In this document: positions 1-64,000 of the stretch, piece by piece
Layout: the number at the start of each line of letters is the position of its first letter
How positions within the stretch are numbered: position 1 is the stretch's first letter
Source of the DNA: Nocardioides sp. B-3
GTDB taxonomy: Bacteria > Actinomycetota > Actinomycetes > Propionibacteriales > Nocardioidaceae
DNA: 64,000 nucleotides
Assembly: GCF_024703895.1 (NCBI RefSeq)
Contig: NZ_CP087968.1
Span: 2,666,001-2,730,000 of the forward strand
Reading direction: 5' to 3'
Notes under the pieces: model-generated
The model's input: the letters and a program-made list of their open reading frames with translations, nothing else
Databases searched by the model: none
What the model was told of the DNA's origin: nothing
Program-made: the position numbers and the translations under genes

Positions 1-735
1 CACCGGCGTCGACGAGGCCAAGGCGACCGCCATCGTCGACGAGGTCGGCTTCCCGGCCGAGCTGCGCGACCAGGGCGATCACGATGGTCCAGCAGCTGTG
101 GACGGTCTTCACGTCCGAGGACGCGACGCTCGTCGAGGTCAACCCGCTCGCGCGGCTGACCGGTGACAAGCTCGAGGCCCTCGACGGCAAGGTTTCGCTC
201 GACGAGAACGCCGAGTTCCGTCAGCCCGACCACGCCGCCTTCGAGATCCGTGAAGAGGCCGACCCGCTCGAGGCGAAGGCCAAGGACCTCGGCCTCAACT
301 ACGTCAAGCTCGACGGTGCCGTGGGCATCATCGGCAACGGCGCGGGCCCGGTCATGTCGACGCTCGACGTCGTCGCCTACGCCGGCGAGAACCACGGCGG
401 CGTGAAGCCCGCCAACTTCCTCGACATCGGCGGCGGCGCCAACGCCACCGTCATGGCCAACGGTCTCGACGTGATCCTCAACGACGAGCAGGTCAAGAGC
501 GTCTTCGTCAACGTCTTCGGTGGCATCACCGCGTGTGACGAGGTCGCCAACGGCATCAAGGGCGCCCCGGAGATCCTCGGCGACGCGGCCACCAAGCCGC
601 TCGTCGTCCGCCTCGACGGCAACAACGTCGAGGAGGGTCGCCGGATCCCGGACGAGCTGAACCACCCGCTCGTGACCCAGGGTCGACACCATGGACGGCG
701 CGGCCGACAAGGCCGCCGAGCTGGCGAACGTCTGA
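1..735 (+). CDS. sucC: Succinyl-CoA ligase (ADP/GDP-forming) beta subunit, 5' truncated by window edge
   Basis: C-terminal two thirds of the SucC beta subunit, which with SucD converts succinyl-CoA to succinate with substrate-level phosphorylation in the TCA cycle. The readable protein covers the ligase domain: [23 protein letters not shown] and [16 protein letters not shown] are characteristic SucC blocks around the CoA/phosphate-handling region. The 5' end lies outside the window. Two frame changes are needed: near 72–82, before MVQQLWTVF, and near 672–678, where an extra G in a CCAGGG run separates NHPLVTQ from [17 protein letters not shown] and the TGA at 733–735. SucD follows 14 nt downstream in the same operon. 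The family assignment is secure; the shifts look like sequencing errors. Confidence 0.93.
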
Positions 736-749
736 GAGGCGACGACAAC

Positions 750-1633
750 ATGAGCATTTTCCTGAACAAGGACTCCAAGATCATCGTCCAGGGGCATCAC
801 CGGCGGGATGGGTTCGAAGCACACCACCCTGATGGTCGAGTCCGGCGCCACCATCGTGGGCGGCGTCAACGCCCGCAAGGCCGGCACCACGGTCGAGCTC
901 GGCGGCCGGGAGCTGCCGGTGTTCGGCAGTGTCGCAGAGGCCATGAAGGAGACCGGCGCCAACGTGTCCGTCGCCTTCGTGCCGCCGCCCTTCACCAAGG
1001 ACGCTGCGATCGAGGCCATCGACGCCGAGATCCCCCTCCCCGGTCGTGATCACCGAGGGCGTGCCCGTGCAGGACACGGCCGAGGTCGTGGCCTACCTCG
1101 AGGGCAAGTCCACCCGGATGATCGGCCCCAACTGCCCCGGCATCATCACGCCGGGCGAGTCGCTGGCCGGCATCACGCCGCACACCATCGCGGGCAAGGG
1201 CCCGGTCGGTCTCGTCTCCAAGTCGGGCACGCTGACCTACCAGATGATGTACGAGCTGCGTGACTTCGGCTTCTCGACGGCCATCGGCATCGGCGGCGAC
1301 CCGATCGTGGGCACCACCCACATCGACGCGCTGCAGGCGTTCGAGGACGACCCCGACACCAAGCTGATCGTGATGATCGGTGAGATCGGTGGAGACGCCG
1401 AGGAGCGGGCGGCCGACTACATCAAGGCCAACATCACCAAGCCCGTCGTCGGCTACGTCGCGGGCTTCACCGCGCCCGAGGGCAAGACCATGGGCCACGC
1501 CGGCGCCATCGTGTCCGGCTCCGCGGGCACCGCTGCCGCCAAGCAGGAGGCCCTCGAGGCCGTCGGCGTGAAGGTCGGCAAGACGCCGTCCGCCACGGCC
1601 GAGCTCGCGCGGGAGATCCTGAAGACCCTCTGA
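750..1633 (+). CDS. sucD: Succinyl-CoA ligase alpha subunit
   Basis: Alpha subunit of succinyl-CoA synthetase, carrying the CoA-binding Rossmann domain and the phosphohistidine loop. Starts at ATG 750 ([15 protein letters not shown]). Visible landmarks are [36 protein letters not shown] and, near the C-terminus, [12 protein letters not shown], which holds the catalytic histidine. About 294 residues, the normal family length. Frame changes near 791 (extra G in CAGGGG) and near 1033–1042 (a C-rich run) break the raw reading frame, but both halves align without loss of conserved blocks. It is the last gene of the sucCD operon and is followed at once by a strong hairpin. Confidence 0.95.
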
Positions 1634-1643
1634 TCCCAGAGTG

Positions 1644-1679
1644 CACGTGCCCCGTTCGCCTCGCCGAGCGGGGCACGTG
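1644..1679. terminator. Hairpin terminator after sucCD
   Basis: Perfect 11-bp inverted repeat: CACGTGCCCCG at 1644–1654 and CGGGGCACGTG at 1669–1679, with a 14-nt loop. It lies between sucD and the convergent minus-strand lipoprotein gene ending at 1684, so it can serve both. There is no U tract, as is common in high-GC actinobacteria. Confidence 0.75.
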
Positions 1680-1683
1680 TCAT

Positions 1684-2938
1684 TCAGCACCCGGCGCGGG
1701 CGAAGACGCACATCTCCGCCGCGAGGTCGCGCCCCAACCGGGTCTGCCGGCGCAGGGTCGGACCGATGGCCTCGAGGGTGCCTTCGCCGTACACGTGGGT
1801 GAGCAGGATGCCCTTGCCGACACGGATGACTCGGAAGGCCGAGGCCCCGAGGCCCATCGTGTAGGTGCGCGAGAAGGTGATCGCGTCGTAGCCGGTGTCC
1901 TCGAAGTGCACGGTCCACACGCGGCCGCCCTCGACGTGCTGGCAGTGTCCGAGGATGAAGCGGATCGCCTCCATGGTGCGCAGCGCGGCCTGCACGCCGC
2001 GCAGGGAGACGAGCTCTGCGAGCGTCGAGGTATTCGGGACCGGTGGTGCGTACGGCGAGTCGGTCGACCACCCGCCGTGGGTTCCTCGGCCACAGTCGGT
2101 CGCCGCAGGCGCGCGGCCTGCCGATGCCGGCGGCGTCGGGTGCGGGCACCGGCTCCACGCCGGACTCGTTCTCCGCGATCCGCAGGGTCAACGGGAAGTC
2201 GTCGGGGATGGGCGTCGGTGTCGGCGCCAGAGCGGGAGCCCGAGCCGCACCCGGAATCGTGCCCGAGAAGATCGACATCGCCTCGACCGTCTCCTCGAGT
2301 CGGGAAGCCTCGTCGACGATCCCCTCGTCGAGGTTGGTGGACGGGTCCCACTCGGCGTAGGACGACGTCACCAGCAGGGCGCGACCCACCCGGACCACGT
2401 CGATGATCTCGGCGCCGATGCCGACGTCGCCGTCCTGCTCGTAGGTGTGGACCGGGACGGCCGCGTCGGGTCCGAAGGTCGAGTCGCGCACCTCGGTGAG
2501 CAGGCGTGACCCCGGGCCGAGCGCATCGGCCGGGCACGCCGCCGCCGACGAGCGGATGTCCGCCATGACGGCCGCCGGCTGGGCGGTGTCGGCGAAGAGC
2601 ATCAGGTCGCGGGTGTTGGAGTACTCGTTGCCGCTGGCCTCCGCCGCGAGACGGTCGGTCGGCTTCAGCCCGCGCAGCGGCTTGCGGCCGCAGAGGTCGA
2701 GGGCGCGCATGCCGACGCTCTGTGCGGAGATGCTGACGGCGTCGCCGTCCCCGCTCGCCATCGCGTCCGAGAGCGGGAAGTCGTCGGGGATGACGGTGGC
2801 GGCCGGCGTTGCCGCGGTGGCGCTGGGCGTGGTGGATGTCGTGGGGGCGGCCGGCTCCGCGGGCGTGCCCGACGGGGACTCCCGGCTGCAGGCCGACAGG
2901 GTCAGCACCGGGGCGCAGGCCGGGGCGAATCGCCTCAT
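1684..2938 (-). CDS. Putative lipoprotein with two tandem homologous domains
   Basis: Function not recognised. It begins MRRFAPACAPVLTLSACS, a short signal sequence with a lipobox ending in Cys at about residue 17, followed by a Thr/Pro/Ala-rich linker, so it is probably anchored on the outer face of the membrane. The rest appears to be two copies of one domain. Each opens with a PIPDDFPL/VIPDDFPL motif (near residues 50 and 240) and later contains a V-(V/I)-RVG-(K/R)-x-(I/L)-L segment. A frame change near 2105–2115 is needed to join the second copy to its C-terminus (LRTMEAIRFILGHCQ … AEMCVFARAGC). Paired Cys residues (LCG, AACP, GHCQ, EMC) suggest disulfides. It resembles actinobacterial extracytoplasmic sensor-like domains in general layout, but I do not assign a family. 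Confidence 0.7.
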
Positions 2939-3021
2939 GTCCTCATCCTCTCCACAGCGGTCGTCGCTGGGAAGACGCGAGCCCGAGCCGCATTGTTGTG
3001 ACGGATCGGCGTTGCGACGAG

Positions 3022-4909
3022 TCAGCGCTGGGCGCTGGGCAGGTCGCCGAGGCGCTCCGGGGCCCGCTCGGCGACCGCGGTGAAGTCGTCGCGCGCCATC
3101 GTCATCGGACCCGCGGGCGTGAAGCCGACTCGGGAGACGGCATTGCCGTCGCGCATGATCGCCATCCAGAACTGGAGCGTCCGGTTGTCGGTGATCTCGA
3201 TGTCGAGGTCCCAGACGGTGAGCGCCACGTCCTTGCCGGACCGGTTGACCAGCGTGTCCACGGACGTGCCGAGGTTGGCCTCACCACAGCGGCGGATGCG
3301 GTTGCGCACCTCGTCGATGAACTTTCGTGCCTGCCCGGTCTTCATCGTGGCCACGGACTGGGTCAGGCCGAAGGGATCGAGCGGCTTCTTCGGGAAGACG
3401 AAGGTCCGCGTCAGCGCGTGCCGCATGCCGCGGCCTCGGAACTGGGTGTTGTCGCATCGCGTCGACGCGTAGTTGGTGCGGGCGCGCACGGGGTCGGTGC
3501 CGACCCACGGACCGCGGGTGCTGGTGATCGGCGGCAGGTCGACCGCCGACAGCATCCCCGGCGGCTTGCCGACGGGGAAGGGATCGCCGCGCCGCGCCCG
3601 GGGCGGCCCGGCACAGGCGCCGGCGCCGGGTGTGCCGCACGCGGCGTTGACGGCTGCTGCCAGTCCGGCCGCGGCGGTCTTCGCGGCGACGGGTGCACCG
3701 GTCGAGCGCACCGGGGTCGTCACCGTGAGCTGACCGGTGCGGGCCACGCCCACCGCGATCCGGCTCGGCTTCTTGTCCCGGGAGCGCAGGGTCATCACGG
3801 TGGCGTCGTCACCCACCCGCGAGACCGCGTCGGTGGACAGCAGCTGGACACGCGGGTCGAGGCAGTCGGCGTACCACCCTCGGGTGATCTCGAAGGCCGC
3901 CTGCGCCCGGGCCTCGTCGGCGGAGAGCTCGACGAAGTGGACGGCGGTGGCGCGCTTCTCGGTGACGGTTCGGCGCACGGTGCGCGCCTTCTTGCCCTTG
4001 CCCTTGCGGGTCTTCTTCACCACCTCGGCCGTGCCGGTGAAGGAGCGCATCAGCGCGCCTGCGCCGGCCGGGTCCGCGAAGCGTCTGCTGGCACGGCATC
4101 ACCGGGCCGGAACCTGCCGGGTTGTCCGACGTCTCTCGCTCGCTCCAGCTCAGGCCGCGGCCGTAGCGCTCGACCTGCGGAGCGCCCAGCAGCGTGGTGT
4201 CCTCGAGCGCAGGTGCGGCGCCCGCCGAGGCCGGGCGCACGGTGATCCCGGGCAGGGCGCTCTCCCCGGTCGAGCGAGCCTCGGCTCGGAGCCACCCGAG
4301 GCGACGACGGTGCCCGAGACGAGCAGGGCGGCGATGACCGCCGCAGAGCCGATCAGCGTGTGTGTACGGCGACGTGCGGTGCCCGCACGGCGGATGATCG
4401 TGCTCCGGGGCCGGGTGGTGCCGATGAGCGGGGCCCGCAAAGCGTCTAGCCGAAGGCGGACATCGGTGCTCTTGACGGCTCGGGCCACCGCGAAGCGGGA
4501 GGTCGCGCTCTGCAGCGCGTTCGGTGTCGGCGCGGGGGAGGCCGACCTCGCGGGCGATGTCGGTGAGGGAGAGCGGCGACAGGGAGGTCAGCACGAGCGC
4601 CTTGCGCTCGTGGCTGCTCAGCTTGGCGAGGGCCTCGAGCGTCGCACGGACATTGGCGTCGACCGTCTTGTCGCGGTGCCGGGGACGAGCAGTGTGGCGG
4701 TGCAGGGCACGGCTGTGCGCGTGCGGTCGCACCCGGGCCTCGGGGTCGTCGAGTCGGCTCACCTTCGACCAGTGGTGCCGGGCGACGGAGAACGCGTCGC
4801 GGACCGCGGTGCGCGAGGCGGGCAGGTCGCCGGTGAGCGCATATGCCTCGAGCAGGAGACGCTCGCGCGTCTCGGCGTAGAACGTGTCGAACGCTTCGAA
4901 GCTCCCCAT
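3022..4909 (-). CDS. Sigma-70/ECF-like DNA-binding protein fused to a transmembrane and extracellular domain
   Basis: Reconstructed as one protein of about 625 residues with three parts. Residues 1–135 resemble an ECF/SigE-type sigma factor: a region-2-like segment (FEAFDTFYAETRERLLLEAY) and a region-4 helix-turn-helix (LTDIAREVGLPRADTERA) after LEALAKLSSHERKALVL. A single hydrophobic helix (LIGSAAVIAALLVSGTVVAS, about residues 185–205) follows. The remainder is a predicted extracytoplasmic domain, partly Lys/Arg-rich near RKGKGKKAR, with several Cys. Frame changes near 4535, 4275 and 4065 are needed, so the fusion should be confirmed before use. Sigma factors with membrane-spanning C-terminal extensions are known among actinobacterial ECF groups; this one may sense its own signal without a separate anti-sigma factor (inference). 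It is divergent from the PerM-like gene. Confidence 0.65.
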
Positions 4910-4983
4910 GACCCGCTCAACGGTACGGGGTCGCGGCGTGGCAGCGCGAACGCCCTCGGTGATCGGGTCATGATGGCCGGGCC

Positions 4984-6224
4984 ATGACCTCCCTGCTCCT
5001 CGACTCCTCCGAACGAACCTCGACCGGCCGCGCCCAGCGTCCGCTGGTCCTGATCGCCACGCTCGGCGGTGCCGCAGCCGCGCTGGCGCCGCTGCTGGTC
5101 TGCGTGGCCGTGGGCATCATCGGTTGGTTCGCCGCCGATGCCGGTGCGCACGGTGTCCCGCGCGACGGCATGAGCATGGGCGCGGTCGCCCGGCTGATGG
5201 CGCACGGTTCCGGCATCACCGTGCGCGGGGTGGCCGTGGATGCCGTCCCGCTCGGCCTCACCGCGATCTGCGCCTCGGTCGATGTGGCGACTGGGCCACC
5301 GGGTCGGCGACGCGTTGTCGGGCCACGGGCCCGACGCCGACCGGATCTCCGACGGGGAGCGCGACTTCACGGTGCCGCTGGCGACCGGACTCTTCTTCAT
5401 CGGCTACGCCGTCGTGGCCGTCGTGGTGGACACGCTCACGGCGAGCGTCGAGACCACCCTGAGCGTGCCCGGCGTGGTCATGTGGAGCCTCGCGATGACC
5501 CTCGCGTTCGCAGGGCCGGCCATCGCGGTCGGCTCCGGCCGGGCCGCGATCTGGGCGACCTTCGTGCCCGCCGTGATCCGACAGGGCGCCGCCACCGCGA
5601 TCGCGATCCTGACCGCCTTCCTCGCCCTGTCCGCCGCCGTCTTCCTCGTCTCCCCGGCCGTGGGCATCGGCCGCGCCGCGACGATGATGAGCCAGCTGCA
5701 CCCGGGGGTGGGCGAGGGCATCGTCTACGCCGTCGCCAACGGCGGATTCCTGCCCAACGCGACCCTTTTCTCCGGCTCCTTCCTGCTCGGCCCGGGGTTC
5801 GCGGTCGGCGGCAACACCCTCGTCTCGCCCGGCGCCGTGGTGCTGGGCCCGCTCCCGTTGTTCGCCCTGCTGGCGGCGCTGCCGGGCACCGGCACGCCCG
5901 GGCTGCTCCTGTCGTCCCCTGGTCTGGCTGCCGCCGTTGGTGGCCGCGCTCGCGACGATGTGGTGGCAGCGTCGACACCCCACCCTGACGTGGCTCGAGG
6001 CCGCGCTGCGCGGTTGTGGCGGCGGGATCGTGGCCGGGGTCGCCTTCGCGACGCTCGCCTCCGTGGCGGGCGGAGCCGTCGGACCCGGTCGGATGCGCCA
6101 CGTCGGACCGTTCGTGCCGGAGGTGCTGGTGGCGGCCATCACGGCGTTCGGCCTCGGTGGCCTTCTCGGCGCCCCGGCGATGGCGTGGTGGCAGCGGCGA
6201 GGAGCCCTAGACTCCGGCGAGTGA
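4984..6224 (+). CDS. perM: PerM-like DUF6350 integral membrane protein
   Basis: Polytopic membrane protein of about 410 residues with roughly eight hydrophobic segments, for example LGGAAAALAPLLVCVAVGII, ATGLFFIGYAVVAVVV and GVAFATLASVAGGAVG. It sits between sucCD and purN-purH. That position and topology match the DUF6350/PerM family, whose mycobacterial member is described as supporting cell division and persistence. Frame changes near 5275–5285 and 5905–5930 separate the N-terminal, central and C-terminal parts. The stop TGA at 6222–6224 overlaps the GTG start of purN, so translation is probably coupled. The function is taken from synteny and general resemblance; the gene symbol should be treated as provisional. 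Confidence 0.72.
6208..6213 (+). promoter_or_regulatory. Candidate −10 box (TAGACT) for purN
   Basis: TAGACT ends 7 nt before the purN GTG, the spacing seen repeatedly in this window and consistent with a leaderless transcript. It lies inside the 3' end of the PerM-like gene. Confidence 0.4.
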
Positions 6225-6825
6225 CCACTCGTCTTGTCGTTCTCGTCTCCGGTGCCGGCACCAACCTCCGGGCTTTGATCGACGCGTGCGCGGATCCGGC
6301 GTACGGCGCACAGGTGGTCGCAGTCGGTGCCGACCGCGACGGCATCGAGGCGCTCGCTCGGGCCGATCGGGCCGGCATCCCGACCTTCGTGAAGGAGGTC
6401 TCGCACTTCACGAGCCGCGAGCACTGGGACCGGGTGATGGCGACGTCCGTGGCCGGGTTCGAGCCGGACCTCGTGGTCTCGGCCGGCTTCATGAAGCTGG
6501 CGGGGAGGAGTTCCCGGCCCGTTTCCCGGGCCGCTACGTGAACACCCACCCCGCGCTGCTGCCGTCGTTCCCGGGGATGCACGGCGCTGCCGACGCCCCG
6601 GCCCATGGCGTCAAGGTCACCGGCGCGACGCTCTTCATCGTCGACGCCGGAGTCGACACCGGCCCGATCATCGCCCAGACCGTGGTGCCCGTGCTGGACG
6701 ACGACAGCGTCGAGAGCCTGCACGAGCGGATCAAGACCGCCGAGCGCACGATGCTCGTGGACACCATCGGGCTGATGGCCCGCGACGGGTGGGAGCTGGA
6801 CGGGCGCCGCGTGCGCTTAGGATGA
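6221..6825 (+). CDS. purN: Phosphoribosylglycinamide formyltransferase
   Basis: Transfers the formyl group of 10-formyl-THF to GAR in purine synthesis. The N-terminus has [16 protein letters not shown] (the phosphate-binding loop), followed by [13 protein letters not shown]. The C-terminal half has [20 protein letters not shown], holding the catalytic Asn/His, and [10 protein letters not shown]. About 201 residues, normal for the family. The GTG start at 6221 overlaps the preceding stop by 4 nt. One frame change near 6503 (one G missing from the run in CTGGCGGGGAGG) splits the raw frame. A ZTP-type riboswitch and purH follow. Confidence 0.93.
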
Positions 6826-6927
6826 GCGCACACGACTGGCGCAGGTGGCTGACCACCGGGGAGTGAAGCCGTGGAGCATCGAACGCCCGGGTGCTCCCCT
6901 CCGCAGCAATCTTTTTGGAGCAGCCCC
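6826..6927 (+). promoter_or_regulatory. ZTP/ZMP (pfl-type) riboswitch leader of purH
   Basis: The leader carries the two conserved blocks of the pfl motif. The first is ACTGGCG (about 6834–6840), then a GTGG–CTGA–CCAC hairpin and CGGGGAG (about 6857–6863). The second is a CGCCCGGGT loop (about 6884–6892) closed by GGAGCA at 6873–6878 pairing with TGCTCC at 6892–6897. The same TGCTCC can instead pair with GGAGCA at 6917–6922, which contains the purH ribosome-binding site (GGAG, 7 nt before the GTG at 6928). The two pairings exclude each other, so ligand binding should free the site and turn purH on. ZTP/ZMP riboswitches are known to control purine and folate genes; ZMP is the substrate of PurH. 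The structure is read by eye. Confidence 0.85.
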
Positions 6928-8501
6928 GTGTCCCCACGCCTTCACGACCAGATCCCGATCAAGCGCGCTGGTCTCCGTCTACGACAAGGCCGGGCTCGAC
7001 GAGCTCGTCCGCGGCCTGCACGACGCCGGTGTGGAGCTCGTCTCCACCGGCGGCTCCGCCAAGCTGATCGCCGACCCGGGCCTGCCCGTCACCAAGGTCG
7101 AGGACCTCACCGGCTTCCCCGAGTGCCTCGACGGCCGGGTCAAGACCCTGCACCCGCGCGTCCACGCCGGCATCCCGGCCGACCGCCGCCTCGACACCCA
7201 CGTCCAGCAGCTCGCCGACCTCGGCGTCGAGCCCTTCGACCCGGTCGTGAGCAACCTCTATCCCTTCACCCAGACCGTGGCCTCCGGTGCGAGCCCCGAC
7301 GAGTGCGTCGAGCAGATCGACATCGGCGGCCCGTCGATGGTCCGGGCGGCCGCCAAGAACCACCCGTCCGTCGCCATCGTCACCTCTCCTGCGCGGTACG
7401 CCGACGTGCTGGCCGCCGTCGCTGCCGGGGGCTTCACCCCGGCTGCCCGCAAGACGCTGGCCGCCGAGGCGTTCGTGCACACGGCGACGTACGACGTGCA
7501 CGTGGCGTCGTGGATGGGCAACGTGCTCACGGACAGCTCCGAGGGCAGTGGCTTCCCGGCGTGGATGGGCGCGACGTGGGGCAAGGACGCGGTGCTGCGC
7601 TACGGCGAGAACCCGCACCAGTCGGCCGCGATCTACTCCAACGGTTTCCTCCCCGGTGGTCCCGGGCTCGCGCAGGCGACCCAGCACCACGGCAAGGAGA
7701 TGTCCTACAACAACTACGTCGACGCCGACGCGGCCCGCCGTGCGGCCTACGACTTCGACGAGCCGGCCGTGGCGATCATCAAGCACGCCAACCCGTGCGG
7801 CATCGCGGTCGGCCCCGACGTGGCCGACGCCCACCGCAAGGCGCACGCGTGCGACCCGGTCTCGGCGTTCGGCGGCGTGATCGCCACCAACGTGCCGGTC
7901 TCGGTCGAGATGGCCCAGCAGGTCGCGGAGATCTTCACCGAGGTCGTCGTTGCCCCCGGCTACGAGGACGGCGCGGTCGAGATCCCGGCCGCGAAGAAGA
8001 ACATCCGGATCCTCGAGGCCGCCCCCCGGCCCGCGGCGGCGCCGAGATGCGTCCGATCTCCGGCGGCCTGCTGCTGCAGCACCGCGACGTCATCGACGCC
8101 GACGGCGACGACCCGTCCACCTGGACGCTCGCGACCGGCACCGCCGCGACGCCGGAGGTGCTCGCCGACCTCGCCTTCGCCCGGCGCGCCTGCCGGTCCG
8201 TGAAGTCCAACGCCATCCTGCTCGCCGCCGACGGTGCGTCCGTCGGCGTCGGCATGGGCCAGTCAACCGGGTCGACTCCTGCCGCCTCGCGGTCGAGCGG
8301 GCGGGGGAGCGGGCCGCTGGCTCGGTCGCCGCGTCGGATGCGTTCTTCCCCTTCGCCGACGGTGCGCAGGTGCTGATCGACGCCGGCGTGACGGCGATCG
8401 TGCAGCCGGGCGGCTCGATGCGCGACAACGAGGTCATCGAGGCGGCCGAGAAGGCCGGCATCACGATGTACTTCACCGGCACGAGGCACTTCTTCCACTG
8501 A
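6928..8501 (+). CDS. purH: Bifunctional AICAR transformylase / IMP cyclohydrolase
   Basis: Catalyses the last two steps of IMP synthesis. The N-terminal MGS-like cyclohydrolase domain contains [33 protein letters not shown] and NLYPF. The transformylase domain contains [37 protein letters not shown] and, near the end, [14 protein letters not shown]. About 523 residues. The start is GTG 6928, set by GGAG at 6917–6920. Frame changes lie near 6970 (one base missing in CGCGCTGG), near 8025–8035 (a CCCCCCGG run) and near 8262. The stop TGA at 8499–8501 shares its A with the ATG of the next gene. Confidence 0.95.
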
Positions 8502-9763
8502 TGCTCCGCTTCTTCAGGGGGATCATCCCGGCGACCAAGCTGGAGCGCGACCTCGCGCTCCAGTCGGTGCTGTCGGCGTTCGCGACCGGGTCGTTCCTGA
8601 CCGGCACGGCCGTCTTCTTCACCCAGATCGTCGGCCTCACCGGCGCCCAGATCGGCCTCGGCATGTCGGCTGCGGCGTGCGTGACCCTCGCGCTGTCGAT
8701 CCCGCTCGGGCGGCTCAGCGACCGGGTCGGCGCGAAGCGGCTGTGGATGATCAGCGCCTTCATCGAGGCGATGCTCTACCTCGCCCGGCCGCTCGCGTCC
8801 GGGTTCGTGACGTTCGTCCTGCTGCTGGCCGTGCTGGCCTGCGTCGAGACGGCCAGCCGCTCCGCGCGCAACGTCTACCGGATCGAGGTCTTCCCGCGTG
8901 ACAAGCGGGTCGCGGCGATGGCCTACCAGCGGGCGGCTCGCAACGTCGGCTACACGCTCGGTGCCGGTACGGCGGGCGTGGCCCTCGGCATCGGGACCCG
9001 GGAAGCCATCATCGCCGTACCCCTCATCACCGCCGGCCTGTTGGTGATCAACGCGGTGATGATCTCGTTCCTGCCCGCGCTCACGCGCAAGGTCGAGGTC
9101 GCCGTCGGCACCGACGTGCACGTCACCCCGGCCGCCCTGAAGAACAAGGGCTTCCTCGTCCCGGCGATGTGCAACGGCGTGCTGTCGTCCAACCAGTGCT
9201 GCTGAACGTCGTCGTGCCGCTCTGGCTGGTCGAACGCACCGACGCCCCGCAGACCCTGCTCGCGTGGCTGTTCGGCACCAACACCGTGCTGGCCGTGCTG
9301 CTGCAGGTGCGCGCCTCGCGCGGCGCCGACTCGGTCAACGGCTCGCTGCGCGCGGTGCGCCGGTCGGGCTGGGCGTTCGTGCTGTCCTGCCTTGTCCTCA
9401 GCGTCACCCACGAGACCGTCGGCTGGGTCTCGATCGTGCTGATCTGGATCGGCCACATCACCATCACCGGTGCCGAGCTGTGGCAGTCGGCCTCCGACTG
9501 GGGCTTCACCGCCGAGCTGTCGGACCCCAGCCGCATGGGCGACTACCGGGGCGTCTGGGGCCTCGGCTACCGTGTCGAGCCGATCATCTTCCCGGCGCTC
9601 TACACCTTCCTCGCCCTGACACAGGGGCGCACCCGGATGGGTGGTGATCGCCGCCATCGGCGTCACTGCCGCCGTCGTCTCGCACCCGGCGGCCCGCGCC
9701 GCCGAGCGCTACCTTGCCCATCACGGTTCACCCGCACCCGCCACCACCTTGGAGACAGCGTGA
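8501..9763 (+). CDS. Major facilitator superfamily transporter
   Basis: About 420 residues with twelve predicted hydrophobic segments. The N-terminal half contains the MFS loop-2/3 signature region, [17 protein letters not shown], at about residues 67–83. The substrate is unknown; the position between purH and folD may mean only operon membership. ATG 8501 overlaps the purH stop. Frame changes near 9195 and 9635 are needed; the C-terminal part reads [20 protein letters not shown] and ends at TGA 9761–9763, overlapping the GTG of folD. The 4-nt overlap suggests coupled translation with folD. Confidence 0.82.
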
Positions 9764-10610
9764 CTGCCCAGACCCTCGACGGCGCAGCCACGCTGCGCAC
9801 CATCAAGGCCGAGCTCACCGAGCGGGTCGCCGCCCTCAAGGCGCGCGGCATCACGCCCGGCCTCGGCACCGTGCTCGTCGGCAACGACCCCGGCTCGCAG
9901 TGGTATGTCGGCGCCAAGCACAAGGACTGCGCCGAGCTGGGCATCGCGTCGATCCGCCGCGACCTGCCCGCGACCGCGACCCGGAGCCGAGGTCGAGGCC
10001 GTGATCGACGAGCTCAACGCCGACCCCGACTGCACGGGCTTCCCCGGTCCAGCAGCCGACCGGCCTCGACGAGTTCGCCCTGCTCTCGCGCGTCGACCCG
10101 GACAAGGACGTCGACGGCCTGCACCCGACCAACCTCGGCAAGCTCGTGCTCGGTGAGGCCGGCCCGCTGCCGTGCACCCCCGTCGGCGCGATCGAGCTGC
10201 TGCGTCGCCATGGCGTGCAGATCGCCGGTGCCGAGGTGGCCGTCGTCGGCCGCGGACTCACCGTCGGCCGCCCGCTCGGGCTGCTCCTGACGCGTCGCTC
10301 CGAGAACGCCACCGTGACCCTGTGCCACACCGGCACGCTCGATCTCGCCGCCCACGTGCGGCACGCCGACATCGTGGTCGCGGCTGCCGGGGTCCCCGGC
10401 ATCATCACCGCCGACATGATCAAGCCCGGTGCGGCCGTCCTCGATGTGGGCGTCTCGCGCGTCGACGGCAAGGTCACCGGCGACGTGCACCCCGACGTGT
10501 GGGACGTCGCCGGCTGGGTCTCCCCGAACCCCAAGGGCGTCGGTCCGATGACCCGCGCCATGCTGTTGACCAATATCGTGGAGATTGCTGAACAGACCCA
10601 CCCCCTCTGA
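9760..10610 (+). CDS. folD: Bifunctional methylenetetrahydrofolate dehydrogenase / cyclohydrolase
   Basis: Makes 10-formyl-THF, the formyl donor for PurN and PurH, from 5,10-methylene-THF. Landmarks: [20 protein letters not shown] (contains the catalytic Tyr/Lys region), [31 protein letters not shown] and the NADP-binding [16 protein letters not shown]. The C-terminus [14 protein letters not shown] … [14 protein letters not shown] is typical. About 283 residues. The GTG start at 9760 overlaps the MFS stop. Frame changes near 9980 and 10045–10052 disrupt the middle of the protein. DUF3017 follows directly, a pairing seen in other actinobacteria. Confidence 0.94.
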
Positions 10611-10621
10611 TGAGGAGTCCT

Positions 10622-11044
10622 GTGCCCGATCCGCTCGAGCCGCCGTTGGACGATCGCTCACCCGATCAGCCGGACACCGGGCGCATCGTGCCGCCCGAGA
10701 GCGTGCCGCCGATCTCGGCCGAGGACCTCGTCGACGGTGACCACCCGTCGCAGGACCGGGAGGAGCGCCGCTATCCCTCGACCATCGGGGGCGCGTTCTA
10801 CCTGCTCGTGCTGGCCGTCACGGTCGCCGGACTGGCGGTGGCGTCCCTGAGCGACTGGCGGATCGGGATCCGGATCGTCGGCGGCGCGCTGATCTTCGCG
10901 GCCGCCGTCCGCACGGTCCCGGGTCCGCGCGACGCCGGCATGCTCGCCGTACGCCACAAGGCGCTCGACGTGGCCGTGCTCGTGGCCCTCGGTGCCGCCC
11001 TGATCTTCCTGACGACCTCGATCCCGGACCAGCCCGGCCTCTAG
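10622..11044 (+). CDS. DUF3017 family small membrane protein
   Basis: About 140 residues. An acidic, Pro-rich cytoplasmic N-terminus is followed by three hydrophobic segments (GGAFYLLVLAVTVAGLAVAS, GGALIFAAAVRTV, VAVLVALGAALIFLTT). The PGPRDAGMLAVRHKALDV segment between the last two helices fits DUF3017, a family found beside folD in actinobacteria; its function is not known. The GTG at 10622 is chosen because AGGAG at 10613–10617 lies just before it. An ATG at 10610 in the same frame, overlapping the folD stop, would add four residues but lacks such a site. Confidence 0.8.
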   Translation: MPDPLEPPLDDRSPDQPDTGRIVPPESVPPISAEDLVDGDHPSQDREERRYPSTIGGAFYLLVLAVTVAGLAVASLSDWRIGIRIVGGALIFAAAVRTVPGPRDAGMLAVRHKALDVAVLVALGAALIFLTTSIPDQPGL

Positions 11045-11058
11045 TCCACCCCGAAAAT

Positions 11059-11126
11059 GTAACCGGCGGTTACCCCAATTGGACGGCCGTTGCGTGGGCC
11101 GTTCAGTCGGTGTAACCGCCGGTTAC
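11059..11126. repeat. Paired 15-bp near-palindromes forming a large inverted repeat
   Basis: GTAACCGGCGGTTAC at 11059–11073 and GTAACCGCCGGTTAC at 11112–11126 are exact reverse complements of each other, and each is almost self-complementary. Between them ACGGCC and GGCCGT give an inner stem. The element lies between the convergent 3' ends of the DUF3017 gene and mdh, so a bidirectional terminator is the simplest reading. Two dimeric regulator sites are an alternative. Confidence 0.7.
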
Positions 11127-11148
11127 TTGGTCAAGCAGTCGACCTGGA

Positions 11149-12981
<1,833 letters not shown>

Positions 12982-12985
<4 letters not shown>

Positions 12986-14073
12986 TCGGGACGACGCACC
13001 CGGGTGCGGCCGTCCTCGCCGTCGTCCTCGATCGGACGACCCCACTCTCGGGCCGGCGCCTGCGGAGCGGGCGGGGCGTAGGGGTCGGCGGCGGGCTGGC
13101 CCCAGTGCTGAGGTGCCTGTGCGGGCGGCTGGGCCGGGGGAGCGGCCTGCGGAGCGGGCTGTTGCTGCGGCTGGCCCCACGGCTGGGCGGGCGGCTGCTG
13201 ACCCCAGCCCTGCTGCTGCGGCGCGGCCGGTGCCTGCCACTGCTGCTGGGGCGGCTGGCCCCGGTTCCACTGCTGCTCGTAGTTGGCCGGCGGTGCGTAG
13301 GAGGCCTGCTGGCGACGGCCGCCGCCACCGAAGCTGAGGCCGGACCCGGCGACCGGCTCCGAGCCGTGACCGAAGACGAGTGGGTAGGTCAGGCCGGCGA
13401 TCGCGGCACCCACGAGCGGCGCCACGATGAAGAGCCAGAGCTGGATGATCGCGTCGGTGCCGCCGAAGACGCCGACGCCGATGGAGCGGGCCGGGTTGAC
13501 CGAGGTGCCGGTCGCGCCCATGGACGCGAAGTGGATCATCGCGAGCGCGAAGCCGATGGTCAGCGGACCCATCAGGGCCCGGAACTCGTTGCGCTCGTCG
13601 GTCACCGCGAGGATGACGTAGAGGAACACCGGGGTCAGCAGCGCCTCGAGCGCGAAGGCGGCCCACATGGCGTAGTTGCTCGCGCTCTCCGCACCGAAGG
13701 CGTTGGCGCCGATGGCCCCTTCGGAGCTGTAGCCCTCGAAGCCGTGCATGAGACCGAAGAGCGCCGCGCCCGCCACGAGACCACCGACGAGCTGCGCGCC
13801 GACGTAGATGGGCAGCGAGCTCCACGGCAGGCGTCCGCCGAGCACGGCTCCGAGCGTGACGGCCGGGTTGAAGTGACCTCCGGAGATGCGACCGACGGCG
13901 TAGGCCATCACGACCACGGTCAGGCCGAAGGTGAGCCCGGTGGTGAGGTAGTCACCACCGCTCATCAGGGCGGCGCCGACGCCGAAGAAGACCAGGACGA
14001 AGGTGCCCAGCACCTCGGCCGCGAACTTCTGGCCCGTTGTCGGTGTGTCGTCCGTGCTGGTTGCGTCTGTCAT
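12982..14073 (-). CDS. MIP/aquaporin family channel with long Q/P/W-rich C-terminal tail
   Basis: Water or glycerol channel. Six membrane segments and both NPA half-helices are present: GGHFNPAVT at about residues 65–73 and GTSVNPARS at about 185–193. The first about 250 residues form a complete aquaporin. The remaining about 110 residues are cytoplasmic low complexity, rich in Gln, Pro, Ala and Trp with repeated QPWGQP/QHWGQP-like units, ending in an acidic/basic stretch. The reading frame is intact. Aquaporins do not need such a tail, so it may bind a partner or be disordered. The gene is convergent with the lipoprotein gene, stop codons overlapping. Confidence 0.93.
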
Positions 14074-14183
14074 CTTCGGCAGCCTTCCCTGAGAAGTCGA
14101 GCGCCCACCCCCCGTGGACCACGGCGCACTCTAGCGAGATGAGGACCGTGGGTGCGAGGCTAGGCGCACGGACAATCAGGTAT

Positions 14184-14195
14184 CTTGACGTCAAG
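14184..14195. promoter_or_regulatory. Palindrome upstream of icd
   Basis: CTTGACGTCAAG is a perfect 12-bp palindrome 53 nt before the icd start, in a locally AT-rich stretch that stands out from its surroundings. It could be an operator or overlap a −35 (TTGACG) element. The regulator is unknown. Confidence 0.45.
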
Positions 14196-14247
14196 TTAGT
14201 TTTGCAAGGTCGAACTCACGTCTCGTCTCTAGGAGCGGCTCGCACCC

Positions 14248-16459
<2,212 letters not shown>

Positions 16460-16468
16460 TAGCCAAGC

Positions 16469-16531
16469 CGCGCTACCGAGCAGTACAGGGGGTCTCCGGG
16501 CCGGAAGACCCCTTGACTGTTCGGTAGCGCG
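16469..16531. terminator. Long hairpin terminator after icd
   Basis: The outer arms CGCGCTACCGA (16469–16479) and TCGGTAGCGCG (16521–16531) are perfect. Inside them CAGT/ACTG and GGGGTCT/AGACCCC pair as well, giving a stem of more than 20 bp. It lies between icd and the convergent DUF402 gene. Confidence 0.8.
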
Positions 16532-16565
16532 AGCTCGATCGGGTGCTCAGCTCGATCGGGTGCTC
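16532..16565. repeat. 17-bp perfect tandem duplication
   Basis: AGCTCGATCGGGTGCTC occurs twice with no spacer, at 16532–16548 and 16549–16565, between the icd terminator and the end of the DUF402 gene. It could be a real slippage product or an assembly artefact. Confidence 0.85.
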
Positions 16566-16573
16566 AGAGGCAC

Positions 16574-17234
16574 TCACGGTTGGACGGTCGCTTCGGGCGG
16601 TTCTGGGGGAGTCGTCAACGCCGGGTCCGGACGGAACGTCTCCCAGCCGTCGCAGAAGGGCGAGCCCCACGCGTCGATGACTGTCTCGACCACGGCTGCG
16701 TCGGCCGGGAACGAGTCGGCTTCGGCCCGGGTGTAGCGCCCCTGCTCGACTGCGATCTCGAGCTCATCCTCGTGCTTGCGTTCGCGGACGCGGTCCGGCT
16801 CCACCCAGAGGTCGAGCAGTCGGTCGGTGGAGTAGATCGTGTCGGTGTCGCGGCGGTGCACGTCCTCGAGGTTGACGTACCACCCGAGGTGCTCGCCGGC
16901 CCGCGTGAAGAACACCCACAGCGACCGGGGCTGTCCCGTGGGCGCGACCCGCAGCACGTCGTAGTCGGTCCAGGGCGCGTTCGGCCTGCACGCGGGGCGC
17001 GGTGAACATCGAGTCGCTTGCCTCGGGGTCTCGCATGTCGAGCCCCGTCGGCGCGCTGCGCGACGAGTCCGGGGTGCCGGCCGGCAGCCGGGCGACGAGC
17101 GAGTCCGCGTCGTCGCGGACCACGGTGAGGGTGAGCGCGTAGTGCGGCGCGGTGACGTCGCCGTACCGCCAGACGATCTGCTGGCCGGTCGAGAAGAACG
17201 GCGGCGTGCCCGAGAGACGCGTCGTGGAGTCCAT
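16574..17234 (-). CDS. DUF402 domain-containing protein
   Basis: About 220 residues. The core, HYALTLTVVRDDADSLVARL near the start and then the block DYDVLRVAP … WVFFTRAGEHLGWYVNLEDV … YSTDRLLDLWVEPD, followed by an acidic Glu/Asp segment (RKHEDELEIAVEQGR), matches the DUF402 fold, which includes nucleoside tri/diphosphate phosphatases. The specific activity here is not shown. A frame change near 16975 joins the halves. ATG 17234 is preferred over the adjacent GTG 17237 because a TAGGGT box ends 6 nt before the ATG. The gene is divergent from the MFS gene at 17296. Confidence 0.8.
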
Positions 17235-17240
17235 CACGTC

Positions 17241-17246
17241 ACCCTA
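17241..17246 (-). promoter_or_regulatory. Candidate −10 box (TAGGGT) for the DUF402 gene
   Basis: On the minus strand TAGGGT lies 6 nt before the ATG at 17234, consistent with a leaderless transcript and supporting that start. Confidence 0.4.
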
Positions 17247-17295
17247 GGAATCACGCTCGGGGAATTGGCGGCGGGCTCCGGGCCTTGGAGAATGA

Positions 17296-18546
17296 GTGCA
17301 GATGACCACGACTTCCGACGCTCCTGAGATCGACCACACGCCGGTCGTGCGCGCCCGCCACTTCGGACTGGCGGTCCTCGCGCTCGCCATGGGCGGCTTC
17401 GCGATCGGCACCACGGAGTTCGTGACGATGGGCCTGCTGCCCCAGATCTCCGAGGGCGTCGAGGTCTCGATCCCCACCGGGGGCCACGTCATCTCCGCCT
17501 ACGCCCTCGGCGTCGTCGTCGGCGCACCCATCCCGGCCTTCCCGGGCGCCCGCCTGCCGCGACGCGCCCTGCTGGTGGCGCTGATGGTCGCCTTCGCCCT
17601 CGGCAACGCCGCCAGCGCCCTCGCCACGTCGTACGGCGCACTGATGGTCGCTCGCTTCGCCGCCGGTCTTCCTCACGGTGCCTACTTCGGCGTCGCGTCA
17701 CTGTTGGCGGCCAGCATGGCCAGCCCGGCTCGGAAGGGCCGCGCGGTCGCGGCGGTCATGCTCGGCCTGAGCGTGGCCAACGTGGTCGGCGTACCGGCCG
17801 CGACCCGGCTGGGGCAGAACCTCGGCTGGCGCACCGCCTTCTGGGTGGTCACGGCGCTCGGCGTCGTCACGCTGGCGCTGGTGCTGGCCTTCGTCCCCAG
17901 CTGCCCGGGCGACAGCGAGGCCAGCGGTCGCCGCGAGCTCGGGGCCTTCAGGCTGCCTCAGGTCTGGCTGACCCCGGTGGCCGGGGCCATCGGCTTCGGC
18001 GGCATGTTCGCCGTCTACACCTACATCGCACCGACCGTCACCGAGGTCGGCGGGCTGGGGGAGTCGGCCGTGCCGGTCTTCCTGTTCTCCTTCGGTCTCG
18101 GCATGGTGGCCGGCACCGGCTGGCCGGGGTGATGGCCGACTGGTCGATCTTCCGGTCGCTGCTGATCGGCGCCGTCGGCATGGGCGCGACGCTGATGCTC
18201 TTCTGGCTGACGGCCCCCGGTGGCTGGCTGGCTCTGCCGGTGGTCTTCCTGATCACCGCGCTCGGTTCCGGTGCTCGTGGTCAACCTGCAGCTGCGGTTG
18301 ATGGACGTCGCCGGTGAGGCGCAGACGCTCGGCGCGGCCCTGAACCACGCATCCCTCAACGTCGCCAACGCGCTGGGCGCCCGGCTGGGCGGCCCGGTGA
18401 TCGCGGCCGGTATGGGCTACCGCGCACCGGCGCTCGTCGGCGTCGCCCTGAGCGTGGCGGGCTTCGCCGTGCTGGTGCTCTCCGCCGTGATCCACCGACG
18501 TAACCGGGATCTCACCGTTCCGGACCGAATGGGAACACCGGCGTAA
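17296..18546 (+). CDS. MFS transporter, DHA1 (drug/arabinose efflux-like) type
   Basis: About 416 residues with twelve hydrophobic segments. The segment MGGFAIGTTEFVTMGLLPQI near the start is characteristic of the AraJ/YdhP-like efflux branch of DHA1 transporters; RFAAGLPHGAYFGVASLLAA marks helix 4. The substrate is unknown. The GTG at 17296 is preferred, since GGAG at 17287–17290 is 5 nt upstream; an in-frame ATG at 17302 is the alternative. Frame changes near 18115 and 18268 are needed to reach TAA at the end (VIHRRNRDLTVPDRMGTPA). Confidence 0.88.
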
Positions 18547-18591
18547 CACCGTGTCCACCGCTTGTTCGCATACCGCGGGCACGCTTTCGAC

Positions 18592-18762
18592 ATGGACGCG
18601 AACCAGACCTCCCAGCCCGACGAAGCCGAGCTCGATCGCCGGCGGGCACTGCGCGATCGGCGTACGCACGACCCGGTCGAGCTGATGGAGCGCCGCCGCG
18701 AGCTGGCCGGCGTCAACCCGTGGGCCGACCAAGTGATCGAGGGCGTGGCCCGGACCGCGTGA
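18592..18762 (+). CDS. Small hypothetical protein, 56 residues
   Basis: Starts at ATG 18592: MDANQTSQPDEAELDRRRAL. Strongly charged, rich in Arg, Glu and Asp, and probably alpha-helical, with no membrane segment. The last codons form the left arm of the hairpin at 18738–18783. Codon use fits the genome (G/C at third positions). No family recognised. The GTG-type frame upstream is open to 18562, but the ATG is more plausible. Confidence 0.45.
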   Translation: MDANQTSQPDEAELDRRRALRDRRTHDPVELMERRRELAGVNPWADQVIEGVARTA

Positions 18763-18783
18763 ACGGTCCGGACCACGCCCTCG
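18738..18783. terminator. Bidirectional hairpin terminator
   Basis: The arms CGAGGGCGTGGCCCGGACC (18738–18756) and GGTCCGGACCACGCCCTCG (18765–18783) pair over 19 positions with one mismatch. It lies between the small gene and the convergent lipase gene and overlaps the coding end of the former. Confidence 0.75.
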
Positions 18784-18805
18784 GGGCGACTCGGTCAGCG
18801 CCGGG

Positions 18806-20041
18806 TCACAGCGTCCAGCAGTTGTTCCACTGCGGCAGGCCGGCGAAGCGGTTCTCGAAGAACATCGCCGCCTCGGCGATGACGGGTGTGTAGCCGCCGA
18901 CATGGCCCGGCATCACATTGGGTGTGAAGCGCACGTTGGCGCCCTTGCCGCACCACGACTTCGCCATCGTCTTGCCCACGGCGAACGGGATGACGTCGTC
19001 GAGCGCGGAGTGGAGCACGAGCACCGGCATGCTCGGCTTGATGGTGCCGATCCGCTGGTCGGCGATGATGCCGGCGAACTGCGGCAGCGCCATCAGGTCG
19101 GACATGCCCTTGCCGTTGTAGCTCAGGGTCTCCGACTTCACGAACGAGTGTCCGAACAGGTCGAACACGCAGTCCTGCTCGACTTGCTGCATGGTCTTGA
19201 CGCCCTCGGCGTTGAGGTAGGGCACCGTGTCGACGTCGTAGCTGGCGGCGAGACCGCGCAGGGCGAAGAAGGCGAAGGCGGAGTAGAGGCCACCGTCGAG
19301 GCCCACGGCCACGGCGTTGAGGTCGGCAGGAACGGCTCCGACCACGGCACCCTTGATCCGAAGCTCAGGGGCGTAGGTCGCGGCGAGCTCGGCGGCCGAG
19401 GCCGCGGCGCCACCGCCCTGCGAGTAGCCCTCGAGGCCCACGGGGCTGGTCGAGGAGAGACCGGTGCCCGAGATCCGCTGGGCGGCCCGGATGACGTCGA
19501 GGACGGCCCGGCCCTGTGAGACGCGGTCCATGTAGGTGTGGATGCCGGCGGTGCCGAGACCCTCGTAGTCGGTCAGGGCCACGGCGTAGCCCCGGGTTGA
19601 GCAGTGCCCGGATGCCAGCTGCTTCGTACTCAGAAGCCCTCGCTGTACTGCCGCGAGGGGGCGCAGACGTCGCCCATGCCCCGGGTGCCGGCCGCGTAGC
19701 CGATCACCGGGCGCGAGCCGAAGCCGATCCAGCTGGTCTTGGGGACCAGGGACGACACCGGAGACGGCGATCGCCTTGCCGGCGCGGTTGGTGGTCTTGT
19801 AGAGCACCCGCTTGGCGTTGGTGACCGGGCTGGTGGCGTCGAGCGGGTCGAGCAGGAAGCTCATGGGCTCCGTGCGGATCACCGCCCCGTTGGTGGCCGG
19901 CAGCGTGGCGGGCGCCTCGTAGAACGCCGGACGCGGCGCCTCCTCGACGACGGCGTGGGCCGTCGTCGGTGCGGAGACGACCACGATGGCCGACGCCATG
20001 AGTGTGGTGATGGACGCAACCAGTGTGCGTGCGCGTTTCAT
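18806..20041 (-). CDS. Secreted lipase / alpha-beta hydrolase (LIP family)
   Basis: About 410 residues. It starts at ATG 20041 with a good GGGAGG site; MKRARTLVASITTLMASAIV … APTTAHA is a Sec signal peptide cleaved near residue 33. The nucleophile elbow is GLEGYSQGGGAA. A likely catalytic Asp is in LHSALDDVIPFA and a His in VMPGHVGGYTPV, so the triad is complete. A Cys near the C-terminus (WNNCWTL) may pair with another (QDCVFD). The family cleaves lipid esters outside the cell. Frame changes near 19745 and 19605–19615 disrupt the first third of the mature protein. Confidence 0.88.
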   Translation of the reverse strand: MKRARTLVASITTLMASAIVVVSAPTTAHAVVEEAPRPAFYEAPATLPATNGAVIRTEPMSFLLDPLDATSPVTNAKRVLYKTTNRAGKAIAVSGVVPGPQDQLDRLRLAPGDRLRGRHPGHGRRLRPLAAVQRGLLSTKQLASGHCSTRGYAVALTDYEGLGTAGIHTYMDRVSQGRAVLDVIRAAQRISGTGLSSTSPVGLEGYSQGGGAAASAAELAATYAPELRIKGAVVGAVPADLNAVAVGLDGGLYSAFAFFALRGLAASYDVDTVPYLNAEGVKTMQQVEQDCVFDLFGHSFVKSETLSYNGKGMSDLMALPQFAGIIADQRIGTIKPSMPVLVLHSALDDVIPFAVGKTMAKSWCGKGANVRFTPNVMPGHVGGYTPVIAEAAMFFENRFAGLPQWNNCWTL

Positions 20042-20135
20042 TCTTGTGTGCCCTCCCAAGCAACGTCCCCCGCGCCGGTCCTCCCGGCTGCGGTGATGTT
20101 ACTCACGAGTTAGCGCACAACGCCATACTCATGAA

Positions 20136-20157
20136 CAAAAAATCTACGCGAGCGTAG
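20136..20157 (-). terminator. Intrinsic terminator of trpS
   Basis: Read on the minus strand, CTACGCTCGCGTAG (20157–20144) forms a short hairpin followed directly by ATTTTTT (20143–20137). It is the clearest rho-independent terminator in the window and ends the trpS transcript. Confidence 0.85.
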
Positions 20158-20174
20158 GTTTTGTCCGGGCTCGC

Positions 20175-21223
20175 TCAGGTGTAGACCATGCCCATCCGCT
20201 CGCGCACCTCGTCGAGGGTCGCCTCGGCAACCTCGTTGGCGCGGGCGTTGCCGGCACGCAGGATGTCCGAGACGTACGCCGGATCCTGCTCGAGCTCCAG
20301 CCGGCGGGCGCGCACCGGCGCGAGCTCGGTGTTGATCGCCTCGGTGAGCCGCTTCTTCAGTGCGCCACCGCCGCCGTCGCCGATCTCCTCGGCGACCAGC
20401 TCAGGCGCGGTGCCCTCGCACAGCGAGATGAGCAGCAGCAGGTTGGCGACCTCGGGGCGGGCGACCGGGTCGTAGGTGATCACCCGGTCGCTGTCGGTCT
20501 TGGCGCCCTTGAGCTTCTTGGCCGTCTCGTCGGCGGTCATCCGCAGCTCGATGACGTTGCCCTTGGACTTGCTCATCTTGGTGCCGTCGAGACCCGGGAT
20601 GTTGGTTGCCTCCGACAGCAGCGCGTCGGGCTCGGGGAAGGTTGCGCCGTAGCGCTCGTTGAAGCGGCGCGCCACGACGCGGGTCTGCTCCGTGGGGGAG
20701 CTGGTCGCGGCCCACGGGCACGACGTTGGCCTTGCAGAAGAGGATGTCGGCCGCCCGGGTGCACGGGATAGGTGAGGAGCAGACCGCCGATGCTGGTGAT
20801 GCCGGCGGTCTTGGCCTCGTCCTTGACCGTGGGGTTGCGCTGCAGCTCGGCGACGCTGACGAGGCTGAGGAACGGCAGCATCAGCTGGTTGAGCGCCGGC
20901 ACGGCGGAGTGCGTGAAGATCGTGGCGCGCTCGGGATCGAGGCCGGCCGCGATGTTGTCGAGCGTCAGGCTGCGCACGCTGCCCCGGATGTCGCCGAGCA
21001 TCTCCCGGTCGGTGATGACTCGGTAGTCGGCGATCAGCTGCCAGATCTCGGCGCCGCTGCGCTGGAGCCTGACGCGGTTCCTGATCGAGCCGAAGTAGTG
21101 GCCGATGTGCAGGGCGCCGGTCGGGCGGTCACCCGTCAGCATCCGCAAGCTCTCGGGATTCTCCTCCAGTCGCTTCTCGATCGCGGCGCTTCGCGCCGGG
21201 GCTGCCTGATAGGAGTCGCTCAC
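20175..21223 (-). CDS. trpS: Tryptophanyl-tRNA synthetase
   Basis: Class I aminoacyl-tRNA synthetase charging tRNA-Trp. The HIGH motif is in TGALHIGHYFGS (residues 39–42) and the KMSKS loop is in DGTKMSKSKGNVIEL (about residue 215). About 348 residues. Frame changes near 20757 and 20700 (runs in CCCGGGCGG and CTCCCCCACGG) break the middle, yet all conserved blocks are present, so the gene must be intact in the organism. GTG 21223 is taken as start. It is divergent from the 2'-5' RNA ligase-like gene. Confidence 0.95.
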
Positions 21224-21271
21224 GAGGAGCGATCCTACAAACCGCCTGCCCCGCTCCGCGAACCAGTTCGG

Positions 21272-21277
21272 TAGGGT
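21272..21277 (+). promoter_or_regulatory. Candidate −10 box (TAGGGT) for the RNA ligase-like gene
   Basis: TAGGGT ends 6 nt before the GTG at 21284, in the divergent region next to trpS. The spacing fits a leaderless transcript. Confidence 0.4.
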
Positions 21278-21283
21278 CTCGGC

Positions 21284-21794
21284 GTGCCGACCATCGGAGT
21301 TGCCGTCGCGATTCCGGAGCCCCTGGGCCACCGAGCTCCGGGACTACCGGACCTCCGTCGGCGACCTCACGGCCACGCACATCCCCACGCACATCACCTT
21401 GATCCCGCCGGTGGACGTCTCGGCCGCGGACCCGGCAGTTGTCGAGTCACACCCGGCGGCCGTCGCACCCACGATCGAGGCGTTCCGCATCCACCTCCGC
21501 GGCACCGGCACCTTCCGGCCCGTCTCGCCGGTCGTCTTCGTCGCTGTGGTCGAGGGGATCTCCCAGTGCGAGCAGCTGGCCCGGGCGGTGCGCAGCGGGC
21601 CGCTGGACGTCGACCTCGGCTTCCCCTACCACCCGCACGTCACGATTGCCCATCACCTCGCCGACGCCCAGCTCGACCGGGCGTTCCGCGAGCTGGCCGA
21701 CTTCGAGTGCGAGTTCGCGGCCGACCACTTCGCCCTCTACGTCCACGACGACGGCGCCGGCTGGCAACCCACCCGCGAGTTCGCGCTGCTCTGA
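21284..21794 (+). CDS. 2'-5' RNA ligase / 2H phosphoesterase family protein
   Basis: About 170 residues. Both HxTx signatures of the 2H superfamily are present: THITLIPP (about residues 44–51) and HPHVTIAHH (about 113–121). These enzymes act on 2',3'-cyclic or 2'-5' phosphodiester ends of RNA or nucleotides; the substrate here is not known. A frame change near 21325 (in CCCCTGGGCC) joins VAVAIPEP to WATELRDYRTSVGDL. The stop TGA at 21792–21794 overlaps the ATG of the BrkB gene. Confidence 0.86.
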
Positions 21795-22834
21795 TGTCCA
21801 TCGTCCAGACCGCGAAGCAGCGCTTGGGCGCGCTCCGGGAGCGACGGCCGTTCGTCGACCACGTGGTCCGGACGTTCCTGCACTACGGCAGCGTCAACGG
21901 CAACGGGCTCGCCGGTGCGGTGACGTTCTTCGGCTTCCTGTCCTTCTTCCCGATCATGGCGCTGGCGTTCTTCGTGGTCGGCCGGGTCTCACAGGTCTAC
22001 GACGCCCGGGACCAGCTGATCGACGCCATCAACGGGGTCCTCCCGGGCATGGTCAGCGCCGACGGGGCCGGCGGGACGATCTCGCTCGAACAGGTGCAGA
22101 GCGCCGCCGCCGCGGCCGCAGGCATCGGGGTCGTCGGCGTCCTCTACTCCGGCCTCGGCTGGCTCTCGGGCATGCGCGAGGCCCTGATGGCCGTCTTCGA
22201 GATGCCGAAGCGGGAGAAGCCCAACTTCGTCGTCGGCAAGGTCAAGGACCTCCTGAGCCTCGCGACGATCGGCCCGGTGCTGATCGTCAGCGTGGCGATC
22301 GCCGGCGCGGTGACCGGTTTCTCCGACGCCATCCTCGACTGGGTGGGGCTCGACTCCGAGCTCGGCTGGGCGCTCGGGATCCTCGCTGTCGTCATCGGGC
22401 TGCTGGCCAACATGCTGCTGTTCTTCGTCATGTTCAAGCTGCTCGCCGATCCGCACACCCCGACCCGCTCCCTGTGGTCGGGCGCCCTGCTCGGCGCCCT
22501 CGGCTTCGAGGTGCTCAAGCAGCTCTCGACCTACCTGATGTCCACCACCAAGGAGCAGCCCGCCTTCCGGGCGTTCGGCATCGCGCTGATCCTCGTCGTG
22601 TGGATCAACTACTTCTCCCGCGTGGTCATGTACGCCGCGGCGTGGGCGCACACGTCTGCCTCGGCCCGTGCCCTGCTCACGGTCCCGCCCGCGGAGGGGC
22701 TCGTCCACGGGCCGCAGGTCTCGCTCGCGGCCGCCTCTCCTGCTCCTGCGCCGTCCTCGACCAAGGGCGCCTTTGCGGCGGGCGCGGGCGTGATGCTCGC
22801 GCTGGTCGCCGTACTCCGACGAAAGAAGAAGTGA
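21794..22834 (+). CDS. YihY/BrkB family inner-membrane protein
   Basis: About 346 residues with six main membrane segments. The N-terminal VTFFGFLSFFPIMALAFFVV and the later FRAFGIALILVVWINYFSRV are typical YihY/BrkB blocks. The family was once linked to RNase BN and is now regarded as membrane proteins of uncertain transport function. The frame is intact. The C-terminus is a Pro/Ala/Ser linker, a further hydrophobic helix (GAFAAGAGVMLALVAVL) and a basic RRKKK end, so the tail is probably cytoplasmic. It overlaps the preceding gene by 1 nt. Confidence 0.9.
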   Translation: MSIVQTAKQRLGALRERRPFVDHVVRTFLHYGSVNGNGLAGAVTFFGFLSFFPIMALAFFVVGRVSQVYDARDQLIDAINGVLPGMVSADGAGGTISLEQVQSAAAAAAGIGVVGVLYSGLGWLSGMREALMAVFEMPKREKPNFVVGKVKDLLSLATIGPVLIVSVAIAGAVTGFSDAILDWVGLDSELGWALGILAVVIGLLANMLLFFVMFKLLADPHTPTRSLWSGALLGALGFEVLKQLSTYLMSTTKEQPAFRAFGIALILVVWINYFSRVVMYAAAWAHTSASARALLTVPPAEGLVHGPQVSLAAASPAPAPSSTKGAFAAGAGVMLALVAVLRRKKK

Positions 22835-22836
22835 AG

Positions 22837-23071
22837 ATGCAGATGCAGCGCAAGCACGGACTGTTCCTGCTCGGCGTCGCCGTGTGGAACTTCATCACGT
22901 GGGGGATGTTCACCAAGAACCTCTACGCCGCGCACAGCGCCGGTGAGGACCGCCCGGCCGGCTACTGGATCGCGCACACCGTGCTGATCGTGATCAACCC
23001 GGTCCCGGGTGGCGTCTTCGCGGCCCTGGGGTGCGAAGGTGCTCCGCTCCCCGCGAGCTCCCCAGCGGTGA
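22837..23071 (+). CDS. SCO4848-like small membrane protein
   Basis: About 78 residues with two hydrophobic helices: GLFLLGVAVWNFITWGMFTK and WIAHTVLIVINPVPGGVFAA, with a short AGEDRPAGY loop between them. Size, layout and position behind the BrkB gene match the SCO4848 family of actinobacterial membrane proteins, function unknown. A frame change in the GGGG run near 23033 gives the natural end GAKVLRSPRAPQR and TGA 23069–23071; without it the frame runs on to 23088. The stop falls inside the first copy of the 49-bp repeat. Confidence 0.7.
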
Positions 23072-23112
23072 GTGAGCCACATTCCTGACGAGGATTTTGT
23101 GGGTGTGCCACC
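23064..23112 (+). repeat. 49-bp palindromic repeat, copy 1
   Basis: Begins AGCGGTGAGTGAGCCACATT and ends TTTTGTGGGTGTGCCACC. It is identical over 49 bp to 23148–23196. The ends (GGTG/CACC, CCACA/TGTGG) pair, so each copy is an imperfect palindrome. Confidence 0.9.
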
Positions 23113-23147
23113 CGTGGTCGGCGTGGCCACATGCGATTCTGCCCAGT

Positions 23148-23196
23148 AGCGGTGAGTGAGCCACATTCCTGACGAGGATTTTGTGGGTGTGCCACC
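23148..23196 (+). repeat. 49-bp palindromic repeat, copy 2
   Basis: Exact direct copy of 23064–23112, offset by 84 bp. A 35-bp spacer containing GGCCACATGCGATTCTGCCC separates the two. Both copies are preceded by CCCAG, so the repeated unit may be slightly longer. Confidence 0.9.
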
Positions 23197-23316
23197 GCCG
23201 AGGGGAGTACCGGAGGCTGGCCGCAACGCGTGCACAGGGGCTGTTGGGCGGCCTCCATCCACAGGCATCGGGGGTACGGCGACGCGCTGGCCGGCGAATC
23301 GTGGCGCAATCGATCC

Positions 23317-24374
23317 ATGTTCGTCGTCCCCGACATCTTCCGCTCACGTCCGTTCTCCCGCGGTGAGGCGCTCGAGGCCGGGATCACCGCCCGGGTGCTC
23401 GAAGGCGTCCAGTTCACGCGCCTGCACGACGGGGTCTACTGCCATCGTGACCACGTGCTCACGTTCGCCGATCGGATCGAGGCCGCGAGGTCGGCGCTGC
23501 CCGCGGAAGCGAGGACGACTGGCATCACGAGGATCCGGGGAGCTCGGCCCTGGACTACGGTCCGTCCGAGCCGCTGCACTTCGTGGTGGCGGTCGACCAC
23601 CACCTGACGATCCCGGGGATCTTCCTGCATCGCACGGTGTCGATGCCCTCCGCTGGCGACGAAGGGGTGGATGTCGAGGCAGCTTTCGTCGCCTACTGCG
23701 CAGAGGCAAGGGTGATCGACGCGATCAAGGTGGGCTCGATGCTGCTGCACCTCGAGCAGCTGGACCTCGAGGCGTTGCAGAGGCTGCTGGTCGAACAGCC
23801 CCGGCGTCGCGGCGTGCTCGAGGCGCGGTGGGTGCTGGAGCACTCGGAGGGTCGCTGCCGGTCGTTGCCCGAGGCAGAGCTGCTCACGCTGGTGCGTTTC
23901 AGTGGGCTGCCCGAGCCAGACGTGAATCCCGAGCTCAGGACCGACGACGGAACGTTGGTGATCCCGGACCTGTGGTGGGCACCGTGGCGTCAGGCGGTCG
24001 AGTACGAGGGCGGCCACCACCGGGAGGACCGCAGCCAGTACATCGCGGACATCGATCGCTACCTGATCTTCCGGCGGATTCAGGCGGCATACCTCCAGAT
24101 CACCAAGGAGCGCCTGAGACGACCCCGGGTGGCGATCAGGCTCGTCTTCCGGGCTCTCGCCGAGGCCGGCTACGAGGGGCCCGAGCCTGAGTTCGGGGAG
24201 CTCTGGGGAAGCCTCTTCCGTCCGCTTCGAGACGTCGTACGCCCTGCGGCCGCTGATCCAGCGGTGCGTAGACCACATTCCTCGGCCGGAAATGTGGCTG
24301 ACGCACCGCTGTGGGCGTGCGGACGTGTGGGCGTGGGGGCAGGTGGAGCGGCGGGCGGACGAGCGCCCGAATGA
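23317..24374 (+). CDS. AbiEi-like N-terminal domain plus DUF559/Vsr-like nuclease domain protein
   Basis: About 350 residues. It starts at ATG 23317. Residues 1–70 (FSRGEALEAGITARVLEGVQ … HDGVYCH) resemble the winged-helix antitoxin-like domain found in AbiEi-type proteins. The C-terminal part (LVIPDLWWAPWRQAVEYEGG, then HHREDRSQYIADIDRYLIFR) resembles DUF559/very-short-patch-repair endonuclease domains, with D and E residues in the positions expected for a PD-(D/E)xK site. A frame change near 23540–23550 is needed. The last about 40 residues are read through the palindromic repeat at 24260–24310 and may not belong to the native protein. It is bracketed by copies of the same repeat family. 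DNA modification defence or a mobile gene are both possible; neither is shown. Confidence 0.65.
24260..24310. repeat. Palindromic repeat related to the 49-bp family, copy 3
   Basis: The arms AGCGGTGCGT (24260–24269) and ACGCACCGCT (24301–24310) are perfect, with inner CCACATT (24273–24279) and AATGTGG (24291–24297) also paired. It shares the order AGCGGTG-GT-AG-CCACATTCCT with copies 1 and 2, but its second half is the mirror image of the first. Confidence 0.85.
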
Positions 24375-24420
24375 CCGCTGGCCCGCCCGGACGAGTCGTC
24401 CGGACGGGCCAGCGAAGTGC

Positions 24421-25179
24421 TCAGTGACCGTGGGCCAGCGCGGTGCGCAGGTCCTTGTTCAGCTGCGAGATCACGTCGAGCGGGATCTCCTTGGGGCAGG
24501 CGGCGGTGCACTCGCCGATGTTGGTGCAACCACCGAAGCCCTCGTGGTCGTGCTGGGCGACCATGTTGACGACGCGGGAGTCGCGCTCGGGCTGGCCCCG
24601 GGGGAGCTCGCCGAGGTGGGTGATCTTGGCACCCATGAACAGCGAGGCCGAGCCGTTGGGGCAGGCCGCCACGCAGGCGCCACAGCCGATGCAGGTGGCC
24701 ACGCTGAAGGCGCGCATCGCGTCGTCGCGGGGGACCGGCACGGAGTGGGCCTCGGGCGCGGAACCCGTGTTGACCGAGATGTAGCCACCCTGCTGGATGA
24801 TCCGGTCGAAGGCGCTGCGGTCGACGACGAGGTCCTTGATCACCGGGAAAGCGGTGGCGCGCCACGGCTCGATGGTGATGGTCTCGCCGTCGGTGAAGGA
24901 ACGCATGTGCAGCTGGCACGTGGTGGTGACCTCGGGACCGTGCGCGTCACCGTTGATCATCAGGCCACACATGCCGCAGATGCCCTCGCGACAGTCGGAG
25001 TCGAACGCGATCGGGTCCTCGCCCTTCGCGTTCAGCTGCTCGTTGAGGACGTCGAGCATCTCCGGGGAACGACATGTCCGGGGACACGTCGTCGAGCTGG
25101 TAGGTATGCATCGCGCCGGCCGAGACGGCATCGGGCTGACGCCAGATCTTGAGCGTCAGGCTCATGTTGCTGTTGCTGC

Positions 25180-25183
<4 letters not shown>
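24421..25183 (-). CDS. sdhB: Succinate dehydrogenase iron-sulfur subunit (SdhCAB-type operon)
   Basis: About 253 residues. Three cluster motifs are visible: [2Fe-2S] [10 protein letters not shown] with a distal Cys in EVTTTC; [4Fe-4S] [12 protein letters not shown]; [3Fe-4S] [16 protein letters not shown]. It passes electrons from SdhA to the membrane subunit. The sequence is of the type found in the B. subtilis-like SdhCAB complexes of corynebacteria. GTG 25183 overlaps the sdhA stop by 4 nt. A frame change near 25068 (CATCTCCGGGG) joins the N-terminal part to [15 protein letters not shown]. Last gene of the minus-strand operon. Confidence 0.94.
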
Positions 25184-27210
<2,027 letters not shown>

Positions 27211-27219
27211 GGAGATCCC

Positions 27220-27921
27220 TTACTTCGAGATGACGCCGGCGAGGACGAAGATCGGCACCAGCGAGAAGCCGACCGAGATGACCAGCGCCGTGGCGAAGGC
27301 GATCTTCTTCCACGTCGCGCGGGCCTTGGCGTTGCCCGTGAGGCCGAGGGTCTGCGCGGCGCTCCAGACGCCGTGGTGCAGGTGCGCGCCGAGGGCGAGC
27401 ATGGCGACGAGGTAGATCACCGTGAGCCACCACGTGTCGAACGTGTCGACCAGCAGGTTGTAGGGGTCGTTGGTCGGACCGCCCTGCACGTTGACCTTGC
27501 CGATGGTGAAGTTCAGGAGGTGCCAGATGATGAACAGCAGCAGCGTGACGCCGCCCCAGCGCATCAGCCGGCTCGCGAAGATCGCGCCCGTGTGCTTCTT
27601 CATGACGTACGGCGTGGTGCGGGCGCGCTTCGCGCGGCGCCACAACATGACGGCGGCGTAGACGTGCACGATCAGAGCGCCGAGCAGCACGACGCGGATG
27701 ATCCAGAGCAACCCCTCGTGGGGCAGCATCGGCTCACCGAAGGTGCGCAGGTGGTGGGCGTACTCGTTGAAGGCGTCATGGCCGGCGAAGGCCTTGAGAT
27801 TTCCGTACATGTGCATCAGCACGAAGCCGATGAAGATGAGGCCGGAAATAGCCATCAGGAGCTTGAGCGCGATGGTCGAGCGCGATGCACGCGCCCCTTT
27901 GACCAGAGACGTGGTTGACAC
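27220..27921 (-). CDS. sdhC: Succinate dehydrogenase cytochrome b558-type membrane subunit
   Basis: About 233 residues, five membrane helices. Candidate haem-ligand His residues sit in FIGFVLMHMYGNL, VLLGALIVHVYAAV, LLLFIIWHLLNFTI and LGAHLHHGVWSA, the pattern of B. subtilis-type single-subunit di-haem anchors that reduce menaquinone. GTG 27921 (VSTTSLVKGARASRS) is taken as start; another GTG three codons earlier is possible. First gene of the minus-strand operon sdhC-sdhA-sdhB, divergent from a second sdh operon. Confidence 0.93.
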   Translation of the reverse strand: MSTTSLVKGARASRSTIALKLLMAISGLIFIGFVLMHMYGNLKAFAGHDAFNEYAHHLRTFGEPMLPHEGLLWIIRVVLLGALIVHVYAAVMLWRRAKRARTTPYVMKKHTGAIFASRLMRWGGVTLLLFIIWHLLNFTIGKVNVQGGPTNDPYNLLVDTFDTWWLTVIYLVAMLALGAHLHHGVWSAAQTLGLTGNAKARATWKKIAFATALVISVGFSLVPIFVLAGVISK

Positions 27922-27970
27922 GTCCAGCACCGTACCGCGCTGAGGACCCCTCGATGGACGTTGGGCCTGT

Positions 27971-27990
27971 GACATATGTCCGGTTACCGG
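27971..27990. promoter_or_regulatory. Adjacent palindromes between the two sdh operons
   Basis: GACATATGTC (27971–27980) is a perfect 10-bp palindrome, and CCGGTTACCGG (27980–27990, odd centre) directly abuts it. They sit in the about 155-bp divergent region that must hold both sdh promoters. Candidate operators; the regulator is unknown. Confidence 0.4.
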
Positions 27991-28076
27991 TCGGTCTGTC
28001 GGGCGCGCCCCCTTCCCCCTGACGTGTGACACAAGCCATAGTCGGTCCCGTTGTCCACCACGGAGGAGACTGCGCC

Positions 28077-28878
28077 TTGACCAATGCAGGGACCGATACC
28101 GGAGTGACAGGACCCACGCGAGCCAGCATCGACGCTCGCACGCTGCGGACGGACCGGTGGTGGATCGCGCCGCTGACGACGTTCGCGGTGTTCAGCGCCT
28201 TCGTCGTCTACGCGACGGTGCGCGCGTTCATGGGCCGCGACTACTACTCCTCGCCCTATCTCTCGCCGTTCTACTCGCCCTGTCTGGGCGACTGCGTCGA
28301 GGGCGCCTCCGACTTCGGGCAGCCGTTCAAGGCCTTCCCGCTGTCGGCCGCGCTGATCATCCTGATCTTCCCGCTGGGCTTCCGGATGACCTGCTACTAC
28401 TACCGCAAGGCCTACTACCGGGCCTTCTGGCTCTCGCCGCCCGCCTGCGCGGTCGCCGAGCCGCACAAGGCCTACTCCGGCGAGACCAGGGCTGCCGCTG
28501 ATCCTGCAGAACGTGCACCGCTACTTCTGGTACGCCGCCGTGCTGGTCGCCCTCATCCTGTCCTTCGACGTCGTGCTGGCCTTCCGCAACGCCGAGCACG
28601 AGTGGGGCCACATGGGCCCGGGCACGCTGCTGATGCTGATCAACGTCGTCTTCATCTGGCTCTACACGCTCTCGTGCCACTCGTGTCGGCACACCGTGGG
28701 CGGGCGACTACGGCACTTCTCCAAGCACCCGGTCCGCTACAAGCTCTGGACCCGGGTCTCGAAGCTGAACGCCGACCACGGCAAGTACGCGTGGTACTCC
28801 CTGTTCTCCGTCGCCCCGGTCGACCTCTACATCTGGTTGCTGGCGACGGGCACGATCACCGACGTGAGGTTCTTCTAG
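28077..28878 (+). CDS. Membrane anchor subunit of a second (Sdh1-type) succinate dehydrogenase
   Basis: About 267 residues with about five hydrophobic segments: PLTTFAVFSAFVVYATVRAF, FPLSAALIILIFPLGF, YFWYAAVLVALILSFDVVLA, LLMLINVVFIWLYTLSCHSC and VAPVDLYIWLLATG. Distinctive Cys pairs (SPCLGDC) and a Tyr-rich MTCYYYRKAYYRAFW stretch match the anchor of mycobacterial Sdh1-like operons. The start is set at TTG 28077 because GGAGGAG at 28062–28068 precedes it by 8 nt; earlier in-frame GTG codons lack such a site. A frame change near 28492 is needed. The flavoprotein gene starts 4 nt downstream. Confidence 0.82.
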
Positions 28879-28882
28879 AGAC

Positions 28883-30734
28883 ATGGCTGACACGACACGA
28901 CACCCCATGACCGGCAACGAGATGTCCGGCTTCGCCGAAGGCGGTATGGAACGCCACACCTATGACGTCGTCGTGGTCGGCGCCGGCGGGGCCGGGCTCC
29001 GCGCGGCGATCGCGGCGCACGACTCGGGCGCCCGGGTGGCGATCGTCTGCAAGTCGCTGCTGGGCAAGGCGCACACGGTGATGGCCGAGGGTGGCATCGC
29101 TGCCTCGATGGGCAACGTCTATCCCGAGGACAACTGGGAAGTGCACTTCCGCGACACCATGCGCGGCGGGAAGATGCTCAACAACTGGCGGATGGCGCAG
29201 CTGCACGCGCAGGAGGCCCCCGAGCGGGTGCAGGAGCTCGAGGACTGGGGCGCGCTCTTCGACCGCACCGAGGACGGGCTGATCAGCCAGCGCGACTTCG
29301 GCGGCCACAAGTACGCCCGGCTCGCCCACGTCGGCGACCGGACCGGCCTCGAGATGATCCGCACGCTGCAGCAGCGCGCGGTCGCGCTCGGCATCGACGT
29401 CTTCATGGAGTGCACGGTCACCGACCTGTTCAAGGCCGACGGGAAGATCGCCGGCGCCTTTGCCTACTGGCGCGAGTCCGGCCGGTTCATCGTCTTCGAC
29501 GCCCCCAGCGTCATCCTCGCCACCGGCGGCATCGGCAAGTCCTTCAAGGTCACCTCCAACTCCCGGGAGTACACCGGCGACGGCCACGCCCTCGCGATGC
29601 GGGCGGGCGCCAGCCTGATCAACATGGAGTTCGTGCAGTTCCACCCGACGGGCATGGTCTGGCCGCCCTCGGTCAAGGGCCTGCTGGTGACGGAGTCGGT
29701 GCGCGGCGACGGCGGCATCCTGAAGAACTCCGAGGGCAAGCGCTTCATGTTCGACTACATCCCGGACTTCTTCAAGGCCGAGACCGCCGACTCCATCGAG
29801 GAGGCGGACCGCTGGTACGACGACAAGAAGAACAACCGCCGACCACCCGAGCTGCTGCCGCGCGACGAGGTCGCGCGCGCCATCAACTCCGAGATCAAGG
29901 CCGGGCGAGGCACTCCGCACGGCGGCATCTACCTCGACATCGCGTCGCGCCGTACGCCTGAGTTCATCCGCAAGCGGCTGCCGTCGATGTACCACCAGTT
30001 CAAGGAGCTCGCCGACGTCGACATCACCGCCGAGCCGATGGAGATCGGCCCGACCTGCCACTACGTCATGGGCGGGGTCGAGGTCGACGCGGACACCCGT
30101 GAGAGCGCGGTCACCGGCCCTGTATGCCGTGGGCGAGTGCTCGGGCGGCATGCACGGCTCGAACCGGCTGGGTGGCAACTCGCTCGGCGACCTGCTGGTC
30201 TTCGGCAAGCGAGCCGGCGAGGCCGCGACGGACTACGCGAACTCGCTCGGCGACGCTCGACCGAAGGTCGACGAGGCCGACGTGAGGTCCGCGCAGACGA
30301 GCGCGCTCGCGCCGTTCGAGGTCGAGGGCGGGGAGAACCCCTACACGATCCAGTCCGACCTGCAGCAGTCGATGAACGACCCGGTCGGCATCATCCGCAC
30401 GGCCTCCGAGCTCGAGGAGTCGCTCAGCGAGATCGAGGCCTTCAAGGTGCGGGCGCGGACGATGGTGGTCGAGGGACACCGGCAGTACAACCCGGGCTGG
30501 CACCTCGCGCTCGACCTGCGCAACATGCTGATCGTCAGCGAGTGCATCGCCAAGGCCGCCCTCGCCCGCGAGGAGTCGCGGGGCGGTCACACCCACGACG
30601 ACTTCCCCGGACCGAACGCCGAATGGGGCACGAAGAACCTCGTGGTCAACCTCAACGGCACCGGTGACGGCGTGGATCTGCACGAGAAGCCGTTGCCCGA
30701 GATGCCCGACGAGCTGAAGGGGTACTTCGCATGA
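28883..30734 (+). CDS. Flavoprotein subunit of the second (Sdh1-type) succinate dehydrogenase
   Basis: About 616 residues. FAD motif [20 protein letters not shown] (about residue 28). FAD/His region [17 protein letters not shown]. Substrate blocks [17 protein letters not shown] and [17 protein letters not shown]-terminal [20 protein letters not shown]. It differs clearly from the SdhA at 25180–27210, for example in its insertions and spacing, and resembles the Sdh1 branch of mycobacteria and streptomycetes. A frame change near 30118 (ACCGGCCCTG) is needed. Its stop overlaps the ATG of the iron-sulfur subunit by 4 nt. Confidence 0.92.
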
Positions 30735-31510
30735 CCAATTACCTGTTGAAGCTGAGGATCTGGCGCGGGGACAAGGACGGCGGCGAGATCAAGGACTATC
30801 CCGTCGAGGTCTCGGAGGGCGAGGTCGTGCTCGACGCGATCCACCGCGTGCAGGGCACGCAGGCCGGCGACCCGGCGGTGCGCTGGAACTGCAAGGCCGG
30901 CAAGTGCGGCTCGTGCAGCGCCGAGGTCAACGGCAAGCCGCGGCTGATGTGCATGTGCCGGCTCTCGGACTTCGAGGAGGACGAGGTCATCACGGTCACC
31001 CCGATGCGCAGCTTCCCGGTGATCCGCGACACGGTCACCGACGTGTCCTTCAACTACGAGAAGGCCAAGGAGTTGCCGGCCTTCGCGCCCCCGCCGCGCG
31101 ACGCGGACGGCAAGCGCCGGATGCAGCAGATCGACGTCGAGCGCGGGCAGGAGTTCCGCAAGTGCATCGAGTGCTTCCTGTGCCAGAACACGTGTCACGT
31201 GGTGCGCGACCACGAGGACAACAAGGAGGCCTTCGCCGGGCCGCGCTTCTTCCTGCGCTACGCCGAGCTCGACATGCACCCGCTCGACACCCACGACCGG
31301 CGTGAGCTGGCCCGGGGCGCGGCCGGGCTGGGGATGTGCAACATCACCAAGTGCTGCACCGAGGTCTGTCCCGAGGGCATCAAGATCACCGACAACGCGA
31401 TCATCCCGCTGAAGGAGCGCGTGGTGGACCGCAAGTACGACCCGCTCGTCTGGCTCGGCAACAAGATCGGGTTGCGGAGCAAGGACTACGAAGGGCGCAC
31501 CGAGGTCTGA
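30731..31510 (+). CDS. Iron-sulfur subunit of the second (Sdh1-type) succinate dehydrogenase
   Basis: 259 residues, frame intact. [2Fe-2S] [15 protein letters not shown] with a distal MCMCRLSD; [4Fe-4S] [12 protein letters not shown]; [3Fe-4S]-like [15 protein letters not shown]. The opening block [20 protein letters not shown] is characteristic of the Sdh1-type subunit. ATG 30731 overlaps the flavoprotein stop. The last 25 nt overlap the 3' end of the convergent glycosyltransferase gene. Confidence 0.93.
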
Positions 31511-32547
31511 GCCATGGCCTGCACCTCGCGCAGCAGCGGCGCGTAGTGCTCGGAGACGAGCTCGCCGCAAGCATCGCTCCACGACCGCGTGCTGAGCTCG
31601 CGTCCGCGCGCCCCCCCATGAGCGCGCGGGTGGCGATCGCCGGCGACTGACTCGACCGCGCGGCGCAGACCGGCCGGGGCCTGCGAGTCGTAGAGCAGGC
31701 CGGTCTCCGGGGCGCGTACGACGCCGGGCGCACCGCCGGCCCGAGGCGCGACCACGGGCAGGCCGGCCGCGGCCGCCTCGCGCAGCGCGTGGCAGCACGA
31801 CTCCTCCTCGCCGGGGTGGACGAGCAGGTCGAGGGAGGCGAGCGCGGCGGCGAGGTCGCCCGTGGTGAGGGCGCCGGTGAACTTCGCACGGGGAGGTGGC
31901 GCTCGAGCCAGACCCGCTGCAGGTCCCTCTCCGATCACCACGAAGCGGATCCCGGCCACGTCTGCGAGCTCCGCCAGTCGGCGTACGCCGTGACGCTTGT
32001 GGAGGCTGCCCGCGTAGCCGATCACGACCTGCCGGCCGTCCTTCGAGCGCGCGCGCGACCACTTGTCGTGCAACCACTGGTCGCGGAGGTCGGGGTTGAA
32101 GGCGCGGGTGTCGACGCCGGGCTCCCAGACGGGCGCCTCGACGCCGAGCTCGGCCAGCCGGTCGGCGAGGAATGCGGACGTCGCCACGACCCGGTCGGCA
32201 CGGGGGGCGAGCAGCGGGATCGAGTGCTGTACGACGAGGGTGGGCACGCCAAGGCGATGCGCGTGCTTGAGCGCCTTGCGGCCCAGCGTGGCCGGCGAGG
32301 TCACGTGCACGAGGTCGGGCTCGAACTTCTCCAGCGCCTCGCGGACCCGGCGTCCGGGCTTGTCGAGCGGGCGGATCCGGGCGACGCGGCTGCGGCGGTA
32401 GGTGCCGAGCCCCGGACCGGGCGCGACGATCAGGACCTCGTGGCCGGCGTCGATGAGGTGGTCGGCGACCTGCTTGAGCGTGGTCGTCGTGCCGTCGACG
32501 GCGGGATAGAACTTCTCGGTGACGAGAGCGATCCGACGGGTCTCCAT
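31486..32547 (-). CDS. Glycosyltransferase family 4 protein (mannosyltransferase-like)
   Basis: About 353 residues, GT-B fold, frame intact. The N-terminus METRRIALVTEKFYPAVDGT … TTLKQVADHL … HEVLIVAPGPG matches the acceptor domain of GT4 enzymes related to GDP-mannose-dependent alpha-mannosyltransferases. The nucleotide-sugar region has VIGYAGSLHKRHGVRRLAEL and PGEEESCCHALREAAAAGLP, where the EEES replaces the more usual ETF/E-x7-E arrangement. ATG 32547 is chosen; an upstream ATG at 32565 is possible. Likely role in phosphatidylinositol mannoside or lipoglycan assembly (inference). The 3' end overlaps the Sdh iron-sulfur gene. Confidence 0.82.
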   Translation of the reverse strand: METRRIALVTEKFYPAVDGTTTTLKQVADHLIDAGHEVLIVAPGPGLGTYRRSRVARIRPLDKPGRRVREALEKFEPDLVHVTSPATLGRKALKHAHRLGVPTLVVQHSIPLLAPRADRVVATSAFLADRLAELGVEAPVWEPGVDTRAFNPDLRDQWLHDKWSRARSKDGRQVVIGYAGSLHKRHGVRRLAELADVAGIRFVVIGEGPAAGLARAPPPRAKFTGALTTGDLAAALASLDLLVHPGEEESCCHALREAAAAGLPVVAPRAGGAPGVVRAPETGLLYDSQAPAGLRRAVESVAGDRHPRAHGGARGRELSTRSWSDACGELVSEHYAPLLREVQAMAQTSVRPS

Positions 32548-32634
32548 GCCGACAGGATCGATCACGTGTGCCGCGGTCCGGCGTCGGTGAGGCCAACTGT
32601 CGCGAAACGTCCGGCGAAGACAGCGACCGGCCGC

Positions 32635-34286
32635 TCAGACGGCGAGTCGGCGGGTGGCGACATTGTCGGCCGCGAGCCGCGCCCCGCTGTGTCCCGTGAC
32701 CGCACGCAGGAAGTCGTCGCGGTCGATGACCCGGACGACGGTGTCCTCCGGGGCGGTGATCGTGGCTGTTCTCGGCACATCGCGAAGCAGCCCGATCTCA
32801 CCGAAGAACTCCCCGGGCCCTTCGGCACGCAGTGCGCGCAGACCCTGCGTCACCTGGACCCGACCGCTCTCGATGATGAAGAAGAGGCTGGCGGCGTCCC
32901 CCTCACGCACGATTGTCTCTCCCGCACCGAATCGCAGCGACTCGGCGGCGCGTGCCAGCGTCTCGACGGCCCCCAGCGGGAGCGGGGCGAAGATGTCGAT
33001 GGCTTCGAGGAGGTGGAGGTTGGCAGGCGCGACCAACGTCGAGTCCGGGCGTCTCATGCTCGGCAACAGGGATCCTGCGATGAGGGCGACGGGCATCGCC
33101 GGGGCCAACAGTGCAGCTCGCAAGCCCAACCACTCGATCAGGAACGGCATCGCGAGGGCACCCATCGCCATCGTCACGATGAAGCACGCCTCCAAGGTGC
33201 CGAACACCCGCCCGAGCAGCTCATCCGGCACCACCCGTTGCACGATCGTGTCGAGGTTGACGTCGACGAAGGCGTTGCCGAGCCCGAGCATGATCATCGC
33301 CACGACGCAGCTGAAGGGAGTCGGCCACGCCGTCACCATGGCCAGTGGAAGCGACCAGAGCGCGACGCCGACGATCAGGTCCGAGCTCAACCTGCCGCGC
33401 GAAGAGCGTGAGATGGCCACCATGCCCCCGGCGAGGGCGCCGAGCCCCAACGCGGTCTGGAGGTAGCCGAAGCCTCGCGGCCCGGTGCCCATGAGCGAGT
33501 CCGCCATCACCAGCACGAAGACGGTGGAGGCTCCGGAGACCACGGTCTGGGCGCAGGTCGCGGTGGCGATGAGCACCGGGCGTCGATCGCCGACGATCGT
33601 GTGGAACCCCGCCGAGATCTCCGCCCGATGGCTGCTGACGCGTTGGACCGCCTCCGGGGGCCGACCCGGTGCCGAGAGACGTGCCGGGAACGCCATCGAC
33701 CAGAGGAAGGTCGTCACGTTGGCCGGGAGCACGATCTCGACGCTGGCGACCCCGAGGAGGGCAGCGGCCAGCGCTGGGCCGGCGAAGAAGGCCGGGGCGG
33801 TGATGGTGCTGGCGACTCCGTTGGCCGCGCTCAGCTCCTCCGGTCGCCGGGCGAGGCCCGGGAGCAGTGATCGCTGAGCGACCATGAACGGCGTGCCCGG
33901 GAGGGCCGCGAGAGTGGCGAGGACGAACACCGGTGCCGCAGGCGTGTCGAGGAACAGGCACAGCGCGGCAGCACCGACCAGGAGCGCACGCGCCCGGGTC
34001 CGCCAGGATCATCAGTCGCTTGCGCGACATCCGGTCAGCGAGTGCCGATGCGGACGGAGCGGTGACGGCCATCAGTGCATAGCGCACGGCCAGCCAGATG
34101 CCGACGACCTTGGCGCCGCCCTCGCCGTACGCCCAGACCGCGATGGCTGTGGCGTACGCCCAATCGCCGACTGACGAGCCGAGGAAGGCCAGCTCCACCC
34201 GGCTCAGGTCACGGTTGCCCGCCACTCGCCCCAGCGAACGGCGCAGTTCGTGGAGCGGCCCCGCCGGGGCGGGCCTCGCGAGTCAT
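32635..34286 (-). CDS. MFS transporter fused to a C-terminal cyclic-nucleotide-binding domain
   Basis: About 550 residues. The first about 400 are a twelve-helix MFS domain (VELAFLGSSVGDWAYATAIA … ALADRMSRKRLMILAD; VPDELLGRVFGTLEACFIV). The last about 130 form a cNMP-binding beta-roll: FGAGETIVREGDAASLFFII, GRVQVTQ, GPGEFFGEIGLLRDVPRTAT and VIDRDDFLRAV. GEFFGEIGLL … PRTAT is the phosphate-binding cassette, with the Arg retained. Transport may thus be gated by cAMP or cGMP (inference). The reconstructed start is ATG 34286, with frame changes near 34255 and 33995; an in-frame GTG at 34225 is an alternative. The substrate is unknown. Confidence 0.85.
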
Positions 34287-34426
34287 GGTCAGGGACGCTA
34301 ACCGGGGCTGGTGACCGTGGTGTGCCGCCAGTGCAGACATCACCGATCTGGGTGATGGTGCCCCCGCGGACGCGGAGGATCCTGAAGGGTGGATCTCGGG
34401 TGAGTCCGTCCCGATGGAGGCACCCC

Positions 34427-34712
34427 ATGCGAAACCTGATTCGCCTCGCGCTTGCGGGGAGGCATCGCGGCTTCCCTGATCGGAGTGGCCGCGCTCTCCG
34501 CTGCTCAGCCCGCGGGCAACGTTCCCGCACACCACCACTACGTCAACGTCGACGGCAAGATGGTGGAGGTGGGCCCGAACGTCTGCGACATGCCGTCGCT
34601 GCAGCACGCGTTCAACCAGTTCCATGCCCACGTCCACGTCGGAGAACCCGGCACGTTCGCGATGGACCACGACCACAACCGGACGGACATCGCCGCGGTC
34701 CGCCCCTGCTGA
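34427..34712 (+). CDS. Small secreted His-rich protein
   Basis: About 94 residues. A Sec-type signal, MRNLIRLALAG then IAASLIGVAALSAAQPAG, is cleaved near residue 30. The mature part is unusually rich in His (HHHY, QHAFNQFHAHVHV, DHDHN) with two Cys (NVCDMP and the final C). The His clustering suggests metal binding (inference). A frame change in GCGGGGAGGC near 34460 joins the signal peptide to the body. No family recognised. It is followed by a short hairpin and the VOC gene. Confidence 0.6.
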
Positions 34713-34727
34713 GAGCAGGCACTGGCA

Positions 34728-34750
34728 CAGCGGAACGGATCTGTCCGCTG
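34728..34750 (+). terminator. Short hairpin after the His-rich gene
   Basis: CAGCGGA (34728–34734) and TCCGCTG (34744–34750) pair perfectly around a 9-nt loop, 15 nt after the stop codon. A weak terminator candidate without a U tract. Confidence 0.45.
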
Positions 34751-34757
34751 GAGCACC

Positions 34758-34763
34758 TAGCGT
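34758..34763 (+). promoter_or_regulatory. Candidate −10 box (TAGCGT) for the VOC gene
   Basis: TAGCGT ends 7 nt before ATG 34771, consistent with a leaderless transcript starting at the initiation codon. Confidence 0.45.
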
Positions 34764-34770
34764 GGGCGCC

Positions 34771-35155
34771 ATGGAGATGAAGCTCGAGCTGATCATGGTG
34801 CCCGTGACCGACGTCGACGAGGCCAAGGCGTTCTACGAGAAGGTCGGCTTCGTCGTCGACCACGACCAGACCGTGAGTGACGAGATCCGGTTCGTCCAGC
34901 TGACCCCACAGGGCTCGGCCTGCTCGATCGCGATCGGGCGCGGCCTCACCCAGATGGAGCCCGGCTCCCCTGGACAACCTGCAGATCGTGGTGGCGGACG
35001 CCGATGCGACGCACGCCGACCCGGTTGAGCGCGGCATCGAGGTGAGCGACGTGCAGGACCTCGCGTGGGGTCGCTTCGTCCGGTTCGCCGACCCGGACGG
35101 CAACCGGTGGGCGCTGCAGCAGCTGCCCGACTGGTCGGCAGCCGCGACCGGGTGA
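34771..35155 (+). CDS. VOC (glyoxalase/bleomycin-resistance/dioxygenase fold) family protein
   Basis: About 128 residues. Paired beta-alpha-beta-beta-beta units: MKLELIMVPVTDVDEAKAFY … KVGFVVDHDQ … IRFVQLTPQGS, then LDNLQIVVADADAT and FVRFADPDGNRWALQQ. DPDGN followed by a metal-ligand-like region is typical of VOC proteins. Substrate unknown. A frame change near 34972 (GGCTCCCCTGG) is needed. ATG 34771 is supported by the TAGCGT box. Confidence 0.83.
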
Positions 35156-35217
35156 TCCGTGGGCAAGTGAGAGGTATGCCATAGGTCCACCGGAGGCGCG
35201 GTCGGGTGGGTCGGGCC

Positions 35218-35223
35218 TATTGT
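35218..35223 (+). promoter_or_regulatory. Candidate −10 box (TATTGT) for mutA
   Basis: TATTGT ends 7 nt before ATG 35231, suggesting a leaderless mutA-mutB-meaB transcript. Confidence 0.45.
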
Positions 35224-35230
35224 GCCCACC

Positions 35231-37008
35231 ATGACCGACGTCCCCGCCAAGCTCGAGGGTGGCCTCTCCGAGCCCGCAGAGCTGGAGCCCGAACAGGGTT
35301 CGCTCCGACTGGCATCGCCCGATGACGAATACGACGCCACAGCTCGGGAGGCGGCCACGGCCGCGGTCCTGCGCAAGGCGCGCAAGCTGACCGACGACGA
35401 CCCGGACTCCGCAGTGTGGGCCAAGCTCACCCGGACCACCCTCGACGGGATCGAGGTCGCCCCGATCGGTTCCGCCGCCGACCTCGACGACTCGGTGACG
35501 CAAGGTCGCCCGACCCGGGCCACCGACTGGGACATCCGCGCGCACATCAGCGGTCCCGACGGGGCGCTGGCCAACGAGGCCATGCTGATCGACCTCGACA
35601 ACGGCGCGACCTCGCTCTGGGTCGAGCTCGGCGCCGGTCTCACCGCCGACGACCTCCCGCGTGCCCTGCAGGGCGTGCTCCTCGACCTCGCCCCGGTGGT
35701 CCTGTCCGGTACGTCGACCGCCGCCGCGCAGGCCATCGTCACGCTCGCCGACGACACCGGCGTCGACCTGCACCCCGGCACCAACCTCGGCGCCGACCCG
35801 CTCGCGGGCGACCTCGTCGAGATCGCCACCATCGCCCGCCAGCACGGCGTTCTCGGTGTCGTCGCGTCCGGGCTGCCCGTGCACGAGCAGGGCGCCAGCG
35901 ACGCCCGGGAGCTCGGCGTCGTCATCGCGGCGGGCATCACCGCGCTGCGCACGCTGACCGAGGCCGGCTTCACCGCCGACGAGGCCGCGGCCGTCATCGA
36001 GTTCCGCCTCGCCGTCACCGACGAGCAGTTCCCCTCCATCGCCAAGCTCCGCGCAGCAGCGCCGGCTCTGGGCCCGCGTGCTGGAGGCCTCCGAGGTTTC
36101 GACAGGCTCAGCCGACGGTTCGCCGCAGATGCGCCAGCACGCCGTCACCTCCCGTCCGCAGATGAGCAAGTACGACCCCCGGGTCAACATGCTCCGCGGC
36201 ACCGTCGCGGCCTTCGCCGCCGGCGCCGGTGGTGCCGAGTCCGTCACCGTCATCCCGTTCGACGAGCCGCTCGGACTGCCCGACGCGCTCGGCCGTCGGG
36301 TCGCCCGCAACACCTCCTCGCTGCTCATCTCCGAGTCGCACGTCGCCCGCGTCGCCGACCCCGCCGGTGGCTCCTACGCCGTCGAGAAGCTGACCGACGA
36401 CCTCGCGATCGCTGGCTGGGCCGAGCTCCAGAAGATCGAGGCCGCCGGGGGCCCGGCCGCCGACACCGGCCTCCCCGCCCGCATCGCCGCGGTCGCGGCT
36501 GCTCGCGACGAGCAGGTGGCGCTGCGCAAGCGGCCGCTGACCGGCGTCAGCGAGTTCCCCAACCTCGGTGAGTCGCTCCCCGAGCGCGTCGCGTCCACGA
36601 TCGGTGACGACGTGCGCCGCTACGGCCACGCGTTCCGAGGAGCTCCGCGGCGAGCCGGCGAGCACGCCGGTCTTCCTCGCCACCATGGGCACCGTCGCCG
36701 CGCACACGGCGCGAGCGACCTTCGCCACCAACCTGTTCGCCGCCGGGGGAGTCGCCGTCGTGGCGGCGGGCCCGACTGACGGTGTCGAGTCGGTGCTGGC
36801 GGCGTACAACGGCGAAAAGGTCGTCTGCCCGGCCGGGCCGGATGCGGCGTACGCCGAGTGGGGCACCGCTCTCGCCACGGCCCTGCGCGACGCAGGGGCC
36901 ACGCACGTGATCATCGCCGGGAAGCCGATCGACGGGGTCGACGACTCCTGCGCGATGGGCGTCAACGCGCTGACCTTCCTGACCACGACGAGGGAGAAGC
37001 TGGCATGA
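35231..37008 (+). CDS. mutA: Methylmalonyl-CoA mutase small (beta) subunit
   Basis: Non-catalytic partner of MutB in the heterodimeric B12 enzyme that interconverts methylmalonyl-CoA and succinyl-CoA. About 592 residues. The TIM-barrel-like blocks [60 protein letters not shown] and [20 protein letters not shown] are recognisable, and the C-terminal pseudo-B12 domain ends [16 protein letters not shown]. Frame changes near 36065 and 36640. A 22-bp dispersed-repeat-like sequence is embedded at 36095–36116 and adds [10 protein letters not shown]-like residues. The stop overlaps mutB. Confidence 0.93.
36095..36116. repeat. GGTTTCGACAGGCTCAGCC-type element inside mutA
   Basis: GGTTTCGACAGGCTCAGCCG (with AC following) lies within the coding sequence at a loop between two conserved MutA blocks. 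I recognise the sequence type as a short dispersed repeat in high-GC actinobacterial genomes. Only one copy is in this window. Confidence 0.4.
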
Positions 37009-39173
37009 GCATCCCGAACTTCGCCGAGATTCCGTTGGTTCCGGCACGGTCGCAGAGCGACCAGCTCAACCAGCCGGACGCGGGTGGGGAGGCATGGGCG
37101 TCCCCCGAGGGCATCGACATCCTCCCGACCTACGGACCCGAGCACCTCGAGGGCCTCGACGCCCTCGACACGTGGCCCGGCATCGCGCCGTTCCTGCGCG
37201 GGCCCTATCCGACGATGTACACCACGCAGCCGTGGACGATCCGGCAGTACGCCGGTTTCTCGACCGCCGAGGAGTCCAACGCGTTCTACCGGCGCAACCT
37301 CGCGGCCGGCCAGAAGGGCCTGAGCGTCGCCTTCGACCTCGCGACCCACCGTGGCTACGACTCCGACCACCCGCGGGTGCGCGGCGACGTCGGCATGGCC
37401 GGTGTCGCGATCGACTCGATCTACGACACCCGCACGCTCTTCGACGGCATCCCGCTCGACGAGATGTCGGTGTCGATGACCATGAACGGCGCGGTCCTGC
37501 CGGTGCTCGCGCTCTACATCGCGGCGGCCGAGGAGCAGGGGGTGAAGCCGGAGCAGCTCGCGGGGACGATCCAGAACGACATCCTCAAGGAGTTCATGGT
37601 CCGCAACACCTACATCTACCCGCCCGCGCCGAGCATGCGGATCATCAGCGACATCTTCGCCTTCACCTCGCAGAAGATGCCGCGCTTCAACTCGATCTCG
37701 ATCTCCGGCTACCACATCCGGGAGGCCGGAGCCACGGCCGACCCGGAGCTCGCCTACACGTTGGCAGACGGTGTGGAGTACATCCGAGCCGGCCCGGGCA
37801 CCGGCATGACCATCGACCAGTTCGCGCCCCGCCTGTCCTTCTTCTGGGCCATCGGCATGAACTTCTACATGGAGATCGCCAAGATGCGCGCGGCCCGTGC
37901 GCTGTGGGCGCGACTGGTGCGCGAGTTCGACCCGAAGAACCCCAAGTCGCTCTCGCTGCGCACGCACTCGCAGACCTCCGGCTGGTCGCTGACCGCGCAG
38001 GACGTCTTCAACAACGTCGGCCGCACCTGCATCGAGGCGATGGCCGCGACCCGGGGCCACACCCAGTCGCTGCACACCAACGCCCTCGACGAGGCGATCG
38101 CGCTGCCGACCGACTTCTCCGCGCGCATCGCCCGCAACACCCAGCTGCTGCTGCAGCAGGAGTCGCGGACGACCGAGATCATCGACCCGTGGGCCGGTTC
38201 CTACTACGTCGAGCGGCTCACGCACGACCTCGCCGAGCGGGCCCGGGCGCACATCCTCGAGGCCGAGCAGGCCGGCGGCATGGCCAAGGCCATCGAGCAG
38301 GGCATCCCCAAGATGCGCATCGAGGAGGCCGCGGCCCGCACGCAGGCCCGCATCGACGCCGGCTCACAGAAGGTCATCGGCGTCAACACCTACCGCCTGC
38401 CCGTCGAGGACAAGCTCGACGTGCTGCGCGTCGACAACGACGACGTCTACAAGCAGCAGGTCGCCAAGCTGGAGCGGCTGCGCGCCGAGCGCAACGACGA
38501 TGACGTACGGCGATCGCTGGACGCTCTGACGAAGTCGGCCGAGGCCGGTCCGGTCGGAGGTGGCTCCCTCGAGGGCAACCTGCTCGCGCTCGCGGTCGAC
38601 GCCGCGCGTGCCAAGGCCACCGTCGGCGAGATCTCCGACGCGCTGGAGAAGGTCTACGGCCGCCACCGGGCCGTGATCCGTACGATCAGCGGCGTGTACC
38701 GCGACGAGGCCAACAACGCTGCCGACGGCAAGGTCGCCGAGGTCCTCGCGGCCACCGACGAGTTCGAGGCCGAGGAGGGGCGCCGCCCGCGCATCCCGGT
38801 CGCCAAGATGGGCCGGGACGGCCACGACCGCGGCCAGAAGGTCGTCGTCACCGCCTTCGCCGACCTCGGCTTCGACGTCGACGTGGGCCCGCTGTTCTCG
38901 ACGCCCGAGGAGGTCGCCCAGCAGGCGATCGACGCCGACGTGCACATCGTCGGGGTCTCCTCGCTGGCCGCCGGCCACCTGACGCTGCTGCCTGCCCTCA
39001 AGCAGGCGCTGGCCGACCGGGGCCGCGCGGACATCATGATCGTCATCGGCGGCGTGATCCCGCCCGACGACGTGCAGACGCTCAAGGACATGGGTGCCGC
39101 CGCGGTGTTCCTGCCCGGCACGGTGATCGCCGACTCGGCGCTCGACCTGCTGGCGCGACTCCGTGACGCCTGA
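37005..39173 (+). CDS. mutB: Methylmalonyl-CoA mutase large (alpha, catalytic) subunit
   Basis: About 722 residues, frame intact. The catalytic TIM barrel contains [60 protein letters not shown] and [20 protein letters not shown]. The C-terminal B12-binding domain has the lower-ligand motif GRDGHDRG (about residues 603–610) and GGVIPPDD. It converts (R)-methylmalonyl-CoA to succinyl-CoA, linking propionate and odd-chain or branched carbon to the TCA cycle. ATG 37005 overlaps mutA by 4 nt. Confidence 0.97.
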
Positions 39174-40131
39174 CGTCCCCACCCTCGTCGAGGGCATCCG
39201 CGCCCGCCAGCGGGCCGCGGTGTCCCGGGCGATCACGCTCGTCGAGTCGTCCAAGCCCGAGCACCGGGTGCTCGCGCGCGAGCTGCTGGCTGAGCTGGTG
39301 GGCAGCGAGACGGCGGTCCGGGTCGGCATCTCGGGCGTCCCCGGCGTCGGCAAGTCGACCTTCATCGAGGCCCCGGGGCTCGCGGCTGACGGCCGCCGGT
39401 CATCGCGTCGGGGTGCTCGCCGTCGACCCGTCGTCCGTGCGCACGGGCGGATCGGTGCTGGGTGACAAGACCCGGATGGCACGCCTGTCGGTCGATCCCA
39501 ACGCGTTCATCCGGCCCTCGCCGAGCGCCGGCACGCTCGGCGGTGTCGCCCGCGCGACCACGCAGGCGATGCTGGTGCTCGAGGCCGCGGGCTACGACGT
39601 CGTGCTCGTCGAGACCGTCGGCGTGGGCCAGTCCGAGGTCACCGTCGCCGGCATGGTCGACACGTTCCTCTTCCTCACCCTCGCCCGCACCGGTGACCAG
39701 CTGCAGGGCATCAAGAAGGGGATCCTCGAGATCGCCGACGTCATCACCGTCAACAAGGCGGACGGCGACCGCGAGCAGGAGGCCCGGGGGCTGCCCGCGA
39801 GCTCGCCGGTGCGCTGCGCCTCGTGCGCGGACACGGCGAGTGGGCGCCCCCGGTCGTGACCTGTTCAGCCCTCAACGACGTCGGCGTCGACGACGTGTGG
39901 GCGCGGGTCGAGGCGCACCGCGAGCACCTCGGCAAGGACGGCCTCGCCCACAAGCGGGCCGGCCAGCAGCTCGACTTCACCCGGGCGCTGGTGCGCGACG
40001 AGCTCGACCAGCGGCTGCGGCGCTCGCCCGGCGTCGCGGCGATCCGCGACGACGTACGCAAGGCCGTCCTGACCGGCGAGCTGGCCGCTCCGATGGCCGC
40101 CGACCGGATCCTCGCGGCGTACGACTCCTGA
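39163..40131 (+). CDS. meaB: Methylmalonyl-CoA mutase-associated GTPase MeaB
   Basis: G-protein chaperone that protects and reloads the mutase with adenosylcobalamin. P-loop GVPGVGKST (about residues 58–66). Further blocks: [59 protein letters not shown] (NKAD specificity motif). About 322 residues. GTG 39163 overlaps the mutB stop. Frame changes near 39380 and 39790 (a CGGGGG run). Confidence 0.94.
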
Positions 40132-40159
40132 TTCCGCCACGGAAGTCCCGACCGGCCAC

Positions 40160-40165
40160 TACGCT
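40160..40165 (+). promoter_or_regulatory. Candidate −10 box (TACGCT) for the lipoprotein gene
   Basis: TACGCT ends 7 nt before GTG 40173, consistent with a leaderless transcript. Confidence 0.4.
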
Positions 40166-40172
40166 GCCGCTC

Positions 40173-40610
40173 GTGAGTGAAACTCGGCGAACTCTCCGTG
40201 TGCTGGCCGTCGGCCCGGCCGGCCTCGTGCTCCTCTCCGGTTGCGGTTCCGACGAACCGAAGGCGAGCGTGCCGACCGAGACCACGACGGCCGAGGCTGC
40301 GATCAAGCAGGGAGCCATCCGGCTCACCGCGCCGGCCAACGAGGACGAGCTGGCGCGCAAGTCGGGCGGGGGCGGCACCTTCAAGGTCAAGCTGCGCAAG
40401 GGCGGACTCGTCTACGTCTACGTCGTCTGCGACGGTTCGGCGCCGGTGACCGTGTCGGTCGACGCGGCGTCGCGAGACGACGACGTGCGCGCGACCTGCG
40501 ACAAGCTGGTCGAGAAGAGTGAGTTCCCCACTGATCGGGACGAGCCGCTGACGGTCCAGATCACCGCGGCGGAGTCCGTCACCCGGCAGGCCCCGGTCAC
40601 CCGCAGCTGA
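40173..40610 (+). CDS. Small putative lipoprotein
   Basis: 145 residues, frame intact. Signal peptide VSETRRTLRVLAVGPAGLVL with lipobox LLSGC (Cys at about residue 24). The mature region has a Thr/Glu/Ala linker followed by a beta-rich domain: GGTFKVKLRKGGLVYVYVVC, APVTVSVDAAS and EPLTVQITAAESVTR. Two further Cys could form a disulfide. Function unknown. Located between meaB and the amidohydrolase gene on the same strand. Confidence 0.75.
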   Translation: MSETRRTLRVLAVGPAGLVLLSGCGSDEPKASVPTETTTAEAAIKQGAIRLTAPANEDELARKSGGGGTFKVKLRKGGLVYVYVVCDGSAPVTVSVDAASRDDDVRATCDKLVEKSEFPTDRDEPLTVQITAAESVTRQAPVTRS

Positions 40611-40650
40611 CCCGGCGCGGAATGGTCCCGAGCCACGCCGTGGCCTCAAC

Positions 40651-40656
40651 TAGGCT
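40651..40656 (+). promoter_or_regulatory. Candidate −10 box (TAGGCT) for the amidohydrolase gene
   Basis: TAGGCT ends 9 nt before ATG 40666. The spacing is slightly longer than for the other candidates in the window. Confidence 0.35.
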
Positions 40657-40665
40657 GGACGGACC

Positions 40666-41865
40666 ATGTCCGACACCCCCGCAGGCGACTCGCCGACCAC
40701 GCTCATCACCACAGTCGTCGACAAGTACGCCGACCAGCTGATCGACTTCCGACGTGACCTGCATGCCCATCCGGAGCTGGCGTGGACGGAGTCACGCACC
40801 ACCGGCAAGGTGATCGACGCACTCGCCGACACCGACTGGAAGCTCACCGCGATCGCGGGGGGCGGGCTGATCGGCGAGATCGGATCGGGCGAGCGGCTCG
40901 TCGCGTTGCGAGCCGACCTCGATGCGCTGCCGGTGGAGGACCAGACCAAGGACCCGTGGGTCAGCACCGTGCCCGGCGTGGCCCACGCCTGCGGCCACGA
41001 CGTGCACACCGCGGGCCTCGTCGGCGCCGCGCTGGCCATCGACCGTGTGCACGGCAGCGGCCTGCTGCCCGGCCGCGTCCGGCTGCTCTTCCAGCCGGCC
41101 GAGGAGATCATGCCGGGGGGAGCGCTGCACCTGATCCGGAGCCGGTGCCCTCGACGACGTGCACCGTGGTCTTCGGCCTGCACTGCGACCCCAGCCTCGA
41201 CGTCGGTCGCCTCGGCCTGCGCGAGGGGCCGCTCACCGGAGCCGCCGACTCTCTCTTCGTCCGGCTCGGTGGCAAGGGCGGGCACACCAGTCGCCCGCAC
41301 CTCACCGAGGACCTCACCTTCGCGCTCGGCAAGCTGATCACCGAGCTGCCCGCCATCCTCAGCCGCCGCCTCGACCCGCGCGCCGGCGTCAGCCCGGTGT
41401 GGGGCATGGTCCGGGCTGGTGCGGCCGCCAACGTCATCCCCGGCCGGGGCACGCTCGCCGGCACGGTGCGCATGCTCGACGCGGTCGCGTGGGCGGACGC
41501 GGAACACATCGTCCGCACTCTCGTGGGACAGATCGTGGCGCCGTACGGCGTCTCGGCCGAAGTCACCTATCAACGAGGTGTGCCGCCCGTGGTCAACGAC
41601 GCTGACGCGACCGCGGTGCTGGCCGGCGCCGTCGAGCGGGTGCTCGGCGTCCACGGACACGTCTCCACCACGCAGAGCCCGGGGGGCGAGGACTTCGGGT
41701 GGTACCTCGACCGGATCCCCGGGTCGATGGCGCGCCTCGGCACCCGCACCCCCGGCGGGGCGACCTACGACCTGCACCGGGGGCAACCTGCGGGTGGACG
41801 AGCGCGCGACCGGCATCGGCGCGCGGGTGCTCGCCGAGGCCGCCGTGGCGGCGCTGACCGCTTGA
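40666..41865 (+). CDS. M20-family amidohydrolase
   Basis: About 400 residues. Metal-binding blocks: RRDLHAHPELAWTESRTTGK, VALRADLDALPVED, VAHACGHDVHTAGLVGAAL and LLFQPAEEIMPGGA. The dimerisation domain has GGKGGHTSRPHLTEDLTFAL, and the C-terminus SPGGEDFGWYLDRIPG. It hydrolyses an N-acyl or amide bond; in mycobacteria comparable genes (amiA1/amiB1) neighbour the purine nucleoside phosphorylase gene, so the link with nucleoside genes here may be old. Frame changes near 41140 and 41785. It is convergent with the permease gene. Confidence 0.9.
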
Positions 41866-41878
41866 GCGGCCAGCGCCT

Positions 41879-43176
41879 CTATTCCTTCTGGTAGGGGATG
41901 CCGTCGGCCGCGGGCGGTCGCGATCGACCGACCGAGCCGGCGACGGCGACGATGGTGATGACGTAGGGCAGCATCAGCATGAACTGGCTGGGCAACGGCT
42001 CCCGCGCCCCGAGGACGCCGAGCACGCCCCGGAGGTTGGACGCGAAGCCGAAGAGCAGCGCCGCCGGGGTCGCGCGGATGGGGTCCCACTTGCCGAAGAT
42101 GACGGCGGCGAGGGCGATGTAGCCGGCACCACCGGTCATCTCGCGGTTGAACTGCGGCACCGACACCAGCGTGTAGAACGCGCCGCCCATGCCGGCGATC
42201 GCGCCCGCGAGCAGGATGGTGCGGTAGCGGGTCCGGTTGACCTTGACGCCGACGGTGTCGGCGGCCTTCGGGTGCTCGCCGACGGCGCGCACGCGCAGGC
42301 CCCCAGCGGGTGCGGTAGAGCGCGAACGTGACCAGCGCGACCGCGATGTAGAGCAGGTAGACGATCATGGTCTGGCGGAAGAAGATCGGCCCGACGAGGC
42401 GGGATGTCGCCGAGCACCGGGATCGGCACCCGCGGGAAACGCGGCGGCGAGTTGAGGGTGGCGGCGTTGGGGGCCAGCACTGGCTGAACAAGAAGCTCGT
42501 CAGGCCGATGATGAGCACGTTGAGCACGACGCCGACGATCACCCGGTCGACGAGGTAGGTGATGGCGAAGACACCCAGCATCAGCGCCACCGGGGCGCCC
42601 GCCAGCATGGCCGCGACCAGCCCTGCCCGGGGCGAGCCGGTCGAGGAGCCCACGATCGCGGCGGCGAAGGCCCCGAGCAGGAGCTGGCCGTCGATGGCGA
42701 TGTTGACCACGCCCGCGCGCTCCCCGAGGACGCCGCCGAGGGCGCCGAACACCAGCGGCACGGCCGGGGCCAGCGAGCCCGCCAGCAGCCCGACCACCGG
42801 CAGCGAACCTCCCGAGGCCTCCTCGGTGAGGAAGCCCAGCATCCACGCCACCGCGAAGGCCACCACGATCCAGCCGGGGGTGGGACGCCCGGCGAGGTAG
42901 CGGCGCAGCGCCTCGGCGGTCAGCAGCGCGCAGACCGCGGTGAGCAGCCGGGCCGTGGGAACCGACGGGAGCGACACCTCGGGGAGCTGGAAGAAGTCGG
43001 ACTCGGACGCCGGGCGGAACGTCGCGTCCCCGGCCTCGCCCCCGCAGCAGCACCGGGGCCGCGAGGGCCGCGGTGAGCACGGCGAAGATGACCAGCGTCT
43101 TGCGACTCACCACGGTCACCACGGCGACGACCGGACCGGCCGTGTGCGGTGTCGGGGGTCAGAGCGGCGGTGGTGC

Positions 43177-43180
<4 letters not shown>
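41879..43180 (-). CDS. ABC transporter permease, nucleoside/BMP type (second permease)
   Basis: About 430 residues, reconstructed over at least five frame changes (near 43135, 43045, 42480, 42405 and 42302). About ten membrane helices: VPLVFGALGGVLGERAGVVN … IAIDGQLLLGAFAAAIVG is the conserved opening block of BMP-type permeases. The C-terminal loop MRAVGEHPKAADTVGVKVNR (the cytoplasmic EAA-like contact with the ATPase) and LLAGAIAGMGGAFYTLVSVP are typical. It overlaps the preceding permease by 4 nt. With the other permease it forms the membrane channel for nucleoside uptake. Confidence 0.88.
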
Positions 43181-45929
<2,749 letters not shown>

Positions 45930-45972
45930 GGGACCGCATCCTATTCACGCGATGTGTCGTGGGACACGCAAA

Positions 45973-45998
45973 GGGGGCCGACTTGGCAGCCGGCCCCC
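45973..45998 (-). terminator. Attenuator-like hairpin between binding protein and ATPase genes
   Basis: GGGGGCCG (45973–45980) and CGGCCCCC (45991–45998) form a perfect 8-bp G+C stem with a 10-nt loop. Placed between the BMP gene and the ATPase gene, it could lower expression of the membrane components relative to the binding protein. Confidence 0.6.
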
Positions 45999-46045
45999 AC
46001 GCGTGGAGCAACATCCCTGACTTCACCGTGAAATCAGGATTTTCG

Positions 46046-47140
46046 TCACGGAGCGAGGTAGGACGTGACCTCGATCGAGCCGTCGATGATGCCGGCCTTG
46101 ACCGTGTCCAGCTTGCCCCGGAGCTCCGGGGAGACCTTGTCCTCGAAGTTGTGGAACGGGGCGATGCCGACGCCGTCGTTCTCCAGCGTGCCGACGTAGG
46201 CCTCGAAGTCGAAGTCGTCCCGGCCCGCGGCCATGATGGCCTCGTAGGTCGAGACCTTCATGTTCTTCAGGATCGACGTCAGGATCACGTCCTGCGTGTT
46301 CGGGTCGGTCTCGTAGACGTCAGCGTCGACGCCGAGCATCGCGACGTCCTTGCCGGAGTCCTCGATCGCGGTCAGCGCGCCCCGGTAGATCGGGCCACCC
46401 ACGGGCAGGATCACGTCAGCGTCCCGGTCGAGGATGCGGCGAGCCGTGCTGGTGGCCGCCTCGTTGGCCTCGAAGCCACCGGTGAAGGAGCCGGTCTTGC
46501 CGTTCCAGCCGACGACCTTGATGTCCTTGCCGTTCTCCTCGGCGTAGTAGTCGGCGCCCTGCTTGAAGCCGTCCATGAAGATCGTGACGGTCGGGAACTC
46601 CATGCCGCCGTAGGTGCCGACGACACCGGTCTTGGTGTAGTCCGCGGCCGCGTAGCCGGCCGGGAAGGCCGCCTCGGCGGTGTTGTAGAGCAGCGGCTTG
46701 ACGTTGTCGACGTCCTTGGTGCCGTCGAAGTCGTTGTCGGCGGCGTCGTCGATGAGGACGTACTCGATCTCCGGGTTGGCCTTGGCCGACTCGACGGTGG
46801 CCGCCGAGAGCGCGAAGCCGACGGTCACGATCGCGTCGCAGCCCTCCGCGACGAGGCTCTCCGTGTTGGGGCCGTAGTCGTTCTCGCTGTTGGACTCGAC
46901 GTCGATCAGATCGACACCCAGCTCGTCAGCGGCCTGCTTGGCGCCTTCGTAACCGAGCTGGTTGAAGGACTTGTCGTCGAACCCGCCTGCGTCGGAGACG
47001 ATGCACGGGGTGAAGTCGGGGGCCGAGGCCTCCGTCCCGGTGCCGTTCTCCTCCTCGGGCGCGTCGCCACATGCGGCCGGGGTCGCGGTCGCCAGCAGCG
47101 CCGCGATGCCGCCCACGACGGCCTTCTTCGTCTTCCTCAC
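46046..47140 (-). CDS. BMP-family nucleoside-binding lipoprotein of the ABC importer
   Basis: About 364 residues, frame intact. Start GTG 47140 with GGAGG 7 nt upstream. Signal peptide RKTKKAVVGGIAALLATATP, then AAC as lipobox. The BMP/Med domain has IVSDAGGFDDKSFNQLGYEG, GCDAIVTVGFALSAATVESA, VGTYGGMEFPTVTIFMDGF, GWNGKTGSFTGGFE and ADVILPVGGPIYRGAL, blocks shared with the nucleoside receptors BmpA/PnrA/NupN. It is the extracellular receptor of the importer and the first gene of its operon, divergent from cdd. Confidence 0.93.
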   Translation of the reverse strand: MRKTKKAVVGGIAALLATATPAACGDAPEEENGTGTEASAPDFTPCIVSDAGGFDDKSFNQLGYEGAKQAADELGVDLIDVESNSENDYGPNTESLVAEGCDAIVTVGFALSAATVESAKANPEIEYVLIDDAADNDFDGTKDVDNVKPLLYNTAEAAFPAGYAAADYTKTGVVGTYGGMEFPTVTIFMDGFKQGADYYAEENGKDIKVVGWNGKTGSFTGGFEANEAATSTARRILDRDADVILPVGGPIYRGALTAIEDSGKDVAMLGVDADVYETDPNTQDVILTSILKNMKVSTYEAIMAAGRDDFDFEAYVGTLENDGVGIAPFHNFEDKVSPELRGKLDTVKAGIIDGSIEVTSYLAP

Positions 47141-47275
47141 AGATGCCTCCAAATTCAGTGGTCCACGGGATGGGACCGCACACCGGGTGAATGATGCCCG
47201 CAAGAAGTCCGGTGTGGAAGGCAATACACAAATCCGGTGCCGGTTTGAGACCTGACCGTTCCTCGATACGCCATA

Positions 47276-47687
47276 GTGAGGCCGGTGGACTGGACCGAAC
47301 TTCGTGCCGAGGCCGTGAGCGCCATGCGACGCGCCTATGCGCCCTACTCCCACTACCCCGTCGGGGCGGCCGCCCTCGTGGACGACGGCCGGCTCGTCGT
47401 CGGCTGCAACGTCGAGAATGCGGCGTACGGCGCCACGCTCTGCGCGGAGTGCGGGCTGGTCTCCGAGCTGCACGTCACGGGAGGCGGCCGCCTGACACAC
47501 TTCGTGTGCGTCAACGGCAACGGCGACGTGATCATGCCGTGCAGGGCGCTGCCGGCAGCTGTTGTGGGAGCACGGTGGCGCCGACATGCTGATCGAGACC
47601 CCCCGGGGCGTGCGCCCCATGGCCGAGATGCTGCCCCGGGCATTCGGCCCCGACGACTTGTTGACCGACCAACCGAAGGACGTGTGA
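47276..47687 (+). CDS. cdd: Cytidine deaminase
   Basis: Deaminates cytidine and deoxycytidine to uridine and deoxyuridine. The zinc site is complete: CNVENAAYGATLCAEC (His replaced by Cys, as in tetrameric CDAs) and, across a frame change near 47546, PCGRCRQLLWE. The N-terminus has AYAPYSHYPVGAAALVDDG. About 136 residues, the short tetrameric type. GTG 47276 is taken as start. It lies 1 nt before the TTG start of deoA. Confidence 0.94.
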
Positions 47688-47688
47688 A

Positions 47689-48984
47689 TTGGCCACCCAC
47701 GATGCAGTCGAGGTCATCAGCGCCAAGCGCGACAAGGGCGAGCTGAGCGACAGTCAGATCGACTGGGTGATCGATGCCTACACACGTGGTGACGTGGCCG
47801 ACGAGCAGATGTCGGCACTCGCGATGGCGATCCTCCTGAACGGGATGGTGCCGCGCGAGATCGCGCTGGACCGCGGCGATGATCGCCTCGGGTGAGCGGA
47901 TGGACTTCTCGAGCCTGTCGCGCCCGACCGCGGACAAGCACTCCACCGGCGGGGTCGGCGACAAGATCACCCTGCCGCTCGCGCCGCTCGTGGCGGCGTG
48001 CGGAGTCGCCGTACCCCAGCTGTCGGGTCGCGGCCTCGGCCACACCGGCGGCACCCTCGACAAGCTCGAGTCGATCCCGGGGTGGCGAGCGGCGCTGTCC
48101 AACGAGGAGATGTTCGCCCAGCTCGAGTCCGTCGGCGCGGTCATCTGCGCGGCCGGTGACGGACTCGCGCCCGCGGACAAGAAGCTCTATGCCCTGCGCG
48201 ACGTGACCGGCACGGTCGAGGCGATCCCGTTGATCGCCAGCTCGATCATGTCCAAGAAGATCGCCGAGGGGACCGGGGCGCTCGTGCTCGACGTCAAGGT
48301 CGGCACCGGCGCGTTCATGAAGGACGTCGCGAGGGCGCGCGAGCTCGCCGAGACGATGGTCGACCCGGGCAAGGACGCCGGCGTGCACACGGTGGCGCTG
48401 CTGACCGACATGAGCACCCCGCTCGGCCTGACCGCGGGCAACGCGATCGAGGTGGCCGAGTCCGTCGAGGTGCTGGCCGGGGGAGGACCTGCCGACGTCG
48501 TCGAGCTGACCCTCGCCCCGGCCCGGGAGATGCTCGCGGGTGCCGGTGTGACCGACGTCGACCCGGCCGAGAAGCTGGCAGACGGCTCGGCGATGGACGC
48601 CCGGGCAGGACATGATCCGCGCCCGGGGCGGCGACCCCCGATGCCACGCTGCCCGTGGCCGGGGAGTCGCACGTCGTCACTGCGCCGGCGCGCGGCACGC
48701 TCACCCGCCTCGACGCCATGGCCGTCGGCCCGGCCGCCCGGCGCCCGGGCGCCGGCCGCGCCCGCAAGGAGGACCCGGTGCAGGACGGCGCCGGCGTCGT
48801 CTGGCACGCCCGGCCGGGCGACACAGTGACCGAGGGGCAACCGCTCTTCACGCTGCTGACCGACGAGCCCGAGCGCTTCGACCGTGCCCCGGCCTCGCTC
48901 GAGGGCGGCTACACGGTGTCCTCCGACGACGGCGGGGCCGAGGTGTTCACACCTCAGGACCTGATCTCGGACCGCATCAGCTGA
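47689..48984 (+). CDS. deoA: Thymidine (pyrimidine-nucleoside) phosphorylase
   Basis: Phosphorolyses thymidine and deoxyuridine to base plus deoxyribose-1-phosphate. Landmarks: VISAKRDKGELSDSQIDWVI, AMAILLNGMVPREIALD, ADKHSTGGVGDKITLPLAPL, SGRGLGHTGGTLDKLESIPG, SSIMSKKIAEGT and LDVKVGTGAFMKD. About 430 residues. TTG 47689 follows cdd directly. Frame changes near 47875, 48603 and 48637 split the middle domain. A perfect hairpin follows the stop. Confidence 0.95.
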
Positions 48985-48990
48985 ACGCCG

Positions 48991-49026
48991 CAGTCCACAC
49001 GCCTGCCGGGCAGGGCGTGTGGACTG
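48991..49026. terminator. Bidirectional hairpin terminator after deoA
   Basis: CAGTCCACACGCC (48991–49003) and GGCGTGTGGACTG (49014–49026) form a perfect 13-bp stem with a 10-nt loop, between deoA and the convergent WXG-like gene. Confidence 0.85.
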
Positions 49027-49039
49027 TCACTGCGCCCGG

Positions 49040-49872
49040 CTACTTGTTCGGCCAGTTCCCGGGGTTGTTCATGTTGTCGCTGGACGATTCGCTGATCTTG
49101 GGCCACTGGTTGTTGGCCAACCCATCGAAGCCGGCCGTCAGCAGCTCCCAGCTCTCCGAGGCCCAGGGTGATCTGGTTCTTCCAGAACGTTCCCAGCAGG
49201 ATGGCGACGTCACCGATCTTCTGGATGATCAGGGCGAAGGCATCGGCGATGGTCGAGATCCACGCACCGAGAGCCTTGCCCACGTCGGCGCAGCTTCCGA
49301 TGACGGAGATCGCCTGCGTCGCGTAGTCGAGGAAGTTGGTGATGAGGTCCAGCCACAGCTGCAGGATCTGGTCGGCCCCGTCGCGGGTCAGGTCGCCACC
49401 GGACTGCAGGTTGTTGGCCAAGGCCAGCAACGCGTCGTTCTGCTCGCCCGCCACGGTCGCGTAGGAGTTGTACGCCGCGCCCTCCCACGTGTTGCCGAGG
49501 TTGGTGATGTCCTGCATCAGCGTGTTCTGCTGGTAGAGCGTGGACTTGGCGGCGATGAACTTCTTGGAGTAGTCGATCAGCTCGACGGGGTTGCCGGTCA
49601 AGTCGCTCACTGCGTCAGTGACCTTCTGGGCGACTTCGTTAACGCCTTTCTGGATCTCCGGCTGGAGCTCGTCATTCCACTTCTTGATCGCCTTCTCCGC
49701 CTCGGACTCGCCCGGCACCGGGCGCCCCAGACCGGCGATGACGCCGCTCGCGGCATCCTCGAGCTTGCCGGCTGCCCAGTTGGCCTTGTCGACGATGTCG
49801 CCGATCATGGTTCCGGTCTTGTCGTCGATGTCGTCGACGAGGTCCCAGAACGTCTGCAGGTCCGTCAGTCAT
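49040..49872 (-). CDS. WXG100/LXG-like putative type VII secretion substrate
   Basis: About 277 residues, mainly alpha-helical. A WXG motif lies in TNLGNTWEGAAYNSY after a helical N-terminal half. The C-terminal region has hydrophobic helices (LWLDLITNFLDYATQAISVI, STIADAFALIIQKIGDVAIL) and, after a frame change near 49170, the end WASESWELLTAGFDGLANNQ … GNWPNK. A frame change near 49862 joins MTD to LQTFWDLVDDIDDKTG. No T7SS core genes (EccB–E) are in the window. The gene overlaps the upstream small gene by 8 nt. Family fit is by motif and length only. Confidence 0.6.
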
Positions 49873-50200
49873 GGTGGTAACCCGTCTCGTCGATGAGCTT
49901 GTCGAGCTGCGAGGCCTCGGTTGCGGCAGTCGCGTCGGTCTCGTCGTAGTCGTTTGCCGTGGAGACCAGCGCCTTGTCGAGGTAGTTGAAGCTGTACGCC
50001 GCGTCGGTCAAGCAGTTCGAGATGTCGCTGGTCCATTCGTTGTACATCTCCTCCACGCCCTCACCGCCGGCCATGAAGCCGAAGGACGATCCTTGGCCGG
50101 ACAACGCGGTCATCGAGATCGTCGTGGACGCCGACGCCGACACCGCTGCAGCACAGGTCGAGGCGGGCCTGTCGGCTGCGGCATCGGCTGCGGACGACAC
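49865..50200 (-). CDS. Small ESX-like partner protein
   Basis: About 111 residues from GTG 50200 (VSSAADAAADRP…); the true N-terminus is uncertain and may be frame-shifted. It is Ala/Ser/Asp-rich and helical: GVEEMYNEWTSDISNCLTDA, YSFNYLDKALVSTANDYDET, SQLDKLIDETGYHHD. ESX-type small partners often precede a larger WXG protein like this, and the 8-nt overlap with that gene implies co-expression. No catalytic motif. Function unknown. Confidence 0.5.
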   Translation of the reverse strand: MSSAADAAADRPASTCAAAVSASASTTISMTALSGQGSSFGFMAGGEGVEEMYNEWTSDISNCLTDAAYSFNYLDKALVSTANDYDETDATAATEASQLDKLIDETGYHHD

Positions 50201-50255
50201 CTTCTGACACGTCTGGCCGGTGTGTCGGCGCGCCCCGCTCCAGCCACCCTGCCTG

Positions 50256-50708
50256 TCAGCTGAGCAGCAGCACCACGAGCTCGGCCACGCAGGCGGGCTT
50301 GTCGACACCCTCGATCTCGAGGGTGTGCTTGATGATCAGCTGCTTGCCGGTGGGGAGATCCGTGACGTCGCCGAACGAGACGTGCGAGCGCAGTCGCGAG
50401 CCGACCGGGACCGGGTGCGGGAAGCGCACCTTGTTCAGCCCGTAGTTGAGGCGTGCGCCCGGGGTCTCGAGCGCGAAGGACTGCTGGTTGAAGTAGGGCA
50501 GCAGGCTGACCGTCAGGAAGCCGTGGGCGATCGTCGCGCCGAACGGGCCTTCCTTGGCGCGCTCCTCGTCGACGTGGATCCACTGGTGGTCACCGGTCGC
50601 GTCGGCGAACTGGTTGATCCGCTCCTGCTCGACCAGCAACCAGTCGGTGGTGCCGATCTCGGAATTGGCCGCAGCGGCGACCTCGTCAAGCGTGGTGAAA
50701 GTGCGCAT
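50256..50708 (-). CDS. MaoC family hot-dog dehydratase
   Basis: About 150 residues, frame intact. [20 protein letters not shown] contains the hydratase Asp and His; then [20 protein letters not shown] and [18 protein letters not shown]. Typical of single-domain (R)-enoyl-CoA hydratase-like MaoC proteins. ATG 50708 is preferred since a TATCCT box ends 7 nt before it. It is divergent from add with only 18 nt between the two start codons. Confidence 0.88.
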
Positions 50709-50715
50709 GGCTGGA

Positions 50716-50721
50716 AGGATA
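50716..50721 (-). promoter_or_regulatory. Candidate −10 box (TATCCT) for the MaoC gene
   Basis: On the minus strand TATCCT lies 7 nt before ATG 50708. It occupies the 18-nt space between the two divergent starts. Confidence 0.45.
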
Positions 50722-50726
50722 GGCAC

Positions 50727-51806
50727 ATGTCAGTCCCCACCCGCGACGATGTCCGCCGCGCACCGAAGGTCCTCCTGCACGATCACCTCGACGGTGGCCT
50801 GCGACCGCAGACGATCATCGACCTCGCGGCTGACTGTGCCCACGAGCTGCCGGCCTCGGACGCGGAGAGCCCGGCGCGGTGGTTCGTCGAGTCCGCCGAC
50901 TCCGGCTCGCTCGAGCGCTATCTCGAGACCTTCGACCACACGGTCGCCGTGATGCAGACCGGGCCGGCCATCACCCGGGTCGCGCGCGAGTGCGTGGAGG
51001 ACATGGTCGCCGACGGGGTGGTCTACGCCGAGGTGCGCTACGCCCCCGAGCAGCACGTCGAGCAGGGGCTGACCCTCGACGAGGTGGTCGCCGCCGTACA
51101 GGAAGGCTTCGACCGGGGCACTGCCGCCGCGGGTGGTCGTGTCGTCGTACGCCAGCTCCTGACCGCCATGCGTCACCGGGCCCGCTCCATGGAGATCGCG
51201 CAGCTGGCGATCGCCCGGCGCGACCGCGGGGTCGCCGGGTTCGACATCGCGGGCGCGGAGGCGGGCTTCCCTCCCACCCGTCACCCGGACGCGTTCGAAT
51301 ACCTCCAGCGCGAGAACGCGCACTTCACGATCCACGCCGGCGAGGCCTTCGGCCTGCCGTCGATCTGGCAGGCCATCCAGTGGTGCGGGGCCGCGCGGCT
51401 CGGGCACGGCGTGCGGATCGTCGACGACATCACCGTCAACGACGACGGTTCCGTGGAGCTCGGTCGGCTCGCGGCGTACGTCCGGGACAGCCGCATCCCG
51501 CTCGAGATGTGCCCCCGCTCCAACATCCAGACCGGGGCCGCCGCATCGATCGCCGAGCACCCGATCGGGCTGCTGACCGGGCTGCGGTTCCGTGTCACCG
51601 TCAACACCGACAACCGGTTGATGAGTCAGACCACGATGACCGACGAGATGTCCGGGCTGGTCGAGGCCTTCGGCTACACGCTGGAGGACCTGCGGTGGTT
51701 CACCATCAACGCGATGAAGTCGGCGTTCCTGCCCTTCGACGAACGTCTCGCGATCATCAACGACGTGATCAAGCCGGGTTATGCGGCGCTGATCAGCGAA
51801 CGCTGA
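50727..51806 (+). CDS. add: Adenosine deaminase
   Basis: 359 residues, frame intact. Converts adenosine and deoxyadenosine to inosine forms. Zinc and catalytic residues: [12 protein letters not shown] (His18, His20), [13 protein letters not shown] (His and Glu), ARLGHGVRI (His), [11 protein letters not shown] and [12 protein letters not shown] (Asp). It belongs to the nucleoside-salvage district with cdd, deoA, deoC and PNP. The 3' end overlaps the convergent cysteine-protease-like gene. Confidence 0.95.
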
Positions 51807-52358
51807 TCACGAACCGGGGGCTCACGCCAGCCGGCGAGCAACAGCCGGCCGGCGACCCACTCGTCGCGGGTGATCCGCACGACCCGGCCCGAGCTCGGCT
51901 CGTAGGCGCGGACCGCGTCGTCGAGGGGTTCGATGACCAGCACCACGTGGCGCGGTAGCCAGCGGCTTCCGACATAGGCGGGGACGACGGCACCGGCGGC
52001 GAGACTGGTGGTCATGGCCGACCCGGGCGTGCCCGGGCCGGAAGCGGGCCGCGACGACGCGACCGCGACCCGTGCGGCGACCGACCCGGCGGACCAGCGC
52101 CCACGGGGGAGTGCCGATCGCGCGCAGCCGGGGTGTCTGGATGGCGCCGCTGGCATCGACCGGTCCGGTGATGCGCCGGTGCATGGCCCGCACCTCGCGG
52201 TCGAACTCGTCGTCGCCCCCGGCCAGCAGCCGGCGGGCGTAGCCGTCGTTGCGCAGGGCCTCGGCCATCACCGCGACCGCTGCCCCGCAGCTGCGCCGGT
52301 CGGGTTGCTGGAAGCGGCGCCCCAGCACCGGGCGGCCGGTGTCGGACAGGTTGCTCAT
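51779..52358 (-). CDS. Putative C39/papain-like cysteine peptidase-fold protein
   Basis: About 192 residues. [18 protein letters not shown] places a Cys at the start of a helix, and later [20 protein letters not shown] places a His in a strand followed by Asp, the order of a papain-like Cys-His-Asp site. [20 protein letters not shown] follows. A frame change near 52015 is needed. The ATG at 52358 overlaps the stop of the kinase gene by 4 nt. Fold assignment is from motif order only; it may be a peptidase, an amidase or an inactive relative. Confidence 0.5.
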
Positions 52359-52945
52359 GCCGGGCTGCGGTCGGCGGTCAGACGAGCGAAGGCCACGTCA
52401 GGCGTGGCCACGTCGCAGCCCAGCTCGACGGCGTGCGCCACCACTCGCTGCTGGTCGCGCATCAGGGCGAGCCCCCGCCGGACCAGCATCAACGGGGGCT
52501 TGCGCCGCTCACGCAGATCGCGGCTCAGGCGCCGCCAGAACGTCACGACGGGTCGTTGGGTGATGCAGTAGGCCGCTTCGAGCAGCCCGGCACGACGGCA
52601 GTCGGGGACGATCTCCGGCGCGAAGATGCCCTCGGCGACGAAGACGGGCGAGCGCGCGAGGTCGAGTGTCTGGGAGCCGCATCGGCCGTTCTGCGAGATC
52701 TCGTAGACGGGCACCTCGGTCGCACCGTCGCGGCACAGGGCGGTGAGGGCCGCGAGTGCGTCGTCGTGCAGCCACGAGTCGGGGTGGTCCCAGTCCACGA
52801 GGCCGGCGTTGGCGCCGGCCGCGATCGTCGGCAGGCTGGGATCGTCGCCGTCCTTGTAGAAGTCGTCGAGCCTCAGCACCGGGAGGCCGAGACGCTCAGC
52901 CAATCGAGACTTGCCTGCCCCACTGGGTCCGGCAAGGACGATGAC
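52355..52945 (-). CDS. Uridine kinase-like P-loop protein
   Basis: About 197 residues. Walker A VIVLAGPSGAGKSRLAERLG directly after the first readable codon, then LRLDDFYKDGDDP and LVDWDHPDSWLHDDAL, the substrate-binding blocks of the uridine kinase/phosphoribulokinase superfamily. A uridine or cytidine kinase role would fit the nucleoside neighbourhood but is not proven. The 5' end is unresolved: a TGA stands directly before the Walker A frame, so either a frame change near 52946 exists or the start lies in another frame (a GTG lies near 52955). Coupled to the downstream gene. Confidence 0.75.
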   Translation of the reverse strand, partial: VIVLAGPSGAGKSRLAERLGLPVLRLDDFYKDGDDPSLPTIAAGANAGLVDWDHPDSWLHDDALAALTALCRDGATEVPVYEISQNGRCGSQTLDLARSPVFVAEGIFAPEIVPDCRRAGLLEAAYCITQRPVVTFWRRLSRDLRERRKPPLMLVRRGLALMRDQQRVVAHAVELGCDVATPDVAFARLTADRSPA

Positions 52946-53066
52946 TCAGGCGCGCACGGTGGCCAGTGTCTCAGGCCGCGATGACTTTGGGGATTCCGGG
53001 TTCCGGGGGCACCATCAGCACCTATCGTCAGCCCAGCAATTCCCCCAGCCTTTGAGAGGCAGCACC

Positions 53067-54762
53067 ATGTTCGGCTCCCACGCCACCAGCACCCCCGAGC
53101 CGACCGACCTCGAGTCGGCCGACCCCGGATCCGGGAACACCCGTCTCGCTGTCATCGGCGTGGTGCTGGCACTCGTCGTCGCCTCCGGTTGGTTCGTCGT
53201 GTCGCTGTTCGGCGACGACGGATCCGCCGCCGCCGACTGCACTGCGGCCGATGTCACCACGGTGACCATGGCCGTGGCGCCCGCGATGGCCGACCCGGTC
53301 GACGAGGCGGTCGACGCGATGGGGGAGAGCGCGCAGTGTATCGAGCTGGAGGTCACGACCGCGACGGTGGCCGAGGTCTCAGCCGCTCAGGACGAGGTCG
53401 ACGAGGGTGAGGTGAACGCGCTCCCCGATCTGTGGGTGCCGGACTCCCCGGCCCGGCAGCTCGTGCTGAGCGATGCCGGCCTCACCGGCAAGGCGATCGT
53501 GCCCGCGCTGGCGACCACCCCGGTGGGACTCGCGAGCGGTTCCGAAGATCCGCGTGCCCCGCACCCGCTCGAGGCGCTCAGCTCGCCGCGGCTGGTGAAG
53601 AACGACCCGAAGGAGAACGGCGCCTCGGCGCTCGCCATGGTGGCGCCCTTCTCGGAGGCCGCCGAGGGCATCGGCGACATCGCCACCGCACAGCGCTCGA
53701 TCGTCCCGGTCGCCCAGCGGTTCGGCGCCAAGGTCGCAGCCGGTCGGCTCCGCCCGATCACCATCGACACCATCCCCGGCGGCAGCAAGCGGCTGATCCC
53801 GGTCACCGAGCGCGACTTCCTGATCGCCAAGCGCGGCAACGACGCCCTCACCCGGGTGGAGCCCGGCACGGGTGTCGCCGTGCTCAACTTCCCGCTGGTG
53901 CAGCCCAATGCCGGCGAGGGCGGTATCGGCGTCGGCACCGGTTCGCTCGACGTCGCCGGTCGCACCGGCGAGCGGCTCGCGCAGTGGTTCACCACCGAGG
54001 AGGGCCTCGCCGCGATCGCCGGGGACCAGCTCCGGGCGCCGGACGGTGGCCCGCTGCCGGACGACGAGAGCGTCACCACCAGCAAGCAGCTGCCCGCGGC
54101 CGAGTCCAGCCGGGTCAGGGCCACGATGGAGAGCTGGTTCACCCTGACGGTGCCGTCCAGCATCCCGGCGGTCCTCGATGTCTCCGGCGCCATGAGCGCC
54201 TCCGTCGGCGGCACCACCCGACTCTCCCTCGCCACCGGTGGCGCCCCGGCCGCGCTCTGGCGCGCTGCCCGACCACGCTCGGGTCGGCATGTGGCAATTC
54301 TCCAACGATATCGGCGACGCCGGTGAGGACTGGCGAGAGGCCGCACCGCTGCGCCGCCTCGACGCCCCCATCGGTGACGAGAAGACCCGGGTCGACCTGA
54401 TCCGCCAGCAGATCTCCGGCGCTCCAGCCTATGCGGGCGGTTCCACGGGTCTGTACGAGAGCGTCCCGGCCGCCTACCGGCTGGCGACCCGCGAGTACAA
54501 CCCCGCCTACGTCAACAGCGTGGCCGTCTTCTCCGGTGGCGTGAACAACACCGGCTCCCTCACGCTCACCGAGCTCGTCAGCGAGCTGGAGTCGCTGCAC
54601 GACCCGGATCGTCCCGTGCTCCTCGTGATGATCGGGATCGGCGGCGGCGCCGACCGGGCGGCACTCACGCAGATGGCCGCGGCCACCGATGGTCGCGTGT
54701 TCGAGGCGAACACTCCCGACGGCCTGCTGACGGTGCTGGCGCAGAGCCTGCTCAGCCGCTGA
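53067..54762 (+). CDS. Membrane-anchored substrate-binding plus VWA domain protein
   Basis: About 565 residues. One N-terminal membrane helix (LAVIGVVLALVVASGWFVVS, about residues 28–47). The next about 330 residues resemble a periplasmic-binding-protein fold (WVPDSPARQLVLSDAGLTGK, LASGSEDPRAPHPLEAL). The last about 190 form a von Willebrand A domain with MIDAS motif DVSGAMSAS, then VGMWQFSNDIGD, STGLYESVPAAY and LLVMIGIGGGADRAAL. A frame change near 54265 splits the VWA domain. Such proteins act as extracellular adhesins or binding proteins in actinobacteria; the ligand is unknown. Confidence 0.82.
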
Positions 54763-54779
54763 GGTTGGACCGGGCGGCG

Positions 54780-54806
54780 CCCGATCGGGATCAGATCCCG
54801 ATCGGG
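54780..54806. terminator. Palindrome at the convergent end of the VWA and ALDH-like genes
   Basis: CCCGATCGGGATC (54780–54792) and GATCCCGATCGGG (54794–54806) are perfect reverse complements around a single A. The TGA of the minus-strand ALDH-like gene lies at the centre. Likely a shared terminator. Confidence 0.65.
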
Positions 54807-55653
54807 TGCCACACCGTCTTGGTCTCGAGCCAGTGGGTCAGCCGGTCGATGCCGGGCGTGGCCAACCAGTCGACGGGAGCCTCGGGGGCCCGCCGGACCC
54901 GCTTGAGGTTGTCGGCCGCCGCGATCTCGAGCGAGGTGGCGAGCTCGGGGTCGGTGACCCCGGTCAGGTCGATGCCGTTGACGTCCATGTGCGAGGCCAG
55001 CCGGGGCGCGATCTCCGCGACGGAGCCGGTGAGCATGTTGACCACGCCGCCGGGCAGGTCGGAGGTCGCCATCACCTCGCCCGGGGTGATCGAGGTCAGC
55101 GGGTGTGCCTCGCTGGCGATCACGACGCAGGTGTTGCCGGTGACGATGACCGGCGCGACGACACTGACCGGGCCCGGGAGCGGACCGCTCGGGGCGACGA
55201 CTGCGACGACGCCGGTCGGCTCGGGCGAGGAGATGTTGAAGTAGGGCCCCGCGACCGGGTTGGCGGAGCTGACCACCGGGTGATCTTGTCCGCCCATCCG
55301 GCGTACCAGACCAGACGGTCGATGGCGGCGTCGACGAAGGTGTTGGCCTTCGCGGCCGTGACGCCCTCGGAGGCGCGCAGCTCGGCGACGAACTGGTCGC
55401 GCCGGCCCTCGAGCACCTCGGCGATGCGGTAGATGACCTGACTGCGGTTGTAGGCGGTCTTCGAGGACCAGCCGCCGAACGCCTGCCGGGCCGCGATGAC
55501 CGCGTCGCGGGCGTCCTTGCGGCTGGCCTGCGCGGCGTTGGCCATCAGGTTGCCCTTGGCGTCGTTGACGACATAGGACCGCCCCGACTCCGAGCGGGGG
55601 AACTGGCCGCCGATGTAGAGCTTGTAGGTCTTCTTCACGTCGATGCGAGCCAT
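54791..55653 (-). CDS. Aldehyde dehydrogenase-family protein lacking the catalytic domain
   Basis: About 287 residues. It has the ALDH N-terminal and NAD-binding parts (YKLYIGGQFPRSESGRSYVV, ISSPEPTGVVAVVAPSGPLP, CVVIASEAHPL, DLPGGVVNMLTGSVAEIAP) but ends shortly after the segment equivalent to FTGS. There is no catalytic Cys region. A frame change near 55283 is needed, but the C-terminus (WLETKTVWHPIGI) is well formed. It directly follows the complete ALDH gene (stop and start share bases), so it may be a regulatory or structural partner of that enzyme (inference). Confidence 0.82.
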
Positions 55654-57119
55654 CACTCGGTTCCCTTCAGGTATGCCGCAAGGCCGGGCAGGCCGCCCTC
55701 GCGACCGAAGCCGGACTCCTTGTAGCCACCGAACGGCGACGTGGGGTCGAACTTGTTGAACGTGTTTGCCCACACCACGCCGGCGCGCAGCTGGTTGGCC
55801 ATCCAGAGGATGCGCGAGCCCTTGTCGGTCCACACGCCGGCAGAGAGGCCGAAGGGCGTGTTGTTGGCCTTCTCGACCGCTTCCTTCGGGGTGCGGAAGG
55901 TGATCACGGACAGCACCGGACCGAAGATCTCCTCGCGGGCGATGCGGTGGGCTCAGGTGACGCCGGTGAACAGCGTCGGCGGGAACCAGAAGCCGTTCTT
56001 CGGCAGGTCACAGGCCGGGGACCAGCGCTCGCCGCCCTCCGACTCGCCGATGTCGGACAGCTCATGCGGATCTTCGCCAGCTGCTCTGCAGGAGTTGATG
56101 GCACCGACGTCGGTGTTCTTGTCGAGGCGGGTCGCCCACGCGCAGCGTGGACATCCGGCGCTTGAGCCGCTCGAGCACCTCGTCGGCGACCGACTCCTGC
56201 ACGAGCAGGCGCGAGCCGGCGCAGCAGACGTGGCCCCGGTTGAAGAAGATGCCGTTGACGATGCCCTCGACGGCCCGGTCGATCGGGGCGTCGTCGAAGA
56301 CGATGTTGGCGGCCTTGCCGCCGAGCTCGAGGGTGACCTTCTTCTTCGTGCCCGCCACCGCCCGGGCGATGGCCTTGCCGACCTCGGTGGAGCCGGTGAA
56401 GGCCACCTTGTCGACGTCGGGGTGGGCCACGATCGCTCGGCCGGTCGCTCCGGCACCGGTGACGATGTTGACGACGCCGGGCGGCAGGTCGGCCTGCTGG
56501 CAGATCTCGGCGAAGAGCAGCGCCGTGAGCGGCGTCGTCTCGGCCGGCTTGAGCACGACGGTGTTGCCGGCCGCCGGGGCGGGCGCGATCTTCCACGCGA
56601 GCATCAGCAGCGGGAAGTTCCACGGGATGACTGGCCGGCCACGCCGAGCGACTTCGGGTCGGGGCCGAGGCCGGCGTAGGACAGCTTGTCCGCCCAGCCG
56701 GCGTAGTAGAAGAAGTGCGCCGCGACGACCGGGATGTCGACGTCGCGCGACTCCTTGATCGGCTTGCCGTTGTCGATCGACTCGAGGACGGCGAGCTCGC
56801 GCCCGCGCTCCCGGATGATCCGGGCGATGCGGTAGAGGTACTTCGCGCGCTCGCTGCCGGGCATCCGGCCCCACACGCGGGAGTGGGCGCGACGGGCGGC
56901 CCTGACCGCGAGGTCCACATCCGACTCGTCGGCCTCCGCGACCTCGGCGAGCACCTCCTCGGTGGAGGGACTGATCGTCTTGAAGCTCTTGCCGTGCCCG
57001 TCGACGAACTCACCGTCGATGAAGAGGCCGTAGGACGCCTTGATGTCGACGATCGACCGCGACTCGGGAGCGGGTGCGTATTCGAAGAAGGGGGTGGCCT
57101 TCTCGGGAACCTTGACCAT
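55653..57119 (-). CDS. Aldehyde dehydrogenase
   Basis: About 487 residues. NAD-binding [30 protein letters not shown] and [17 protein letters not shown]; general base Glu in [13 protein letters not shown]; catalytic Cys in [17 protein letters not shown]-terminal [16 protein letters not shown]. Frame changes near 56630, 56125, 56090 and 55955. Placed 11 nt after deoC, it could oxidise the acetaldehyde released by DeoC to acetate (inference). ATG 57119. Confidence 0.92.
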
Positions 57120-57130
57120 GTGCGTGTCCC

Positions 57131-58096
57131 TCAGTCCGGGGTGAAGTAGTCGGGGCCGGAGTAGCGGCCGGTGAGCATCTTGGTGCGCTGCATCAGCAGG
57201 TCGTTGAGCAGCGTGGAGGCGCCGAAGCGGAACCAGTCCGGGTCGAGCCAGTCGGGGCCGGCGACCTCGTTGACCATCACGAGGTACTTGATGGCGTCCT
57301 TGGTGGTCTTGATCCCGCCGGCGGGCTTCACGCCGATCATCTGGCCGGTCTGCTCGCGGAAGTCGCGGACCGCCTCGAGCATGATCAGGGTGACCGGCAG
57401 CGTGGCCGCGGGCTGCACCTTGCCGGTGGAGGTCTTGATGAAGTGGCCGCCGGCCATCATGGCCAGCCAGCTCGCACGCCGGACGTTGTCGTAGGTCTGC
57501 AGCTCGCCGGTCTCGAAGATGACCTTGAGGTGGGCAGGTCCGCAGGCCTCCTTGACGGCCACGATCTCGTCGTGGACCTCGAGGTAGCGACCGGACAGGA
57601 ACGCGCCCCGGTCGATCACCATGTCGATCTCGTCGGCCCCGGCCTCGACGGCGTCACGGGTGTCGGCCAGCTTGATGTCGAGGGCCGCCCGACCGCTCGG
57701 GAACGCGGTGGCGACGGCCGCGACCTTGACTCCGGAGCTGCCGAGGGTGGCCTTCGCGGTGGCGACCATGTCGGGATAGACGCAGACGGCCGCGGTCATC
57801 GGGCACGTCGGGTCGGCAGGGTCGGGGTGCATGGCCTTCGACGCCAGCGCTCGCACCTTCCCGTGGGTGTCGGCACCCTCGAGCGTGGTGAGGTCGACCA
57901 TGCGGATCGCGAGGTCGATGGCGAAGCTCTTGGCGGTCGTCTTGATCGACCGGGTGGCCGAGCCCGCGGCCCGCGCCTCCGCCCCGACTCGGTCGACGCC
58001 GGGCAAGCCGTGCAGGAAGCGGCGCAGGGATGACTCCGACGAGGTGATGTCGTCGAAGACTCCCGCACTCGCCGTTGAGGCAGAAGTTGTCGTCAC
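57131..58096 (-). CDS. deoC: Deoxyribose-phosphate aldolase
   Basis: About 321 residues, frame intact. Cleaves deoxyribose-5-phosphate to glyceraldehyde-3-phosphate and acetaldehyde. The Schiff-base Lys is in HFIKTSTGKVQPAAT, the proton-relay Lys in MIGVKPAGGIKT; ADEIDMVIDRGAFLSGRY and LKVIFETGELQTYDN hold the other active-site residues. A 60-residue N-terminal extension is present relative to the short bacterial enzymes. GTG 58096 is supported by a TATGCT box 6 nt upstream. First gene of the deoC–ALDH–ALDH-like operon. Confidence 0.94.
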   Translation of the reverse strand: MTTTSASTASAGVFDDITSSESSLRRFLHGLPGVDRVGAEARAAGSATRSIKTTAKSFAIDLAIRMVDLTTLEGADTHGKVRALASKAMHPDPADPTCPMTAAVCVYPDMVATAKATLGSSGVKVAAVATAFPSGRAALDIKLADTRDAVEAGADEIDMVIDRGAFLSGRYLEVHDEIVAVKEACGPAHLKVIFETGELQTYDNVRRASWLAMMAGGHFIKTSTGKVQPAATLPVTLIMLEAVRDFREQTGQMIGVKPAGGIKTTKDAIKYLVMVNEVAGPDWLDPDWFRFGASTLLNDLLMQRTKMLTGRYSGPDYFTPD

Positions 58097-58102
58097 CGAG
58101 CC

Positions 58103-58108
58103 AGCATA
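58103..58108 (-). promoter_or_regulatory. Candidate −10 box (TATGCT) for deoC
   Basis: On the minus strand TATGCT lies 6 nt before GTG 58096, consistent with a leaderless deoC-ALDH transcript. Confidence 0.45.
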
Positions 58109-58147
58109 GGGTTGGGAGGGGCAGCCGGGGCAAACAAGAGGAGTGCA

Positions 58148-58736
58148 ATGCCGGAGGAGAAGAGCGACGAGATTCGGTTCCGACCCACGAGTGGTCGGAC
58201 CCCGGGCAGCGTCGCCGTGATCGGTGGTGTGGTGGTCCTCGCGATCGCCGTCGCGGACCCGGGTTCGGTGCCGGCTCCACTGGCCGCCGTGGTCGCGCTG
58301 TTCGCGGTCCCGGCACTGGGCGTCGATGCTCTGGCCGCGGGTCTCGCTCACGGCCGACGACCCGGTGCTGCGCACGATGGTCGAGCGCCAGCGGCTGCCG
58401 CTGGCGGCGATCGAGGAGCTCGCCGTACGCCGGGTGATGGCCGTGAAGGTGGGCGAGAAGCGCTATGTCTCGAGTGCCCTCGGCCGGCCGTTGCGCAAGG
58501 CCCCGGGGATCGGGGTGCCCAAGGACGACAAGCCGACCGGTGAGGTCGACTACGTCGACCACGTCGAGCAGCAGATCCGCGACCGGATGGAGCAGGCGCG
58601 CGCGGCGGCGGGCGTCGGCCTCCTCTCGGACGAGCAGCTGGCCCCGGCGCAGGGCGTACGCCGCGAGCCGGCGTGGTTGCCGATCGGGCTGATCTCCGTG
58701 ACGGTGCTCGCCCTGATCGTCTCGGTCCTGCTCTGA
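58148..58736 (+). CDS. Bacterial PH-domain membrane protein
   Basis: About 196 residues. Two N-terminal hydrophobic helices (VAVIGGVVVLAIAVA, LAAVVALFAVPALGV) and one at the C-terminus (WLPIGLISVTVLALIVSVLL). The central part (ADDPVLRTMVERQRLPLAAI … EELAVRRVMAVKVGEKRYV) resembles the bacterial PH-like domain of small actinobacterial membrane proteins. A frame change near 58350 joins the helices to this domain. A GAGG site precedes ATG 58148. Function unknown. It is divergent from deoC and convergent with the mutase gene. Confidence 0.65.
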
Positions 58737-58737
58737 C

Positions 58738-60409
58738 TCAGAGGCCCGCGGCCACCTTGATGTCGCCCTTGATGGCGTCGAGGCGGCCGGCGGCGGCGAT
58801 CCGTGCGGCGTCGACGCCGTCCTCGGGGTCGACGCCGATGACGACCTCGAGGTAGCACTTCACCTTGGGCTCGGTGCCGCTCGGCCGGACGATCACCCGA
58901 GCGCCGTCGGCCAACGCGAACCGGAGCCCGTCGGTCGGCGGGAGGGCGTCGCTGCCCGGGGAGAGGTCGTCGATGCGCTCGACCGCCAGCCCGCCGAGAC
59001 TGGCGGGCGGCGTCTCGCGCAGCCGTTGCATGGTGGCCGGGATCTCGGCCGGGTCGTCGAAGCGCACGGAGAGCTGGTCCGTCGCGTGCAGGCCGTGCTC
59101 GGCCGCGATGTCGTCGAGGAGGTCGTTGAGCGTTCTGCCATCGGCCTTGGCGGCGGCGGCGATCTCGCACATCAGCAGCAACGCCGAGACGCCGTCCTTG
59201 TCCTTGACGTGGTCGGGATCGACGCAGTAGCCGAGCGCCTCCTCGTAGCCGAACGCGAGGCCCGGTGCTCGGCTGATCCACTTGAAACCGGTCAGCGTCT
59301 CCTCGTGCGGCTGGCCGGCGGCCTCCGCCATCTTGCCCAGCAGGCTCGAGGAGACGATCGAGTTGGCGTAGGTGCCCTCGTGCCCGAGGGCGAGCAGGTG
59401 GTGGCCGAGGAGTGCGCCGACCTCATCGCCCCGCAGCATCCGCCAGCCGTGGGGGCCGCCCGGCACGGCCACGGCGCACCGGTCGGCGTCGGGGTCGTTG
59501 GCGACCACGATGTCGGCCTTCTTCTCGGCCGCGAGCGCCATGGCGAGGTCCATCGCGCCGGGCTCCTCCGGGTTGGGGAACGCCACGGTCGGGAACTCGG
59601 GGTCCGGCTCCTCCTGCTGCGCGACCACGTGCGGTGCGCTGAAGCCGGCGGTCTCGAGGACTCGGATCACCGAGTCGCCGCCGACGCCGTGCAACGGCGT
59701 GTAGACGATGGTGAGGTCGCGCGGGCCGTCACCGGCGAGGCCGGCCACCCGGTCGAGGTAGCGGTCGACGATCTCCTCCTCGACGGTGATCCCGGCGCTG
59801 CCGCGTGGCACGTCGGCCATGGCCCCGACTGCCGCGATCCGCTCGGCGATCTCGATGTCGAACGGCGGCACGATCTGGCTGCCGTCGCCCGGGTAGACCT
59901 TGTAGCCGTTGTCCTGCGGCGGGTTGTGGCTCGCGGTCACCATCACCCCGGCCGCGCAGCCGAGCTCTCGGATCGCGAACGCGAGCAGCGGCGTGGGCAG
60001 CGGCCGCGGCATCACCAGCGCCTTGAACCCCGCACCGGTCATCACCTCGGCGGTGTCGCGAGCGAAGGCATCGCTGTTGTGGCGGGCGTCGAAGCCGATG
60101 ACGACGCTGCCGCCTGCGTGACCGGTGTCCTTGAGGTACGCCGCCAGCCCGGCCGCAGCACGGGTCACCACGATGCGGTTCATCCTGTTCGACCCCGCGC
60201 CCAGTGCGCCGCGCAGTCCCGCCGTACCGAACTCGAGGGTGCCCGCGAAGCGGTCGGCGAGATCCGCGTCGTCACCGCCGGCATCGACCGCCGCGATCGC
60301 CTGCTCCAGCTCGGCCTTCGTCTGCGGGTCCGGGTCCTCCGCGGCCCGGGCACGTGCGCGGGCCAGCAGGTCGGCGGCAGTCTTCTCGGCCGGGGGTGGT
60401 GTCGGTCAT
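58738..60409 (-). CDS. Phospho-sugar mutase (phosphoglucomutase/phosphomannomutase/phosphopentomutase-like)
   Basis: About 556 residues of the alpha-D-phosphohexomutase superfamily. LEFGTAGLRGALGAGSNRMN near the start; phosphoserine loop VMVTASHNPPQDNGYKVY; metal loop ANDPDADRCAVA; sugar loop GYEEALGYCVDPDH; phosphate-binding RPSGTEPKVKCYLEV. The length and LEFGTAGLRG motif fit the PGM2/PmmB branch, members of which act as phosphopentomutases. Next to deoC, deoA and PNP this is the likely ribose-1-P/deoxyribose-1-P mutase, since no DeoB is seen (inference). A frame change near 60393 lies close to the ATG at 60409. Confidence 0.92.
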
Positions 60410-60434
60410 GGGGTGACGCTATCTCCCGCTCGAC

Positions 60435-60440
60435 TAGCGT
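60435..60440 (+). promoter_or_regulatory. Candidate −10 box (TAGCGT) for the SRPBCC gene
   Basis: TAGCGT ends 6 nt before GTG 60447, consistent with a leaderless transcript. Confidence 0.45.
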
Positions 60441-60446
60441 GGCAGC

Positions 60447-60882
60447 GTGCGCGCCTTCCACTTCGAGTCGACGTGGGAGGTGGTCGCGCCACTGGCCGAC
60501 GTGCACGCCGTGCTGGTCGACCCGGAGCACTATCCCGACTGGTGGCCGCAGGTGCTGGCCGTGGCCAAGATCGACGACGAGACCGCCCGCGTGCTGTGCC
60601 GGTCGACGCTGCCCTACACGCTCGACCCGGTCCTCGGGGCCGTGCACCGTGAGCCGACGCTGCTGGAGACGACGATCTCCGGCGACCCGGCCGGGTCTGT
60701 TCGTTGGCGGCTCACGGCGATCCCCGGCGGCACCCGGCTCGACTACGAGCAGGAGGTCGACGTCACCGCGCGTCCCGGCCCTCCCGGCGCGCCCGCTCGG
60801 GCCGGTGCTGCGGTGGAACCACGACCGGATGATGGCCGGGTGCCGCGACGGGCTCGTGCGGGCGCTGGCCACGGAGCGGTGA
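60447..60882 (+). CDS. SRPBCC (START-like) family protein
   Basis: About 145 residues. [39 protein letters not shown] and [20 protein letters not shown] are typical of the helix-grip ligand-binding fold of polyketide cyclase/dehydrase-like proteins. The last part, [20 protein letters not shown], follows a frame change near 60788. Ligand unknown. GTG 60447. It is convergent with the aldo/keto reductase gene, stops 1 nt apart. Confidence 0.85.
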
Positions 60883-60883
60883 C

Positions 60884-61869
60884 TCAGGCGTCGATGCTCG
60901 ACATGTCGCCGTACCGCGCTCCGACCACGGCGTCGCGGGGGACGGCCGCATCCAGTCCGCGAGGTCGTCGGCGGTGAGGTCGACGTCGAGGGCGCCGACG
61001 TTCTCCTCGAGATACTTCACGCGCTTCGTGCCGGGGATCGGCACGACGTCGTCGCCCCCGGGCGAGCACCCACGCGAGCGCCAGCTGGCCGGGTGTGCAG
61101 TGCTTGTCCTCGGCGATCCGACGGACCTTGTCGACGAGCACGAGGTTGGCGTCGAGCGCCTCGCCGTTGAGCCGCGGGAAGTAGGCGCTGGTGCGGGAGT
61201 CGCCCGGCTCGAGGGTGCCCCGGGTGATCGCGCCGGTGAGGATGCCGCGGCCGAGCGGGGAGTAGGGCACGAGGCCGATCCCCAGCTCGCGGATGACGGG
61301 AAGGATCTCGTCCTCGAGGTCGCGGGTGAAGAGGGAGTATTCCGTCTGGAGCGCCGTGATCTGGTGGGTGGCGTTGGCCCGGCGGATCGTGTCGGCTGCC
61401 GCCTCGGACAGCCCGAGGTGGCGCACCTTGCCGGCCGCGACCAGCTCGCCCATGGCCCCCGACAGTCTCCTCGATCGGGACCGACCGGTCGACGCGGTGC
61501 TGGTAGTAGAGGTCGATGTGGTCGACGCCGAGGCGCTGGAGCGAGGCGTCGCAGGCGGACCGGACGTAGTCCGGACTGCCGTTGATGCCGACCCGGGTGC
61601 CGTCGGGATTGCGCTCGTTGCCGAACTTCGTCGCCAGCTGCACCTCGTCGCGCCGGCCGGCGATGGCCTTGCCGACGAGCCCCTCGTTGGTGAAGGGGCC
61701 GTACATGTCGGCGGTGTCGAGGAAGGTCACGCCGAGGTCGAGGGCACGGTGGATGGTGTCGATGCCCTGCTGCTCGTCGGCCGAGCCGTAGAACTCCGCT
61801 CATCCCCATGCAACCGAGGCCGAGCGCGGAGACGGTCAGGTCACGAAGCTGTCGCTGTGGTGTCGTCAT
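60884..61869 (-). CDS. Aldo/keto reductase
   Basis: About 328 residues, NADPH-dependent TIM-barrel oxidoreductase. The tetrad is visible: Asp and Tyr in [20 protein letters not shown], Lys in [13 protein letters not shown], His in [46 protein letters not shown] and [19 protein letters not shown] complete the barrel. Frame changes near 61795, 61458, 61060 and 60955. ATG 61869 is placed directly at the expected transcript start of a MerR-type promoter. It lies downstream of the merR gene on the same strand and overlaps its 3' end. Confidence 0.92.
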
Positions 61870-62258
61870 GCTTCGAGTCAACGCCTTGGAGCGCGCTCGA
61901 AGTCAAGCCCTCGTAGAGGTCGATCTTGTAGTCGATGGCGCCCGAGGTTGGAACGCACCTCGGCGAGCTGTCGCAGCACCCGCTCCCGGTGCGCCCTGAG
62001 CAGGTCGAGGCGTTCGGTCTCGTTGCCGCTGCCTGCGCGGACGAGGGCGGCGTACAGCTTCACGTCGCGGATCGGCATCCCCGTCGCGCGGAGCTTGGCG
62101 ATCAGCGTGATCCAGCTCAGGTCGGACTCGTCGTAGGCCCGATGTCCCGACGCGGACCGGCGGACCGGTGCGCGCATCAACCCGTCGCGCTCGTAGTAGC
62201 GCAGGGTGTGCGCCGTGAGTCCGGTCTGCTCGGCGGCCTCGGCGATGGTCAGGCTCAT
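61841..62258 (-). CDS. MerR family transcriptional regulator
   Basis: About 138 residues. Winged [23 protein letters not shown] then [20 protein letters not shown]. The dimerisation helix is followed, after a frame change near 61945, by [20 protein letters not shown], whose first part is typical of the MerR helix end; without the change the frame stops at 61878. No metal-binding Cys pair is evident, so the signal may be an organic compound or aldehyde (inference). Its own promoter and the one of the aldo/keto reductase have the same architecture. Confidence 0.88.
61876..61906 (-). promoter_or_regulatory. MerR-type promoter of the aldo/keto reductase gene
   Basis: On the minus strand −35 TTGACT (61906–61901), a 19-nt spacer holding the near-palindrome TCGAGCGCGCTCCAA, and −10-like TTGACT (61881–61876), 6 nt before ATG 61869. 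A 19-bp spacer with dyad symmetry is the hallmark of MerR-activated promoters. The −10 is a poor match. Confidence 0.6.
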
Positions 62259-62262
62259 GGCG

Positions 62263-63105
62263 TCAGTGTCCGCCTTCGAGTGCACTCGAAGTCAAGCCCT
62301 GGTTGCCGAGCGCGGGACGGTAGAACTCCTCGCCGGCGAACGGTCCGCCCACGTGCGCCGCCTCGGCGTCATCGACATCTCGTACGGCGACGTGGTCGGC
62401 GTACGCCTCGGCATCGTCGACGGGGTCGTAGCCGAGCCGGCGGCCGGGCTCGAGGTCCCACCAGGCGGGGGTGTTGTTGCTGATGCCGTAGAGCACCGCG
62501 AAACCGGGCGACGAGGCAGTGAGGGCCGCCTCGACCATCCGCACGCAGTCTTCGTGCGAGAGCCACGTGGACAGGGCGCGAGTGGTGCCGGGCTCGTCGA
62601 GGAACGACCCGATGCGACAGGCGATCGCGTCGATCGAGTGGCGGTCGGCATACAACCGCATCAGCGCCTCGGCAGCGACCTTGCCGACGCCGTAGAACGT
62701 GTCGGGTCGTGGGAGGGCGTCGTCGGAGATGACGCCCTCGGCCGTGGAGGCGCGCGGTGTGCGGCCGACGGCGTGGTTGGAGCTGGCGTAGACGAAGCGG
62801 CTGACCCGGTGCGCGACGCAGGCGTCGAGCAGGGCGGCCGTGGTGATCACGTGCGATGTCAGCGAGGTGGGCAGGTCGGCCTCGCCGGGGTGGCCCGCGA
62901 GGTGCACGACTGCGTCGAGACGCTCGTCGGCGAAGACCGCCTGCACCGCCCGGGCGTCGCTGCAGTCGGCGGTGTGCCGGGGCCCGGTGAACCCGTCGGG
63001 CTCGGGCACGAGGTCGAGGCCGACGACATCGTGACCCCGGTCGCCGAGCCCGAGGGTGACGACGCGGCCGATGGAGCCGGCCGCGCCGGTGACGAGGATG
63101 CGCAT
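62263..63105 (-). CDS. NAD-dependent epimerase/dehydratase (extended SDR)
   Basis: About 280 residues, frame intact. NAD motif MRILVTGAAGSIGRVV at the start; VVHLAGHPGEADLPTSL; active-site Ser region FVYASSNHAVG and Tyr-Lys in FYGVGKVAAEALMRLY. FYRPALGNQGL is the C-terminal end. Similar proteins include uronate dehydrogenase-type SDRs; the substrate here is not established. A TAGGCT box ends 7 nt before ATG 63105. The 3' end overlaps the merR promoter. Confidence 0.88.
   Translation of the reverse strand: MRILVTGAAGSIGRVVTLGLGDRGHDVVGLDLVPEPDGFTGPRHTADCSDARAVQAVFADERLDAVVHLAGHPGEADLPTSLTSHVITTAALLDACVAHRVSRFVYASSNHAVGRTPRASTAEGVISDDALPRPDTFYGVGKVAAEALMRLYADRHSIDAIACRIGSFLDEPGTTRALSTWLSHEDCVRMVEAALTASSPGFAVLYGISNNTPAWWDLEPGRRLGYDPVDDAEAYADHVAVRDVDDAEAAHVGGPFAGEEFYRPALGNQGLTSSALEGGH
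62265..62295 (-). promoter_or_regulatory. MerR-type promoter of the merR gene
   Basis: On the minus strand −35 TTGACT (62295–62290), a 19-nt spacer, and −10 GACACT (62270–62265), 6 nt before ATG 62258. The spacer overlaps a perfect 16-bp palindrome, TTCGAGTGCACTCGAA (62275–62290). It lies inside the 3' end of the epimerase gene. Confidence 0.7.
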
Positions 63106-63112
63106 GCGCGCC

Positions 63113-63118
63113 AGCCTA
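63113..63118 (-). promoter_or_regulatory. Candidate −10 box (TAGGCT) for the epimerase gene
   Basis: On the minus strand TAGGCT lies 7 nt before ATG 63105, consistent with a leaderless transcript. Confidence 0.45.
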
Positions 63119-63131
63119 GGAGACTCCCGGG

Positions 63132-63925
63132 TCAGATCCGCGGGACGATCTGGCCGAGCAGGTCGCCCATCCGGCTGGCTGCGGCCCTGCCGGCCTCGAG
63201 CACCTCTTCGTGGTTGAGGGGTTCGCCGGTGATGCCGGCGGCGAGGTTGGTGACCGGGCTGATGCCGAGCACCTCCATGCCCGCTTCGCGGGCGGCGATC
63301 GCCTCGAGCGTGGTGCTCATCCCGACGAGGTGCCCGCCGATGGCGCGAGCCATGCCGATCTCGGCGGGGGTCTCGTAGTGCGGCCCGGGGAACTGGACGT
63401 AGACGCCCTCGTCGAGCGTCGGGTCGATCTCCTTGCACAGGGCGCGCAGGCGGGGGAGTAGAGGTCGGTGAGGTCGACGAAGTTGGCGCCCTCGATCGGG
63501 CTGGTCGCCGTCAGGTTGATGTGGTCGGAGATCAGCACCGGCTGGCCGGGCTGGAAGGTCTCCTTGAGCCCGCCGCAGCCGTTGGTGAGCACGATGGTCG
63601 AGCAGCCCGCGGCCGCGGCGGTGCGGATCGGGTGCACGACGGCGGCGACGCCCTTGCCCTCGTAGAAGTGCGTGCGGCTCAGGAAGACCAGCACGTTCTT
63701 CTCACCGACCTTGATGCTGCGGATCTTGCCCGCGTGGCCGGCGACGCCGGCGGCGTGGAAGCCGGGCAGGTCGGTGGTGTCGATCTCCGCGGTGGGTGCG
63801 CCGAGCGCGTCGACGGCGGGCAGCCAGCCGGACCCGAGGACGAGGGCGACGTCGTGGCGGGTGACGCCGGTGAGCTGGGCGAGCGTCTTGGCCGCCTCGT
63901 GGGCGAGGATCTGGTGGTCGTTCAC
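63132..63925 (-). CDS. Purine-nucleoside phosphorylase, trimeric type
   Basis: About 264 residues. Phosphorolyses inosine, guanosine and their deoxy forms. Phosphate-binding [54 protein letters not shown] (in place of the common NAAGG); base-binding [20 protein letters not shown] and [21 protein letters not shown] frame change near 63455 (GCGGGGGAG) is needed. GTG 63925 has a TAGGCT box 7 nt upstream. It completes the salvage set with add, deoC and the mutase. Confidence 0.94.
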
Positions 63926-63932
63926 GGCGCAG

Positions 63933-63938
63933 AGCCTA
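63933..63938 (-). promoter_or_regulatory. Candidate −10 box (TAGGCT) for the phosphorylase gene
   Basis: On the minus strand TAGGCT lies 7 nt before GTG 63925. It overlaps the stop codon of the partial gene at the window end. Confidence 0.45.
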
Positions 63939-64000
63939 GTGCTGCCAGACCCGCCGTGGCCCCTTCTCCGGAGTGGCGACCTCGGCCGTCTGGTCCCAGA
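63936..64000 (-). CDS. 3' end of an unidentified gene, cut by the window edge
   Basis: A minus-strand frame entering from the window end reads WDQTAEVATPEKGPRRVWQH and stops at TAG (63938–63936). Twenty residues are too few to name a family. The stop position just before the phosphorylase promoter is plausible for a neighbouring gene. Confidence 0.4.
   Translation of the reverse strand, partial: WDQTAEVATPEKGPRRVWQH

Follow-up and report, generated by a model that had tools for sequence, protein, structure and literature searches.

The 64,000-nucleotide stretch of Nocardioides sp. B-3 DNA analysed here (the window) raises the question of whether purH is preceded by a ZMP/ZTP riboswitch and, if so, at which level such a leader would control its gene. 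The original prediction placed a ZTP-type riboswitch on purH and described it as a translational ON switch, in which the 3' strand of stem P3 pairs either within the aptamer or with the ribosome-binding site. Judged from its sequence, the purH leader is best read as a ZMP-gated translational ON switch, and we consider this reading probable. For the class as a whole, the aptamer, the link to purH and an ON logic operating through displacement of P3 are already known (PMC2864571, PMC10085676, PMC10907184, PMC13273304); no paper on ZTP riboswitches in Nocardioides turned up in the literature collection searched. The elements of the leader are collected in Table 1.

Table 1 Elements of the purH leader and the gene that follows it, in window coordinates
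Feature	Position	Strand	Basis
ZMP/ZTP riboswitch aptamer	6822-6899	+	RF01750 alignment, 36.4 bits
Inner P1 (6831-6833 with 6863-6865), enclosing P2 (6845-6848 with 6853-6856)	6831-6865	+	Counted by hand from the model alignment
ACTGGCG block	6835-6841	+	Sequence
GGCG, J1/2 side of the predicted pseudoknot; partner CGCC at 6884-6887	6838-6841	+	Complementarity
CGGGGAG block	6857-6863	+	Sequence
P3 5' strand, GGAGCA	6873-6878	+	Sequence; P3 hairpin -6.6 kcal/mol (predicted)
CGCCCGGG in L3, most likely a misread CGCCTGGG	6884-6891	+	Genus comparison, CCWGG depletion, PurH artefacts
P3 3' strand, TGCTCC, common to the aptamer helix and the ribosome-site helix	6892-6897	+	Kept in L066, L067 and L077
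T-run, five T	6912-6916	+	Sequence
GGAGCA, second partner of 6892-6897, holding the purH Shine-Dalgarno GGAG (6917-6920)	6917-6922	+	Sequence; off-state hairpin -6.4 kcal/mol (predicted)
purH start codon GTG, seven bases 3' of GGAG	6928-6930	+	Sequence
purH	6928-8498	+	GTG start; frame broken near 6967 and 8020; end from alignment to relatives

Gene setting and identity of the aptamer

The purN frame stops at TGA 6823-6825 and purH begins at the GTG at 6928, so that the riboswitch occupies the gap between the two genes. The Pfam domains run in the order purN (a formyl transferase domain spread over two frames), purH, a major facilitator protein, folD (two pieces) and DUF3017, a purine and one-carbon setting in which purN lies upstream, purH directly downstream and folD farther downstream of the leader. 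The identity of purH is given by the Pfam domains AICARFT_IMPCHas and MGS on 6968-8200 and by alignments to the relatives' loci L066, L067 and L155, and the closest named match to the PurH piece is that of Nocardioides cavernae (90% identical). The genes purH, folD and glyA are among those named for the pfl/ZTP class (PMC2864571). A perfect inverted repeat, GTGCGC at 6811-6816 and GCGCAC at 6826-6831, flanks the purN stop codon; it overlaps the 5' side of P1 and could, judging by its position, compete with that helix.

The ZTP assignment of the original prediction was borne out by a covariance search. A sensitive cmscan of 6700-7060 matched RF01750 (ZMP-ZTP) with an E value of 1.4e-4 and a score falling slightly below the gathering score of 39 bits; a scan of the whole window with Rfam at gathering scores gave 0 matches. 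The alignment spans model positions 1-86 of 86 with a short P1, the outer pairs of which are mostly non-standard here (five of ten P1 pairs are flagged as such). The P1/P2 and P3 subdomains were recovered by the model alignment, and the pseudoknot between J1/2 and L3, which is formed in the ZTP class (PMC10687018, PMC10907184), is predicted here from GGCG/CGCC complementarity. The class blocks ACUGGCG and GGGAG are present, and the third, CGCCUGGG in the class, reads CGCCCGGG. The leader thus resembles the class (pfl motif) in aptamer layout, in its GACUGGCG and GGGGAG blocks, in its L3 block and in its placement before purH, and it differs in its sub-cut-off score, its short P1 and one deviant L3 base that is most likely a sequencing error.

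Across the whole genome the leader is the top-scoring of six RF01750 matches at E <= 10. The other five (L002-L006, 24.6 bits and below) were considered as a second ZTP riboswitch and rejected; the runner-up (L002, 24.6 bits), which was the one inspected by eye, has no ACTGGCG at the match, and all five were excluded from the leader counts given below. In a sample of the genus an RF01750 match at E <= 1 was found in 97 of 98 genomes and exceeded the cut-off in 90, the window's own genome being counted among the 98 and lying under the cut-off. In a sample of the family 157 of 198 genomes have a match at E <= 0.1, and 142 of the 198 exceed the cut-off, in 16 of 26 genera with a match. A DNA match was obtained in 213 of 215 genus genomes. 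The two genomes nearest by DNA over 6500-7300, G021 (locus L066, 88%) and G005 (locus L067, 85%), score 42.7 and 45.8 bits. Because of this evidence from relatives, the small shortfall in score and the probable misreading of one conserved base, we accept class membership despite the sub-cut-off score. That the leader is an ordinary member of the ZMP/ZTP class is well supported by its RF01750 match, by the distribution of matches in genus and family and by the purH gene downstream.

The C at 6888 and the quality of the assembly

The original prediction had named three conserved blocks, of which ACTGGCG and CGGGGAG stand and CGCCCGGG does not represent the conserved form. Among 104 distinct genus sequences the L3 block is CGCCTGGG in 103, and CGCCCGGG occurs only in the genome of the window. 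A real C would make this a variant or dead aptamer with an altered binding site, and both the sub-cut-off score and the near-uniform T at this position in the genus fit such a reading. The motif CCWGG, however, is strongly depleted in the window: it was found 22 times against 160 expected (CCTGG 9 against 85.5, CCAGG 13 against 74.5), whereas in 59 genus loci neither CCTGG nor CCAGG falls below expectation. Over the whole genome, CGCCTGGG was counted 7 times on the forward and 23 times on the reverse strand, compared to 221 and 208 for the same pattern in reversed letter order, a control that differs in composition.

Changes of the same kind as that in L3 occur in the purH coding sequence. PurH of the window deviates at four residues that more than 90% of 133 sequences share (some genomes contribute more than one sequence). 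At codons 7175, 7241 and 7985 it has proline where 132 of 133 sequences have leucine, the lone exception (L065) being the same genome, and each of the three changes is a CCTGG read as CCCGG; the fourth, leucine to isoleucine at 7631, also occurs in two other loci. At some positions where relatives have CCWGG, the window departs by a silent change, which is the pattern expected of true avoidance. Genuine CCWGG avoidance was considered for this reason, and the Leu-to-Pro codons favour error. The CCWGG depletion and the matching changes in PurH therefore indicate that CGCCCGGG is most likely a misread CGCCTGGG, and that the C at 6888 most likely reflects a sequencing error rather than a variant aptamer; a real C is in our judgment highly improbable, also given a genome completeness of only 61.27% in one contig.

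The assembly probably carries a systematic misreading of CCWGG, possibly because the motif is methylated. Species-specific DNA modifications are among the factors that limit the quality of nanopore consensus sequences (PMC8011154), and our guess is that this is a nanopore assembly. Compared with its relatives, the window has extra or missing bases at about 6442-6534 in purN, and near 6967 and at 8018-8023 in purH; housekeeping genes that are broken by small indels or lie in two frames agree with the low completeness of the single-contig genome. The folD gene is split between 10071 and 10146. The probable CCWGG misreading matters for any single-base claim in the window, and the length of the T-run (five in the window, four in L067) may be uncertain as well.

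Alternative pairings of the P3 3' strand

The coordinates of the two exact six-base partners proposed for TGCTCC, one GGAGCA within the aptamer and one at the ribosome site, check against the sequence. The bare hairpins formed with the two partners are predicted to be nearly equal in energy. Among 5000 dinucleotide shuffles of the 43 bases that follow P3, 0.7% contained a GGAGCA. The stability of the off-state hairpin is unremarkable, 35% of 500 shuffles of 6892-6935 being equally or more stable. The switch is not visible when 6826-6935 is folded without pseudoknot or ligand: the predicted pair probabilities are about 0.17-0.18 for P3 and 0.002-0.003 for the off-state helix, and the predicted energies are -41.9 kcal/mol for the free minimum, -40.6 with P3 enforced and -38.1 with the off-state enforced. 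Pseudoknot and ligand, which that calculation leaves out, would be expected to favour P3. A second, weaker partner for the ribosome site, CTCC at 6899-6902, lies outside P3 (predicted -2.4 kcal/mol) and could, in the folding model, partly mask the site while P3 stays intact.

TGCTCC with both GGAGCA partners is kept in the two nearest loci, L066 and L067, and in L077 (genome G093, twelfth by DNA), and the off-state helix of L066 can be extended to seven bases. In the third nearest locus, L068, the six-base match is shifted (GCTCCT/AGGAGC), and in the fourth, L069, P3 strand and ribosome site share no complement of at least five bases. The window's exact design was found in none of the 103 genus leaders besides L066, L067 and L077. 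The proposed switch between P3 and the ribosome site is thus supported by the sequence, the near-equal predicted energies and conservation in these three loci, but its exact pairing is not genus-wide. The analysis establishes class membership, the position before purH, both pairings with their near-equal predicted energies and their presence in three other species; ligand binding, the direction of control and the translational level are inferred.

ZMP and ZTP accumulate when 10-formyl-THF is short. In the ligand-free leader UGCUCC (6892-6897) would quit P3 and pair with the downstream GGAGCA, and this pairing would mask the purH Shine-Dalgarno. Binding of ZMP or ZTP to the aptamer would hold P3 and the J1/2-L3 pseudoknot, the ribosome site would then be free and PurH output would rise, and the extra PurH would consume the accumulated ZMP. 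Displacement of a P3 strand has been published for transcriptional ZTP riboswitches (PMC10085676, PMC10907184). In the Clostridium beijerinckii pfl riboswitch, as described in those two papers, an invader likewise competes for the P3 3' strand, ligand blocks the invader and the logic is ON; there the invader builds a terminator, whereas in the purH leader the proposed invader is the ribosome site and no terminator is seen. The purH leader would add a likely translational design, an exact copy of a P3 strand at the ribosome site, and the two six-pair alternatives of near-equal energy make mutational analysis simple.

Leaders of relatives and rival modes of control

To what extent this pairing is general was evaluated on 104 distinct genus leaders, including that of the window. 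P3 covaries among them, pair 3 being G-C in 95 and C-G in 4, and pair 4 G-C in 51 and A-U in 30. On average the ribosome site is predicted to be paired with a probability of 0.79; shuffling the stretch before it gives 0.71 (the native leader has the higher value in 68 of 103 cases, Wilcoxon p 3.9e-5). For 86 distinct pairs of P3 strand and site, the observed mean energy was never reached in 5000 between-species permutations. This own-pair advantage vanishes when the pairs are collapsed to P3-strand clusters (own better in 4/10, 7/17 and 11/24 clusters, not significant), and the window's own TGCTCC cluster has none (-9.16 against -9.24 kcal/mol). Perfect complementarity of the P3 3' strand to the ribosome site was also counted against permutations: a match of at least five bases is present in 60 of 103 leaders (mean of permutations 30.6, maximum 42), one of at least six in 32 (16.6 and 27) and one of eight in 22 (7.2 and 15). 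After removal of the largest group, which masks its site by a CCTCATCG/CGATGAGG hairpin, by dropping leaders with CATCG in the first twelve bases, complements of at least five bases remain in 36 of 76 leaders (permuted mean 25.4, maximum 36), and those of at least six, in 8 of 76 (9.0 and 16), are no commoner than in species-swapped controls. Across the genus, pairing between the P3 end and the ribosome site is thus a trend to which one group contributes most.

These comparisons bear on the possibility that the ribosome site is masked chiefly by a helix outside P3, for example by CTCC 6899-6902, with the aptamer acting via another contact and the match between P3 and the site reflecting largely a C-rich strand opposite GGAG. 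C-rich strands pair with GGAG by default, as the already high shuffled mean illustrates, the own-pair advantage is absent in the cluster-level tests, and the CCTCATCG/CGATGAGG hairpin starts at base four or five of the P3 3' strand. The CTCC hairpin of the window is weak, however, L077 lacks that CTCC yet retains TGCTCC/GGAGCA, and the match in L001, L066, L067 and L077 covers two bases past GGAG, outside the Shine-Dalgarno core; masking chiefly from outside P3 is in our judgment unlikely. A real aptamer could also act on transcription, through an intrinsic terminator or Rho before or within purH, the pairing at the ribosome site then being incidental. The ZTP mechanisms described in PMC10907184, PMC10687018 and PMC10085676 are transcriptional, and Rho-dependent control is invisible to the sequence tools used. 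The leader itself, though, has no terminator-like site, its five T sit within the loop of the off-state helix, as the original prediction had pointed out in arguing against simple termination, and because the leader ends at the start codon, a downstream terminator could not fit between it and purH. Transcriptional control is on this evidence unlikely. The sole terminator-like site in 6100-7100 (6216-6233) lies about 600 bases upstream, near the purN start, and was rejected as a terminator of the leader; a scan of the same interval gave no sigma-70-type promoter-like site. The purH leader is a clear and testable candidate for translational ZTP control.

Other Nocardioides purH leaders have the same aptamer before purH and differ in what follows it. 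Unlike the window, the largest group relies on its own hairpin, and other leaders have GAGCA just before AGGAG, the shifted GCTCCT/AGGAGC, or no complement of at least five bases (43 of 103). It is conceivable, although we propose it with some doubt, that Nocardioides has kept the ZTP aptamer before purH and rebuilt the translational platform more than once. The platform types would, equally tentatively, be a copy of the P3 5' strand (GGAGCA twice), GAGCA before AGGAG and the longer CCTCATCG/CGATGAGG hairpin. If true, the genus would constitute a natural series of one aptamer rewired to ribosome access.

Two further observations concern the distribution of the riboswitch. Six genus genomes (G003, G047, G054, G070, G090 and G091) have no RF01750 match below E 0.1, and their purN-purH DNA matches are split in two pieces; the riboswitch may be lost or altered in these genomes. 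In 19 of 27 family loci examined (L038-L064, mostly from genus g19) the gene after the ZTP riboswitch starts like D-3-phosphoglycerate dehydrogenase (serA), and L045, the one serA-like locus checked, carries 2-Hacid_dh and ACT domains. A serA-linked ZTP switch would govern the supply of serine and hence of one-carbon units.
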